Shown: piece by piece, positions 1 through 46,318 of the stretch
Position numbering within the stretch: position 1 is the stretch's first letter
Layout: each line of letters begins with the position of its first letter
Origin: Maritimibacter harenae
Lineage (GTDB): Bacteria > Pseudomonadota > Alphaproteobacteria > Rhodobacterales > Rhodobacteraceae
Direction: 5' to 3'
Assembly: GCF_009882975.1 (NCBI RefSeq)
Contig: NZ_WTUX01000021.1
Span: forward strand, 14,786 to 61,103
DNA: 46,318 bases
Position numbers and translations under genes: made by a program
Notes under the pieces: model-generated
The model's input: the letters and a program-made list of their open reading frames with translations, nothing else
What the model was told of the DNA's origin: nothing
The model's database searches: none

Positions 1-35
1 GAGTTACGACTGTCCATGTGCCTTCAGTTAGGAGG

Positions 36-49
36 TTCCAGCGCTGGAA
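36..49. repeat. 14-bp perfect palindrome upstream of the complex I-like operon
   Basis: TTCCAGCGCTGGAA is a perfect inverted repeat about 240 bases before the first gene of the plus-strand operon. No gene is visible in bases 1-289. The palindrome could be an operator or could belong to an upstream gene outside the window; nothing else in the sequence decides this. Confidence 0.3.
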
Positions 50-289
50 GGTCAATCTGACGCATCGTCGCGACAATGCCACACGGGTCGGCGAGATGTA
101 TTCTAGGGCGGCACGGGGCGTTGGCCATGATGGCCGTCATAGGCGAAGGGCCCCGATTGACTGGACTGCGCAGCTGTCGACCCGGTTGGGATCCTTGCGG
201 ATTCTCAGCCCCTTGCCGTTTCGGAACCCGTATGCGGCTGCCTGCGTTGTGAGGACAATATTACCGGGACGAACCGGGGGACGTTGTTC

Positions 290-628
290 ATGGCGACATT
301 ACTGGTCATTGCCTTCTGGACGGCCGCGTCCGTGGCCCTCGCGCTTGCGCTGTCGCGGCTTCAGAACCGCACGAGCGCGCCGCAGGCCGCGCCGTTCCTG
401 GGCGGTGGCACGCCGGACACCCATGCCTGGCAGAGATACCATTTCCGCGCCTACACGATGACGCTCCTCTTCATCGCCTTCGAGATGGAGATGATGTTCA
501 TGTACCCGTGGGCCGTGGTCTTCGTCTCGGAAGGGCTGAAGGCGATGGCCGAGATGGGCATGTTCCTGACCATTCTCGCCGTGGGCATCCTCTATGGCTG
601 GCGCGAGGGGGTGTTCCGGTGGGAATGA
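290..628 (+). CDS. nuoA: Complex I subunit A-like membrane protein (NuoA-like)
   Basis: A 112-residue protein with three predicted membrane helices, the size and layout of NADH-quinone oxidoreductase subunit A (chain 3). The second helix carries AFEMEMMFMYPWAV, which aligns with the F-D-V-E...PWA signature of NuoA: the Asp is replaced by Glu and the second Glu is kept. The loop after helix 1, which in canonical NuoA carries the conserved YECG with the quinone-site cysteine, here reads APFLGGGTPDTH and has no Cys. The ATG at 290 is preferred over a TTG at 284, with a G-rich stretch upstream. The stop overlaps the next start (ATGA). It is the first gene of an eight-gene cluster with B/D-like, H, J, K, L, M and N. 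The family call is seen; the loss of the quinone loop suggests, as inference, a different coupling mechanism. Confidence 0.8.
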   Translation: MATLLVIAFWTAASVALALALSRLQNRTSAPQAAPFLGGGTPDTHAWQRYHFRAYTMTLLFIAFEMEMMFMYPWAVVFVSEGLKAMAEMGMFLTILAVGILYGWREGVFRWE

Positions 629-1518
629 GCTGGCTTGCCCGACTGGCCGCCGGGGCGCCGGCCCCGGTCTATCCCGTGATCGGCGAAGGCGCGCAGCCGA
701 GGGTGGAGCGCCTATTCGCCTCCGCGGCGCTCGAACGCGCGCAAAGCCCGCGCGCGGCGGCCCTCCTGCTTGTCTCGGGCAACATTCCCGAGGCGCACCG
801 GGAGGCACTCGACCGCGTGCATGACCAGGTGCCGCGCCCGCGCCTCGGCCTGCACTGGGAAGGGGACGATGGCATCGAGGAGCGGCTGCTCGACGCCTGG
901 CGGACATTGTGCGCCGGGGCGACGGGCGACGCGGACCGCCTTCCGGACGAACCGCCCAACCCGTGGGAAGGCGAAGGCGACTTCGGACAAGGCGGCGAAG
1001 GCATGATGGGCGGTGTTCCCTATGGCCGTCCCATGGCGATGACCGGCGAGGACGTGCGCGACGGGCTCGAGCTCGACCGATACACCGCGCGCGTCGGGCC
1101 GTTCGCCCCGATGCTGCCGCCCGGACTGGTGCTCGAGGTCACGCTCCAGGGCGACGTGATCGTGGCCTGCGACGTCCTTTCGCCCCCCTATCCCCAACCG
1201 GAGGACGCCGACGACCCCGCGCTCTGCGCGGCCCGGATGCTGCGGCTCCTCGGCCTGCCCGGGCCGGCCGACCGGCTGATCCGGGGCGGCGCGGCCCATG
1301 CCATCGGGGCGCGGAGAGCGATCCCGAGGGGGCTCGGCCGGCTCGAGAACGCAGGCGACGCGCGCATGCGTTTCGCGGACGCGCTGCGCGGACGAAACGG
1401 CGGGGCAGCCGACGGGATATTCGACACGCTCATCGGCCTCGAATGGTCCGAAGCGGCGCTGGCGCTGGCCTCGGTCACGCCGTCGGCGCTGCGGCAAGCG
1501 GCCCTGGAGGTGGCATGA
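625..1518 (+). CDS. Degenerate NuoB/NuoD-like fusion without metal ligands
   Basis: A 297-residue soluble protein. The N-terminal part starts MSWLARLAAG and continues with an SPRAAALLLVSGNIP...VHDQVPRPRLGL stretch. These resemble the start and the SPRxADVLLVxGxV...PEP segment of NuoB or group-4 hydrogenase small subunits, but the CxxC and later cysteines that bind cluster N2 are absent (the N-terminal CNGC position reads APAP). A linker rich in Gly, Glu and Pro follows. The second half has VGPFAPMLPPGLVLEVTLQGD, which resembles the GPxHPxxxxxLxLxLxxDG opening of NuoD or hydrogenase large subunits. No Ni ligands and no quinone-site His/Tyr are visible. It overlaps its neighbours by ATGA at both ends, so it is co-translated with the membrane subunits. 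I infer that it is a structural plug replacing the B and D connecting module. Homology to B and D is my reading and needs a structure-based check. Confidence 0.6.
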   Translation: MSWLARLAAGAPAPVYPVIGEGAQPRVERLFASAALERAQSPRAAALLLVSGNIPEAHREALDRVHDQVPRPRLGLHWEGDDGIEERLLDAWRTLCAGATGDADRLPDEPPNPWEGEGDFGQGGEGMMGGVPYGRPMAMTGEDVRDGLELDRYTARVGPFAPMLPPGLVLEVTLQGDVIVACDVLSPPYPQPEDADDPALCAARMLRLLGLPGPADRLIRGGAAHAIGARRAIPRGLGRLENAGDARMRFADALRGRNGGAADGIFDTLIGLEWSEAALALASVTPSALRQAALEVA

Positions 1519-2423
1519 CGACCGCACTCCTCGTTCTCACCCTCGCCTCCACGCTCGCCGTGGGCGCCTGGCTGGGCGCGTGGTTCGACCGGCTGGCCCC
1601 GCTTCTCTACGGTGGGCGCGCCGCCGGGCCGCTCGCCCCCTTGCGCGCAGGGGCCGCGGCCCTTCTGCGCCCGCGCATCGAGACCGAGGCGCCCGACCGC
1701 ATGAACGCCCGGCTCGCGCCCGGCTGGTACCTTGCGCTGGCCGCCGCCGGGCTTTCGGTCGTGCCTTTCGCCCCCGGCGCGGCGCTGATCGAGACGCCGG
1801 TCGGGATCGTCGTGTGGGGCAGTTGCGAGGCGCTGACCATCGTCGCGGTCTTCCTGCACGGCTGGTCGCCCAACGCGCCCTTCCCGTTGATCGGGGCCTA
1901 CCGGTATGCCGCAATCGGCCTGCCGGTGATGCTGCCGTCCATGTTCGTGCTGATCGCCGCCGCGCTGCCGGCGGAATCGCTGTCCTTCACGGCCATCGTC
2001 GAGAGCCAGCGCGAGGTCTGGAACATCGTCCGCCAGCCGCTCGGCCTACCCCTGTTCCTGATCGTTGGGCTGACGCTGACCCTCCGCGGGCCGATGGATT
2101 TCGCGGACGCCGCGGACATCGCGGGCGGCACGTCGGCCGAGGACAGCGGGCCCGGTCGCGCGCTGTGGCAGGGGGCGCGGCTTGCGATGCTGGTGTCGTT
2201 TTCCGCCGTGGCCGCGACCACTTTCCTCGGCGGCCCGCTCGGCCCCGCGCTGCCGGGGCCCGTCTGGCTCTGGATCAAGACCGCCGCGATCATGGCGCTG
2301 ACGGTTGCGGTGGGCCACGGGGTCGCGCGCACGACGCCCAGCCGGATGCTCACCATCCTGTGGGTCGTGCTCCTGCCGCTTTCGTTCGTCCACCTGCTCG
2401 TCTCGGGGGTGCTGGCGCTATGA
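1515..2423 (+). CDS. nuoH: Complex I subunit H-like membrane protein (NuoH-like)
   Basis: About 302 residues with roughly eight membrane helices, the size of NuoH (chain 1). Recognisable blocks are AAGPLAPLRAGAAALLRPR, corresponding to the VGPxGLLQPLADGxKLLxK loop, HGWSPNAPFPLIGAYRYAA, corresponding to AGWASNSKYSLLGxLRAAA, and a C-terminal VWLWIKTAAIMAL block. Several acidic residues that line the canonical E-channel and quinone cavity are missing: the QxISYE segment reads IGLPVMLP, and AETNRAPFDLPEAE reads TLRGPMDFADAAD. The start at 1515 overlaps the previous stop by ATGA. Between the B/D-like and J genes it should anchor the soluble remnant to the antiporter-like subunits. The loss of the quinone path is inferred from alignment by eye. 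Confidence 0.8.
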   Translation: MTTALLVLTLASTLAVGAWLGAWFDRLAPLLYGGRAAGPLAPLRAGAAALLRPRIETEAPDRMNARLAPGWYLALAAAGLSVVPFAPGAALIETPVGIVVWGSCEALTIVAVFLHGWSPNAPFPLIGAYRYAAIGLPVMLPSMFVLIAAALPAESLSFTAIVESQREVWNIVRQPLGLPLFLIVGLTLTLRGPMDFADAADIAGGTSAEDSGPGRALWQGARLAMLVSFSAVAATTFLGGPLGPALPGPVWLWIKTAAIMALTVAVGHGVARTTPSRMLTILWVVLLPLSFVHLLVSGVLAL

Positions 2424-3031
2424 TCGACGCACTCGTCATCCTTCTCGTGCTCTTCGCCGCCTGGACCGGCTGGCGCGTCTTCCGGGTGGATTCCATGATC
2501 CGCGCGACCTTTTCGCTCATGCTGTCCTTCATTTCCGTGGGGGCGATCGGCGTCCTGTTGTCGGCGCCCTACATCGGCGTCGCGACCGTCTTCATGATGG
2601 CGGTCGAGATGATGGTCATGGGGATCTTCATGGTCATGTTCATGATGAACCCCGCCGGGCTGAACCCGATGATGATGGTCCACCAGCACAAGCTGTCGAT
2701 CGTGGCGGGCGTGCTCGCCGCGCTCGGGCTCGGCGCGGCGGTCCTGACCACGACGCTGCCGACGGACCCGGTCCCGGGCGAAACGGACGTCGTCAGCGAC
2801 CTGGGCCACGAACTGCTGGGCCCTTCCATGCTGATCTTCGAGACGGCGGGTGTCACGCTGCTTGCGACCATGATCGGCGCGGTCGTGCTGTCGTCGCGCC
2901 GGGGCCGTTACGGGCAGGCGGACGAAGGGTCGCGCCCCCCGGGGCTCGACCCCGGCGGCCCACCGGCAGGGCGCCAGCCGGAGGGCGAAGGCGGGCACCA
3001 CCATCACCACCACCATCACGGGGGCCATTGA
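2420..3031 (+). CDS. nuoJ: Complex I subunit J-like membrane protein with natural His8 tail
   Basis: About 203 residues with five predicted helices, consistent with NuoJ (chain 6). The third helix region, PYIGVATVFMMAVEMMVMGI, is very Met-rich. It corresponds to the conserved pi-bulge helix of NuoJ and contains a Glu. The C-terminal tail is hydrophilic, rich in Gly, Pro, Arg and Glu, and ends with eight consecutive histidines followed by GGH. The His codons alternate CAC and CAT, which argues against a recent slippage artefact. Such a tail could bind Zn, Ni, Co or Cu on the side of the membrane where the C-terminus lies. Start and stop overlap the H and K genes. The function of the tail is unknown. 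Confidence 0.78.
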   Translation: MIDALVILLVLFAAWTGWRVFRVDSMIRATFSLMLSFISVGAIGVLLSAPYIGVATVFMMAVEMMVMGIFMVMFMMNPAGLNPMMMVHQHKLSIVAGVLAALGLGAAVLTTTLPTDPVPGETDVVSDLGHELLGPSMLIFETAGVTLLATMIGAVVLSSRRGRYGQADEGSRPPGLDPGGPPAGRQPEGEGGHHHHHHHHGGH

Positions 3032-3336
3032 TGACCTTGACCATCGTTCTCCTGGGCGCCGCGGCGTTGATCGGCATCGGGCTTTACGGCGCGCTCAGCC
3101 AGCAGAGCTTCGTCATGCTGATGATGGGGCTCGAGCTGATGCTGAACGGCGCGCTGCTCGCGATCATAGGGCTCTGGAGCCTCGCCCTGGGCGGCATGCC
3201 CGAGGGGCAGCTGCTGGCGATCATCGTCATGGCCGTCATGGCGGTCGAGATGTCGATCGGCTTCGCGCTCATCGTCGCGGTCTACCGCAAGCGCCAGGCG
3301 GACATGACCGAAGCGCTGGGGACGCTGAAGGGATGA
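3031..3336 (+). CDS. nuoK: Complex I subunit K-like membrane protein (NuoK-like)
   Basis: 101 residues and three helices, the exact size of NuoK (chain 4L). The two membrane glutamates that are essential in E. coli NuoK are both kept: one in MMGLELMLNGALLA on helix 2 and one in AVMAVEMSIGFAL on helix 3. The proton-transfer element of this subunit therefore looks intact even though the redox subunits are missing. The ATG at 3031 shares its first base with the stop of the J-like gene, and the stop overlaps the start of the L-like gene. Confidence 0.9.
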   Translation: MTLTIVLLGAAALIGIGLYGALSQQSFVMLMMGLELMLNGALLAIIGLWSLALGGMPEGQLLAIIVMAVMAVEMSIGFALIVAVYRKRQADMTEALGTLKG

Positions 3337-5195
3337 TCTGGGCGCCGGTTCTCATACCCGCCCTGGCCGGGCTTGTCATCTGGGCCGTCGGCGGCGGGCG
3401 CGTGCGGCTCGGCGTCCTGGGCACCGGGGCCGCGCTCCTGACGCTGGCGGCGACGTGGGCAGCGGGAGACGCCACGGGCGGCTTCGACTGGGCGGGCACG
3501 CTGTCGCTCACGGTCGCCCTGCCGCCGATGGCGCAGGCGGTCGCGGTGACGACCGGGGCCGTGACGGTGGCGGTGATGATCTTCGCCGCCTCGCACGAGG
3601 AAGAGGCCGGGCTCGCGCGCCTCATCGGCCTGCTCCTCGTCTTCACAGGCGGCATGGAGCTCGTGGTGATCGCCTCTGACCTGCTCACGCTTCTGATCGG
3701 GTGGGAGATCGTGGGCGCCTGTTCCTGGGCGCTCATCGCGCATCACTGGCGCGCGGAGGCACCGGGCCGCTCGGCCACCTACGCCTTCGTCATGACGCGA
3801 ACCGGCGACCTGGGTCTCTTCCTCGCCCTCTTCGTGACCTATACGGCAACCGGCGGGGCGGCCTACGCCGACCTCGCGGCGCTCGACGGCGGACCGCTGA
3901 CGCTGGCCGCCGCGGGCATTCTGGTGGCGGCCGTATCCAAGGCCGGCCAGTTGCCCTTCGCCCCGTGGCTCTTTCGCGCGATGGACGGTCCCACCTCGGT
4001 TTCGGCGCATCTGCATTCGGCCACGATGGTCGCGGCCGGGGCCTACCTGCTCGCGCGCCTGCACCCGCAGCTCGCGCCCGCTACCGGCTTCGCTCCGGCC
4101 GCGATGGCCGTGGGGCTCGTGACCGCGATCCTCGCCGGTGTCGCGGCCGTCCGCCAGATGCACGCGAAGAAGGTGTTGGCAGGTTCGACCTCGTCCCACA
4201 TGGGGCTGATGATCGCCGCCGTCGGCGCGGGCTTTCCGGGCGTCGCGATCCTGCACCTCTTGGTGCATGCGGCCATGAAGGCAGCCCTGTTCTTCGTCGC
4301 CGGGATCGCGAAACACGCCGCCGGCACCTTCGACCTGCGCGAGATGCGTCTTGGCCGGGCCCTGCCGATCGTGGCCGCGCTCGCCGCCATCGCCGCGTTG
4401 TCGCTGGCCGCCGTGCCGCCCCTGTCCGGCGGCTGGAGCAAGGAAGAGGTGATGAAGGCGCTGGAGCACGCGGGGCTCCTGAGCGCCGCGGCCGGCATTC
4501 TCGCGGGCGGCATCTCGGCGGCCTACGCGACACGCTTCGCCGTCATGGCCTTCTGGCCCGACGCACCGCGCGGCGAGACGAGCGGCCGGGGCGAGAACGC
4601 GGCCCTCGCGCTCGTCGGCGCGGCGGTGGTCGGCTTGTCAGCGCTGTGGTTTCCCCCGGTGCACGACGCCGCCGCCCAAGCGCTCGGCGCGACACTCCCC
4701 GAAGGCTCCACGGCGGGCCTCGTCGCCGCACAGGTCGCGGTCGCTCTGGGGGTGGTCACCGGCCTCTACCTCGCGCGAAATCCCGGCGAGGCGCCCGAGG
4801 CCGACTGGTTCGGCCTCCCCGGCCTGATCGACGCCGCCGTCACGCGCCCTGCCCTCGCGGTGTCGATGTGGGCGAGCCGCGTCGACGACGGCTGGGTCGA
4901 CAAGGTCGTCACACGCTCCGCCACGGGGCTGGCGGGCCGGGCCACGGGTGCCGACACGGGCTGGATCGACCTGATCCCGCGCGGCAGCGCGGGGCTGGCC
5001 CGGCGCATGGCGGGCGGGGCCCAACGTTCGGACGCGCGCGGCCTGCCGGCGATGCTGTCGGACGGGTCGGCCCGGATGGTCGGCCATGCCGGGGCCGATG
5101 CGGGGCGCGCCCAGACCGGGCTGTCCCATCACTACTATGCCATCCTGGTCGCGGGCCTCGCGCTCGCGGTTCTTTTCCTGATCTTCGGAGCCTGA
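3333..5195 (+). CDS. nuoL: Complex I subunit L-like antiporter protein (NuoL-like)
   Basis: 620 residues, the length of NuoL (chain 5), with an Mrp-type antiporter core and a C-terminal extension that could form the lateral helix. Key residues seen are the TM5 Glu in LLIGWEIVGACSWALI, the TM7 Lys in SKAGQLPFAPWLF, the broken-helix His in DGPTSVSAHLHSATMVAAG, the KKVLAGSTSSHMGLM segment, LVHAAMKAALFF, and a TM12 Lys in GGWSKEEVMKAL. The proton-pumping machinery therefore appears complete. The final helix (YYAILVAGLALAVLFLIFG) closes the protein, as in NuoL. The start overlaps the K-like stop. The M-like gene follows after one base with a GTG start. Confidence 0.9.
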   Translation: MIWAPVLIPALAGLVIWAVGGGRVRLGVLGTGAALLTLAATWAAGDATGGFDWAGTLSLTVALPPMAQAVAVTTGAVTVAVMIFAASHEEEAGLARLIGLLLVFTGGMELVVIASDLLTLLIGWEIVGACSWALIAHHWRAEAPGRSATYAFVMTRTGDLGLFLALFVTYTATGGAAYADLAALDGGPLTLAAAGILVAAVSKAGQLPFAPWLFRAMDGPTSVSAHLHSATMVAAGAYLLARLHPQLAPATGFAPAAMAVGLVTAILAGVAAVRQMHAKKVLAGSTSSHMGLMIAAVGAGFPGVAILHLLVHAAMKAALFFVAGIAKHAAGTFDLREMRLGRALPIVAALAAIAALSLAAVPPLSGGWSKEEVMKALEHAGLLSAAAGILAGGISAAYATRFAVMAFWPDAPRGETSGRGENAALALVGAAVVGLSALWFPPVHDAAAQALGATLPEGSTAGLVAAQVAVALGVVTGLYLARNPGEAPEADWFGLPGLIDAAVTRPALAVSMWASRVDDGWVDKVVTRSATGLAGRATGADTGWIDLIPRGSAGLARRMAGGAQRSDARGLPAMLSDGSARMVGHAGADAGRAQTGLSHHYYAILVAGLALAVLFLIFGA

Positions 5196-5196
5196 C

Positions 5197-6678
5197 GTGC
5201 TGACACTGATTGTTCTCGTTCCCATCGCCGCCGCGCTCATCCTGGCCCTCCTGCCCGGGATCGGCGCGCGGTCCGCGCGGGCCACGGCAATCGCCGCGAC
5301 GGCGATCTCGCTGGTGCTGCTGGTCGTGGTCTGGATCGGCACGCCCGGGGCGGAAGGCTTCCGCGCCGAGGCCGAGGTCCCCTGGATTCCCTCGCTCGGG
5401 GTCGCGTGGCGCGTCGGCGTGGACGGCATGTCGCTTGCCCTGTCGCTGATGAGCGCGCTGATCTTTCTGGCCGCCGCGGCCTGGCCGATCGAGCTCGACA
5501 ACGCGCGCGGCTACTATGCCTGGGTGGCCTTCCTCGCGGGCGTGTCGCTGGGCCTCTTCGTGACGCTCGACCTGATCGTGTTCTACGTCTTCTTCGACCT
5601 CAGCCTCGTGGGCATGTATTTCCTCATCGGGCGCTGGGGCCACGGCAGCGCACAGGAAGCCGCGCTCAAGTTCTTCATCTACACGCTGGCCGGGTCGCTC
5701 TTGATCCTGATCGGGATCATCGTGCTGGGCCTTTCGATGCCGGAGCTCACCTTCGACATGCGCGCGATCATCGCGGAGACGCCACTTGACCCGGGCGGGC
5801 TTGCCGCGGGACTGGTGCTCCTGGCGTTCGTGATCGGTTTCGGCATCAAGACCCCGATCTTTCCCCTCCACACCTGGCTGCCGCCGGCACACGTGGACGC
5901 GCCGGGACCGGCCTCGGCGATCCTCGCGGGCGTGCTTCTCAAGATGGGGACCTACGGCCTTGTCCGTCTGCCCCTCCAGATGATGCCGGAGACCTTCGCG
6001 ACCTGGGCATTGCCCATCGCGGTCGTGGGCGTCGTGTCGATCCTGTGGGGCGCGATTGTGGCGCTGGCACAGGAGAACCTGAAACGCCGGATCGCCTATA
6101 CCTCGGTCAACCACATGGGCTACGTGATCCTCGGAATCGCGGTGGCGGGCTCCGCCGCCGGGAGCGAGGCGGCCCGAGAACTCGCCCTCACCGGCGCCAT
6201 CGTGGAGATGGTCGCGCATGGCCTGATCACGGGGTCGCTGTTCCTCGTCGCGGGCGCGTTCTGGCAACGCACCCAGGACTACGATCTTGCAAATTACGGC
6301 GGCCTCGCGGGGCCCGCGCCGCGCCTGACCGCGCTGGCCACGCTCGCCGCCTTCGCCTCGCTCGGCCTTCCGGGGCTCGCGGGCTTCGTGGCCGAGCTTC
6401 ACATCTTCCTCGGCGCCTTCGGCGTCTACCCGTGGCTCGCCGCCGTGGGCCTGCTGGGCATCCTCGTGACCGCCGCACTTTTCCTCGTGATGCTCCGCAA
6501 GCTGTTCTTCGGGGCGTTGCCGCCGAAGCGCGCGGGGTTCACCGACCTCGACCGGGGCGAGGTCGCGATCCTCGCCGTGCTCCTCGCGCTCGTCGTGCTG
6601 ATCGGGCTCTGGCCCGCCTGGCTGATCTCGCTCATCGACGCGGGCGGACTGCTGACCGTGCTGCAAGGGGGAGGCTGA
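5197..6678 (+). CDS. nuoM: Complex I subunit M-like antiporter protein (NuoM-like)
   Basis: 493 residues, about the length of NuoM (chain 4), with about 14 helices. The TM5 motif reads VFFDLSLVGMYFLIGRWG, so the essential Glu of NuoM is replaced by Asp, a conservative change. The TM7 Lys (FGIKTPIFPLHTWLPPAHVDAP), TM8 Lys (GVLLKMGTYGLVRLP), the ENLKRRIAYTSVNHMGY loop and the TM12 Glu (GFVAELHIFLGAF) are kept. It starts with GTG directly after the L-like stop, and the N-like ATG follows one base after its own stop. It most likely moves protons or Na+ as one of three antiporter-like subunits. Confidence 0.9.
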   Translation: MLTLIVLVPIAAALILALLPGIGARSARATAIAATAISLVLLVVVWIGTPGAEGFRAEAEVPWIPSLGVAWRVGVDGMSLALSLMSALIFLAAAAWPIELDNARGYYAWVAFLAGVSLGLFVTLDLIVFYVFFDLSLVGMYFLIGRWGHGSAQEAALKFFIYTLAGSLLILIGIIVLGLSMPELTFDMRAIIAETPLDPGGLAAGLVLLAFVIGFGIKTPIFPLHTWLPPAHVDAPGPASAILAGVLLKMGTYGLVRLPLQMMPETFATWALPIAVVGVVSILWGAIVALAQENLKRRIAYTSVNHMGYVILGIAVAGSAAGSEAARELALTGAIVEMVAHGLITGSLFLVAGAFWQRTQDYDLANYGGLAGPAPRLTALATLAAFASLGLPGLAGFVAELHIFLGAFGVYPWLAAVGLLGILVTAALFLVMLRKLFFGALPPKRAGFTDLDRGEVAILAVLLALVVLIGLWPAWLISLIDAGGLLTVLQGGG

Positions 6679-6679
6679 C

Positions 6680-8029
6680 ATGCCCATTGGCGACCTGGCG
6701 CCGGAACTGTCGGTTCTCCTGACGGCCGTCGCCGTGCTCCTGGCCGCGATGGCGCTGCCGCAGCGCCTGCACGGCTGGTGCGCGGTGGTGGCCATCGCGG
6801 GGCTCGCCGTGGCCGCCGGCTTCACCGTCGCGCAATGGGACGCGGCCCGGATGACCTTCTCCGGCACCTTCGCGCTCGACCGCGCGACCGGCTGGGCGCG
6901 GCTTCTCATCCTCGCCATGACGGCAGGCGTGGCGGCGCTGTCCCCCGCCTGGTTCGCCACCGACCGGCGCCATGGCGAATACTGCGCGGTGCTGCTCTTC
7001 TCGGCACTGGGGGCGCTCGCGATGGCCGGGGCGGCCGACCTCATGCAGCTCGTCATGGGTGTGCTCCTGTCCTCGGTCCCGGGCTACGTGCTTGCCGCCT
7101 ATCACCGCGACTGGGAGATTTCGCTCGAGGCCGGCATGAAATACTTCCTCGTCGGCGCGCTCGCCAACGCGCTGCTCGTCACCGGCGTGATCCTCGTCAT
7201 GGGGATGGCGGGCAGCACCGACTACGCGGCGCTCATCCTGGTCGGCCTGCTGTTCAAGCTGGGCGCGGTGCCCGCGCATGCGTGGATGCCGGACGTGGCC
7301 GAGGGCGCGCCGGTCCCATCTGCGGCCTTCCTCACCATCGTGCCGAAGATCGCGGCGGCGGTTGCGCTTTTCCGCGTCGTGTCGCTCGTCCCCGAAGAGA
7401 CCTTTCCCCTGCGCCTCCTGGTGGCGATCGCGGCGGCGGCGACCATGACGCTGGGCAACCTCGCCGCTCTCTGGCAGACGGATTTGCGCAGGCTGCTTGG
7501 CTGGTCCTCGGTCTCGCAATCGGGCTACGCCCTGATGGCGGTCGCCGTGGCAGGCGCTGCCGAGACAGCGCTTCAGGCGCTCGTGGCGTTCGTGGGTGTC
7601 TATGCGCTCGCCAACCTGCTGGCCTTCGCCGTCATCGCGCACCTGCGCGGGCGCACCGCGCTCGAGGACGTGGCCGGTTTGCTGCGCGCCCGCCCCGTTG
7701 CCGCCATCGCGCTGACCCTTGCGCTCCTGTCCTTCGTGGGCATCCCGCCGCTTCCCGGTTTCCTGGGCAAGTTCGCGCTGTTCGAGGCGACGCTGGACGG
7801 GGGGCTGTCGTGGCTCGCGATGCTGGCCGTCGCCAACACGGTGGTGTCGCTCTTCTACTACCTTCGGGTGATCGGGCCCGCCGCGCTTTCCAAGCCGAAG
7901 GACGCGATGGGGACACTCGGGCGCGCGAGCTTCACGGTCATTCTCGTCGCGCTTCTGGCGATGGCCGTGTCGGTTCCCGTCTGGGGCGGGCTGTGGAACG
8001 GGTTGCCGGCCACGCTCCTGCCCATGTGA
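6680..8029 (+). CDS. nuoN: Complex I subunit N-like antiporter protein (NuoN-like)
   Basis: 449 residues, slightly shorter than typical NuoN (chain 2), and the last gene of the cluster. TM7 Lys ([20 protein letters not shown]), TM8 Lys ([15 protein letters not shown]) and TM12 Lys ([16 protein letters not shown]) are present. The TM5 position that carries a conserved Glu in NuoN (GIELLSLP) reads GVLLSSVP, so the Glu is replaced by Leu. The loop after TM8 has [16 protein letters not shown] in place of the usual K-RLLAYSSI. The change at TM5 would be expected to disable or alter one of the three proton channels; this is inference from an alignment by eye. The cluster ends here, convergent with ilvD. 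Confidence 0.88.
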
Positions 8030-8259
8030 CACGCCCAAAAGCGCGCGTCAGGTGGTGGCGGGCGCCGATAAGAATTCGGGCCGCACGAAGCTCCACGGCG
8101 GCACGCGCCTGCGCCAGCTTACCGAAGCGGAATTGTTCCGTCCGACGGCCCACGCGAAGCGCGCCCGCCTACGCGCCGCTGACGTTCGTGATCTCGCCCA
8201 CGTTGAAAAACGCGGTCAAGCCGCCCGACGATGCCGCCGCCGAGGGCCCCGCCCCGCCC

Positions 8260-9951
8260 TCAGCGCGTGTTGCGATGGGTGGTCGCGCCCAGGTGCGCCG
8301 GGTCGACGAGCGAGGCGTATTTGCGCAGCGTCGCGGTTTCCGGGGCATGGGCCTCCGGGATCTTCACCGGCTCGCGCTTGGCCAGCTCCTCGGGCGGGAC
8401 GTCGACGTCGAGCAGGTGGGCACCCGCGTCGATGCGGATGATGTCGCCGGTGCGGATGAGCCCGATGGGCCCGCCCGCCGCCGCCTCGGGTCCGACGTGA
8501 CCGATGCACAGACCGCGCGTGGCGCCGGAGAAGCGGCCGTCGGTGATCAGGGCGACCTTCTCGCCCATCCCCTGCCCGTAGAGAAGCGCGGTGACGCCCA
8601 GCATCTCGCGCATCCCCGGCCCGCCGGCGGGACCTTCGTTGCGGATCACGATGACGTCGCCCGCCTCGTATTCCTTCTTGCGCACGGCCGCGACCGCGTC
8701 TTCCTCGCAGTCGAAGACCCGCGCGGGTCCCTCGTGGACGGTGTGCTTGAGCCCGGCCACCTTCAGCACGGCCCCCTCGGGTGCGAGAGAGCCCTTGAGC
8801 ACCACCACCCCGGATTTGTCCGATATCGGCCGGTCCGCCGGGCGCAGCACGGTGCCGTCCGCCGCGTCGCCGCTGTCAGCAATCTCGCCGATGGTGCGGC
8901 CCTCGATGCTGGGGCAATCGGTGTGCAGCACGCCCGCATCGCGCAGCACGCGCAGGATCGCCGGGGTGCTGCCCGCGTGGTGCATGTCCTTGGCCCAGAA
9001 GGCGCCACCCGGTTTCAGGTCTGCGACCAACGGGACGGATTCCAGCACGCCGGCGATGTCGTCGAGGGTGAAGGAGAGGCCGACCTCGTTCGCGATGGCC
9101 GGCAGATGGAGCAGCGCGTTGGTCGACCCGCCGGTCGCACCCACGGCCACGACCGCGTTCTCGAGCGACTTGCGCGTGATGAGGTCGGAGGGCAGCGGCC
9201 CGCCCTCGTCGATCGCACGGCGCAGCAGGCCCGCGGCGCGCTTGATGAGGACCGAACGCTCGGAATAGACGGCCGGGAGATACGCGGTGCCAATCGGGGC
9301 CAGCCCCAGCACCTCGGCCACCAGCGCCATCGTGTTCGCGGTGAACTGCCCGGCGCAGGAGCCGACCGTGGGCACGCCCACCCGTTCCATCGCGGCAAGC
9401 TCTTCCTCCGTGGTCGTGCCCTCGTAGACCTGGCCCACGGCCTCGTAGACGTCGACCACGCCGACCTCGCGCCCCTTCCACGGCACCGGAAGCGCGGCGC
9501 CGCCGTAGAGGAACACGGCCGGGCGGTTCAGGCGCGCGATGGCCATCATCATCCCCGGCAGCGTCTTGTCGCAGGAGGCAAAGGTCATCAGCCCGTCGTA
9601 GGCATGGCCCCGCGCGACCGAGTCGATGCTGTCGGCGATGATCTCGCGCGAGACGAGCGAGAAGCGCATGCCCCGGTGATTCATCGACATGCTGTCGGCG
9701 ACGGTGATGGTGCCGAACTCGAACGGGGTCATCTGTTCGCGGGTCACGCCGAGCTTGGCCGCCTCGACCTGCGGGCGCAGCGACATCGTGCAGGGCGTCA
9801 CCTCGCTCGCGGTGTGGGCGATCCCCACGAAGGGGCTCTCCAGCGCCTGGTCGTCGTGGCCCATCGCGCGCAGGAACGCCCGGTGCGGGGCACGGTCGAG
9901 CCCCTCGACGATGGTGCGGGATACGAGGTGATCTGTCTTCTTGCCGGTCAT
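8260..9951 (-). CDS. ilvD: Dihydroxy-acid dehydratase
   Basis: 563 residues of the IlvD/Edd dehydratase family. It removes water from 2,3-dihydroxy-isovalerate or -methylvalerate in valine and isoleucine synthesis (cytoplasm, Fe-S and Mg dependent). Three cluster-type cysteines are at about 53 (VTPCTMSL), 127 ([10 protein letters not shown]) and 199 ([12 protein letters not shown]), and the C-terminal signature [11 protein letters not shown] is present. The ATG at 9951 is chosen because GGGAGGA lies about ten bases upstream; an upstream in-frame ATG would add 28 unlikely residues. It is convergent with the nuo-like cluster. IlvD and sugar-acid dehydratases are close relatives, so a sugar-acid substrate cannot be fully excluded. 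The 230 bases between 8030 and 8259 hold nothing I recognise. Confidence 0.88.
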
Positions 9952-10071
9952 GTCGCGCGGGTCCTCCCTGTGATCGTGCACAACATGAACGAACGCGCCC
10001 CACGTGCAAGGGCCATCCCGCCCCCTTTCGTCCATCCGCGCCGCGCGCGCCGGGATGCGCGGGCGCCGGGG

Positions 10072-10992
10072 TCAACGCCGGATCGGGTTCGTCCAGGCGC
10101 GCCGGCCCGCGCGGTCCACCACCGTCACCCGCAGCCAGTCGGAGGCGTAGAAGCGGTTGAGCGGCACGCTCGCGCGCGTCATGGATTGGCCGTGCGTCAC
10201 CGCCGCGGCCTGCCCGTGCCCCTGCACGATGACCGAGGCGGCCGCCGAACACTCCACCACGATCTCGTTTCGGTGCATCTCGACCCCGTGGATCGCGGGG
10301 CCCTGCGAGGCATAGAAATCGCCGCGTTTGAGGGCGTCGAGCAGGAGGTCCGGATCGTTCGCCTCGGCCTTGACCATCACCCAGCCACCGAAGTGATCCG
10401 GCTCCGTGAAATGAGCGTCATCGGTCGCGATGATCGACAGGTCGCGCCCGTCCGAAAGCAGCAGGTCCAGCACGTGTTCCCCGCCGCCCCGGTCGCAGCC
10501 GACCGCGCAGCCGTGGTTATAGATCTCGACGGCGTGCGCCGCGTCGATGGTGCGCGCGTCGTTGAGCGTGAGCCCCGACCAGTGCGGATGCGCGATCGCC
10601 ACGAAGGCCCCGGCATCGCGGGCGCGCCGCGCGATCTCGGCCCCCGTTTCCTGGTCGTCCACGGGCAGGAAGCCGGGCGAGTTCGACGGCGCGAAATCGG
10701 CGGGCAGCCCCACGGCGAGGATGTGCCACAACTCCCCGTTCTCCATCGCGCCCGAATGAAGCTCGGCCCCGATGATGGTGGTAAAGGCGTTCGTGCGGTG
10801 CGCCGTCGTGTCGGCCAGCGGATAGCCGAACATCCCGACGAAATGGTCCGTCAACGCGATGAAGTCATAGCCTTCGGCGGCGTAGCGGCGGCAGACTTCG
10901 GCCGGTTCCAGCGCGCCGTCGGACAGGGTCGAGTGGGTGTGCAGGTTGCCGCGCCAGAAGCGTCCGGGGGCGGAGAATGCGGAAAGGGCCAT
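10072..10992 (-). CDS. PHP-domain metal-dependent phosphoesterase
   Basis: 306 residues. The N-terminal PHP (polymerase and histidinol phosphatase) domain shows [11 protein letters not shown] (His18, His20), ALTDH, GAELHS, AIAHPHW and TDDAH. These supply the His/Asp set that binds two or three metal ions in this family. The C-terminal 70 residues look like a small beta domain that often follows PHP in these proteins. Members hydrolyse phosphate esters or nucleotides; the substrate here is unknown. The marR-type gene ends 24 bases upstream on the same strand, so the two are probably one operon and the regulator may control this enzyme. Confidence 0.8.
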
Positions 10993-11016
10993 GATGCGCT
11001 CCGGGAAATGGTGTTG

Positions 11017-11487
11017 TCAGTCGGCGTCCGGCGCGTCGAGCCCGACCGCCTTCGCGGCCAGCGCCATGAAGGCCGCGTATTCATCGGGGTCGAGGCGTCC
11101 CAGGATGTCCCGTTGCAGGGCAGCCACGACCGGGAGCAGCGTGGCATACCGCTCCTGTCCCGCCGGGGTCAGCGCCAGCACGCGGGCACGCCGGTCGCGC
11201 GGGTTCACCTGCCGCGAGACGAGCCCCTTCTGCTCCAGCCGGTCGACCACGCCTCCGATGGTCGCGCGGTCGTAGGCGATCAACGCGGAAAGCTGCGCCT
11301 GGTCGATGCCGGGATGCGCGCTGAGTGCGTCGAGGGCTGCGAACTGCACCGAGGTCAGGTCGTGTCCCTCCTCCTGCATCCGCTTGTGGAAGACCTGTGC
11401 CGAGCGCTGCTGGAGCCGCCGGATCACGTGGCCCGGCATCGCCTGTGCGGCCATGCCGTTGCGGGCTTTCGTCTCGGTCTCGGCCAT
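11017..11487 (-). CDS. MarR family transcriptional regulator
   Basis: 156 residues with the MarR winged-helix layout: [20 protein letters not shown], then [20 protein letters not shown] as the recognition helix region, then [20 protein letters not shown] for the wing. The ATG at 11487 has GGAGAG just upstream. The reading frame stays open far upstream across the RTX gene on the other strand, which is a compositional artefact. It is divergent from the RTX gene with about 200 bases between, and directly upstream of the PHP gene. It probably binds in that divergent region and regulates itself and the PHP gene, possibly in answer to an aromatic or oxidant ligand, as is usual for the family. Confidence 0.88.
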
Positions 11488-11694
11488 CTGTCGCTCTCCG
11501 CGCAGTGTTGGGTGTCGGGGGCATCCTGCCAGACGGTAGGCATGCATATCAATTGCCGTTTGGCCCGATCGTGGTATCCGCCACGTAAAGAACCGTTCGC
11601 ATTGTTCGCAAGAGCCGCGAAGGCGCCACATTGCCGCTCCCGCGCGGTCACAGGCGCGCGCGACAGACGCGCTGCCGAACACATGGGGGTGGGT

Positions 11695-15630
<3,936 letters not shown>

Positions 15631-15924
15631 GCCGGGAACGACCGCCTGTTCGGGCAGGCCGACGACGACGTACTGGTCGGCGAGGCGGGCAGTGACCTTC
15701 TGTGGGGTGGCGCCGGCGCGGACCGCTTCGTGTTCGACCTGGGCGCGGGCAACGACCGGATCCGAGATTTCGCGGCCGAGGACACCCTGGTGCTCACGGG
15801 CGCCCTGCCCGACGAGGTGCGCCTGTCGCACGCGGACGGCGACTCGATCGTCGAATGGTCGGACGTCCGCATCGTGCTCGAGGATTACGGCGACCTGACC
15901 CTGCCGGACATCGACTTCACCTGA
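15631..15924 (+). pseudogene. Detached C-terminal end of the RTX protein
   Basis: In the same frame directly after the TGA at 15628-15630 the sequence continues AGNDRLFGQADDDVLVG, ending the RTX array. A typical RTX C-terminal module follows (GGAGADRFVFDLGAGNDRIRDF, then EDTLVLTGALPDEVRL, ending LPDIDFT). The TGA stands at a position where the repeat expects Gly (GGA), so one G-to-T change would explain it. Type I secretion signals sit at the C-terminus, so the main part would be made without its export signal. The 97 residues have no good start of their own; a GTG at 15730 is possible but lacks a convincing ribosome site. Confidence 0.75.
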
Positions 15925-15932
15925 CGGGCCGC

Positions 15933-16529
15933 TCAGATGGCGCGGACGACCACCGCGACCGCGATGACGATCGCGCCGTAGCCGAAGAGCGCGAACAGTC
16001 CGTCGCGCAGCAGCAGCGTGAGCGAAAGGAGCGCGACCGCCGCACCCATGATCGAGGACGAGAACGGGATGAACTCGAGCGCGGGCATCACGAGCCCCGC
16101 CAGCGTGCACAGAAGGAAGATCACGCGGTCGAGCGGCGGGGTCACCAGCACCTGCAGGCGCGGCCGGGCGTGACCGTCGATCCAGCGCGCGGGCTTGCGC
16201 AGGGCCTGCGCCGCGGATTCCAGTCGTTTCGAGGGGATCTTGCGGCGTCGCAGCCAGGCCGGAAGCCACAGCGACGTACGGCCGAAGAGCATCTGGACGG
16301 CCACCAGGGTGATGGTGATCCCGCATACGGAGGAGAAGAGCGGGATGCCCGACAGGGGCGTCACCACGGCCAGCGCGGGCGCGAGAAGCACGGGCACGAA
16401 GCCCGCGTGTTCGAGCTCTTCCAGCACGGCGCCGAGCGAGACCTCGTCGCCCTTCGCCGCGGACTCGAGGTCGTTGACCACGTCCATCATGCCGGCACCC
16501 TCCGGCGGGCTTTCAGTTTCGTCGTTCAT
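15933..16529 (-). CDS. ExoD family exopolysaccharide-synthesis protein
   Basis: About 198 residues. A hydrophilic N-terminus with a helical segment (SLGAVLEELEHAGFVPVLLAPA) is followed by LSGIPLFSSVCGITITLVAVQ, the LFGRTSLWLPAWLRRRKI loop and four further hydrophobic segments. This is the pattern of the ExoD family of inner-membrane proteins named after a Sinorhizobium gene affecting exopolysaccharide. The biochemical role is unknown. The ATG at 16529 has GAAGGA upstream; a longer start 15 codons earlier is less likely. Its stop lies eight bases from the RTX stop, so the two are convergent. Confidence 0.82.
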   Translation of the reverse strand: MNDETESPPEGAGMMDVVNDLESAAKGDEVSLGAVLEELEHAGFVPVLLAPALAVVTPLSGIPLFSSVCGITITLVAVQMLFGRTSLWLPAWLRRRKIPSKRLESAAQALRKPARWIDGHARPRLQVLVTPPLDRVIFLLCTLAGLVMPALEFIPFSSSIMGAAVALLSLTLLLRDGLFALFGYGAIVIAVAVVVRAI

Positions 16530-16695
16530 GGTGTCCTTCGAGGCCGCCGTTGTCGTCCGGGTGCGAAGAGCCAACGCCGCACCCGCACGCCCGGGTTCCC
16601 CGCGATCTTACGCCCGGCGCGGACCAAGCGCACCCCGGAACCCGCGACGCCCCTGCCCCGTTTTGACAGCACGCGGACGACAGAAAGGAGCCAAG

Positions 16696-17379
16696 GTGCT
16701 GGACTGGATACAGGAATACGCCGACGTCATCCAGATCGCGGCGAGCGTGATCACGGCGCTCGTCTGGGTCGTCTACCTGCAGATCCTCGTGCACACCTTC
16801 CGGCGGCAGCGGCGTACGAGCCTGCTTATCAACCGGGGCGGCGCACAGGACATGAGCGCGCGCTGCCTGGTCAGCAACATGGGCAGCGAGCCGATCTACC
16901 TGCAGGACGTGCTGGCGGAAATCGAGACCGGAGAGGACCAGTACACCGCGAGCGTGGTCGACCACAGCGAGCTCAGCCGGGACGAAATCGACCGACCCGA
17001 GGAAACGACGAGCCAGGGGCCCGTGCACAGCGGCAGCTTCGTCGATATCGGCAGTTTCCGGGATATCCTCAGCCGGGCAGACCGGTCCATCGGCGACCGC
17101 AGCCGACCGGACCAGGTCCGCAGGCTGACCCTCATCGCGATCGCCGCGAGCAACCAGGCGCAGAACATCGTGGCCGCCTGCCGATCCTTCGACGTGGTGC
17201 GCGAGGAGGGCTCCGAATCACTCCTCCCGCCCAGCGTCCACACGCGCCAGATCCGGAGTTGGCGGAAGCGCCGGCAGCTCACGCGGATCCTCGACAGGCT
17301 CGAACGGGAGAGGGTCATGAAGCAAAGTGTCGGGTCGCAACTGACCGGGACCTATCGGCCCGCCTTGAGGACCGGATGA
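16696..17379 (+). CDS. Single-pass membrane protein of unknown function
   Basis: 227 residues beginning at a GTG with AAAGGAG six bases upstream. Residues about 7-30 form one hydrophobic helix (IQIAASVITALVWVVYLQIL), followed by a basic stop-transfer (RRQRRTS). The rest is soluble, mixed alpha/beta, with LINRGGAQDMSARCLVSNMGSEPIYLQDV near residue 50 and an Arg-rich tail. I do not recognise the family. It resembles proteins that show a short beta-rich domain on the cytoplasmic side of a membrane anchor. It stands alone between exoD (divergent) and the small membrane gene at 17640. Confidence 0.75.
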   Translation: MLDWIQEYADVIQIAASVITALVWVVYLQILVHTFRRQRRTSLLINRGGAQDMSARCLVSNMGSEPIYLQDVLAEIETGEDQYTASVVDHSELSRDEIDRPEETTSQGPVHSGSFVDIGSFRDILSRADRSIGDRSRPDQVRRLTLIAIAASNQAQNIVAACRSFDVVREEGSESLLPPSVHTRQIRSWRKRRQLTRILDRLERERVMKQSVGSQLTGTYRPALRTG

Positions 17380-17456
17380 CGGTTTGCGGGCTTCACCGGC
17401 AAAATGCCGCTGACCACGGGGCGAAAACGGCGCTTCTCATGCTTGAATCGACATTT

Positions 17457-17504
17457 TGCATGCCCACCTCGGGCGTGTCGACGGGGCACACCCCGAGGCA
17501 TGCA
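17457..17504. repeat. Imperfect long hairpin between two plus-strand genes
   Basis: The arms TGCATGCC...CTCGGG...GTGT and ACACCCCGAGG...TGCA pair over about 17 bases with a three-base bulge. No T-run follows on either strand, so it is not a standard terminator. It could be an mRNA stabiliser, an operator or a dispersed repeat. Confidence 0.5.
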
Positions 17505-17639
17505 GCCGCCGGTTAGCAGGTATGAACTGAGTGCATCAAATCAGAGATTTTTCTCTATTGATCGACTCGAAAAACGGGCGTAACGGCGGTTTTTACAACA
17601 CCACTTGGTTTCGCTTTGGAAAGCGGACTGGAGGACGAA

Positions 17640-17762
17640 ATGCTGACACGCGACCAACTGATCAAGGAATACGATGCCCGCCGCGGGACTCTGCCTGCGA
17701 TGCTTGGCGTGTACGGTATTCTTGTGGCCGTCCTCGGTCTGACCGCTTCCGCGATCGTCTGA
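17640..17762 (+). CDS. Small 40-residue membrane protein
   Basis: MLTRDQLIKEYDARRG followed by one hydrophobic helix (LPAMLGVYGILVAVLGLTAS) and a TGA. A strong GGAGGA lies six bases before the ATG. The upstream 100 bases are AT-richer than the surroundings and could hold its promoter. The strong ribosome site, amphipathic charged N-terminus, transmembrane helix and following terminator make it a likely real gene despite its size. No function can be assigned; small single-helix proteins often modulate larger membrane complexes. Confidence 0.6.
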   Translation: MLTRDQLIKEYDARRGTLPAMLGVYGILVAVLGLTASAIV

Positions 17763-17788
17763 GCCACACGTACCAGCGCCAATCGATG

Positions 17789-17817
17789 AAAAAAAGCCCC
17801 GGCGCTTTCGCCGGGGC
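17789..17817 (-). terminator. Rho-independent terminator of the ABC transporter operon
   Basis: GCCCCGGCG and CGCCGGGGC form a perfect nine-base stem with a four-base loop. On the minus strand it is followed by seven T residues. It lies just after the ATPase gene stop. On the plus strand it may also stop transcription from the small gene at 17640, though the T-run there is weak. Confidence 0.9.
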
Positions 17818-17837
17818 CCCTTTCTGCGTGCGTGCGT

Positions 17838-19496
17838 TCAGACGTCGGCCGCTTCGCCCACGTTGTCGACACCGCGTTCCTCGAGGAGCGTGGTGAGCCA
17901 GTTCGGGTCCATCTCGGGCACCGACGACAGAAGCAGGTCGGTGTAGGGATGGTGCGGGGGCGTGAACATCTCGTCCTTCGGCCCCTGGTCGACGACCTTG
18001 CCGTGCTGCATCACGACCACCTCGTCGGCGATGGCGCGCACCGTGGCGAGGTCGTGGGTGATGAACATGTAGGCAAGGCCCAGTTCCTTCTGGAGCCGGT
18101 CCAGCAGCTTCAGGATGCCTTCGGCCACCAGCTGGTCGAGCGCCGATGTGACCTCGTCGCAGATGATGAACTCGGGCTCGGCCGCGAGCGCGCGGGCGAT
18201 GCCGATACGCTGCTTCTGGCCGCCTGACAGCTCCGGCGGATACCGGTTGTAGTACTTCGACGGCTCGAGCTCGATCAGGTCGAGCAATTCGTCGACCCGC
18301 TGCTTGAGGTCCCCACCCTTCAGGCCGGAATAGAACTGCGCGGGACGCCCGATGATCTCGTGGATCTGGACCTTCGGGTTCAGCGCCGTATCGGCCATCT
18401 GGTAGATCATCTGCGCCTGGCGCAGCTGGTCCTTGCTGCGGTCCGTGTAGCGCGGGGGCAGCGTTTCGCCCTTGAACTGGATCTCGCCCGCCGACGGCGG
18501 CAAGAGACCCGTGATGCAACGCGCCGTGGTCGACTTGCCCGACCCGGATTCGCCCACGACCGCGACGGTCATGCCCGGGTAGACGTCGAAGGACACGTCA
18601 TCGAGCACCTTGACCCCGCCGGTATAGGCCGCGTCGATGTTCTTGACCGAGATGATCGGCGGCGTGCCGTCGGTCGGACGCTTCTTCTGCGGACGCTGGA
18701 AGCTGCGCACCGCCCAGAGGCTCTTGGTGTAATCCTCCTTCGGGCTCTTGAGCATCTGCTCGGTCGAGGCCTGCTCGACCTCCTCGCCCTTCAGGAGCAC
18801 CTTGATCGTGTCCGCCATCTGCGCCACGACCGCGAGGTCGTGGGTGATGTAGATCGCGGCGGTGTTGAACTGGTCCACGATGTCGCGGATGGCCGCCAGC
18901 ACCTCGATCTGGGTGGTCACGTCGAGCGCGGTGGTCGGCTCGTCGAAGATGATCAGGTCGGGGCGACAGGACATCGCCATCGCCGTCATCGCCCGCTGAA
19001 GCTGACCGCCCGACACCTGGTGCGGGTAGCGGAACCCGATTTCTTCCGGGTTCGGCAGGCGAAGGCGCTCGTAGAGCTCGATCGCATCCTCCTGCGCTTC
19101 CATCCGCTTCTGGATCCGGTACTGGACCGGCGCCTCGGTATGCTGGTCGATGATCTTGTGGGCCGGGTTGAACGACGCCGCCGCGGACTGCGCGACGTAG
19201 GCGATGCGCGATCCGCGCAGCGCCCGCCGTTCGGCCTCGGTCGCCGTGGTCAGCTCCATCGAGTCGAACTCGATGGAGCCGCCGGAAATCCGCGTGCCAT
19301 CGCGGGCATAGCCCATGGCGGCGGCGCCGATCGTGGACTTGCCGGCCCCGGATTCCCCGATCAGGCCCAACACCTCACCGCGGTGGAGGGTCAGATCGAC
19401 ACCCTTGATGATGTCGATCCAGGTTTCGTCGGAGTAGCCCTGGATCTGGAGATCCTTGATCTCCAGCAGGATGTCCTTGTCGGAAAACTTACCCAT
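17838..19496 (-). CDS. Peptide-type ABC transporter, fused double ATPase (DppD-DppF type)
   Basis: 552 residues with two complete ABC domains in one chain. Domain 1 (about 9-260) has Walker A GESGAGKST, signature VSGGQLQRA and Walker B LIIFDEPTTALD. Domain 2 (about 280-540) has GESGSGKST, LSGGQKQRI and FIICDEVTSALD. The final segment, PHHPYTDLLLSSVPEMDP, is the typical oligopeptide-family C-terminal region. It powers uptake through the two permeases encoded upstream. In Dpp/Opp systems the ATPases are usually two genes; here they are fused, a common variant in alphaproteobacteria. It is the last gene of the operon, one base after the DppC-like stop. Confidence 0.92.
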   Translation of the reverse strand: MGKFSDKDILLEIKDLQIQGYSDETWIDIIKGVDLTLHRGEVLGLIGESGAGKSTIGAAAMGYARDGTRISGGSIEFDSMELTTATEAERRALRGSRIAYVAQSAAASFNPAHKIIDQHTEAPVQYRIQKRMEAQEDAIELYERLRLPNPEEIGFRYPHQVSGGQLQRAMTAMAMSCRPDLIIFDEPTTALDVTTQIEVLAAIRDIVDQFNTAAIYITHDLAVVAQMADTIKVLLKGEEVEQASTEQMLKSPKEDYTKSLWAVRSFQRPQKKRPTDGTPPIISVKNIDAAYTGGVKVLDDVSFDVYPGMTVAVVGESGSGKSTTARCITGLLPPSAGEIQFKGETLPPRYTDRSKDQLRQAQMIYQMADTALNPKVQIHEIIGRPAQFYSGLKGGDLKQRVDELLDLIELEPSKYYNRYPPELSGGQKQRIGIARALAAEPEFIICDEVTSALDQLVAEGILKLLDRLQKELGLAYMFITHDLATVRAIADEVVVMQHGKVVDQGPKDEMFTPPHHPYTDLLLSSVPEMDPNWLTTLLEERGVDNVGEAADV

Positions 19497-19497
19497 A

Positions 19498-20562
19498 TTA
19501 TTGCTCCTTCAGGCCGGAGGACCGGAACAGCATCCAGTCGACGACGAAGTTGACGGACACGGTCAGCAGCGCGATCGCGGCGGCCGGGATCAGCGGGGTG
19601 ATGTCACCGAACGAGATCAGCGTCGCGTTCTCGCGCACCATCGACCCCCAGTCGGCAGTCGGCGGCTGAAGCCCGAGACCCAGGAAGCTGAGGCCCGCGA
19701 TGAGCAGGAACACGAAGCAGAATTCCAGGCCGAATTCCGCGATCAGCGGGGCCGTGGAGTTCGGCAGGATCTCGCGCCGGATGAGGTACCAGTCCCCCTC
19801 CCCGCGCAGCTTCGCAGCTTCGATGTAGTCCATCACCACGATGTTGCCCGCGACGGCCCGCGTGAGGCGGAAGACCCGCGGCGAGTAGATCACCGCGACG
19901 ACGACCACGATCACCCAGGTCGACGTGCCGAGGATCGACAGCATCAGCAGCGCGAAGATCAGCGACGGGATCGACATGATCACGTCGGCGACCCGGCCCA
20001 TGAACTGGTCGAACCAGCCGCCCTTCACGGCGGCGAGCAGACCCGCCAACGCGCCCAGGAAGAACGCGCCCAGCGTGGCGATCAGTGCCAGGCCCACGGT
20101 GTTGCGCGCGCCGTAGATGATGCGGCTGAAGATGTCGCGGCCCAGCTGGTCCGCGCCCAGCAGCATGTTGGCGTCCGGCGGCGCGAAGGCGCCCGAGATC
20201 ACCTCGGCCTGCCCGTGCGGCGCGATGAGGGGCGCGAAGATGCCGGCAACCGCGTAGGTGAAGATGACGAACATCCCGAAGGCCGCCGTCAGCGGCGCCG
20301 TCTTCAGTTCCTTGGCCAGGTTCGGCTTGGCGATCAGGACCAGGAAGAACTTGAAGGCGTAGGACACGGCCGCGGCCGTTGCGAGCACCGCGACGAAGAT
20401 CGTGATGACCTCCAGCGCCCCGGCCCCGCCGACGATCCCGGCCACGAAGGAGACCAGGAGCAGCGAGAAGACCATGAGGAACCACTTCTTGTAGTCCACA
20501 TAGGCGAGGATCACCGAAGCGATGATGAGAGCGGCGTAATAGCCGAATACGAAAGTAGCCAT
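19498..20562 (-). CDS. ABC transporter permease, DppC type with extra N-terminal helices
   Basis: 354 residues, longer than usual DppC (about 290). The first 90 residues add about three hydrophobic helices before the normal TAAFGMFVIFTYAVAGIFAPLIAPHG start of the family. The standard core follows: LLGADQLGRDIFSRIIYGARNT, and the EAA loop YIEAAKLRGEGDWYLIRREILPN that docks on the ATPase. It is probably part of a peptide or peptide-like solute importer with the DppB-type gene 12 bases upstream. Confidence 0.9.
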   Translation of the reverse strand: MATFVFGYYAALIIASVILAYVDYKKWFLMVFSLLLVSFVAGIVGGAGALEVITIFVAVLATAAAVSYAFKFFLVLIAKPNLAKELKTAPLTAAFGMFVIFTYAVAGIFAPLIAPHGQAEVISGAFAPPDANMLLGADQLGRDIFSRIIYGARNTVGLALIATLGAFFLGALAGLLAAVKGGWFDQFMGRVADVIMSIPSLIFALLMLSILGTSTWVIVVVVAVIYSPRVFRLTRAVAGNIVVMDYIEAAKLRGEGDWYLIRREILPNSTAPLIAEFGLEFCFVFLLIAGLSFLGLGLQPPTADWGSMVRENATLISFGDITPLIPAAAIALLTVSVNFVVDWMLFRSSGLKEQ

Positions 20563-20574
20563 TGATCCGCCCCC

Positions 20575-21531
20575 TTACTTCGGATGCCGCAGACGCGGGT
20601 TGGTGATGATCGCGCCCACGTCGGCCGCAAGGTTCAGCAGGATGAAGGTCGCCGCGAAGATCAGGCTCGAAGCCTGCACGACCGGGAAGTCGCGTTTGGA
20701 CACGGCGTCGACAAGCGCCTGACCGATGCCAGGGTAGACGAACACCACCTCGACCAGCACGACGCCGGTGATGAGGTAGGCGAGGTTCAGCGCCACGACG
20801 TTGATGATCGGGGCCCAGGCGTTGGGCAGCGCGTGGCGCACGATCACCTTCCAGGGCGGCACGCCCTTGAGCCGGGCCATCTCGATGTATGGCGAGGCGA
20901 GGAGGTTGATGATCGCCGCCCGTGTCATCCGCATCATGTGCGCGGTCACGACCAGCACCAGCGTGAGCGCTGGCAGGAACGTTCGGTGCAGGAGCTCGCC
21001 CAGCGACATGTCGCTCGACAGGCTCGCGATCGCCGGGAACAGCGGAAGCTTCACCGACAGGTAGAGGATCAGGATGTAGCCCAGGAAGAATTCCGGGCTC
21101 GAGATCGAGGTGAGCGTCAGCACGTTGGCCACCCGGTCGAAGACCGAGTTGCGCAGCAGCGCGACCACGATGCCCAGCAAGATGGCGAAGGGCACGGCGA
21201 TCACCGCGGCGTAGGCCGCGAGGAAGAGCGTGTTGACGAAGCGGTCCCCGATCGCGTTGATCACGGGTTCGCCGGACACGGCAGACACCCCGAAGTCACC
21301 GGTCACCGCACCGCCGAGCCATTCGAGATATCGAACGACGGCCGGTCGGTCGAGACCGAGCTGGTCACGCATCGCCTGGACCGTCTCGGGCGTCGCGCCC
21401 TGGCCCAGCACCGCCTCGGCGACGTCGCCGGGCAGGAGCTCAACCGCGAAGAAGATCAGGATCGATACGACAAGTAGCGTTAAGAGCCCGAAACCGAGCC
21501 GTTTCAGAACGAGCAGTAGCAGGTCGTTCAT
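20575..21531 (-). CDS. ABC transporter permease, DppB type
   Basis: 318 residues with six helices. The N-terminus (LKRLGFGLLTLLVVSILIFFAVELLPGD) is characteristic of DppB/OppB. The EAA loop is YIEMARLKGVPPWKVIVRHALPN, and VEVVFVYPGIGQALVDAV is typical of the C-terminal half. The ATG at 21531 has AGGGGA upstream and is preferred over one 12 codons earlier. It lies 179 bases after the binding-protein gene, across a hairpin. Confidence 0.92.
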   Translation of the reverse strand: MNDLLLLVLKRLGFGLLTLLVVSILIFFAVELLPGDVAEAVLGQGATPETVQAMRDQLGLDRPAVVRYLEWLGGAVTGDFGVSAVSGEPVINAIGDRFVNTLFLAAYAAVIAVPFAILLGIVVALLRNSVFDRVANVLTLTSISSPEFFLGYILILYLSVKLPLFPAIASLSSDMSLGELLHRTFLPALTLVLVVTAHMMRMTRAAIINLLASPYIEMARLKGVPPWKVIVRHALPNAWAPIINVVALNLAYLITGVVLVEVVFVYPGIGQALVDAVSKRDFPVVQASSLIFAATFILLNLAADVGAIITNPRLRHPK

Positions 21532-21670
21532 GGCAATCTGTCCCCTGTCCAAGTCCGGCCGGTTCATTGGTGCCGTGCCGGTTGTTTTTGCCGTCGTATC
21601 CTTGATGCCGCTCGGGTCCCGGCATCCCGCGCCGGGTGGGTCTCAGATGCGAATACGACCGGAAAGAAAT

Positions 21671-21697
21671 CGGCCCGGCGCATTCAGCGCCGGGCCG
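21671..21697 (-). terminator. Intercistronic hairpin between binding-protein and permease genes
   Basis: CGGCCCGGCGC and GCGCCGGGCCG form a perfect 11-base stem with the loop ATTCA. On the minus strand it is followed by a U-rich stretch (ATTTCTTTCC). It lies 13 bases after the binding-protein stop. Such partial terminators commonly raise binding-protein output over membrane subunits. Confidence 0.8.
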
Positions 21698-21710
21698 TTG
21701 ATCTGTGCGA

Positions 21711-23321
21711 TCAGTCGGTGAACCACCAACGGCTCGCCGCGCGACCGCCGTCGCTCTCCCAGCTTGCTGCCAGGTTGTCCGGCGTGCCCACGTTGCCACG
21801 TGCGCCGTAGACGAAGTTGTTGAAGAACGGGATGACGGTGCCGCCATCGTTGCGCGCCAGCATCGCCATCTCGCGATACATCTCGGCACGCAGGCTGTCG
21901 TCCAGCTCCGCCTTCGCTTGGAGAAGCAGCTCGTTGAAGCGCTCGTTCTGCCAGTGGCTCTCGTTCCAGGCCGCGTCCGCCTTGTAGGCCAGCGTGTACA
22001 TCACGTCCGGCGTCGGGCGGGCACCCCAGGACACGAGGCAGAAGGGCTTCTTCAGCCACACGTCCGAGTAGTAGCCATCGTTCGGCTCGCGCACGACGTT
22101 GATGGTGATCCCGGCGGCCTTGGCATGCTCGGCATAGAGCACGGCCATGTCGACGGCACCGGCCGAAACGCTGTCCGCGGTGGACAGGTTGACGGTCAGA
22201 CCCTCGGCCCCGGCCTTCTTCAGAAGCGACTTGGCCTGGTCCGGATCGTACTCGCGCTGCGGGATGTCGTCGGGCCAGTAGGGCTGGGCCGGCGAATGGT
22301 GGAAGTCGTTGCCCTTCGTGGCCGCGCCGAACATGATCTTCTCGATCACCTCGTCACGGTCGATGGACAGCTTCAGCGCGTTGCGCACGTCGACGTTGTC
22401 GAACGGCGCGGTGTCGCAGAACATCGGCAGGGTGATGGCGCCGGCGGACGGCACGTTGAACACCTGGATGTTCGGGTCGCGCTGGAGCAGCGCCATGGTC
22501 TTCACGTCGACCTGGCTGACCGCGTCCACGTCGCCGGTGACGAGCGCCGTCTGACGCGCGTTCGGGTCGTTGAGCGTGAGCATCTCGACCTTGTCGAAAT
22601 ACGCGCCCTCGCCGTGCCAGCCTTCGTGACGCGACAGGCTGAACTGCACGCCGAACTCGCCCGAGTCGATCTTGTACGGGCCCGAGCCGTCGCCCGACTG
22701 CCAGTCGATCGTGCCGTCGTCGTTGGCCGGGCAGATCGCGAAGTGGTAGTCGGTCATCAGCCACGGCAGGTCGGCGTTGCCGCCGGTGAGAATGAACTTC
22801 ACCGTCGTGTCGCCGTCGGCCACGATGTCTTCGACGTCCGACAGAAGCGCTTTCGCCGCCGAGGTGGAATCGTCACCGCGGTGGTGGTTGAACGAGGCGA
22901 CGACGTCGTTCGCCGTGACCTTGCGCCCGCTGTGGAAGCTGGCGTTCGGGTTGATCGCGAAGGTCCACTCCGACGCGGTCTCGTTGGCTTCCCAGCTGTC
23001 CGCCAGGTCCGGGCCGAGCGACCCGTCGCCGTTGATCATGGTCAGGTAGGACCGGTGCGTGTGGGCCAGGAAGATCATGGTCCGGGTGACGTAGGTACCC
23101 GGATCGTGCGTGTCGCCGGTGTTCCCGTCGTGGATCCCCCACCGGAACGTGCCCCCCCGCTTGGCGTCCTGCGCGTGTGCGCTCGTCGCCCAAAGACTCG
23201 AAGCACCCGCCGCGGTCATGCCGGCGGCGGTTGAATAGCTCATGAAATCGCGGCGCGAAATCTGGCCCTTCTTCGCCCCTTCGGCGATCCGGCGGATCAG
23301 GTCGTTGTCTTTCTTCGTCAT
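21711..23321 (-). CDS. Tat-exported family 5 extracellular solute-binding protein
   Basis: 536 residues. The N-terminus has a twin-arginine signal (ISRRDFMSYSTAAGMTAAGA) ending in a likely AHA-Q cleavage site near residue 51. The mature protein shows the peptide-binding SBP_bac_5 pattern: GTFRWGIHDGNTGDTHDPG, LADSWEANETASEWTFAINP, SFHSGRKVTANDVVASF and the FDNVDVRNALKLSIDRDE motif. It delivers substrate to the permease pair in the periplasm. The ATG at 23321 has AGGGAGC upstream. Substrates of this family include di- and oligopeptides, opines and modified amino acids; the sequence alone does not choose. Confidence 0.92.
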   Translation of the reverse strand: MTKKDNDLIRRIAEGAKKGQISRRDFMSYSTAAGMTAAGASSLWATSAHAQDAKRGGTFRWGIHDGNTGDTHDPGTYVTRTMIFLAHTHRSYLTMINGDGSLGPDLADSWEANETASEWTFAINPNASFHSGRKVTANDVVASFNHHRGDDSTSAAKALLSDVEDIVADGDTTVKFILTGGNADLPWLMTDYHFAICPANDDGTIDWQSGDGSGPYKIDSGEFGVQFSLSRHEGWHGEGAYFDKVEMLTLNDPNARQTALVTGDVDAVSQVDVKTMALLQRDPNIQVFNVPSAGAITLPMFCDTAPFDNVDVRNALKLSIDRDEVIEKIMFGAATKGNDFHHSPAQPYWPDDIPQREYDPDQAKSLLKKAGAEGLTVNLSTADSVSAGAVDMAVLYAEHAKAAGITINVVREPNDGYYSDVWLKKPFCLVSWGARPTPDVMYTLAYKADAAWNESHWQNERFNELLLQAKAELDDSLRAEMYREMAMLARNDGGTVIPFFNNFVYGARGNVGTPDNLAASWESDGGRAASRWWFTD

Positions 23322-23665
23322 GTTAGCTCCCTGCTTTGATTGCCCGGCCTTGAACGGCCAAGCTTTCCGTCGAGCGTCCACCGCGCGGATGCATGCCGGA
23401 CGCCAAAAAACGACATGTCATCACCAAAACACGAAATCTGTCGCGTATCCACCCCGCAGCAAATGGTTTTTTTAACCATCTCGTGAAGCGGATGTCGTTT
23501 TTGGAACATGCACCTCCCACGGTCCGGAAGATGCATCCCGGATGGCGGCAGAGCGCGGCAAGCCAGTTCCGGGCCGCGACAGACCCGGATGTATGGAGAG
23601 AGGATACACCGAAAAGGCGTTCAGACAAAGCGCGCGGTGCGGTGCGCCCTGCCCCGGCTGGCGTC
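23322..23665. promoter_or_regulatory. Regulatory region before the ABC operon, with nested inverted repeats
   Basis: This 344-base gap has no convincing gene. It holds a pair of distant inverted repeats, CCAAAAAACGACAT at 23403-23416 and ATGTCGTTTTTGG at 23492-23504, complementary except for one A. Between them is a small hairpin, ATGGTT-TTTTT-AACCAT, at 23463-23479. The block is AT-richer than its surroundings and lies 80-180 bases before the binding-protein ATG, so it is likely the promoter and operator or leader region. The regulator is not known. Confidence 0.55.
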
Positions 23666-24934
23666 TCAGCCCCCGGCCGGGGTCATCAGCGCCTCTTCGA
23701 AGGGGAACTCGGACAGAAGCTCGGTCCCGGTTTCGGTGACGAGGAGTTGCTGCTCGAGCTTCACCCCCTCGTGCCCGCCCTCGGCACCGATGTAGCTTTC
23801 CACGCAGAGCGTCATGCCCGGCTCGATCACCCCGTCGTAGCCCGCGCCCGGGAAGTCCCCGCGATGGTAGAGGTAGGGATACTCGCCCGTCATGCCGCAG
23901 CCATGCGCGCTCAGGTAGTATCGATTCGCGTGATAGGTGTGCGGGATGTCCCAGGCCCGGTCCGCGTAGTCGCGGAAGCTCAGCCCCGGCTTCAGGATGT
24001 CCATGTTGTGGTGCAGCTGCTCGAGCGCCGTCATGTAGAGCGTGCGCTGCGCATCGCTCGGCCGGCCGGGGCCGGAATGGAAGGTGCGCGAGAAGTCACT
24101 GTAGTAGCCGTGGCACCCGACCACGTCGGTATCGAGCGCGATCAATTCGTTCTCGCCGATGACGTTGGTGGAGCTTTCCTGGAACCACGGGTTCGTGCGC
24201 GCGCCCGCATTGAGAAGACGCGTTTCGCAGTAATCACCGTTCTGCGCGATGATCGACTGGTGCAGGACCGACCACAGCTCGTTCTCCGTGAGGCCGGGCC
24301 GGATCGCGTCGCGCAGGGCCGCAACGCCCGCCTCGGTCGCCCGGAGGGATGCGCGCACGCATTTCATTTCCTCGTCGGACTTGATGCAGCGCGCCATCTC
24401 GACCGGCGCCTGCGCGTCGACAACCTCGAACCCCGCCTCCGCCAGCGCGATGGCGGAGCCCGCGTTCATCCGCTCCATGCCGACGCGCACACCCCGCCCC
24501 ACGAGCGAAGCGATCAGGTCGCCCATCTCGGCCGCCCAGGCCCGTTCGCGCGCGGCGATATGGGGGCCGGCGGCCACGAAGCTCGCGGTCTTGCCGGGGC
24601 GCACCTCGTCCACCGTCTCGAACCCGTCTGCCAGGAAAAGACAGCCGGTGAATTCGAACAGTATCGAGCGGTCGGCGGTCAGAAGCAGGTAGCGCGCCGC
24701 CTGGTTGCGCATCGAGAAGACCTGCATGTTACGCGTGCCGGTGGCGTAGCGGATGTTCACCGGGTCGCTCAGGATCACCGCGCCGATGTCGCGCCGGGCC
24801 ATTTCCGCGCGCACGCGCCCGAGTCGGTAGAGCCGCACCGCGCGCAGGTCGATGCCTTCGCTTTCGGGGGCGCGGTCGAGCAGCGCGATGCCGGAGAGGT
24901 CGCTGCGCTCTGCGTGCCAGTCGAAGTTGGGCAT
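23666..24934 (-). CDS. M24 metallohydrolase related to DddP
   Basis: 422 residues of the M24 (creatinase/aminopeptidase P) family. The N-terminal creatinase-like domain has ILSDPVNIRYATGTRNMQVF. The catalytic domain has CETRLLNAGARTNPWFQES, LDTDVVGCHGYYSDFSR, SAHGCGMTGEYPYL, PGMTLCVES and GVKLEQQ. Metal-ligand candidates are Asp268, Asp270, Asp280, His344, Glu379 and Glu394. Their spacing equals what I recall for the DMSP lyase DddP (295, 297, 307, 371, 406, 421), and Tyr339 matches its Tyr366. The position of the proposed catalytic Asp377 is Gly350 here. It may therefore be a DddP sister with another substrate, for example a peptide or N-methyl compound. The ATG at 24934 has AGGAGGA upstream. 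It precedes a peptide-type ABC operon on the same strand, suggesting linked uptake and hydrolysis. Confidence 0.8.
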   Translation of the reverse strand: MPNFDWHAERSDLSGIALLDRAPESEGIDLRAVRLYRLGRVRAEMARRDIGAVILSDPVNIRYATGTRNMQVFSMRNQAARYLLLTADRSILFEFTGCLFLADGFETVDEVRPGKTASFVAAGPHIAARERAWAAEMGDLIASLVGRGVRVGMERMNAGSAIALAEAGFEVVDAQAPVEMARCIKSDEEMKCVRASLRATEAGVAALRDAIRPGLTENELWSVLHQSIIAQNGDYCETRLLNAGARTNPWFQESSTNVIGENELIALDTDVVGCHGYYSDFSRTFHSGPGRPSDAQRTLYMTALEQLHHNMDILKPGLSFRDYADRAWDIPHTYHANRYYLSAHGCGMTGEYPYLYHRGDFPGAGYDGVIEPGMTLCVESYIGAEGGHEGVKLEQQLLVTETGTELLSEFPFEEALMTPAGG

Positions 24935-25079
24935 TGCGGTCCTCCTGTTCGCGGGCCTTCGCCCTTCGTGCCTACGGGATTTCGCGCGACGACGACACCC
25001 GCAAACCGGCGTGCGGGCACGGCTTTGCGACATCCGCGAATCCGCGCGAACGTCCTGTAATCATGGGATTTTCGGGAAA

Positions 25080-25124
25080 TGGTGCCGCAGGGGAGGATTG
25101 AACTCCCGACCTCACCCTTACCAA
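25080..25124. repeat. attL: left copy of the 45-bp attachment core
   Basis: Identical over 45 bases to the CCA end, acceptor arm, T arm, variable loop and part of the anticodon arm of the tRNA-Thr gene at the other end. The flanking bases differ on both sides. It lies 16 bases from the integrase stop codon. It is the displaced original 3' end of the tRNA. Confidence 0.95.
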
Positions 25125-25140
25125 CGTCGCGGTCATGTTC

Positions 25141-26238
25141 TCATTTCCTCTTTCTTTTCGGGTATTTATCGGCATCTATGATGTGGTTTTGTACGGGGTC
25201 TGTACGGAACTTCTCGCGCATTTCGAGTTCATTATCCTCGGGTCGAGCGTAGCGTTGGTCTGGCAATACTGAGTTCGTCCAGCGGCCAGCCTTGGCTGCG
25301 CTGATTGGGTCGATGCCCTGTCGAACTCGCAACTCTGTATAGAACCCCGCCCGACCTGCATCGTGGGCTGACATATAGGGGATCCCCGCCTTCTGGCATA
25401 TCGTGGCCCACGCCTTCCGGTATCCGGAGCGGTCGCCATAGCCGAAAACCCGAGCCTCGCCTCTGTGGTCCGTTTTTCGATTGTGAGGCCGCTTGGGAGG
25501 AAGGTTGGCCAGTTCAACCATCATCGCACGCGAGATCTTCACCCATTGGGCCTCGTGCCCCTTCTGAGCCTTCAACCAGACTCTCTGGTTCATCAAATCG
25601 CAATCCTCCGGCAGGAGCGAAATTGCCTGATCGATCCGAGCTCCGGTTTCAAACATGAAGCGGAGAAGCGCGGCATTGTATGGGTCGGCATGGGTGCAGA
25701 ACGCATCAACCCAAGCCCGGTCAGCAGCTTGGCGTTCTCGGCGGCTCCGGTGGCCTCTCGCGGCGTCCTGAGCGATGCGTTCGCTCTTGCTGTAATGCTT
25801 GACCTTGATCGGGTGGCAACGACCGAGTTCGGCGGCATTGTTGATCACAGACCGCACTGGCGTAACCACCTGGCGAAACCAAGTGTCCGTGCTCGCATTT
25901 GGATAATACTTCGGCCCGAGATCCCGGATCTCTTTCGGGGTGATTTCGTTGACGACGCGGGCGCTGAGCTCGTCCAAGATCTTCAGCAGGTACCGTGCTT
26001 CCTTCGGCTTGGCGTCGTACAGTTCCACCGCCTCGCTGAAAGTTAGTTGGTTCGCTTGCGAGCCAAGGAGGTGACCACGGATCGACCTTTGCGTTTTGGC
26101 TTCAATCCATCTCCTTGCGCCTTCTTCAGAAGATGATCCCGTGCTGACCCGCATGTAGTCTGTAATTGGGGTGCCGTTGAATTCGACACGGCCTTTGGCC
26201 CACCAAGTGCTCCCTCGCTTGTATGGTTCGAGCGGCAT
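25141..26238 (-). CDS. int: Tyrosine recombinase, integrase of the element
   Basis: 365 residues. The N-terminal arm-type domain (YKRGSTWWAKGRVEFNGTPI) is followed by a core-binding domain (about 65-165) and a catalytic domain. Catalytic candidates are Arg201 (FETGARIDQA), Lys226, His292 with Arg296 (SAHDAGRAGF), Trp320 in AGRW and the nucleophile Tyr330 (LPDQRYARP). It integrates the element into tRNA-Thr, shown by the attL copy just downstream. The first 196 bases overlap the end of the excisionase-like gene in another frame; the ATG at 26238 has GGAGGGA upstream. The GC content is lower than in the host genes. Confidence 0.93.
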   Translation of the reverse strand: MPLEPYKRGSTWWAKGRVEFNGTPITDYMRVSTGSSSEEGARRWIEAKTQRSIRGHLLGSQANQLTFSEAVELYDAKPKEARYLLKILDELSARVVNEITPKEIRDLGPKYYPNASTDTWFRQVVTPVRSVINNAAELGRCHPIKVKHYSKSERIAQDAARGHRSRRERQAADRAWVDAFCTHADPYNAALLRFMFETGARIDQAISLLPEDCDLMNQRVWLKAQKGHEAQWVKISRAMMVELANLPPKRPHNRKTDHRGEARVFGYGDRSGYRKAWATICQKAGIPYMSAHDAGRAGFYTELRVRQGIDPISAAKAGRWTNSVLPDQRYARPEDNELEMREKFRTDPVQNHIIDADKYPKRKRK

Positions 26239-26429
26239 TGGCTTCCCTCCGTTATGATGCGATCGAGTTGCTCCGGTGAGATCAGCATATCTCTGCCGAG
26301 CTTGTGGCAGGCTCCGAGTTTGTTCGCCAACTCGCGCAGCCTGCGTGCACCAATAGTCAGCCCGCGACTGCGAAGAACGTCAACCCATTGCTCAGGTGTC
26401 TTGCATCTGTCGATTAGAGATCCGGTCAC
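26043..26429 (-). CDS. Excisionase-like helix-turn-helix protein
   Basis: 128 residues. The N-terminal half (residues 10-60) reads as a winged-helix or MerR-like excisionase domain: LTIGARRLRELANKLGACHKLGRDMLISPEQLDRIITEG. The second half is Ser/Thr-, Gly- and Lys-rich, low in structure, and encoded entirely within the 5' part of the integrase gene in a different frame (196 bases). The pairing with the integrase points to control of excision or of integrase expression. Its start overlaps the stop of the gene upstream (ATGA). Confidence 0.72.
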   Translation of the reverse strand: MTGSLIDRCKTPEQWVDVLRSRGLTIGARRLRELANKLGACHKLGRDMLISPEQLDRIITEGSQCRSNHTSEGALGGPKAVSNSTAPQLQTTCGSARDHLLKKAQGDGLKPKRKGRSVVTSLARKRTN

Positions 26430-26977
26430 TGGCCCAACTCCTCGAAGGGTGCTGTCGCGCCGACGTTAAGCCTTGCGATCCACATTTCCCGCAGAACGAA
26501 GATACCTGCCGGCGAGATCTCAAAAGACCAGCGCGAATATGCCCCCCATGAGGTGCACGTCGAAAACGTGGTCATTACCTCAAATTCCCGGCCACCTCTC
26601 GCTGGGGACGCATAGCGGAAGGTCACGTACGGACGGCCAGCGCTTTTCGCGAAGATGATGCCGAAGCAACCCAAGCTCTCTGACTTGTCGAAGATTCTTG
26701 CGAACAAATCGCGCGGCGCCTCCTGCCGGTCGTCGTTTCCGGAAGGCACACCGAGCATCTTCAGCCTCTGACACTCATTGACCACGCCAACTATGTCGCC
26801 TTCGCGCTCCGCCAGGGCGACGGCACAGATTAAGTCGAAGATTTCCTGTGCATTGATGGTCTCTTGCGCACTTGGCGCGAGCCCGTTCTTGGTGAGGATG
26901 CGCGCCCACTGGTACACGTCCGATGCCTGCGCATCGCACACGTGAGCTACCGCGCGCGCGGCTTCAATCGCTCGCAT
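26426..26977 (-). CDS. Unknown protein of the satellite control region
   Basis: 183 residues, cytoplasmic, not recognised. The N-terminal 30 residues (EAARAVAHVCDAQASDVYQW) are helical, the middle is charged and helical, and the C-terminal 90 residues look beta-rich with RPYVTFRYASPARGGREFEVMTT and a Trp-rich segment (TSWGAYSRWSFEISPAGIFVL). It is coupled to the excisionase-like gene by ATGA. Its position between capsid genes and integrase suggests regulation, helper interference or a cargo function; none is proven. Confidence 0.65.
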   Translation of the reverse strand: MRAIEAARAVAHVCDAQASDVYQWARILTKNGLAPSAQETINAQEIFDLICAVALAEREGDIVGVVNECQRLKMLGVPSGNDDRQEAPRDLFARIFDKSESLGCFGIIFAKSAGRPYVTFRYASPARGGREFEVMTTFSTCTSWGAYSRWSFEISPAGIFVLREMWIARLNVGATAPFEELGQ

Positions 26978-27017
26978 AGCGTTCTCCGATGAAGATTTGG
27001 GGTGGCGACCCTTAAGG

Positions 27018-27057
27018 GGAAAAAGAAAAACGCCCGCGAGGAAATTTCCTCCGGGCG
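27018..27057 (-). terminator. Rho-independent terminator inside the element
   Basis: The arms CGCCCG-C-GAGGAAA and TTTCCTC-CGGGCG pair almost fully around the palindrome GAGGAAATTTCCTC. On the minus strand it is followed by TTTTTCTTTTT. It ends transcription of the head/zinc-ribbon/small-gene block and separates it from the integration module. Confidence 0.85.
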
Positions 27058-27125
27058 CAAAGGGGTCTAGTCGACTTTGTCAAGCTGAGCAGGAAATGTC
27101 AAAAACTTTCTTCGCAATTCGGTCC

Positions 27126-27449
27126 CTAATTGGCAGTTCGGCGCCTCATCAGCCCTAGCAGGCGAATCATGCGCATACCGTCTCCGTCTTCATTTAGCGC
27201 CATCAACGCCCGCAGCCACGGTCCCCGCTCGCCTTCTGGGAGGGAATGCAACATGCGCAGAAGTTCCTCATCCGCCGGCAGCTGCACGTCGCCATCCAGG
27301 CGCGGCTCAGCATATGTCAGGGTCAGCAAGTCATTTGCCAACAACTCGCGACGCTCGGAAATAGCCAGTATGGAGAGGTGGAAGATCGCACGGCTAGGAT
27401 CGTCCAATCGGTCAGCGATGCGGTTCAGGTCTTCGGTGTTGGTACACAT
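27126..27449 (-). CDS. Small unknown protein of the satellite
   Basis: 107 residues, mostly helical and acidic: DLNRIADRLDDPSRAIFHLSI, ISERRELLANDLLTL, and an Arg-rich end (MIRLLGLMRRR). The ATG at 27449 follows AGGAGG; the longer frame from 27512 has no such site. An inverted pair, GTCGCC and GGCGAC, about 30 bases upstream may be an operator. No family recognised. It stands alone before the terminator at 27018. Confidence 0.65.
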   Translation of the reverse strand: MCTNTEDLNRIADRLDDPSRAIFHLSILAISERRELLANDLLTLTYAEPRLDGDVQLPADEELLRMLHSLPEGERGPWLRALMALNEDGDGMRMIRLLGLMRRRTAN

Positions 27450-27524
27450 GGTTGCCTCCTGAGGCGATCCTAGATGACGTCGCCTTGTTCGCCTAATCGC
27501 AAATGGCGACATGATCCGACCGCC

Positions 27525-28127
27525 TTATCCCTTTGCGCGCTTCCTGCGGTTTTCTTCGGACCAACGGCATTTCTTGCTGCAGTAGATCATACGAAGGTCC
27601 GCGTGGCGTGGAATCTCAGTCCCGCAACTCACACAATGGCGGTTGCCCATGCCATAGCGCCGGTCGTCTTTCCGCGACGCATCTTTGCACTTGTCTGAAC
27701 AGTACTTGCGGTCAACGCGGGTCGGGAGTCCGGTGGCCGAAAACTCTGGGATGGGCCCGCTGCAGAAAGCACACTGCCAGGCGCCCTTGGCTTCGATAGT
27801 AGCCGCACGCTTCATCCGCCTTCTGTGGGTAGACCGACACTTCGTTGAACAGAACATCACGTTGTCCCGCCTGCGCATACCAGACGCGGACCGTTCTGGG
27901 AGAAGTCTGCCGCAGCAATCGCATTCCGCACCTACGACGTCTTTCGCTTCGAATTCACGGCCAGCCGCACCGCCGTTTGCTCGTTCGCCGCTTTCAGCGA
28001 GGCGATGTAGTGGTGCATCGCCATGCTGCAGGCTTTTCCGCAGAACTTGTGATGCCCCTCTGGCAATGGCGCGCTGCAGCGAACGCAGCGGGTCCGCTCG
28101 ATCAGGAGCCCTTCGTGTATCACCCAT
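27525..28127 (-). CDS. Triple zinc-ribbon protein of the satellite
   Basis: 200 residues if started at the ATG at 28127, which has GAGGGA about nine bases upstream. Three CxxC...C-x3-C modules follow one another: CDCCGRLLPE...MFCSTKCR, CAFCSGPIPE...KYCSDKCK and CVSCGTEIP...IYCSKKCR, each likely binding one Zn. The first 65 residues overlap the previous gene and have no visible fold. There is no ATG, GTG or TTG between that overlap and the first zinc module, so the zinc part can only be reached from the early start, by frameshifting from the upstream gene, or from a very weak start. The role is unknown; DNA or RNA binding is plausible. Confidence 0.65.
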   Translation of the reverse strand: MGDTRRAPDRADPLRSLQRAIARGASQVLRKSLQHGDAPLHRLAESGERANGGAAGREFEAKDVVGAECDCCGRLLPERSASGMRRRDNVMFCSTKCRSTHRRRMKRAATIEAKGAWQCAFCSGPIPEFSATGLPTRVDRKYCSDKCKDASRKDDRRYGMGNRHCVSCGTEIPRHADLRMIYCSKKCRWSEENRRKRAKG

Positions 28128-28453
28128 TCCGGTTGTCCCTCGTTCCAGGTGGGCCGTACCGCACGCACGCGGCGGAAGGCTTCGGCGAGCATGTCGCAGG
28201 CAGTCAGGTCAGCAGTTCCCCAGCTCCAACCCTGCAAGCACAGATCCGCACGGATACCGGCTCTGAGTGGGCCTTCCATGCCCCAAAGAGACGCCGTCGC
28301 CCCGGCGTCGAACGCCAGCCTGATCACGTCCGCCAGCTCCTTCACCAATGCGTCATAACGCGTCCTTCCAAGTTTGCCCCGCCGGGCCTCTAGCGCGCGG
28401 CGCTCCTTCCTGCGCTGCGATTTTCGGGCGGCTGGGGTCATGACCAGCATCAC
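27932..28453 (-). CDS. Single zinc-ribbon protein of the satellite
   Basis: 173 residues. A basic N-terminus (RKSQRRKERRALEARRGK) and helical middle (RYDALVKELADVIRLAFDAG, DMLAEAFRRVRAVR) precede one zinc ribbon (CVRCSAPLPEGHHKFCGKAC) of the same type as the three in the next gene. It starts four bases inside the end of the portal gene. The last 196 bases overlap the triple-ribbon gene. A -1 frameshift near the end would join the two into a four-ribbon protein. The function is unknown; its place after the portal could mean a packaging or regulatory role. Confidence 0.68.
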   Translation of the reverse strand: MMLVMTPAARKSQRRKERRALEARRGKLGRTRYDALVKELADVIRLAFDAGATASLWGMEGPLRAGIRADLCLQGWSWGTADLTACDMLAEAFRRVRAVRPTWNEGQPEWVIHEGLLIERTRCVRCSAPLPEGHHKFCGKACSMAMHHYIASLKAANEQTAVRLAVNSKRKTS

Positions 28454-29523
28454 GCTGCCGCGTCGTTTGCGCCCCAGCTCACCAGCTTCATCGCTAGCTC
28501 TGGGTCGACCCCGGCCTCTTTTGCCTGGGCCAGCGCCTGGACGATGCCGGCCGCTGCCCGTGCGCGTCCGCCTGCGTCGAAGGCCTGAAGAGGCCGCATC
28601 ACGTCGATTGCCACCGGCGCGCCCAGCTTCTCGCTCGCTTCTTCAGCCATGAGCGCGGCCATCGGTTGAAGCACCCACTGCGCCACGTGGCGTTGCGCCT
28701 CGCGCACCATCGGCCCCGTCGTCGTGGAGCTCAGAAGGCCGGGCAGCACGCCGAACACCCCGAGGATCGAGGCCCGCGCCGCATCGAGGCTTTCGCGCGT
28801 CATCGAGCGGCTGAGGTCGGGCGACAGGTCCGAGGGTTTCCAGTCCTGGGCCGGAGCGGGACCACCGCCGGCGGTGACGTTCACGCTCTCCCGCAACAGG
28901 ATGCGCCCCCTGCGGCCGCGGAATGACCGGCTCAGGGTCTCGTTGTCCGTCTCGGGCGACTCGGGCATGGGCACGATTTGAGAGCCCAACGGCATGTCGT
29001 CATATGCTTCGGAAAGCGCGGTCTCCACGGCTTGAAGCATCCCGGCCGTGAGCTGCGCCCGTTTCAGCGGGGCCGAGCCCGCCCAGGGCACCACACCATC
29101 AACGCCGGTGCGGAAATGGAGAACCTCGGCCGCGAGCGCGGTCTGCGTCTTGCCGCCCCCAGCCTCGGCAATGCTGACCCGGTAGGCCCGAGGCACGCCG
29201 TCCCGCGTGGACAGATCCCAATCGCTGCACGGGACCACCTGGCCGGTGTCACGGATCAGGAACACCGCTTCGCCGCGAAGAGCCAGCGCGCGCCCTGCCA
29301 TCGCCATGTGTCGCCGGGACAGAAGCGGCGTGCCCTCGATATCCGCCAGGGCAAGCCCGCCCTCCCAGAGCGAAACGCACATCTGCGTGGTGCCGGTCAG
29401 CTCCGCGATTCCGCGCCGGCCGCTGATGTAGGATTCGCGCGCCGACATGAGCTCAGCGGTGAAGCCCGACATGCTCGATCGCTTCTCGGTTTCGGGCTCG
29501 GCCCGTTTCGTGAATGGCCACAT
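28450..29523 (-). CDS. Phage portal protein (HK97 type)
   Basis: 357 residues. The start (MWPFTKR), the HMAMAGRALALRGEAVFLI stretch, EVLHFRTGVDG, and the SMTRESLDAARASILGVFGV...LPGLLSSTTTG helix-loop region match short HK97/siphovirus portals. In a virion twelve copies form the ring through which DNA enters and leaves the head. It follows the connector gene and precedes the zinc-ribbon gene with a four-base overlap. Confidence 0.88.
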   Translation of the reverse strand: MWPFTKRAEPETEKRSSMSGFTAELMSARESYISGRRGIAELTGTTQMCVSLWEGGLALADIEGTPLLSRRHMAMAGRALALRGEAVFLIRDTGQVVPCSDWDLSTRDGVPRAYRVSIAEAGGGKTQTALAAEVLHFRTGVDGVVPWAGSAPLKRAQLTAGMLQAVETALSEAYDDMPLGSQIVPMPESPETDNETLSRSFRGRRGRILLRESVNVTAGGGPAPAQDWKPSDLSPDLSRSMTRESLDAARASILGVFGVLPGLLSSTTTGPMVREAQRHVAQWVLQPMAALMAEEASEKLGAPVAIDVMRPLQAFDAGGRARAAAGIVQALAQAKEAGVDPELAMKLVSWGANDAAA

Positions 29524-29525
29524 CG

Positions 29526-30059
29526 TCAGGCCCTCCTATACTTGCGGAGAAGGTCGCCAGCGCCGGAATACTGCATCGCCCTGGCGAGCCAGCTTGGCGT
29601 CCGTTCGATTTCCTCTGTCATTTCGCCCAGCTTGAGCGCGTAAGACGCAGTGCCTGGTCGGTCGTTGCTCTCGGCCATGTATTCGGCCAGCCGCTTGAAG
29701 GCTTCGTTCACCTCGGCCGGAACGGTCCCGCTGCCAACGGATGCCGTGAAGCGGTAGGGCCCCTCGCCGGGCAGGTCATAGCCGCCCAGGGGTGAAGCTG
29801 GGGGCGTCGTCACGGTCCAGGCATTGCTCTCCCACACCTCAACCGTGCTGACGGTCGCCGGGGTGAGCGGCGCGGTCCACTCGCCGTCGCCCTCAACGAT
29901 CCAGGTCACGTCTCGCGCAGTCCACCGCCAGGCAATGAACGCCTCGATCCGTGCCCAGATCATATCGGAGTCGAGCGCGGCCGCCGCCGATGAAAGCCCA
30001 GCGGGCACGCTCGGATAGCTGGACGGCACCGCCTCGGTTTGCTTGATCGTTACCGCCAT
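29526..30059 (-). CDS. Head-tail connector-like protein
   Basis: 177 residues from the ATG at 30059 (GGTGGAAAG upstream). The layout is a helical start, a beta-rich middle (YDLPGEGPYRFTASVGSG) and helical ends (EVNEAFKRLAEYMAES, PSWLARAMQYSGAGDLLRKYRR). This is what I expect of gp6/DUF3168-type head-tail adaptors coded next to portal and protease in Rhodobacterales phages. The assignment rests on position and fold impression rather than a strong motif. Confidence 0.65.
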   Translation of the reverse strand: MAVTIKQTEAVPSSYPSVPAGLSSAAAALDSDMIWARIEAFIAWRWTARDVTWIVEGDGEWTAPLTPATVSTVEVWESNAWTVTTPPASPLGGYDLPGEGPYRFTASVGSGTVPAEVNEAFKRLAEYMAESNDRPGTASYALKLGEMTEEIERTPSWLARAMQYSGAGDLLRKYRRA

Positions 30060-30661
30060 CTTTCCACCCCCAACAGCTTGCGCGGAGCCTCCGCGTGTTC
30101 CTGTCGTAGCGCCCAATTGCGCGCCTCAACCTGGGTCTCCGAGTAGGCGGGACGAGTGACCAAGCTCAATTCGTAAAGGATTGCCTCATGGATCGTGCGG
30201 ATGAGCGCCTGCCCTTCCTCGGGCGGTTCTTCCTTGATCGTCTCCGCATCCTTCACCGTGCGCTCCGGCGGGATCCTGAAACCTGGTGAAATGCCGATGA
30301 TCAGGCCAGCAGCCAGGCCGGCGAGCGCGTCGCGCACGTAACCGACTTCCATCAGCGCCGGCGCGATTTCGGCCGAGAAGGTCAGCGCATCGTCAGTGTC
30401 CGTCAGCTTCATGCTGCCCGCGCCGCGACTTGCGAGCGGCCGATCGAAGCTGTGACCGACCAGCAGATGCACTTCCTGGTCATTCTCGACCGAATGCCGA
30501 AAGGCCCCGGACGCGAATTGTTCCTTTCGCGGTCGCCCTGTGCGGCCCCCATCGGAGAGGACCGCCCGCGAATTGTAGGGGAAACGCCCGGACAACCGGG
30601 CGCCCCCATCTGGTTTGCGGCGAACCTCGAGCCCGCCATTATGGAAGCCGTAGAGCATCAT
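30050..30661 (-). CDS. HK97 family prohead protease
   Basis: 203 residues, cleaving the capsid scaffold region during head maturation. The family markers are RPRKEQFASGAFRHSV, His70 in LLVGHSFDRPLAS, Ser125 in AGLIIGISPGFRI and a Glu in HEAILYELSLVTRPAYSETQV that completes the usual motif. It follows the capsid gene on the transcript. Its end overlaps the connector start by ten bases. Confidence 0.92.
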   Translation of the reverse strand: MMLYGFHNGGLEVRRKPDGGARLSGRFPYNSRAVLSDGGRTGRPRKEQFASGAFRHSVENDQEVHLLVGHSFDRPLASRGAGSMKLTDTDDALTFSAEIAPALMEVGYVRDALAGLAAGLIIGISPGFRIPPERTVKDAETIKEEPPEEGQALIRTIHEAILYELSLVTRPAYSETQVEARNWALRQEHAEAPRKLLGVERWR

Positions 30662-30664
30662 GGA

Positions 30665-31930
30665 TCACACCTGGATGCCGGTGATGACCTCGAGCTGCAC
30701 CGCGCGGGCCACGGTTACATCGAGTGTCGCCAAGGCGGTAATCCGAAGGCCACCCGATGCCGCATCGCTGAACGGATCCCGGATCATGTCCACCGCACCC
30801 CATTTGCCCACGAAGATCGGCGACACACCCCCGGCCGCGGTCGTCAGCAGCGCCTTGCATTCCTCCGGCGAGCCGGTGGGGTCGGCGAGGCCATTGGTGG
30901 ACATGGCGATGTTGGACGACGGGATGTTCTTGGTGAGACGATCCCACTCTGTCACGCCGGTCCCCGTGTCGATGTAGGTGTCATCCATCGAGTCCCAGAC
31001 TTCGGGGCGGATGAGCATCCGGGCCGCACCCGGCGAGCCCGCCGCGTTGGCCTGCATGAACCGGACCACCGCCGCCCGGAACGCTGCCCAGGTCGGAGCG
31101 CCGGAAAGGTCGGTTTCCGTGATGCCGTAGGTCGAGGCCCCGGCGACGACGCCGAGCGGCTCGCCCGAAGACCCCGCGCCCAGGAACACCACCCGGTCGA
31201 CCTCCTGGCCCATCGCCGCGTTCATGTCGCGACGCACGGCCGCCTCCATCGCAGCCCCGGATTGCTTCAGCGCCTTGCGGGTGATCTTCATTTGAACGCC
31301 AAGCGTTTGATCGGGTGCCAGCGCCTTGTCCGTGGTCTGGAATGCCTGGGGCGACCCCACGGAACCGGTTTCCGAAGTCTGCCAACCGACCGACGCACCT
31401 TGCGTCACCACCGGCCACTCGATTTCGCCGTGGTCGATCGAGATCATCTGCGCGCCCATGCGGGCGGCCACGCTGTCGGGAAACAGCCGGTCGATGATCG
31501 GTCGGGTCTGGATCGGGTCGGGCGTGCCGGAAGCGATGGTTTCGCCGGCGCGCTGTTCGAGAGCCTCCCACGGAACCGGGACACCCTGGTATGCCCCGTG
31601 GCTGCGGAGCTCCTGCACGATTTCCGCGGTCTGGCCGTCGATCTGGTGGCCGTGGTCTAGGGCCATCGCCACCTGGCGAACCTCGAAGCTGCCCATCAGC
31701 TCCGACCATTCGCGTTCCGAACGGGTTTCAAGCTCGGCCCCGGCTTCGCGGCGTTCCTCGTCTTCGGCCACCAAGGCGGCCCGGTAGCGGGTTTCGTTCG
31801 ACCGATACTCGCGGTCGAGCTCATCCATCTGGCGCACCTCGTCTTCCGAGGGCGAGTCCTTGCCCGCCAGCCCGGCGAGGGTCTGGCGAATTTCCGACTG
31901 GCGCCGGGAGATTTTCACACTGTCGAGCAT
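30665..31930 (-). CDS. HK97-fold major capsid protein
   Basis: 421 residues. Residues 1-110 are charged and helical, like the delta scaffold domain of HK97 gp5 (SRRQSEIRQTLAGLAGKD, LDREYRSNETRYRAALVAED), and would be removed by the protease. The shell part has FPDSVAARMGAQMISIDHGE, QMKITRKALKQSG, DRVVFLGAGSSGEPLGV and a final ALATLDVTVARAVQLEVITG. The ATG at 31930 has AAAGGAA upstream. Capsid and protease next to each other, with no scaffolding gene, is the HK97 plan. Confidence 0.93.
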   Translation of the reverse strand: MLDSVKISRRQSEIRQTLAGLAGKDSPSEDEVRQMDELDREYRSNETRYRAALVAEDEERREAGAELETRSEREWSELMGSFEVRQVAMALDHGHQIDGQTAEIVQELRSHGAYQGVPVPWEALEQRAGETIASGTPDPIQTRPIIDRLFPDSVAARMGAQMISIDHGEIEWPVVTQGASVGWQTSETGSVGSPQAFQTTDKALAPDQTLGVQMKITRKALKQSGAAMEAAVRRDMNAAMGQEVDRVVFLGAGSSGEPLGVVAGASTYGITETDLSGAPTWAAFRAAVVRFMQANAAGSPGAARMLIRPEVWDSMDDTYIDTGTGVTEWDRLTKNIPSSNIAMSTNGLADPTGSPEECKALLTTAAGGVSPIFVGKWGAVDMIRDPFSDAASGGLRITALATLDVTVARAVQLEVITGIQV

Positions 31931-31944
31931 GTCATTTCCTTTCG

Positions 31945-32259
31945 TCACTGCTCTTGGAGCCCCTTGCGGAGCAAGGCTTTCCACGCCTCGCGGGCGGGAT
32001 CTTCACGGCCGAGGCCGATTTCGAGGCGGGTCTTGCGCGAGTGGCAGGAGCCGCACAGGGATTGGAGATTGGCGAGAACGAATGAGAGGTCAGGCCGATC
32101 GCGCACGGGCTTGATGTGATCGACCTCGAGCCGGCCGCGCGCCCCGCATTTCACGCACTGGAAACCGTCGCGACGGAGTGCCTCGAGACGCAATCCTTTC
32201 CAGCGCCGCGAGCGCGTCACCTTGTCCGAGTGCCGGCGATATTCGCGGATCATGCCCAT
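31945..32259 (-). CDS. HNH endonuclease
   Basis: 104 residues with two CxxC zinc pairs (Cys35/38 and Cys69/72) around the HNH core: EVDHIKPV (Asp47-His48), Asn64 in VLANLQSLC and His73 in CGSCHSRKT. Such small HNH proteins sit beside TerL in many HK97-type phages and cf-PICIs and assist genome cutting during packaging. It overlaps the TerL stop by ten bases. Confidence 0.92.
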   Translation of the reverse strand: MGMIREYRRHSDKVTRSRRWKGLRLEALRRDGFQCVKCGARGRLEVDHIKPVRDRPDLSFVLANLQSLCGSCHSRKTRLEIGLGREDPAREAWKALLRKGLQEQ

Positions 32260-33764
32260 ACGAAGCGCCCCCCGTTCGAGGCAGGGCGACCGATACGCCG
32301 CGCACCTTCAGCCACGGCCAGCACCGATGCCGCCGCCGCGTCGATCCGGCCCAGGCTGCGCGCCTTGGCCAGCTTGTGGTTGCCGGCCGGGTCCACCAGC
32401 GTGATCGCGTCCGCGAAGGCGGAGCGCAGGAGAAGCGAGGGCGCCGCCTGGACGTGCCCATCGAAGAGCGCACGCCGGAACCGTTCGATATCCTCGCTGC
32501 CATCCTTCCAACCGAACCCGCGCCATATGAACGGGACGCGGAGCCCGGCCCGCTGCATGGCTTCGGAAAACTCAGCATGGCGGAACCGGTCGCCAACGAT
32601 GCAAGCCGGCGCAGACCCGTCCGCGACCTTCATCAGTTCGGCCAGCCATTGCGCGGGCGGAACCGTCGCCTCGCCCATGGTCCAGAGCTCACCGCGTTCG
32701 TGCATTTGCGAATACCGACCAGACACGCCATCCGCTGCGCCCCGATCGGCAAGGGTCGGCTGAGAAGGGAAACATCCATACGCCTCGAGCCTTCCCGTCC
32801 TGGGCCAGTAGAACGCGGCCGCCGACATGGAGCGCGAACCGCCCAGGTCCACGCCCAGGATGCACTCGCCTTCGCGTTCCGGCAGATCGTCAGGCGCCAC
32901 CTCAGCAGCGAGCCATTCATCCACCGTGACCAGCACCGATCGGTCATCCGTGCTCACACGCTCGTTGCGGTTGAGGTTTCGGAAAGAGCTGAGAGCGGAG
33001 CCGCCACGGGCAACCGCGCGCCGCGCCTGGGCCACCAGCCAGTCCGCGCTCGCCCCGATTCCTTCGGTGGCACCGGGGTTCGCGACGAGCAGGCTTTCCA
33101 GATCGTCGGCCGGCAGCCCGAACGCGGGCCGGTGCTCTTGCACATACGTGCCGGGGGGCGGCTCATCGAGCCACCGGCTGAAGGTATTGGCGTCGTCTGG
33201 GGCACTCGTGCTGATGATCAGCGCCGTGCCGTCCCGCTTGCCGAGGCCGGAGAGGATCGCGTTTTCGAGGTTGTCGCCCTTCTCGCGCTCCCATGCCGCC
33301 CGCTCGTCGAGGATTGCCAACGTTGGCGCCCCGCCGAGAATGGACTTCCCGTCAGCCGCGATGCAGCGCGCGAGGCCCCCGCCGTTGCCGCTGTATTCGA
33401 CCTCGAGCTTGGATCCGCGCCGGACCGTGAAGAGCTCCTGTTCTTCCTCGGAAAGCCCCTCCACGAACCCGGTCAGAAACTGGAAGGCGATCTTCGCCTG
33501 GTCCCGGTTGCGCGCAGCGAAGATAATTTCCCGCTTCGGCTGATCGTCCCACACGCCCATCAGAGAGCCGAGCGAGATGCCCGCCGAAAGCGCGGTCTTC
33601 GCGTTCCCGCGCCCGATCGAGAGACAGGCCACCATGTTGGCCGGCTCCATCGCCCCCGTCACGAAGTCGCGCTGAAACTGCGCCAGGCGAAGCGGCTCGC
33701 CGGCCTTCGGACCCTCGGGGATCTTGAGGGTCTCGAGGAAGTCGATCGCGGTCTCGGCCGTCAT
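32250..33764 (-). CDS. terL: Terminase large subunit
   Basis: 504 residues. The ATPase half has FQRDFV...ACLSIGRGNAKTAL (Walker A, residues 51-57) and APTLAILDERAAWE (Walker B, Asp153-Glu154), then IISTSAPDD as the coupling motif. The nuclease half has ILGVDLGGSRSMSAAAFYW, IVGDRFRHAEFSEAMQR and RIDAAAASVLAV with the acidic residues expected for metal binding. It is a Terminase_1-type packaging motor. No clear small subunit is next to it. Its start overlaps the Arr-like gene stop. Confidence 0.92.
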   Translation of the reverse strand: MTAETAIDFLETLKIPEGPKAGEPLRLAQFQRDFVTGAMEPANMVACLSIGRGNAKTALSAGISLGSLMGVWDDQPKREIIFAARNRDQAKIAFQFLTGFVEGLSEEEQELFTVRRGSKLEVEYSGNGGGLARCIAADGKSILGGAPTLAILDERAAWEREKGDNLENAILSGLGKRDGTALIISTSAPDDANTFSRWLDEPPPGTYVQEHRPAFGLPADDLESLLVANPGATEGIGASADWLVAQARRAVARGGSALSSFRNLNRNERVSTDDRSVLVTVDEWLAAEVAPDDLPEREGECILGVDLGGSRSMSAAAFYWPRTGRLEAYGCFPSQPTLADRGAADGVSGRYSQMHERGELWTMGEATVPPAQWLAELMKVADGSAPACIVGDRFRHAEFSEAMQRAGLRVPFIWRGFGWKDGSEDIERFRRALFDGHVQAAPSLLLRSAFADAITLVDPAGNHKLAKARSLGRIDAAAASVLAVAEGARRIGRPASNGGRFVWA

Positions 33765-34303
33765 TCGACCACCTCAAGGACCGTGGCCGATGGGCAGGTC
33801 AACGCAGCCTTGTTGGCGTAGGAAGCGACAAAGTCGTCTCGAAATACCGATCCAAACTCGCGGGTCTCTCGCGCCATTTGCGGACTGCCGAGAAGAATGG
33901 CGACCGTGCGGACGCACCGCAGATCAATCCCGACCTCGCCTTTCGGCTGCACTCGATACAGGGAGCCTGCACATCCTTCCGCGAATTTCTCCGCGTCCTC
34001 GATCACTGGCGTGACGTAGACGGACTGCCGACGGAAATCTGCATCCTGGAAGCCATGAGGGTTTTGCCCTGTAGTGCCGCCCGGCAAGAGAAGGTCACCG
34101 ACCTCGCGCCCGCGTAGTCCACCGTGAAACAGCGGCGCATCGCCCTCTAGAGACGCCAGCATCTGCTGTTCGATCTGGACTTCTCGCTCGCTTAGGCCTG
34201 TTTCCTCATAGCGTTCAATCACCCGGCGAACGGCCGGAACCATTTGCTGAAATGAAAGCTTCGAAGTCTTGCGATAGAGGACACGGCGTTGTTTCCGGTT
34301 CAT
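33761..34303 (-). CDS. Arr-like ADP-ribosyltransferase-fold protein
   Basis: 180 residues. A very basic start (MNRKQRRVLYRKTSK) and helical segment come first. Residues 57-130 then read PLFHGGLRGREVGDLLLPG, QSVYVTPVIEDAEKFAEG and LYRVQPKGEVGIDL. This is the order and spacing of rifampin ADP-ribosyltransferase Arr (YHGT..VGD...PG, VYFT, A..A, .YxVxPTG), with His60, Tyr96 and an acidic residue (Asp127) at the positions of its His-Tyr-Asp triad. It lies in the capsid operon next to terL, so a host or helper-phage target is more likely than an antibiotic. The fold assignment is by motif only. Confidence 0.55.
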   Translation of the reverse strand: MNRKQRRVLYRKTSKLSFQQMVPAVRRVIERYEETGLSEREVQIEQQMLASLEGDAPLFHGGLRGREVGDLLLPGGTTGQNPHGFQDADFRRQSVYVTPVIEDAEKFAEGCAGSLYRVQPKGEVGIDLRCVRTVAILLGSPQMARETREFGSVFRDDFVASYANKAALTCPSATVLEVVE

Positions 34304-34397
34304 GATTTCACCTCGGATTTTTTCGGGAGAGGGAAAGGAACACCCCCATCCCCGACCCCTCCCGGGGACACAATTCCGGGCATTGGGACCTTAATAA

Positions 34398-34793
34398 TCA
34401 CCAGATGCTCGAAACCGCCTCGGCGGCGTTTGCCTGGACAATGCTCCGCCACTTGCCGGCCGCAATATCTCGGAATTGGTTGCCAGGTCGGCCATTGCCC
34501 CCGTATTCGGCCAACCGCTCGTACCCGGTAGACCAACCACCTGTGACGACGTCGCCTGCACGCATCGCGGCTGCGATCGCCACGTAGCTGGTCGCGCCCT
34601 TCATCCGGCCAGCACGCCCCTCGACGGTCAGGCTCTCGCGCAACCGGCCGCTCTCAACGGGCATATTGCCACCCACGCTTCGGGGGCGTTGGGCTTCCTT
34701 GAACACGTCACGCGTGCTCCTGCTGGCGACGTAGTCGAACCGCTTTTCATAAATGTGAATGAGCTTTCCGATGTCACTGAAACTTACTTCCAT
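34398..34793 (-). CDS. HK97 gp10-like neck / tail-completion protein
   Basis: 131 residues. The pattern is KRFDYVASRSTRDVFKEAQRP...NMPVESGRLRESLTV, a variable middle, GYERLAEYGGNGRPGNQF, then RDIAAGKWRSIVQANAAEAV. This is the plan of gp10-type proteins that finish the head-tail joint in siphophages: an initial helix, a VxTGxLRxS strand, an EYGxxG loop and a final helix with W..IV. In a satellite it would adapt the head to a borrowed tail. The 94 bases to the next gene hold C-rich runs but no clear site. Confidence 0.65.
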   Translation of the reverse strand: MEVSFSDIGKLIHIYEKRFDYVASRSTRDVFKEAQRPRSVGGNMPVESGRLRESLTVEGRAGRMKGATSYVAIAAAMRAGDVVTGGWSTGYERLAEYGGNGRPGNQFRDIAAGKWRSIVQANAAEAVSSIW

Positions 34794-34838
34794 GACGATG
34801 CCTTTCGTTTGGATGCTGAGCGCAGTCGCCTTTGTGGG

Positions 34839-35558
34839 TTAGGCGTCATTGCCCGCCTGGGCCTTTGCGCGGGCACGGGCGAGCAGGCCGCTGGCCGGCG
34901 CAGGAGCGTCTACATTTTGGGATTTGCGATATGCCTTTGCGCGACGCATCCATGCTTTCCAAGCGGCATCGAGGTTCTGGAACCGAGATCCTTTGGCAAT
35001 GTGATGAAGCGCGCAGAGCTTCGTTTCTTGATCTATGTCGTGATCTGTGAAGCCTTCAGCCCAAGCCCATCGTTTGAGCTCATCCCCCGGTTCCCATTCT
35101 TCACTGAAACCAAAGGACTGTTGATCGCTTTTGCGTCCCTTACCGGTTACTTCCCGGTTCCTTACCGGTTTGTCTCCGGTGGGCTGGAGATAGGTCGTGT
35201 CCTGAATTGGAGATAGGTCGTGGTCCAAATTGGAGTTAGGTCGGGCCCTATCTCCAGAATTTGGAGTATGGTCCGTTGTGCGTTCGAAACCCAAAACGTA
35301 GCGGGTCGGCAGACGCTTCTTTTCTTTGTCGTCGTAGCGCCTTTTCCGTTGGATCAACCCGCGATCTTCCATGCTGCGAAGCGCGGTGTTGAGCGTGCCA
35401 TTCGAGACCCCAGCCCGTTCGATCAAATAGGCTTGCGTGGGAAAACAGCCATGAGACGGATTGTGGCAATCACATAGATGAAAGAGGACGCGGAATTCTG
35501 AAGCAGAAAGTTGATCGGCCGGAATCGTCGCCAGCCAATGGGTCGCAGAGTGGCTCAT
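34839..35558 (-). CDS. Helix-turn-helix replication initiator-like protein
   Basis: 239 residues from the ATG at 35558. Residues 15-85 form a winged helix (LSASEFRVLFHLCDCHNPSHG, CFPTQAYLIERAGVSNGTLN, RSMEDRGLIQRKRRYD), as in phage replication and HTH_36 proteins. The middle is polar. The C-terminal part, DIDQETKLCALHHIAKGSRF...DAAWKAWMRRAKAYR, resembles the end of phage initiators that follow DnaT- or O-type arrangements. It is the first gene of the element from the tRNA side, after a 237-base leader rich in inverted repeats that could hold the origin and operator. A small-terminase role is also possible. Confidence 0.7.
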   Translation of the reverse strand: MSHSATHWLATIPADQLSASEFRVLFHLCDCHNPSHGCFPTQAYLIERAGVSNGTLNTALRSMEDRGLIQRKRRYDDKEKKRLPTRYVLGFERTTDHTPNSGDRARPNSNLDHDLSPIQDTTYLQPTGDKPVRNREVTGKGRKSDQQSFGFSEEWEPGDELKRWAWAEGFTDHDIDQETKLCALHHIAKGSRFQNLDAAWKAWMRRAKAYRKSQNVDAPAPASGLLARARAKAQAGNDA

Positions 35559-35794
35559 CACGCCACCCTGCTGACGAGTCTGACCGCGGGCCGACCGTGA
35601 CAGCCGATACGCGGTGCACAAGTCCCTTCAAATCCCCATGAAGCAGGAACAGTTCCGGAACATTTGGCCGGTTCCTGTACTGGAATTGTACGCGAGGCAC
35701 CGGAATCGATCGAGTTCGTTCGTGCATCGTTCTGCATCGACAGCGAACGCAGGAATTTCTCGAACCGGCAAGTATTTGAATTTATGGGGTGTTC
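35559..35794. promoter_or_regulatory. Leader with clustered inverted repeats at the tRNA end of the element
   Basis: CAGGAAC at 35644 and GTTCCTG at 35671 form an inverted pair around the perfect palindrome GTTCCGGAAC at 35652-35661. TGTAC repeats around 35676-35690. This is likely the main promoter/operator of the head operon and could also include an origin or packaging site. No gene fits. Confidence 0.5.
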
Positions 35795-35839
35795 TGGTGC
35801 CGCAGGGGAGGATTGAACTCCCGACCTCACCCTTACCAA
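35795..35839. repeat. attR: right copy of the 45-bp attachment core, within tRNA-Thr
   Basis: Forms the 3' half of the intact tRNA-Thr gene and is identical to attL at 25080. The sequence of the tRNA is restored by the element, so integration leaves a functional tRNA. Confidence 0.95.
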
Positions 35840-35869
35840 GGGTGCGCTCTACCACTGAGCTACTGCGGC
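35795..35869 (-). tRNA. tRNA-Thr (anticodon GGT)
   Basis: The minus strand reads GCCGCAG at the 5' end, D arm AGCTCAGTGGTAGAGC, anticodon arm CACCC-TTGGTAA-GGGTG with GGT, T arm with GTTCAATC, acceptor CTGCGGC and an encoded CCA. All arms pair. It is the attachment site of the element. Confidence 0.97.
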
Positions 35870-35955
35870 GAACCGTGGCGGGTGATTAGACGCAATTCGC
35901 CGATCGTGCAAGCGCAATCTGGACGGTTTTTCGCGGCTCGGGTAAGGAGGTCGAT

Positions 35956-36105
35956 ATGACCCGGAATCCCGACACGTCGCCCAAGGAAAAGGCCGCCCGA
36001 GAGCGGGAAGAGCGTTTGAAAAAGGCGCTCAAGGCGAATATGGCCCGCCGCAAGGCGCAGGCCCGCGCGCGCGACGCGGATCCGGACAACGAAAAGAAAG
36101 ATTAG
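35956..36105 (+). CDS. Small basic protein upstream of murA
   Basis: 49 residues, almost entirely Lys, Arg, Ala, Glu and Asp (KEKAARERE, LKKALKANMARRKAQAR), likely one long charged helix. A perfect AAGGAGG lies five bases before the ATG, and the TAG is nine bases before murA, so it is translated with murA. Short proteins of this type precede murA in several Rhodobacterales as far as I recall. The function is unknown. Confidence 0.75.
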   Translation: MTRNPDTSPKEKAAREREERLKKALKANMARRKAQARARDADPDNEKKD

Positions 36106-36114
36106 AGGGCAGGC

Positions 36115-37380
36115 ATGGACAGCATCGTTGTAACCGGGGGCGGCCCCCTCGCGGGCGAAATTCCCATCGCGGGCGCCAAGAACGCCTGTCTCGCGCTGAT
36201 GCCGGCGACGCTTCTGTCGGAAGAGCCTCTGACCCTCACCAACACGCCGCGGCTGTCGGACATCAAGACGATGACCACGCTCCTGCAATCGCTGGGCGCC
36301 GAGGCCTCGGCGCTGCAGGACGGCCAGGTCATCGCGATGTCGAGCCACGACCTCAGTTCCACGCGCGCGGACTACGACATCGTGCGCAAGATGCGCGCGT
36401 CGAATCTGGTGCTCGGCCCCCTCATCGCCCGCTGCGGCCACGCCGAGGTGAGCCTGCCGGGCGGCTGCGCCATCGGGGCGCGGCCGATGGACCTGCACAT
36501 CCACGGGCTCGAGCTTCTGGGAGCCGAGATCGACCTGCGCGACGGCTACCTGCACGCCAAGGCGCCCAACGGGCTCAAAGGCGCCGAGATCGAGCTCGCC
36601 TTCGCCAGCGTCGGGGCGACCGAGAACATCGTGATGGCCGCGACGCTCGCCAAGGGCACCACGGTGCTCACCAACGCCGCGCGCGAGCCGGAGATCGTGG
36701 ATCTCGTCACCTGCCTCAAGCAGATGGGTGCGCAGATCGAGGGCGAAGGCACCCACCGGATCGAGATCCAGGGCGTCGACCGGCTCCACGGCGCGACGCA
36801 CCAGGTGGTCGCGGATCGGATCGAACTGGGCACCTACATGCTCGCCCCCGCCATCGCGGGCGGCGAAGTGGAATGCCTCGGCGGCACGATCGACTTGCTG
36901 TCGGCCTTCGTGGAACGGCTCGACGCGGCCGGAATCGCGGTCGAGGAAACGGCGCGCGGGCTCAAGGTGGCGCGCAAGGCCGACCGGGTACGCGCCGTGG
37001 ACGTGACGACCGAGCCCTTCCCCGGCTTTCCCACCGACCTTCAGGCCCAGATCATGGCGATGCTCTGCACCGCCGAGGGGACCAGCGAACTCAACGAGAC
37101 GATCTTCGAGAACCGCTTCATGCACGCCCCGGAACTGACCCGGATGGGCGCACAGATCGAGGTGCACGGCGGGACCGCCCGGGTGACCGGCGTCGAACGG
37201 CTCAAGGGCGCGCCGGTCATGGCGACCGACCTGCGCGCCTCGGTGTCGCTCATCCTCGCCGGGCTCGCGGCCGAAGGCGAGACGGTGGTGAACCGGGTCT
37301 ACCATCTCGACCGCGGGTATGAGCATGTCGTGCGCAAGCTCAGCGGCGTGGGCGCACAGATCGAACGGGTGAAGGCATGA
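36115..37380 (+). CDS. murA: UDP-N-acetylglucosamine 1-carboxyvinyltransferase
   Basis: 421 residues. The first committed step of peptidoglycan synthesis: transfers enolpyruvate from PEP to UDP-GlcNAc. Lys22-Asn23 ([10 protein letters not shown]) and the catalytic loop Cys118 ([15 protein letters not shown]) are present; the Cys means normal fosfomycin sensitivity. [10 protein letters not shown] and the [15 protein letters not shown] region complete the inside-out barrel. It is coupled to the DUF2948 gene by ATGA. Confidence 0.97.
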
Positions 37381-37856
37381 CGGAAGACGCACGGTTCGAG
37401 GATGGGGGCGACCGGCCCCTGCGCCTGATGGCGGTCGACGCCGACGACCTCGGCGTGATCTCGGCGCTCGCACAGGACGCGGTTTTCCCCGCCAGCGAAA
37501 TGACCTGGCATCCCAAGGCACGCGAGTTCGCGCTGCTCCTCAACCGCTTCCGGTGGGAGGATGCCGAGGCCGCGTCCAAGCGCAACCGGCCGGTGGAGCG
37601 GGTGCAATCGGTGCTACTCTTCGGAGACGTTCAAAAAGTGCAATCCCAGGGCGTCACCAAGGGCGATCCGGACGTGGTAATGTCGCTTTTGTCCATCTCT
37701 TTCGAGCCCGGCGAAGACGGCACGGGGCGCGTGATCCTCACGCTCGCGGGCGACGGGGCCATCGCGCTCGACGTCGAAACCATCGACGCGCGCCTGCAGG
37801 ACGTCACCCGCCCCTACGTCGCGCCGTCGCGCAAGAAACCCGATCACCCGGAGTGA
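37377..37856 (+). CDS. DUF2948 family protein
   Basis: 159 residues, soluble. The [24 protein letters not shown] start, the [12 protein letters not shown] segment, [19 protein letters not shown] and the C-terminal [20 protein letters not shown] identify the uncharacterised DUF2948 family, typical of alphaproteobacteria and usually between murA and hisD. The role is unknown. Translationally coupled to murA. Confidence 0.88.
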
Positions 37857-37860
37857 CCCG

Positions 37861-39165
37861 ATGCCGGTTTTCCTGAACACCAAGGACGCGGATTTCGAGT
37901 CCGCTTTCCAGGCGCTGCTGGGCGCCAAACGTGAAGACAGCCCCGACGTGGACGATACCGTCGCCGCGATCATCAAGGACGTGCGCGACCGGGGCGACGC
38001 GGCGGTGATCGAGCTCACCTCGAAATTCGACCGCCAGGACCTGACCGCCGATACGCTGCGCGTGAGCGAGGACGAGATCGAGGCGGAATGCGCCAAGGTG
38101 CCCGAAGACGCGCGCCGCGCGCTCGAGACTGCGGCCGAACGCATCCGGGCCTACCACGTGCGCCAGGTGCCCGAAGATCACAGCTGGACCGACCCCGAGG
38201 GGGCGACGCTGGGCTGGCGCTGGTCGCCGGTGTCGGCTGCGGGGCTCTACGTGCCCGGGGGCCTTGCCTCCTACCCGTCCTCGGTCCTGATGAACGCGGT
38301 GCCGGCCAAGGTGGCGGGCGTCGGGCGGCTTGTCGTGACCGTGCCCACGCCGGACGGGGTGATGAACCCGCTCGTTATGCTCGCCGCCCGGATCGCGGGC
38401 GTCGACGAGGTCTACCGCATCGGCGGTGCACAGGCGATCGCCGCCCTTGCCTACGGGACCGAGACAATCGCGCCGGTCGACAAGATCACCGGGCCGGGCA
38501 ACGCCTTCGTCGCCGCCGCCAAGCGCCGGGTCTTCGGCAAGGTGGGTATCGACATGATCGCGGGACCCTCCGAGATCCTCGTGATCGCCGACGGCGACAA
38601 CGACCCGGATTTCATCGCGCTCGACCTCATGAGCCAGGCGGAGCACGACGAAAGCGCCCAGTCGATCCTGATCACCGATGACGCGGATTTCGGCCGCGCG
38701 GTGGCCGAGGCGGTCGACAAGCGCCTTGAAACCCTGGAGCGGCGCGCCATCGCCGGGGCGAGTTGGCGCGATTTCGGCGCGATCATCACCGTGCGCGACC
38801 TCGACGAAGCCGCGCGCCTGTCCGATCGGATCGCGCCGGAGCACCTCGAGCTTTGCGTGGCCGATGCCGAGGGGCTGTCGGACAAGATCACCCACGCGGG
38901 CGCCATCTTCCTGGGGCAATACACGCCCGAAGCGATCGGCGATTACGTGGGAGGCCCGAACCACGTGCTGCCCACCGCCCGCTCGGCGCGTTTTTCCTCG
39001 GGGCTCTCGGTGCTCGACTTCATGAAGCGCACCACCCTGTCGCGCATGACACCCGGGGCGCTGAAGGCGATCGGCCCGGCGGCCGAAACGCTGGCGCAGG
39101 CCGAAAGCCTCGAGGCGCACGGGCTGTCGGTGCGCGCCCGGCTGGACCGGCTGAACGAGAGCTGA
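37861..39165 (+). CDS. hisD: Histidinol dehydrogenase
   Basis: 434 residues. The last two oxidations of histidine synthesis (L-histidinol to L-histidine, NAD+ and Zn2+ dependent). GLYVPGGLASYPSSVLMNAVPA, KITGPGNAFVAAAKRRVFG, GPSEILVIADG, SQAEHDESAQ and the APEHLELCV motif with the catalytic Glu-His are all present. It starts four bases after the DUF2948 stop. Confidence 0.97.
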   Translation: MPVFLNTKDADFESAFQALLGAKREDSPDVDDTVAAIIKDVRDRGDAAVIELTSKFDRQDLTADTLRVSEDEIEAECAKVPEDARRALETAAERIRAYHVRQVPEDHSWTDPEGATLGWRWSPVSAAGLYVPGGLASYPSSVLMNAVPAKVAGVGRLVVTVPTPDGVMNPLVMLAARIAGVDEVYRIGGAQAIAALAYGTETIAPVDKITGPGNAFVAAAKRRVFGKVGIDMIAGPSEILVIADGDNDPDFIALDLMSQAEHDESAQSILITDDADFGRAVAEAVDKRLETLERRAIAGASWRDFGAIITVRDLDEAARLSDRIAPEHLELCVADAEGLSDKITHAGAIFLGQYTPEAIGDYVGGPNHVLPTARSARFSSGLSVLDFMKRTTLSRMTPGALKAIGPAAETLAQAESLEAHGLSVRARLDRLNES

Positions 39166-39248
39166 AGCCCGGCCCCCGATGCCCGTGTTCATGAATTGCC
39201 GCGCCCCGCGGCTTCCTATATCCCTGAGCGAAAGAAAGACGGGATCCC

Positions 39249-39725
39249 ATGAACCGCATCACCAAGATCGAGATTGACGACACCGGCCTTGCCGCGCCCA
39301 CCCCGGCCATCGAGCAGGAGCGCAAGGTCGCCGTCTTCGATCTGCTGGAAGACAACAGCTTCGCCCCCGTCGCGCGCGACGGGCAGACGCTGCCCGACGG
39401 CCCATACGAGCTCAACCTCGCGATCCGCAACAAGCGGCTGGTCATGACCATCTCGACCGAGGGCGGACGCGAGGCGGGCGAAATCCACCTGTCGCTGGGG
39501 CCGTTCCGCCAGGTGGTGAAGGACTACTTCCAAATCTGCGAAAGCTACTTCGACGCGGTGAAGAAGCTACCCCCGGGGCAGATCGAGGCCATCGACATGG
39601 CCCGGCGCGGCATCCACAACGAAGGGGCGCGGGTCCTGATGGAGCGGCTCGAGGGCAAGGCCGAACTGGACATCGACACGGCGCGGCGGCTCTTCACCCT
39701 GATCTGCGTACTGCACTGGGGATAA
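39249..39725 (+). CDS. UPF0262 family protein
   Basis: 158 residues matching the UPF0262 family: ERKVAVFDLLEDNSF at the start, YELNLAIRNKRLVMTISTE, SLGPFRQVVKDYFQICESYFDA, and DMARRGIHNEGARVLMERLEGK near the end. The function is unknown, but the gene is regularly coded after hisD in alphaproteobacteria. AAAGAAAG lies upstream of the ATG. Confidence 0.93.
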   Translation: MNRITKIEIDDTGLAAPTPAIEQERKVAVFDLLEDNSFAPVARDGQTLPDGPYELNLAIRNKRLVMTISTEGGREAGEIHLSLGPFRQVVKDYFQICESYFDAVKKLPPGQIEAIDMARRGIHNEGARVLMERLEGKAELDIDTARRLFTLICVLHWG

Positions 39726-39731
39726 GCCAGG

Positions 39732-40193
39732 GTGGTCGCCAGCATACCCCAATCGGTGCTGTTCTGCTGCGACCACAATGCCGTTCGGTCCCCGATGGCC
39801 GAAGGCATGATGAAGAAGTATTACGGCGACACGGTCTACGTCCAATCGGCGGGGGTTAAGAGCGAGATGGAAATCGACGGGTTCTCGATCGCGGTCTGCG
39901 AGGAAATCGGGGTGCCCCTGTCCAACCATCGTGCGCGCAGTTTCGACGAGATGCAGGAATGGGGCGACGACCTGTCGGCCTATGACCTGATCGTGGCGTT
40001 GAGCCCGGCGAGCCAGCGCAAGGTGCTGGACCTGACGCGTTACAACCACCTGGACGTGGAATACTGGCCGGTGATGGACCCCACGGGGCTCGGCACCAAG
40101 CGCGAGGAAAAGCTGGCCGCCTACCGGCAGGCGCGCGACCAGATCCGCGAGCGCATGATCTCGCGTTTCGGGCCGCCGCGGGGTGGCACCTGA
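39732..40193 (+). CDS. Low-molecular-weight phosphatase family protein
   Basis: 153 residues with the LMW protein-tyrosine-phosphatase/arsenate-reductase fold. The P-loop is Cys13-x5-Arg19-Ser (FCCDHNAVRSPMAEG), and an Asp-Pro pair (YWPVMDPTG) supplies the general acid. It begins with GTG six bases after the UPF0262 stop. It may dephosphorylate a tyrosine or act on arsenate; the P-loop His and Asn are unusual compared with the common CxGNxCRS. Confidence 0.88.
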   Translation: MVASIPQSVLFCCDHNAVRSPMAEGMMKKYYGDTVYVQSAGVKSEMEIDGFSIAVCEEIGVPLSNHRARSFDEMQEWGDDLSAYDLIVALSPASQRKVLDLTRYNHLDVEYWPVMDPTGLGTKREEKLAAYRQARDQIRERMISRFGPPRGGT

Positions 40194-40642
40194 TGAGCGT
40201 CGCGACGGAGACCGACTTCCGCGACGCCGCGCGCACCGCCTGCATCGCGGTCTGCGCCGGGGATTGGGCGCGGCTCGAAACCGTGATGCGGCCCGACGCC
40301 GTGTTGCAGATCACCGAGGATGCCTACCTCTCCGGCATCGCGACGATGGCGCCCTATTTCGAGCATTACCTGGAATATTACCGTCTGACCCTGCCGCGGC
40401 TGGACGTGATCTGCGACGGCATGGAGGCGGCGGTCGAGGCGACCCTCCGGCTCGAATACGTGAAGGACAAGCCCGGCCTGCCCGCAAGCTCCGGGCAAGT
40501 CACGGAGATACCCATCGGGGTCTTCTTCACCTTCGCCGGCACGCGCATCGTGAAAGGACGCGTGTTCTATTCGCTCGACGACTGGATGGAGCTTTTCGCC
40601 GATCCGGTCGCGGGCCGGACCGCCGGGGAGGAAGCACCATGA
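40193..40642 (+). CDS. NTF2-like (SnoaL-type) protein 1
   Basis: 149 residues. The helix DAARTACIAVCAGDWARLETVM is followed by a curved sheet (AVLQITEDAYLSG, FTFAGTRIVKGRVFY), the NTF2/SnoaL-like cone fold, which can be an enzyme or a ligand binder. The ATG shares one base with the previous stop. It starts a four-gene accessory block between the LMW phosphatase and infA. Confidence 0.75.
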   Translation: MSVATETDFRDAARTACIAVCAGDWARLETVMRPDAVLQITEDAYLSGIATMAPYFEHYLEYYRLTLPRLDVICDGMEAAVEATLRLEYVKDKPGLPASSGQVTEIPIGVFFTFAGTRIVKGRVFYSLDDWMELFADPVAGRTAGEEAP

Positions 40643-41028
40643 CGCGCGAAACCGGCGACCTTGTGCTCACCGCCTTCAATGCCCGCGACTGGGACAATGT
40701 CGTGGCGCGGTTCGCGCCCGACGGCCTTTTTTACCTTGGGCCCTGCGCTCCCTGCCAGGGACACACCGCGATCCGCAAACTGCTCGACGCCTTCGGCGCG
40801 GCCTATGACATCCGGATCAGGCATTGGTCCCACATCGTCGACGGCAACCGGCTGGCGACTCAGGCGGGCGCCCGGATCACCTACAAGCGTACGGTCGAAG
40901 GGCTGCCCGAGGCGCGCGGCCAGACCATCGACATGCCCTTCGCCACCTTCCTCACCCTGACCGACGACCGTGTGTCGCACTTCCGGGTGATCTTTTCGCC
41001 GGTCCAGTGGCGCAACGCGATCGCATGA
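40639..41028 (+). CDS. NTF2-like (SnoaL-type) protein 2
   Basis: 129 residues of the same fold as the gene before: DLVLTAFNARDWDNVVARFAPDGLFYLG, HTAIRKLLDAFGAAYDIRIR, and FATFLTLTDDRVSHFRVIFS. Two Cys in LGPCAPCQG lie near the expected active-site mouth. The pair may have arisen by duplication or may form a heterodimer. ATGA overlaps on both sides show co-translation with protein 1 and the GNAT. Confidence 0.75.
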   Translation: MTRETGDLVLTAFNARDWDNVVARFAPDGLFYLGPCAPCQGHTAIRKLLDAFGAAYDIRIRHWSHIVDGNRLATQAGARITYKRTVEGLPEARGQTIDMPFATFLTLTDDRVSHFRVIFSPVQWRNAIA

Positions 41029-41612
41029 CCGTGGTCTACGAGACGCATACCGGCGACGCGGTCGGCCATGTGCTCGACGACGTGGCCCGGCTGCGAATCG
41101 CGGTGTTTCGCGACTGGCCCTATCTCTACGACGGGGACCTCGCCTATGAACGCGACTACCTCGCCGAGTTCGCGACCTCCCCCGGCGCGATCGTCGTGAC
41201 CGCCCGCGATGGGGCCCGAATCGTTGGCGCCGCGACCGGCTCGCCGCTCGCCGATCATGCCGAGGATTTCGCGGACGCCTTCGCGGGCAGCGGGATCGAC
41301 ATCGGCGACGTGTTCTATTGCGCGGAATCGGTGCTCCTGCCCGACTACCGCGGACAGGGTGCCGGGCACCGCTTCTTCCACCTGCGCGAAGCACAGGGCC
41401 GGGCCTTGGGGGCCACCTACTGCGCTTTTTGCGCCGTGGTCCGGCCCGAGGATCACCCGGCGCGGCCGACCGGCTACGTGCCCCTCGACGGATTCTGGAA
41501 AAAGCGTGGATATGACAAGCTCTCGGGCGCTGTGGCCCATTTTTCATGGCAAGATGTTGGAAAAGGACAAGCCGATGCAAAGCCCCTGCAGGTCTGGATC
41601 CGCCGCCTCTGA
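41025..41612 (+). CDS. GNAT family N-acetyltransferase
   Basis: 195 residues. Acetyl-CoA binding is shown by LLPDYRGQGAGHRFF (Arg109-Gly-Gln-Gly-Ala-Gly) after the strand DVFYCAESVL. The N-terminal half has ARLRIAVFRDWPYLYDGD, and the C-terminal half has VPLDGFWKKRGYDK. Enzymes of this group are often coded beside or fused to a nitrilase-superfamily hydrolase, as here, which suggests a pathway acting on an amine or amide substrate. The substrate is unknown. Confidence 0.83.
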   Translation: MTVVYETHTGDAVGHVLDDVARLRIAVFRDWPYLYDGDLAYERDYLAEFATSPGAIVVTARDGARIVGAATGSPLADHAEDFADAFAGSGIDIGDVFYCAESVLLPDYRGQGAGHRFFHLREAQGRALGATYCAFCAVVRPEDHPARPTGYVPLDGFWKKRGYDKLSGAVAHFSWQDVGKGQADAKPLQVWIRRL

Positions 41613-41642
41613 GCCGCGTCGGACGGGTCGAAAGGCCGGCCC

Positions 41643-42518
41643 ATGAAGATCGCGACCGCCTGTTACCCGGTGGGCAGCCCCCGCGGCTGGTCCGAATGGG
41701 AGGACAAGGTCACCCACTGGGTCGAAGAGGCGCGGGCCGACCTACTCGTCTTCCCCGAGTACGGCGCGATGGAGCTCGCCGCCATGACCGGTGCGCGCGG
41801 GCTTCAGGCCGAGATGGCGGCGGTATCTGACGCCCTGCCCCGCGCCTGGGAGGTCTGGGGGCAGTTGGCACAGTCCCACGCGGTCCACATCCTGGCCCCT
41901 TCCGGCCCGGTCCTGACCAAGGCGGGACCGGTCAACCGCGCCATGTTCTTCGCCCCCTCTGGCGCATCGCAGGCCCATGACAAGCAGGTCATGACGCCTT
42001 GGGAGCGCGCGCCGATGGGCTGCGTGCCGGGGGCGCCGCCAGTCCTCATGCAAACGACGCTGGGGCGCATCGGGGTGCAGGTCTGCTATGACGGCGAATT
42101 CCCCCTGGCCACGCGGGCGATGGCCGAAGCGGGGCTCGACATCCTGCTGGTTCCCTCGCAGACGGAAACGGTGCACGGATACAACCGCGTGCGGATCGGC
42201 GCGCAGGCCCGCGCGCTGGAAGCGCAATGCTTCAGCGTGCAATCGCCCACGCAGGGCCGAAGCGAGTGGTCCGAGGTGGTGGACGTGAACGCGGGCGCCG
42301 CGGGCATTTTCGCCCCGCCCGACACGGGCTTCCCCCCCGATGGTGTGCTGGCGATGGGCGCGATGGACACCCCCGGCTGGACCCGCGCCGATGCCGACCT
42401 CGAGCGCCTGCGCGCGGCGCGCGCAGGCGGGGGCGTGCGGGGGCGCGCGGACTGGCCCACCCAGTTCGGCGCGACGGCCTGCGCCCTGCCGCCGGTGGAA
42501 CTTGTCGATCTGACGTGA
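41643..42518 (+). CDS. Carbon-nitrogen hydrolase (nitrilase superfamily)
   Basis: 291 residues with the catalytic triad Glu39 (LLVFPEYGAMEL), Lys114 (AHDKQVMTPWE) and Cys148 (GVQVCYDGEFPLATR). It should hydrolyse an amide or nitrile C-N bond in the cytoplasm. It follows the GNAT by 30 bases and closes the accessory block. It could act on the product or precursor of the GNAT. Substrate unknown. Confidence 0.9.
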   Translation: MKIATACYPVGSPRGWSEWEDKVTHWVEEARADLLVFPEYGAMELAAMTGARGLQAEMAAVSDALPRAWEVWGQLAQSHAVHILAPSGPVLTKAGPVNRAMFFAPSGASQAHDKQVMTPWERAPMGCVPGAPPVLMQTTLGRIGVQVCYDGEFPLATRAMAEAGLDILLVPSQTETVHGYNRVRIGAQARALEAQCFSVQSPTQGRSEWSEVVDVNAGAAGIFAPPDTGFPPDGVLAMGAMDTPGWTRADADLERLRAARAGGGVRGRADWPTQFGATACALPPVELVDLT

Positions 42519-42596
42519 ATTGGACTTGATAAATTGGGAGTTTCGGCCCATTTAGAGCGCACCCACGAAGGGTGGGTGACCAAATATGGAGTGACC

Positions 42597-42815
42597 ATGG
42601 CCAAGGAAGAACTGCTCGAATTTCCCGGCGTCGTGAAGGAACTCCTGCCGAATGCGACGTTTCGGGTCGAGCTGGAAAACGGCCATGAAATCATCGCACA
42701 CACGGCAGGCAAGATGCGCAAGAATCGCATCCGCGTCCTTGCTGGCGACAAAGTTCAGGTCGAAATGACCCCCTATGATCTGACAAAGGGTCGGATCAAT
42801 TACCGCTTCAAGTAA
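42597..42815 (+). CDS. infA: Translation initiation factor IF-1
   Basis: 72 residues, the normal length, covering the OB fold: [62 protein letters not shown]. Binds the A site of the 30S subunit at initiation. GGAG lies just before the ATG at 42597. A small stem (CACCCA/TGGGTG, 42560-42578) is in its leader. Its last 17 bases overlap the likely start of maf. Confidence 0.97.
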
Positions 42816-43395
42816 GCCCCGGCTCATCCTCGGATCCGGGTCTCCACGGCGTGCCGAGCTGATCGGCACGCTGGGGATCACGGCCGACGAGGTGCGCCCG
42901 CCGGATGTCGACGAAACGCCCCTCAAGGGCGAGCTTCCGCGCGCCTACTGCGCCCGCGTCACGCGGGCCAAGGCGGAAGCGATGCAGGTGAACCCCGGCG
43001 AAATCGCGCTTTGCGCGGATACCACCGTGTCGCTCGGACGCCGGATCATGGGCAAGCCCGCCGACGCGGGCGAAGCGGCCGAATTCCTCTACCTGCTGTC
43101 CGGACGCCGTCACAAGGTGATCACCTGTGTCGCCGTGCGCACGCCCGACCAACTGTGGGAGCGCGAGGTCGTGACCACCGTGAAGATGAAGCGGCTCTCG
43201 GACGAAGACGTGAACGCCTACCTCGCCAGCGGCGACTGGGAGGGCAAGGCGGGCGCCTATGCCATCCAGGGTCCGGCCGGCGCCTTCGTACCGTGGATCC
43301 AGGGCAGCTATACCGCGGTGATGGGCCTGCCCGTCGCCGAAACCGCCGCGCTGCTGACCGCCGCCGGCTATCCCGTTTACGGAGACTGGGCATGA
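42799..43395 (+). CDS. maf: Maf family nucleotide pyrophosphatase with non-canonical start
   Basis: About 198 residues. The family start [16 protein letters not shown] is coded from 42820 on, before any ATG, GTG or TTG in frame. The first normal start (GTG, 42892) would remove the essential SGSPRR substrate-binding loop. The only rare start with a Shine-Dalgarno-like AAAGGG upstream is ATT at 42799, overlapping the infA end. Later motifs are [29 protein letters not shown], and [26 protein letters not shown]. It hydrolyses non-canonical NTPs. ATC at 42826 is the other rare candidate. The 3' end overlaps the RNase start. Confidence 0.7.
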
Positions 43396-44417
43396 AGGGC
43401 ACCGTCGTCGCGTTGGACGAAATCGACGGGCGGCGCGCCGCCGCGCATATCGTCGACGGTGTGCTGGACGATCTGCTGATCGACCCGGTCGAGGCCCCCG
43501 GCCCCGCCCCCGGCGCGATCTACCGCGGCATCTGCGGGCGCCCGATGAAGGGCCAGGGCGGCATGTTCATCGACCTGGGCGATGGGCACGGGTTCCTGCG
43601 CCAGGCCAAGGGTCTGACCCCCGGTGACCCGATCCTCGTGCAGGTGACGGGCTGGCCGGACGAGGGCAAGGCGCCGGCGCTGACCACCCGACTCCTGTTC
43701 AAATCACGCCACGCGATCGTCACGCCCGAGGCCCCCGGCATCAACGTGTCGCGCCAGATCCGCGACGAGGAAGACCGGGTCCGGCTGCTCGAAATCGCGT
43801 CCGAGATGATGGAAGGGTCGGAGCACGGCCTGATCCTGCGCTCGAACGCCGCCGGGGCCGAAGACGGTGAGATCGCCGAGAACATCGCCGAAATGCGCGC
43901 ATTGGCCGACGCCGTCCTGGGCGACGCGACCGGGACCAAGCCCGAGCTGCTGGTCGACGGCCCGGACGCGCATCTTGCCGCCTGGCGCGACTGGCCCACG
44001 CCGGACCTGCTGGCCGACGCGCCCGGCAGCTTCGACGACCACGGCGTTCACGACCTCATCTCGGCCACGCTGGCCACGCGCCAGGGGCTGGGCTCCGAAG
44101 GCTATGCCTTCATCGAACCCACCCGCGCGCTGGTCGCGGTGGACGTGAACACCGGCGGCGACGGCTCTCCGGCCGCCGGGCTCAAGGCCAACATCGCGCT
44201 CGCACGCGCCCTGCCCCGGCTCCTGCGGTGCCGCGGGCTTGGCGGCCAGATCACGCTCGACCTCGCGCCCATGCCCAAGAAGGACCGGCGCCAGTTCGAA
44301 CAGGTCCTGCGCGCCGCCTTCAAGCGCGACGGAATCGAAACGGTCCTTGCGGGCTGGACGCCGCTTGGCCATTTTGAGCTGCAACGCAAGCGAGACCGAC
44401 TGACCGTGGAGCTGTGA
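43392..44417 (+). CDS. Ribonuclease E/G family protein (short form)
   Basis: 341 residues. The S1-like RNA-binding part is near 40-90 ([21 protein letters not shown]), followed by the [15 protein letters not shown] motif and the catalytic core with metal-binding Asp in [15 protein letters not shown] and [15 protein letters not shown]. It lacks the CPxC zinc link and the long C-terminal scaffold of RNase E; it is the short RNase G-like form found after maf in Rhodobacterales. Likely role in rRNA or mRNA processing. Overlaps maf by ATGA and is followed by yacG. Confidence 0.88.
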
Positions 44418-44599
44418 TGGCCTGCCCGATCTGCGCCCGAGAGACCGATCCGAAGTACCGCCCGTTCTGTTCGCGCCGCTGCGCGGACGTGGACCTGGGC
44501 AAGTGGTTGAAGGGGTCCTACGCGATCCCCTCGACCGATCCGGAGGACGTCGAGGAGGCGCTCGACACCCTCGAACGGGACCCCCCGAAACCGCACTGA
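44417..44599 (+). CDS. yacG: DNA gyrase inhibitor YacG
   Basis: 60 residues with one zinc site: Cys in ACPICARETD and FCSRRCADVDLGKWLKGSYAIP, the exact YacG pattern. It binds GyrB and inhibits gyrase in characterised relatives. The ATG at 44417 uses the last base of the RNase stop. Last gene of the murA-to-yacG run. Confidence 0.95.
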   Translation: MACPICARETDPKYRPFCSRRCADVDLGKWLKGSYAIPSTDPEDVEEALDTLERDPPKPH

Positions 44600-44680
44600 T
44601 TTTTTTGCGCGTTCCCCTCTGGACACTCCGCCCGCCCCCGACTAGAAAACGCCGACCCGAACGCGAAAGCGTTCACCCGT

Positions 44681-44755
44681 GCCCGGGTAGCTCAGGGGTA
44701 GAGCAGTGGATTGAAAATCCTCGTGTCGGTGGTTCGATTCCGCCCCCGGGCACCA
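44681..44755 (+). tRNA. tRNA-Phe (anticodon GAA)
   Basis: GCCCGGG acceptor, D arm AGCTCAGGGGTAGAGC, anticodon arm GTGGA-TTGAAAA-TCCTC with GAA (one U-U mismatch), T arm with GTTCGATTC and an encoded CCA. It marks the start of the insertion-sequence-rich region to the right. Confidence 0.96.
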
Positions 44756-45069
44756 CTATATCCAGTAAAAACTTTTAAATTCAGGCGTTTAGACGCATCG
44801 CCCAGCGGAACGTCCACCCTATAGCCCACCCAAGCATACTGTGCTTATCGTTTTCTCTGCCCTAACCAAGAGTAGGTGCCGTACCAGGCGTGGAAAGGCA
44901 GTCCTCGCAACGTAGCGACAGTTAGCAAAGCGAAGACGGCGCCGTGGTTTGACCATCTTTGGGTTGGCCTCGCACACACTACAACCCCAACCTTCCTGGA
45001 CGCGGTCGCGGAGGAATTTGTGGCGGCCCCCGGTGCGGGATCTTCTTTGAGGCGCCATTCTTCGCGACT
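44756..45069. other. Gap after tRNA-Phe, no intact gene
   Basis: This stretch is AT-richer than its surroundings at its start. The open frames on either strand show no recognisable protein. It is probably the remainder of the decayed IS6-type element or of older insertions. Confidence 0.5.
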
Positions 45070-45294
45070 TCACCCCCTTTTCTCAATCCGGCCTCTCAGA
45101 ATCTCGGTCGCGAACATTGGCCCGAACCTATGGCACCAGTACTGGACGGTCTCATGGCTCACGTTGCTCCCGCACTCATGGAGCAGGTCTTCCACATTGC
45201 GCAGCGAGAGCGGAAATCGAACGAACAGCATCACGGTCAACCGGATGATCTCAGGCGAAGTGTTGAAGTAGCGGAAGGGACTTGGCTGGGGCAT
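45070..45294 (-). pseudogene. IS6 family transposase, N-terminal remnant
   Basis: 75 codons giving the start of an IS6/IS26-type transposase: SPFRYFNTSPEIIRLTVMLF, then FPLSLRNVEDLLHECG and VSHETVQYWCHRFGPMFATEI, the helix-turn-helix and linker. The DDE catalytic domain is missing; the frame ends at a stop and nothing recognisable follows. No terminal repeats could be matched. Confidence 0.78.
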
Positions 45295-45410
45295 ACTCAG
45301 ACGCGTCTCAGCACCCTACCCCGCCTCAAGCCGAGGTCGTCTGACCGGCTCTTCGCAGCTGACCACGGACCGAAGCATGCTCCCCGAGAACCTCAGGACA
45401 GAGCCACAAG

Positions 45411-45599
45411 GTGGTAGCCGTACCTACCGAGCCAATCCAACCCAATCCTGACAACCTTCGCTACCCGCTGCGAACCGCGCAAGAGCCACACAGGGTTTTC
45501 ATCACAGCGGTCGCACGCAAGCTCGTCACGCTTACGAACGCGCTCTGCAATTCCCGCCTCAAATGGTCAATCAAGCCGCTTGAGAGATGCAGTTGCTAG
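45411..45599 (+). pseudogene. IS110 family transposase, C-terminal remnant
   Basis: About 40 codons at 45480-45599 read EPHRVFITAVARKLVTLTNALC, the conserved C-terminal end of Transposase_20 (IS110/IS116/IS902). The part before is not recognisable. It lies directly beside the end of the ArsR-rhodanese gene on the other strand. Confidence 0.65.
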
Positions 45600-46234
45600 C
45601 TCTCGGTTAACGTAACCGGCCACCCCTCTTCTCGCCATTCCGGCAGGCCACCCTCGAGGCGACGGGCACTGAGTCCGTGGCGACGCAATGCTGCAACGGC
45701 CTGGTGCGCGTAGACGCAATATGGGCCGCGGCAATAAGCGACGATCTCGGCATCGGCCGCGAGCGTGGTCAGAAGGTCGTCAAGGTCCGTCAGCGGGGTG
45801 TTGATGGCGCCTGGAATGTGACCAGCCGCGTATTCGTCAGCGGGCCGCACATCAAGGATCGTGACCGAGCCGTCCGCGAGTCGCTCCGCGAGGTCTGCCC
45901 GGCTGACAGGCTCGGGAAGATCTTCCCCGCCAGAAATCCCTCTCAGGATGCGCTCGACCTGTGCCAGGTTCCTTTCGGCCACGATGCGCAGGAGATCCAT
46001 AAGCTCAAGAGTCTTGGCGTCTGAAAGCCGGTAGATCACAGCCTTGCCGTCGCGCCTGCTCGTCACAAGGCCCGCCCGTCGCAGCTGCTGTAGGTGCTGC
46101 GAGCAATTGGCGAGGGACAGACCCGTCTTCTCGGCCAGCGCCTCCACGCCACGCTCACCCTGAGCCAACTGCTCGAGGATCGCGAGGCGCGCCGGCGCTG
46201 ACAGGGCCCGTGCGACCAGAGCGAATTCTGTCAA
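45596..46234 (-). CDS. ArsR family regulator with rhodanese domain, 5' end cut
   Basis: 212 residues. The ArsR winged helix comes first (ARALSAPARLAILEQLAQGE, LSLANCSQHLQQLRRAGLVTSR), then from about 115 a rhodanese domain with ILDVRPADEYAAGHIPGAINTP and the active loop CRGPYC. Such fusions likely sense sulfane sulfur, metals or redox state. The only start in reach is TTG at 46234, inside an insertion-element end. Compared with the usual family start (a few residues plus Leu-Tyr-x-x-Phe-Ala), about eight to ten residues have been lost or replaced. Confidence 0.85.
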   Translation of the reverse strand: MTEFALVARALSAPARLAILEQLAQGERGVEALAEKTGLSLANCSQHLQQLRRAGLVTSRRDGKAVIYRLSDAKTLELMDLLRIVAERNLAQVERILRGISGGEDLPEPVSRADLAERLADGSVTILDVRPADEYAAGHIPGAINTPLTDLDDLLTTLAADAEIVAYCRGPYCVYAHQAVAALRRHGLSARRLEGGLPEWREEGWPVTLTES

Positions 46235-46318
46235 TCGGCATTGAAGTTTGACCCCCTATCGGCATCCAATATTGACCCCCTTGGTGGTGAGCAGGCCCGG
46301 CGCTGCGTAGCCCTCACA
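46232..46318. mobile_element. End of an IS21-type element, truncated by the window edge
   Basis: Two 24-base tandem imperfect repeats, ATCGGCATtgAAgtTTGACCCCCT at 46234-46257 and its variant at 46258-46281, resemble the multiple terminal repeats of IS21 family elements. The element continues beyond the window. Its tip touches the ArsR-rhodanese start. Confidence 0.55.

Follow-up and report, generated by a model that had tools for sequence, protein, structure and literature searches.

The window analysed here, a 46,318-nucleotide stretch of the Maritimibacter harenae genome (contig NZ_WTUX01000021.1), contains an element at positions 25080-35839, which is 10,760 bp including both terminal repeats and corresponds to a circle of 10,715 bp. 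An integrated element with precise tRNA-derived ends had been proposed from a first reading of the sequence (the original prediction), and the same coordinates were recovered, with an exact 45-bp repeat of the 3' part of a tRNA-Thr gene at both ends (Table 1). The G+C content of the element is 0.625 vs 0.68 outside of it, and its called genes, 14 of 14, are all transcribed from the minus strand. The right flank was matched in 8 of 8 congener genomes (that of M. harenae included), and in five of seven congeners the tRNA-Thr gene lies beside this conserved flank with no element DNA matched. No clean empty site was found among the seven congeners because the left flanks diverge.

Table 1. Features of the M. 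harenae element (positions in the window)
Feature	Coordinates	Strand	Evidence
att repeat, integrase end	25080..25124	.	exact 45-bp copy of tRNA-Thr 3' end
tyrosine integrase, 365 aa	25141..26238	-	PF00589 E=1.7e-8; phrog_1 E=2.6e-15
possible excisionase-like HTH ORF	26043..26429	-	PF20063 E=0.02, below cut-off; weak
183-aa protein, likely regulator (from position)	26426..26977	-	no significant family match
128-aa protein	27126..27512	-	no significant match
treble-clef zinc-ribbon protein	27525..28127	-	PF09889 E=3.4e-5, below its cut-off; phrog_2308, phrog_1271 ~1e-7
173-aa protein, C-terminal zinc-ribbon motif (by eye), next after portal	27932..28453	-	no family match
portal protein	28450..29523	-	PF04860 E=2.7e-10
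adaptor / head-tail connector (g196 family)	29526..30116	-	AlphaFold model pLDDT 87.5; Foldseek
prohead protease, Peptidase S78	30050..30661	-	PF04586 E=3.4e-17
HK97-fold major capsid protein	30665..31984	-	PF05065 E=4.4e-14; phrog_617 E=3.2e-20
HNH endonuclease of packaging module	31945..32259	-	PF01844 E=7.7e-10; phrog_144 E=6.5e-23
terminase large subunit (TerL), HK97 type	32250..33764	-	PF03354, PF20441, phrog_9 E=1.4e-53
180-aa accessory protein	33761..34303	-	phrog_17296, function unknown
HK97-gp10-like neck / tail-junction protein	34398..34793	-	homology to Paracoccus phage Pkon1 protein
replication initiation protein (HTH_36 / O-like)	34839..35621	-	PF13730 E=9e-10; phrog_270 E=1.2e-15
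tRNA-Thr(ggt), integration target	35795..35869	-	ARAGORN; 3' 45 bp (35795-35839) = other att repeat

Gene content

Matches above the curated Pfam cut-offs were obtained for PF00589, PF04860, PF04586, PF05065, HNH, and the TerL ATPase and nuclease domains, which account for the predicted TerL, HNH, capsid, protease, and portal. The predicted integrase and replication-type genes also stand (PF00589 and replication-initiation PHROGs, respectively), and the integrase belongs to a cluster spanning nine loci. The excisionase-like ORF, a further part of that prediction, is weak: its match is sub-threshold, it overlaps the integrase gene, and the gene caller did not choose it. With respect to a Stl- or AlpA-type regulator, the element shows one sub-threshold HTH ORF, and AlpA and HTH_17 matches occur in some relatives.

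The predicted structure of the capsid protein (pLDDT 68, moderate confidence) resembles the R4C and RcGTA capsids as well as encapsulins. The HNH protein also matches phrog_4581 (E=1.2e-12), a PHROG that carries the label of terminase small subunit. A separate gene for that subunit was not recognised in the element using Pfam and PHROGs, nor does one appear in the family matches listed for its relatives or in the small genes c7 and c9.

Arr-like and zinc-ribbon genes had been named as traits of the family. The Arr-like label is not supported: the 180-aa protein has no Pfam match, its PDB matches all lie at E=0.17 or above, and the one PHROG that it matches has no assigned function. Its gene is accessory (2 of 87 gene-called loci). 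The zinc-ribbon assignment is weaker than those of the head genes, with a treble-clef Pfam match below its cut-off and two PHROG matches near 1e-7; the gene caller puts the start of this ORF at 27815, and the true start is probably well inside it. The zinc-ribbon gene is accessory too, six of the 87 loci with called genes holding seven copies, with further copies in viral contigs. The neighbouring 173-aa protein forms a cluster of seven genes in six loci.

Two head-tail connectors are present, the adaptor by fold and the neck gene by homology, as had been proposed. With the adaptor model as query, the top six Foldseek entries were all phage neck or portal-complex proteins, one of them below E=0.001; the adaptor sequence had no family match and no match in phage records. 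The neck protein shares 40% identity (77% coverage) with a Pkon1 'tail protein', the gene of which sits just before the tail terminator. The neck gene of one relative, L021, matches PF04883 below the cut-off (E=0.008).

Tail and lysis families, predicted to be missing, were not matched in the window element using PHROGs. Among the relatives, a scan of 117 family proteins matched 76 PHROG families and one of 102 proteins matched 47, and no tail or lysis family is among the best 25 of either; the Pfam scan covers the best 25 of 31 matched families. Twenty-nine tail proteins from three tailed systems, used as queries, gave 0 matches in 2,832 proteins.

Related elements

Left out before counting were L088, which gave no capsid gene call, and 28 of 81 loci with less than 6 kb on one side or no capsid call. 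In the 53 loci with enough flank, 45 repeat-bounded elements were found, including that of the window; loci L011-L016, which repeat some of L017-L096, are outside the 45. The circle sizes of the 45 elements range from 9,367 to 11,276 bp (median 10,313, SD=405). Repeats of at least 18 bp spaced 8.5-12.5 kb apart occur in 36 of 53 loci vs 0 of 159 block shuffles, and repeats of at least 15 bp in 49 of 53 vs 10 of 159. The original prediction expected the same head module with an integrase and without tail genes at other tRNA sites, and this was found: 41 of the 45 elements are located at tRNA genes of 17 kinds (eight of these 41 rest on repeats of just 15-16 bp), TerL, capsid, and portal (by gene call) and protease and HNH (by tblastn) are present in 45 of 45, and no tail gene was detected in any of the 45.

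Eight loci met no repeat rule (L024, L030, L050, L053, L055, L059, L061, and L093), and among these the tail queries matched L055 only. L055 is embedded, co-oriented, within the portal gene of a prophage, and it and L164 carry a tape-measure-like gene. A phrog_973 search of three long viral contigs gave no match, and the positive control was likewise unmatched.

The capsid was found in 42 of 394 genomes sampled from the Rhodobacteraceae. A family in Rhodobacterales, as predicted, does exist, but it extends beyond that order to Hyphomicrobiales, Sphingomonadales, and Reyranella. One relative, L073, sits in Rhodobacter capsulatus DSM 1710, a strain of the model species for gene transfer agents (GTAs), and another, L018, in Wenxinia marina DSM 24838. 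A sister group with about 30% identity is likewise head-only and has the same gene order. Median dN/dS is 0.09-0.12 for capsid, TerL, portal, and protease (TerL, 0.106) and 0.129 for the common integrase of the family. The head genes are under purifying selection, and the core frames are intact, with no sign of the decay that would mark a remnant.

Two alternative neck adaptors, the g196 family and a gp6-like family, occur on the same head in 22 and 22 elements, respectively, and never together. The adaptor type changes at least six times on the capsid tree, three of these forced. The two adaptors have no profile match to each other (probability 6%); the stoppers, also of two types, may be remotely related (profile probability 61%). 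The gp6-like adaptor and its stopper resemble those of RcGTA (E=2.5e-18 and E=1e-3, respectively). With one adaptor substituted for the other on an otherwise shared head, the neck looks like the exchangeable part of the element, and it is suggested that the exchange fits the head to different helper tails.

Relation to phages and alternative explanations

The element is interpreted as an integrated capsid-forming phage satellite, with a probability of roughly 85%. In the best reading it works like the capsid-forming PICIs (cf-PICIs), to which it is likened by published description, and needs the tails of a helper.

Deletion of the tail, lysis, and late genes from a tailed phage would also leave an integrase and HK97-type head genes, and the host does carry other phage-derived loci, namely a siphoprophage and a GTA-type cluster (the latter read by eye and gene order). 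Over 144 residues the protease of the resident prophage shares 44% identity with that of the family, and its HNH protein shares 38%. This prophage is, however, not the parent: it has no match to the family capsid or portal, and its TerL is 27% identical. In 50,697 phage records no close relative of the head was found: the capsid reaches at most 29.6% identity among the 20 matches listed, TerL about 30%, and the portal has no match at E<0.01; the stopper and gp10-like neck proteins are 38-41% identical to phage proteins. The tail family PF10145 was not matched in the element's own genome (a control matched in 7 of 14). A 42-kb IMG/VR contig, L215, considered as a tailed phage with this head, was rejected since the element there adjoins genes that look like those of a separate P2-type prophage (40 kb read; P2-type gene names assigned by eye from sequence). 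The elements keep the same size and gene set across many genera and 17 kinds of tRNA gene, which, together with the purifying selection, also argues against decay. Deletion-derivative and prophage-remnant origins were rejected on the phage-record searches, the selection, and the head-only sister group, and a defective prophage is considered unlikely.

More improbable is an anti-phage or decoy island, in which heads flood the cell and sequester phage tails while the element itself is seldom transferred. Heads with tail-joining proteins would be expected to compete for helper tails, but the element is found in numerous genera and at numerous sites, keeps a replication gene, and has an integrase under purifying selection much as TerL is. 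Less probable still is a domesticated, GTA-like producer of particles that package host DNA for the benefit of the cell. The RcGTA-like adaptor and stopper of some relatives and the capsid fold near that of RcGTA would fit this, whereas the integrase and att repeats (which also set the element apart from GTA-type clusters), the tRNA sites, and the patchy occurrence are traits of mobile elements, the host has its GTA-type cluster elsewhere, and tail genes are absent from the element. A self-sufficient tailless virus infecting without a helper, for which a head module and a replication gene would speak, is the least credible, as the element encodes portal, adaptor, and neck proteins, which join the tail in tailed phages, and no receptor-binding or lysis family is among the matches listed.

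In a first capsid tree the 45 capsids form one side of a branch (95/88) when contrasted with six phages and the sister group only, the capsids of HK97, GTAs, and prophages and two fused ones being outside the count. When the HK97, GTA, and prophage capsids are counted, the 45-capsid label needs two changes in the best tree, and a single group is not rejected (p 0.35).

Comparison with known systems

The cf-PICIs are defined as integrated, satellite-sized elements with capsid, protease, portal, connectors, HNH, and terminase and without tail genes (PMC10690885). Compared by description, the element shares with them capsid, protease, portal, connectors, HNH, TerL, integrase and att sites, and the absence of tail genes. 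It differs in having no separate small terminase recognised, in the two alternative necks of its family, and in size (10.3 kb vs a reported cf-PICI average of 14 kb; PMC10803314). Three cf-PICI capsid clades are stated (PMC11389934), an alignment of about 900 cf-PICI capsids has been published (PMC13230959), and the capsid of one cf-PICI has been likened to RcGTA (PMC12846349). The cf-PICIs are described as 'widely distributed across Bacteria' (PMC10690885) and abundant in diverse taxa (PMC11773190); therefore, alphaproteobacterial members may already be in published sets.

The cf-PISP TG54 of Vibrio crassostreae is described with head genes, HNH, terminases, a PF05065 capsid, a small genome, and no tails, as here, but it is an episomal satellite-plasmid without integrase in the Gammaproteobacteria (PMC13230959). 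The Streptomyces satellites MulchRoom and MiniFlayer likewise have their own capsid and packaging genes, and MulchRoom an integrase and a tail matching the helper tail length; unlike the element, they are reported with terminal repeats, virulent helpers, and a scaffolding protein, and they are stated to lack significant similarity to other satellites (PMC10690885). The embedded relative L055 is comparable to helper-embedded PICIs, which are described from Enterobacteriaceae with integrase, AlpA, and primase (PMC10111431); L055 carries the head module of the present family.

The heads of RcGTA and roseophage R4C have the HK97-fold capsid in common with the element, at low sequence identities. 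Both make complete tailed particles. The RcGTA-like adaptor and stopper belong to the relatives with the gp6-like neck, and the window element has the other adaptor family.

Proposed mechanism and significance

The sequence supports site-specific insertion of the element into the 3' end of tRNA-Thr, with its own tyrosine integrase as the enzyme. It also supports a coding capacity for an HK97-type procapsid (capsid, protease, and portal), a neck, packaging through TerL and HNH, and the initiation of replication. In HK97-like phages, TerL and HNH perform cos-type packaging. We infer that, upon induction of a resident tailed phage or infection by one, the element would excise and replicate, and that its genome of about 10.7 kb would be packaged into its own small heads, probably by the same cos-type route. 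Its adaptor and neck proteins would close the heads, which would then join tails, with tails and lysis supplied by the helper. The resident siphoprophage, which encodes a tape measure, a major tail protein, and more tail genes (PHROGs), is a possible helper. Members with the gp6-like neck might dock on GTA tails encoded by the host, although this is very unlikely.

No description of this family of alphaproteobacterial elements was found in the literature searched. It is tentatively suggested, at somewhat under even odds, that capsid-forming satellites have radiated independently in the alphaproteobacteria, a radiation in which the head was long kept and the helper changed by swaps of the neck module. 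It would include a type with a neck of GTA-like origin, a variant inserted in the portal gene of its helper, and variants that encode a tape measure of their own, which could set tail length. The odds are lowered by the two-change capsid tree and by the stated wide distribution of cf-PICIs.

The two alternative necks on one head offer a natural experiment on tail choice, and the member in R. capsulatus DSM 1710 makes the satellite reading directly testable. If that reading is true, a satellite with its own heads and borrowed tails is present in about one in ten of the sampled genomes in the Rhodobacteraceae, the marine-rich family to which the gene transfer agent belongs, which would be a route of gene transfer in a group without reported capsid-forming satellites in the literature searched.

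Results and Discussion

The element at the tRNA-Thr gene is bounded by an exact repeat of the 3' end of that gene, the usual trace of integration into a tRNA, and this sets its limits and its circle size (see table). All 14 called genes lie on the minus strand. Read in the direction of transcription, they encode a replication initiator, a gp10-like neck protein, a 180-aa protein, TerL, HNH, the capsid, an S78 protease, an adaptor, and the portal, followed by two zinc-ribbon-like proteins, two proteins of unknown function, and the integrase. No family matches the product encoded between protease and portal; it is read as an adaptor (family g196) from its AlphaFold model (26 relatives, pLDDT 87.5): the six best Foldseek matches are all phage neck or portal-complex proteins, of which only the first passes E=0.001. 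The ORFs of the zinc-ribbon pair overlap but are read in different frames; for the second of them, the upstream start is likely an ORF-calling artefact.

Features of the window element
Feature	Position	Strand	Basis
tRNA-Thr(ggt)	35795-35869	minus	ARAGORN
att repeat, integrase end	25080-25124		exact copy of the 3' 45 bp of tRNA-Thr
Element	25080-35839		45-bp repeat; circle 10,715 bp
Overlapping zinc-ribbon ORFs	27525-28453	minus	

A capsid profile built from seven sequences (the window's and six relatives') found 147 relatives among GTDB contigs and, in IMG/VR, 357, and the best 80 of each were retained for analysis; the window's own element is present in IMG/VR as viral contig L097 (10,418 bp). 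By their record titles, most of the hosts belong to Rhodobacterales; Hyphomicrobiales, Sphingomonadales, and Reyranella also occur. Among 81 loci (the window and 80 others), 53 extend for 6 kb or more to both sides of the capsid gene. In 45 of the 53, a repeat marks the ends of the element and either overlaps a tRNA or measures 25 bp or more. Their circles measure 9,367-11,276 bp (median 10,313, SD 405), and 41 of the 45 use a tRNA gene of one of 17 kinds, eight of them on the basis of 15-16 bp repeats. Repeats of at least 18 bp were observed in 36/53 loci vs 0/159 shuffles. The loci place the window's family in Rhodobacteraceae as GTDB defines it; of 394 genomes sampled from this family, nearly all of different genera, 42 have a capsid match at E<=1e-40, with three reaching no better than 1e-45 to 1e-49. 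Strong matches were found in 2/385 genomes class-wide and 5/398 phylum-wide, own genome counted in both, and all five are in the same class. Rhodobacter capsulatus DSM 1710 (L073) carries an element at tRNA-Thr with a gp6-like neck. An element with a 79% identical capsid (L017) lies in a contig assigned by binning to Oceanospirillaceae (Gammaproteobacteria), which may reflect mis-binning or a host jump.

TerL, capsid, and portal (gene call) and protease and HNH (tblastn) are present in 45/45 bounded elements, and integrase was found with tblastn in 44, the last, L037, having one by gene call. To cover the non-core clusters, 117 representative proteins were compared with PHROGs and Pfam; the families listed comprise head closure, replication, primase, excisionase, partition, regulators, and unknowns, with no tail or lysis family among the matches listed (25 each of 76, 47, and 31 families). 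Likewise, 29 queries taken from the tail regions of three systems (resident prophage, GTA-type cluster, P2-like prophage) found no match among 2,832 proteins. The exceptions are tape-measure-like genes, 40% identical, in L164 (547 aa) and L055 (741 aa), the former of which, as a 30th query, matched itself and L055; L055 also has a Neck1 protein. In L164 the gene directly follows the portal (L164:6386-8029) and the rest of the element is tail-less. L155, whose proteins are 100% identical to those of L051, and L161 have a tandem neighbour with an integrase and a differing fused protease-capsid protein (phrog_4523; 587 and 595 aa), perhaps a second class of head-only element. In L215 and L225-L226 the element adjoins genes reading like a P2-type prophage (one 42-kb contig).

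As judged from its sequences, the family is not a wreck. Median dN/dS (pairs of at least 80% identity) is 0.117 for capsid (79 pairs), 0.106 for TerL (93), 0.086 for portal (85), 0.112 for protease (36), 0.129 for the common integrase (15), 0.122 for the gp6-like adaptor (6), and 0.276 for g196 (14). Against 50,697 phage records, the capsid matched 22, all <60% identical (20 listed at <=29.6%), and TerL 100, those listed being about 30% identical; portal and g196 had no match at E<0.01. The resident prophage is ruled out as parent, as its capsid and portal do not match and its TerL is 27% identical, though its protease reaches 44% over 144 residues. With six phages and a sister group as comparison, all 45 satellite capsids fall on one side of a branch (95/88). 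Counting the HK97, host GTA, and prophage capsids, which sit on very long branches, the best tree requires two changes, and the test does not reject one single group (p 0.35); the 45 capsids may therefore share a single origin. The sister group (capsid about 30% identical) has the order TerL, (HNH), capsid, protease, adaptor-sized gene, portal, and small gene, read in L234-L236 and the more complete of eight IMG/VR contigs (6.2-12.8 kb), and had no match to the tail queries.

Compared by published description only, the anatomy equals that given for capsid-forming PICIs (cf-PICIs) in PMC10690885, save a recognised TerS; that text calls cf-PICIs widely distributed across Bacteria. The size and main host groups given in PMC10803314 differ from those of this family. 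No report of capsid-forming satellites in Alphaproteobacteria was found among the matches listed from the open-licence papers searched. The satellite appears to work like a cf-PICI and is a candidate cf-PICI by description. The element in L055 (L055:4346-17840) splits a prophage portal gene, the pieces matching positions 24-251 and 262-586 of one 587-position portal family (phrog_146) and being 61-63% identical to Rhizobium phages; it is co-oriented with the late genes, as are the helper-embedded PICIs described in PMC10111431.

Three PF05065 capsid genes occur in the host genome: in the window element, in a GTA-type cluster assigned by gene order, and in a prophage that lies close to the end of contig 57. 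By PHROGs this prophage has a tape measure (2e-73), a major tail protein, a tail terminator, Neck1, and other tail proteins, and it is a possible helper. Its integrase and the common type of the family are 63% identical. Its stopper and adaptor are 40% and 32% identical to the gp6-like neck, and the GTA-type neck is 31% and 34% identical. The window element itself carries g196 rather than the gp6-like adaptor, and its gp10-like protein has no second copy in its own genome.

The two adaptors are mutually exclusive (gp6-like in 22 of the 45 elements, g196 in 22 by tblastn, both in none, neither in one), and their profiles show no detectable kinship (probability 6%). One stopper-type protein accompanies only the gp6-like adaptor (14/14) and another only g196 (8/8); the two stoppers may be distant kin (profile probability 61%). 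The gp6-like adaptor matches the adaptor Rcc01688 of the Rhodobacter capsulatus gene transfer agent (RcGTA; E=2.5e-18), its paired stopper matches a putative head-tail adaptor (2.8e-6) and RcGTA Rcc01689 (1e-3), and the other stopper matches phage stopper gp12 (1.1e-9). Identities to phage records reach 38-41% for the stopper and gp10-like neck proteins and 32% for the gp6-like adaptor. The capsid tree requires six or more switches of neck type, three of them forced by well-supported branches, vs 14.7 under shuffled labels, so neck type is also inherited. Tail-side parts are presumably exchanged to fit helper tails.
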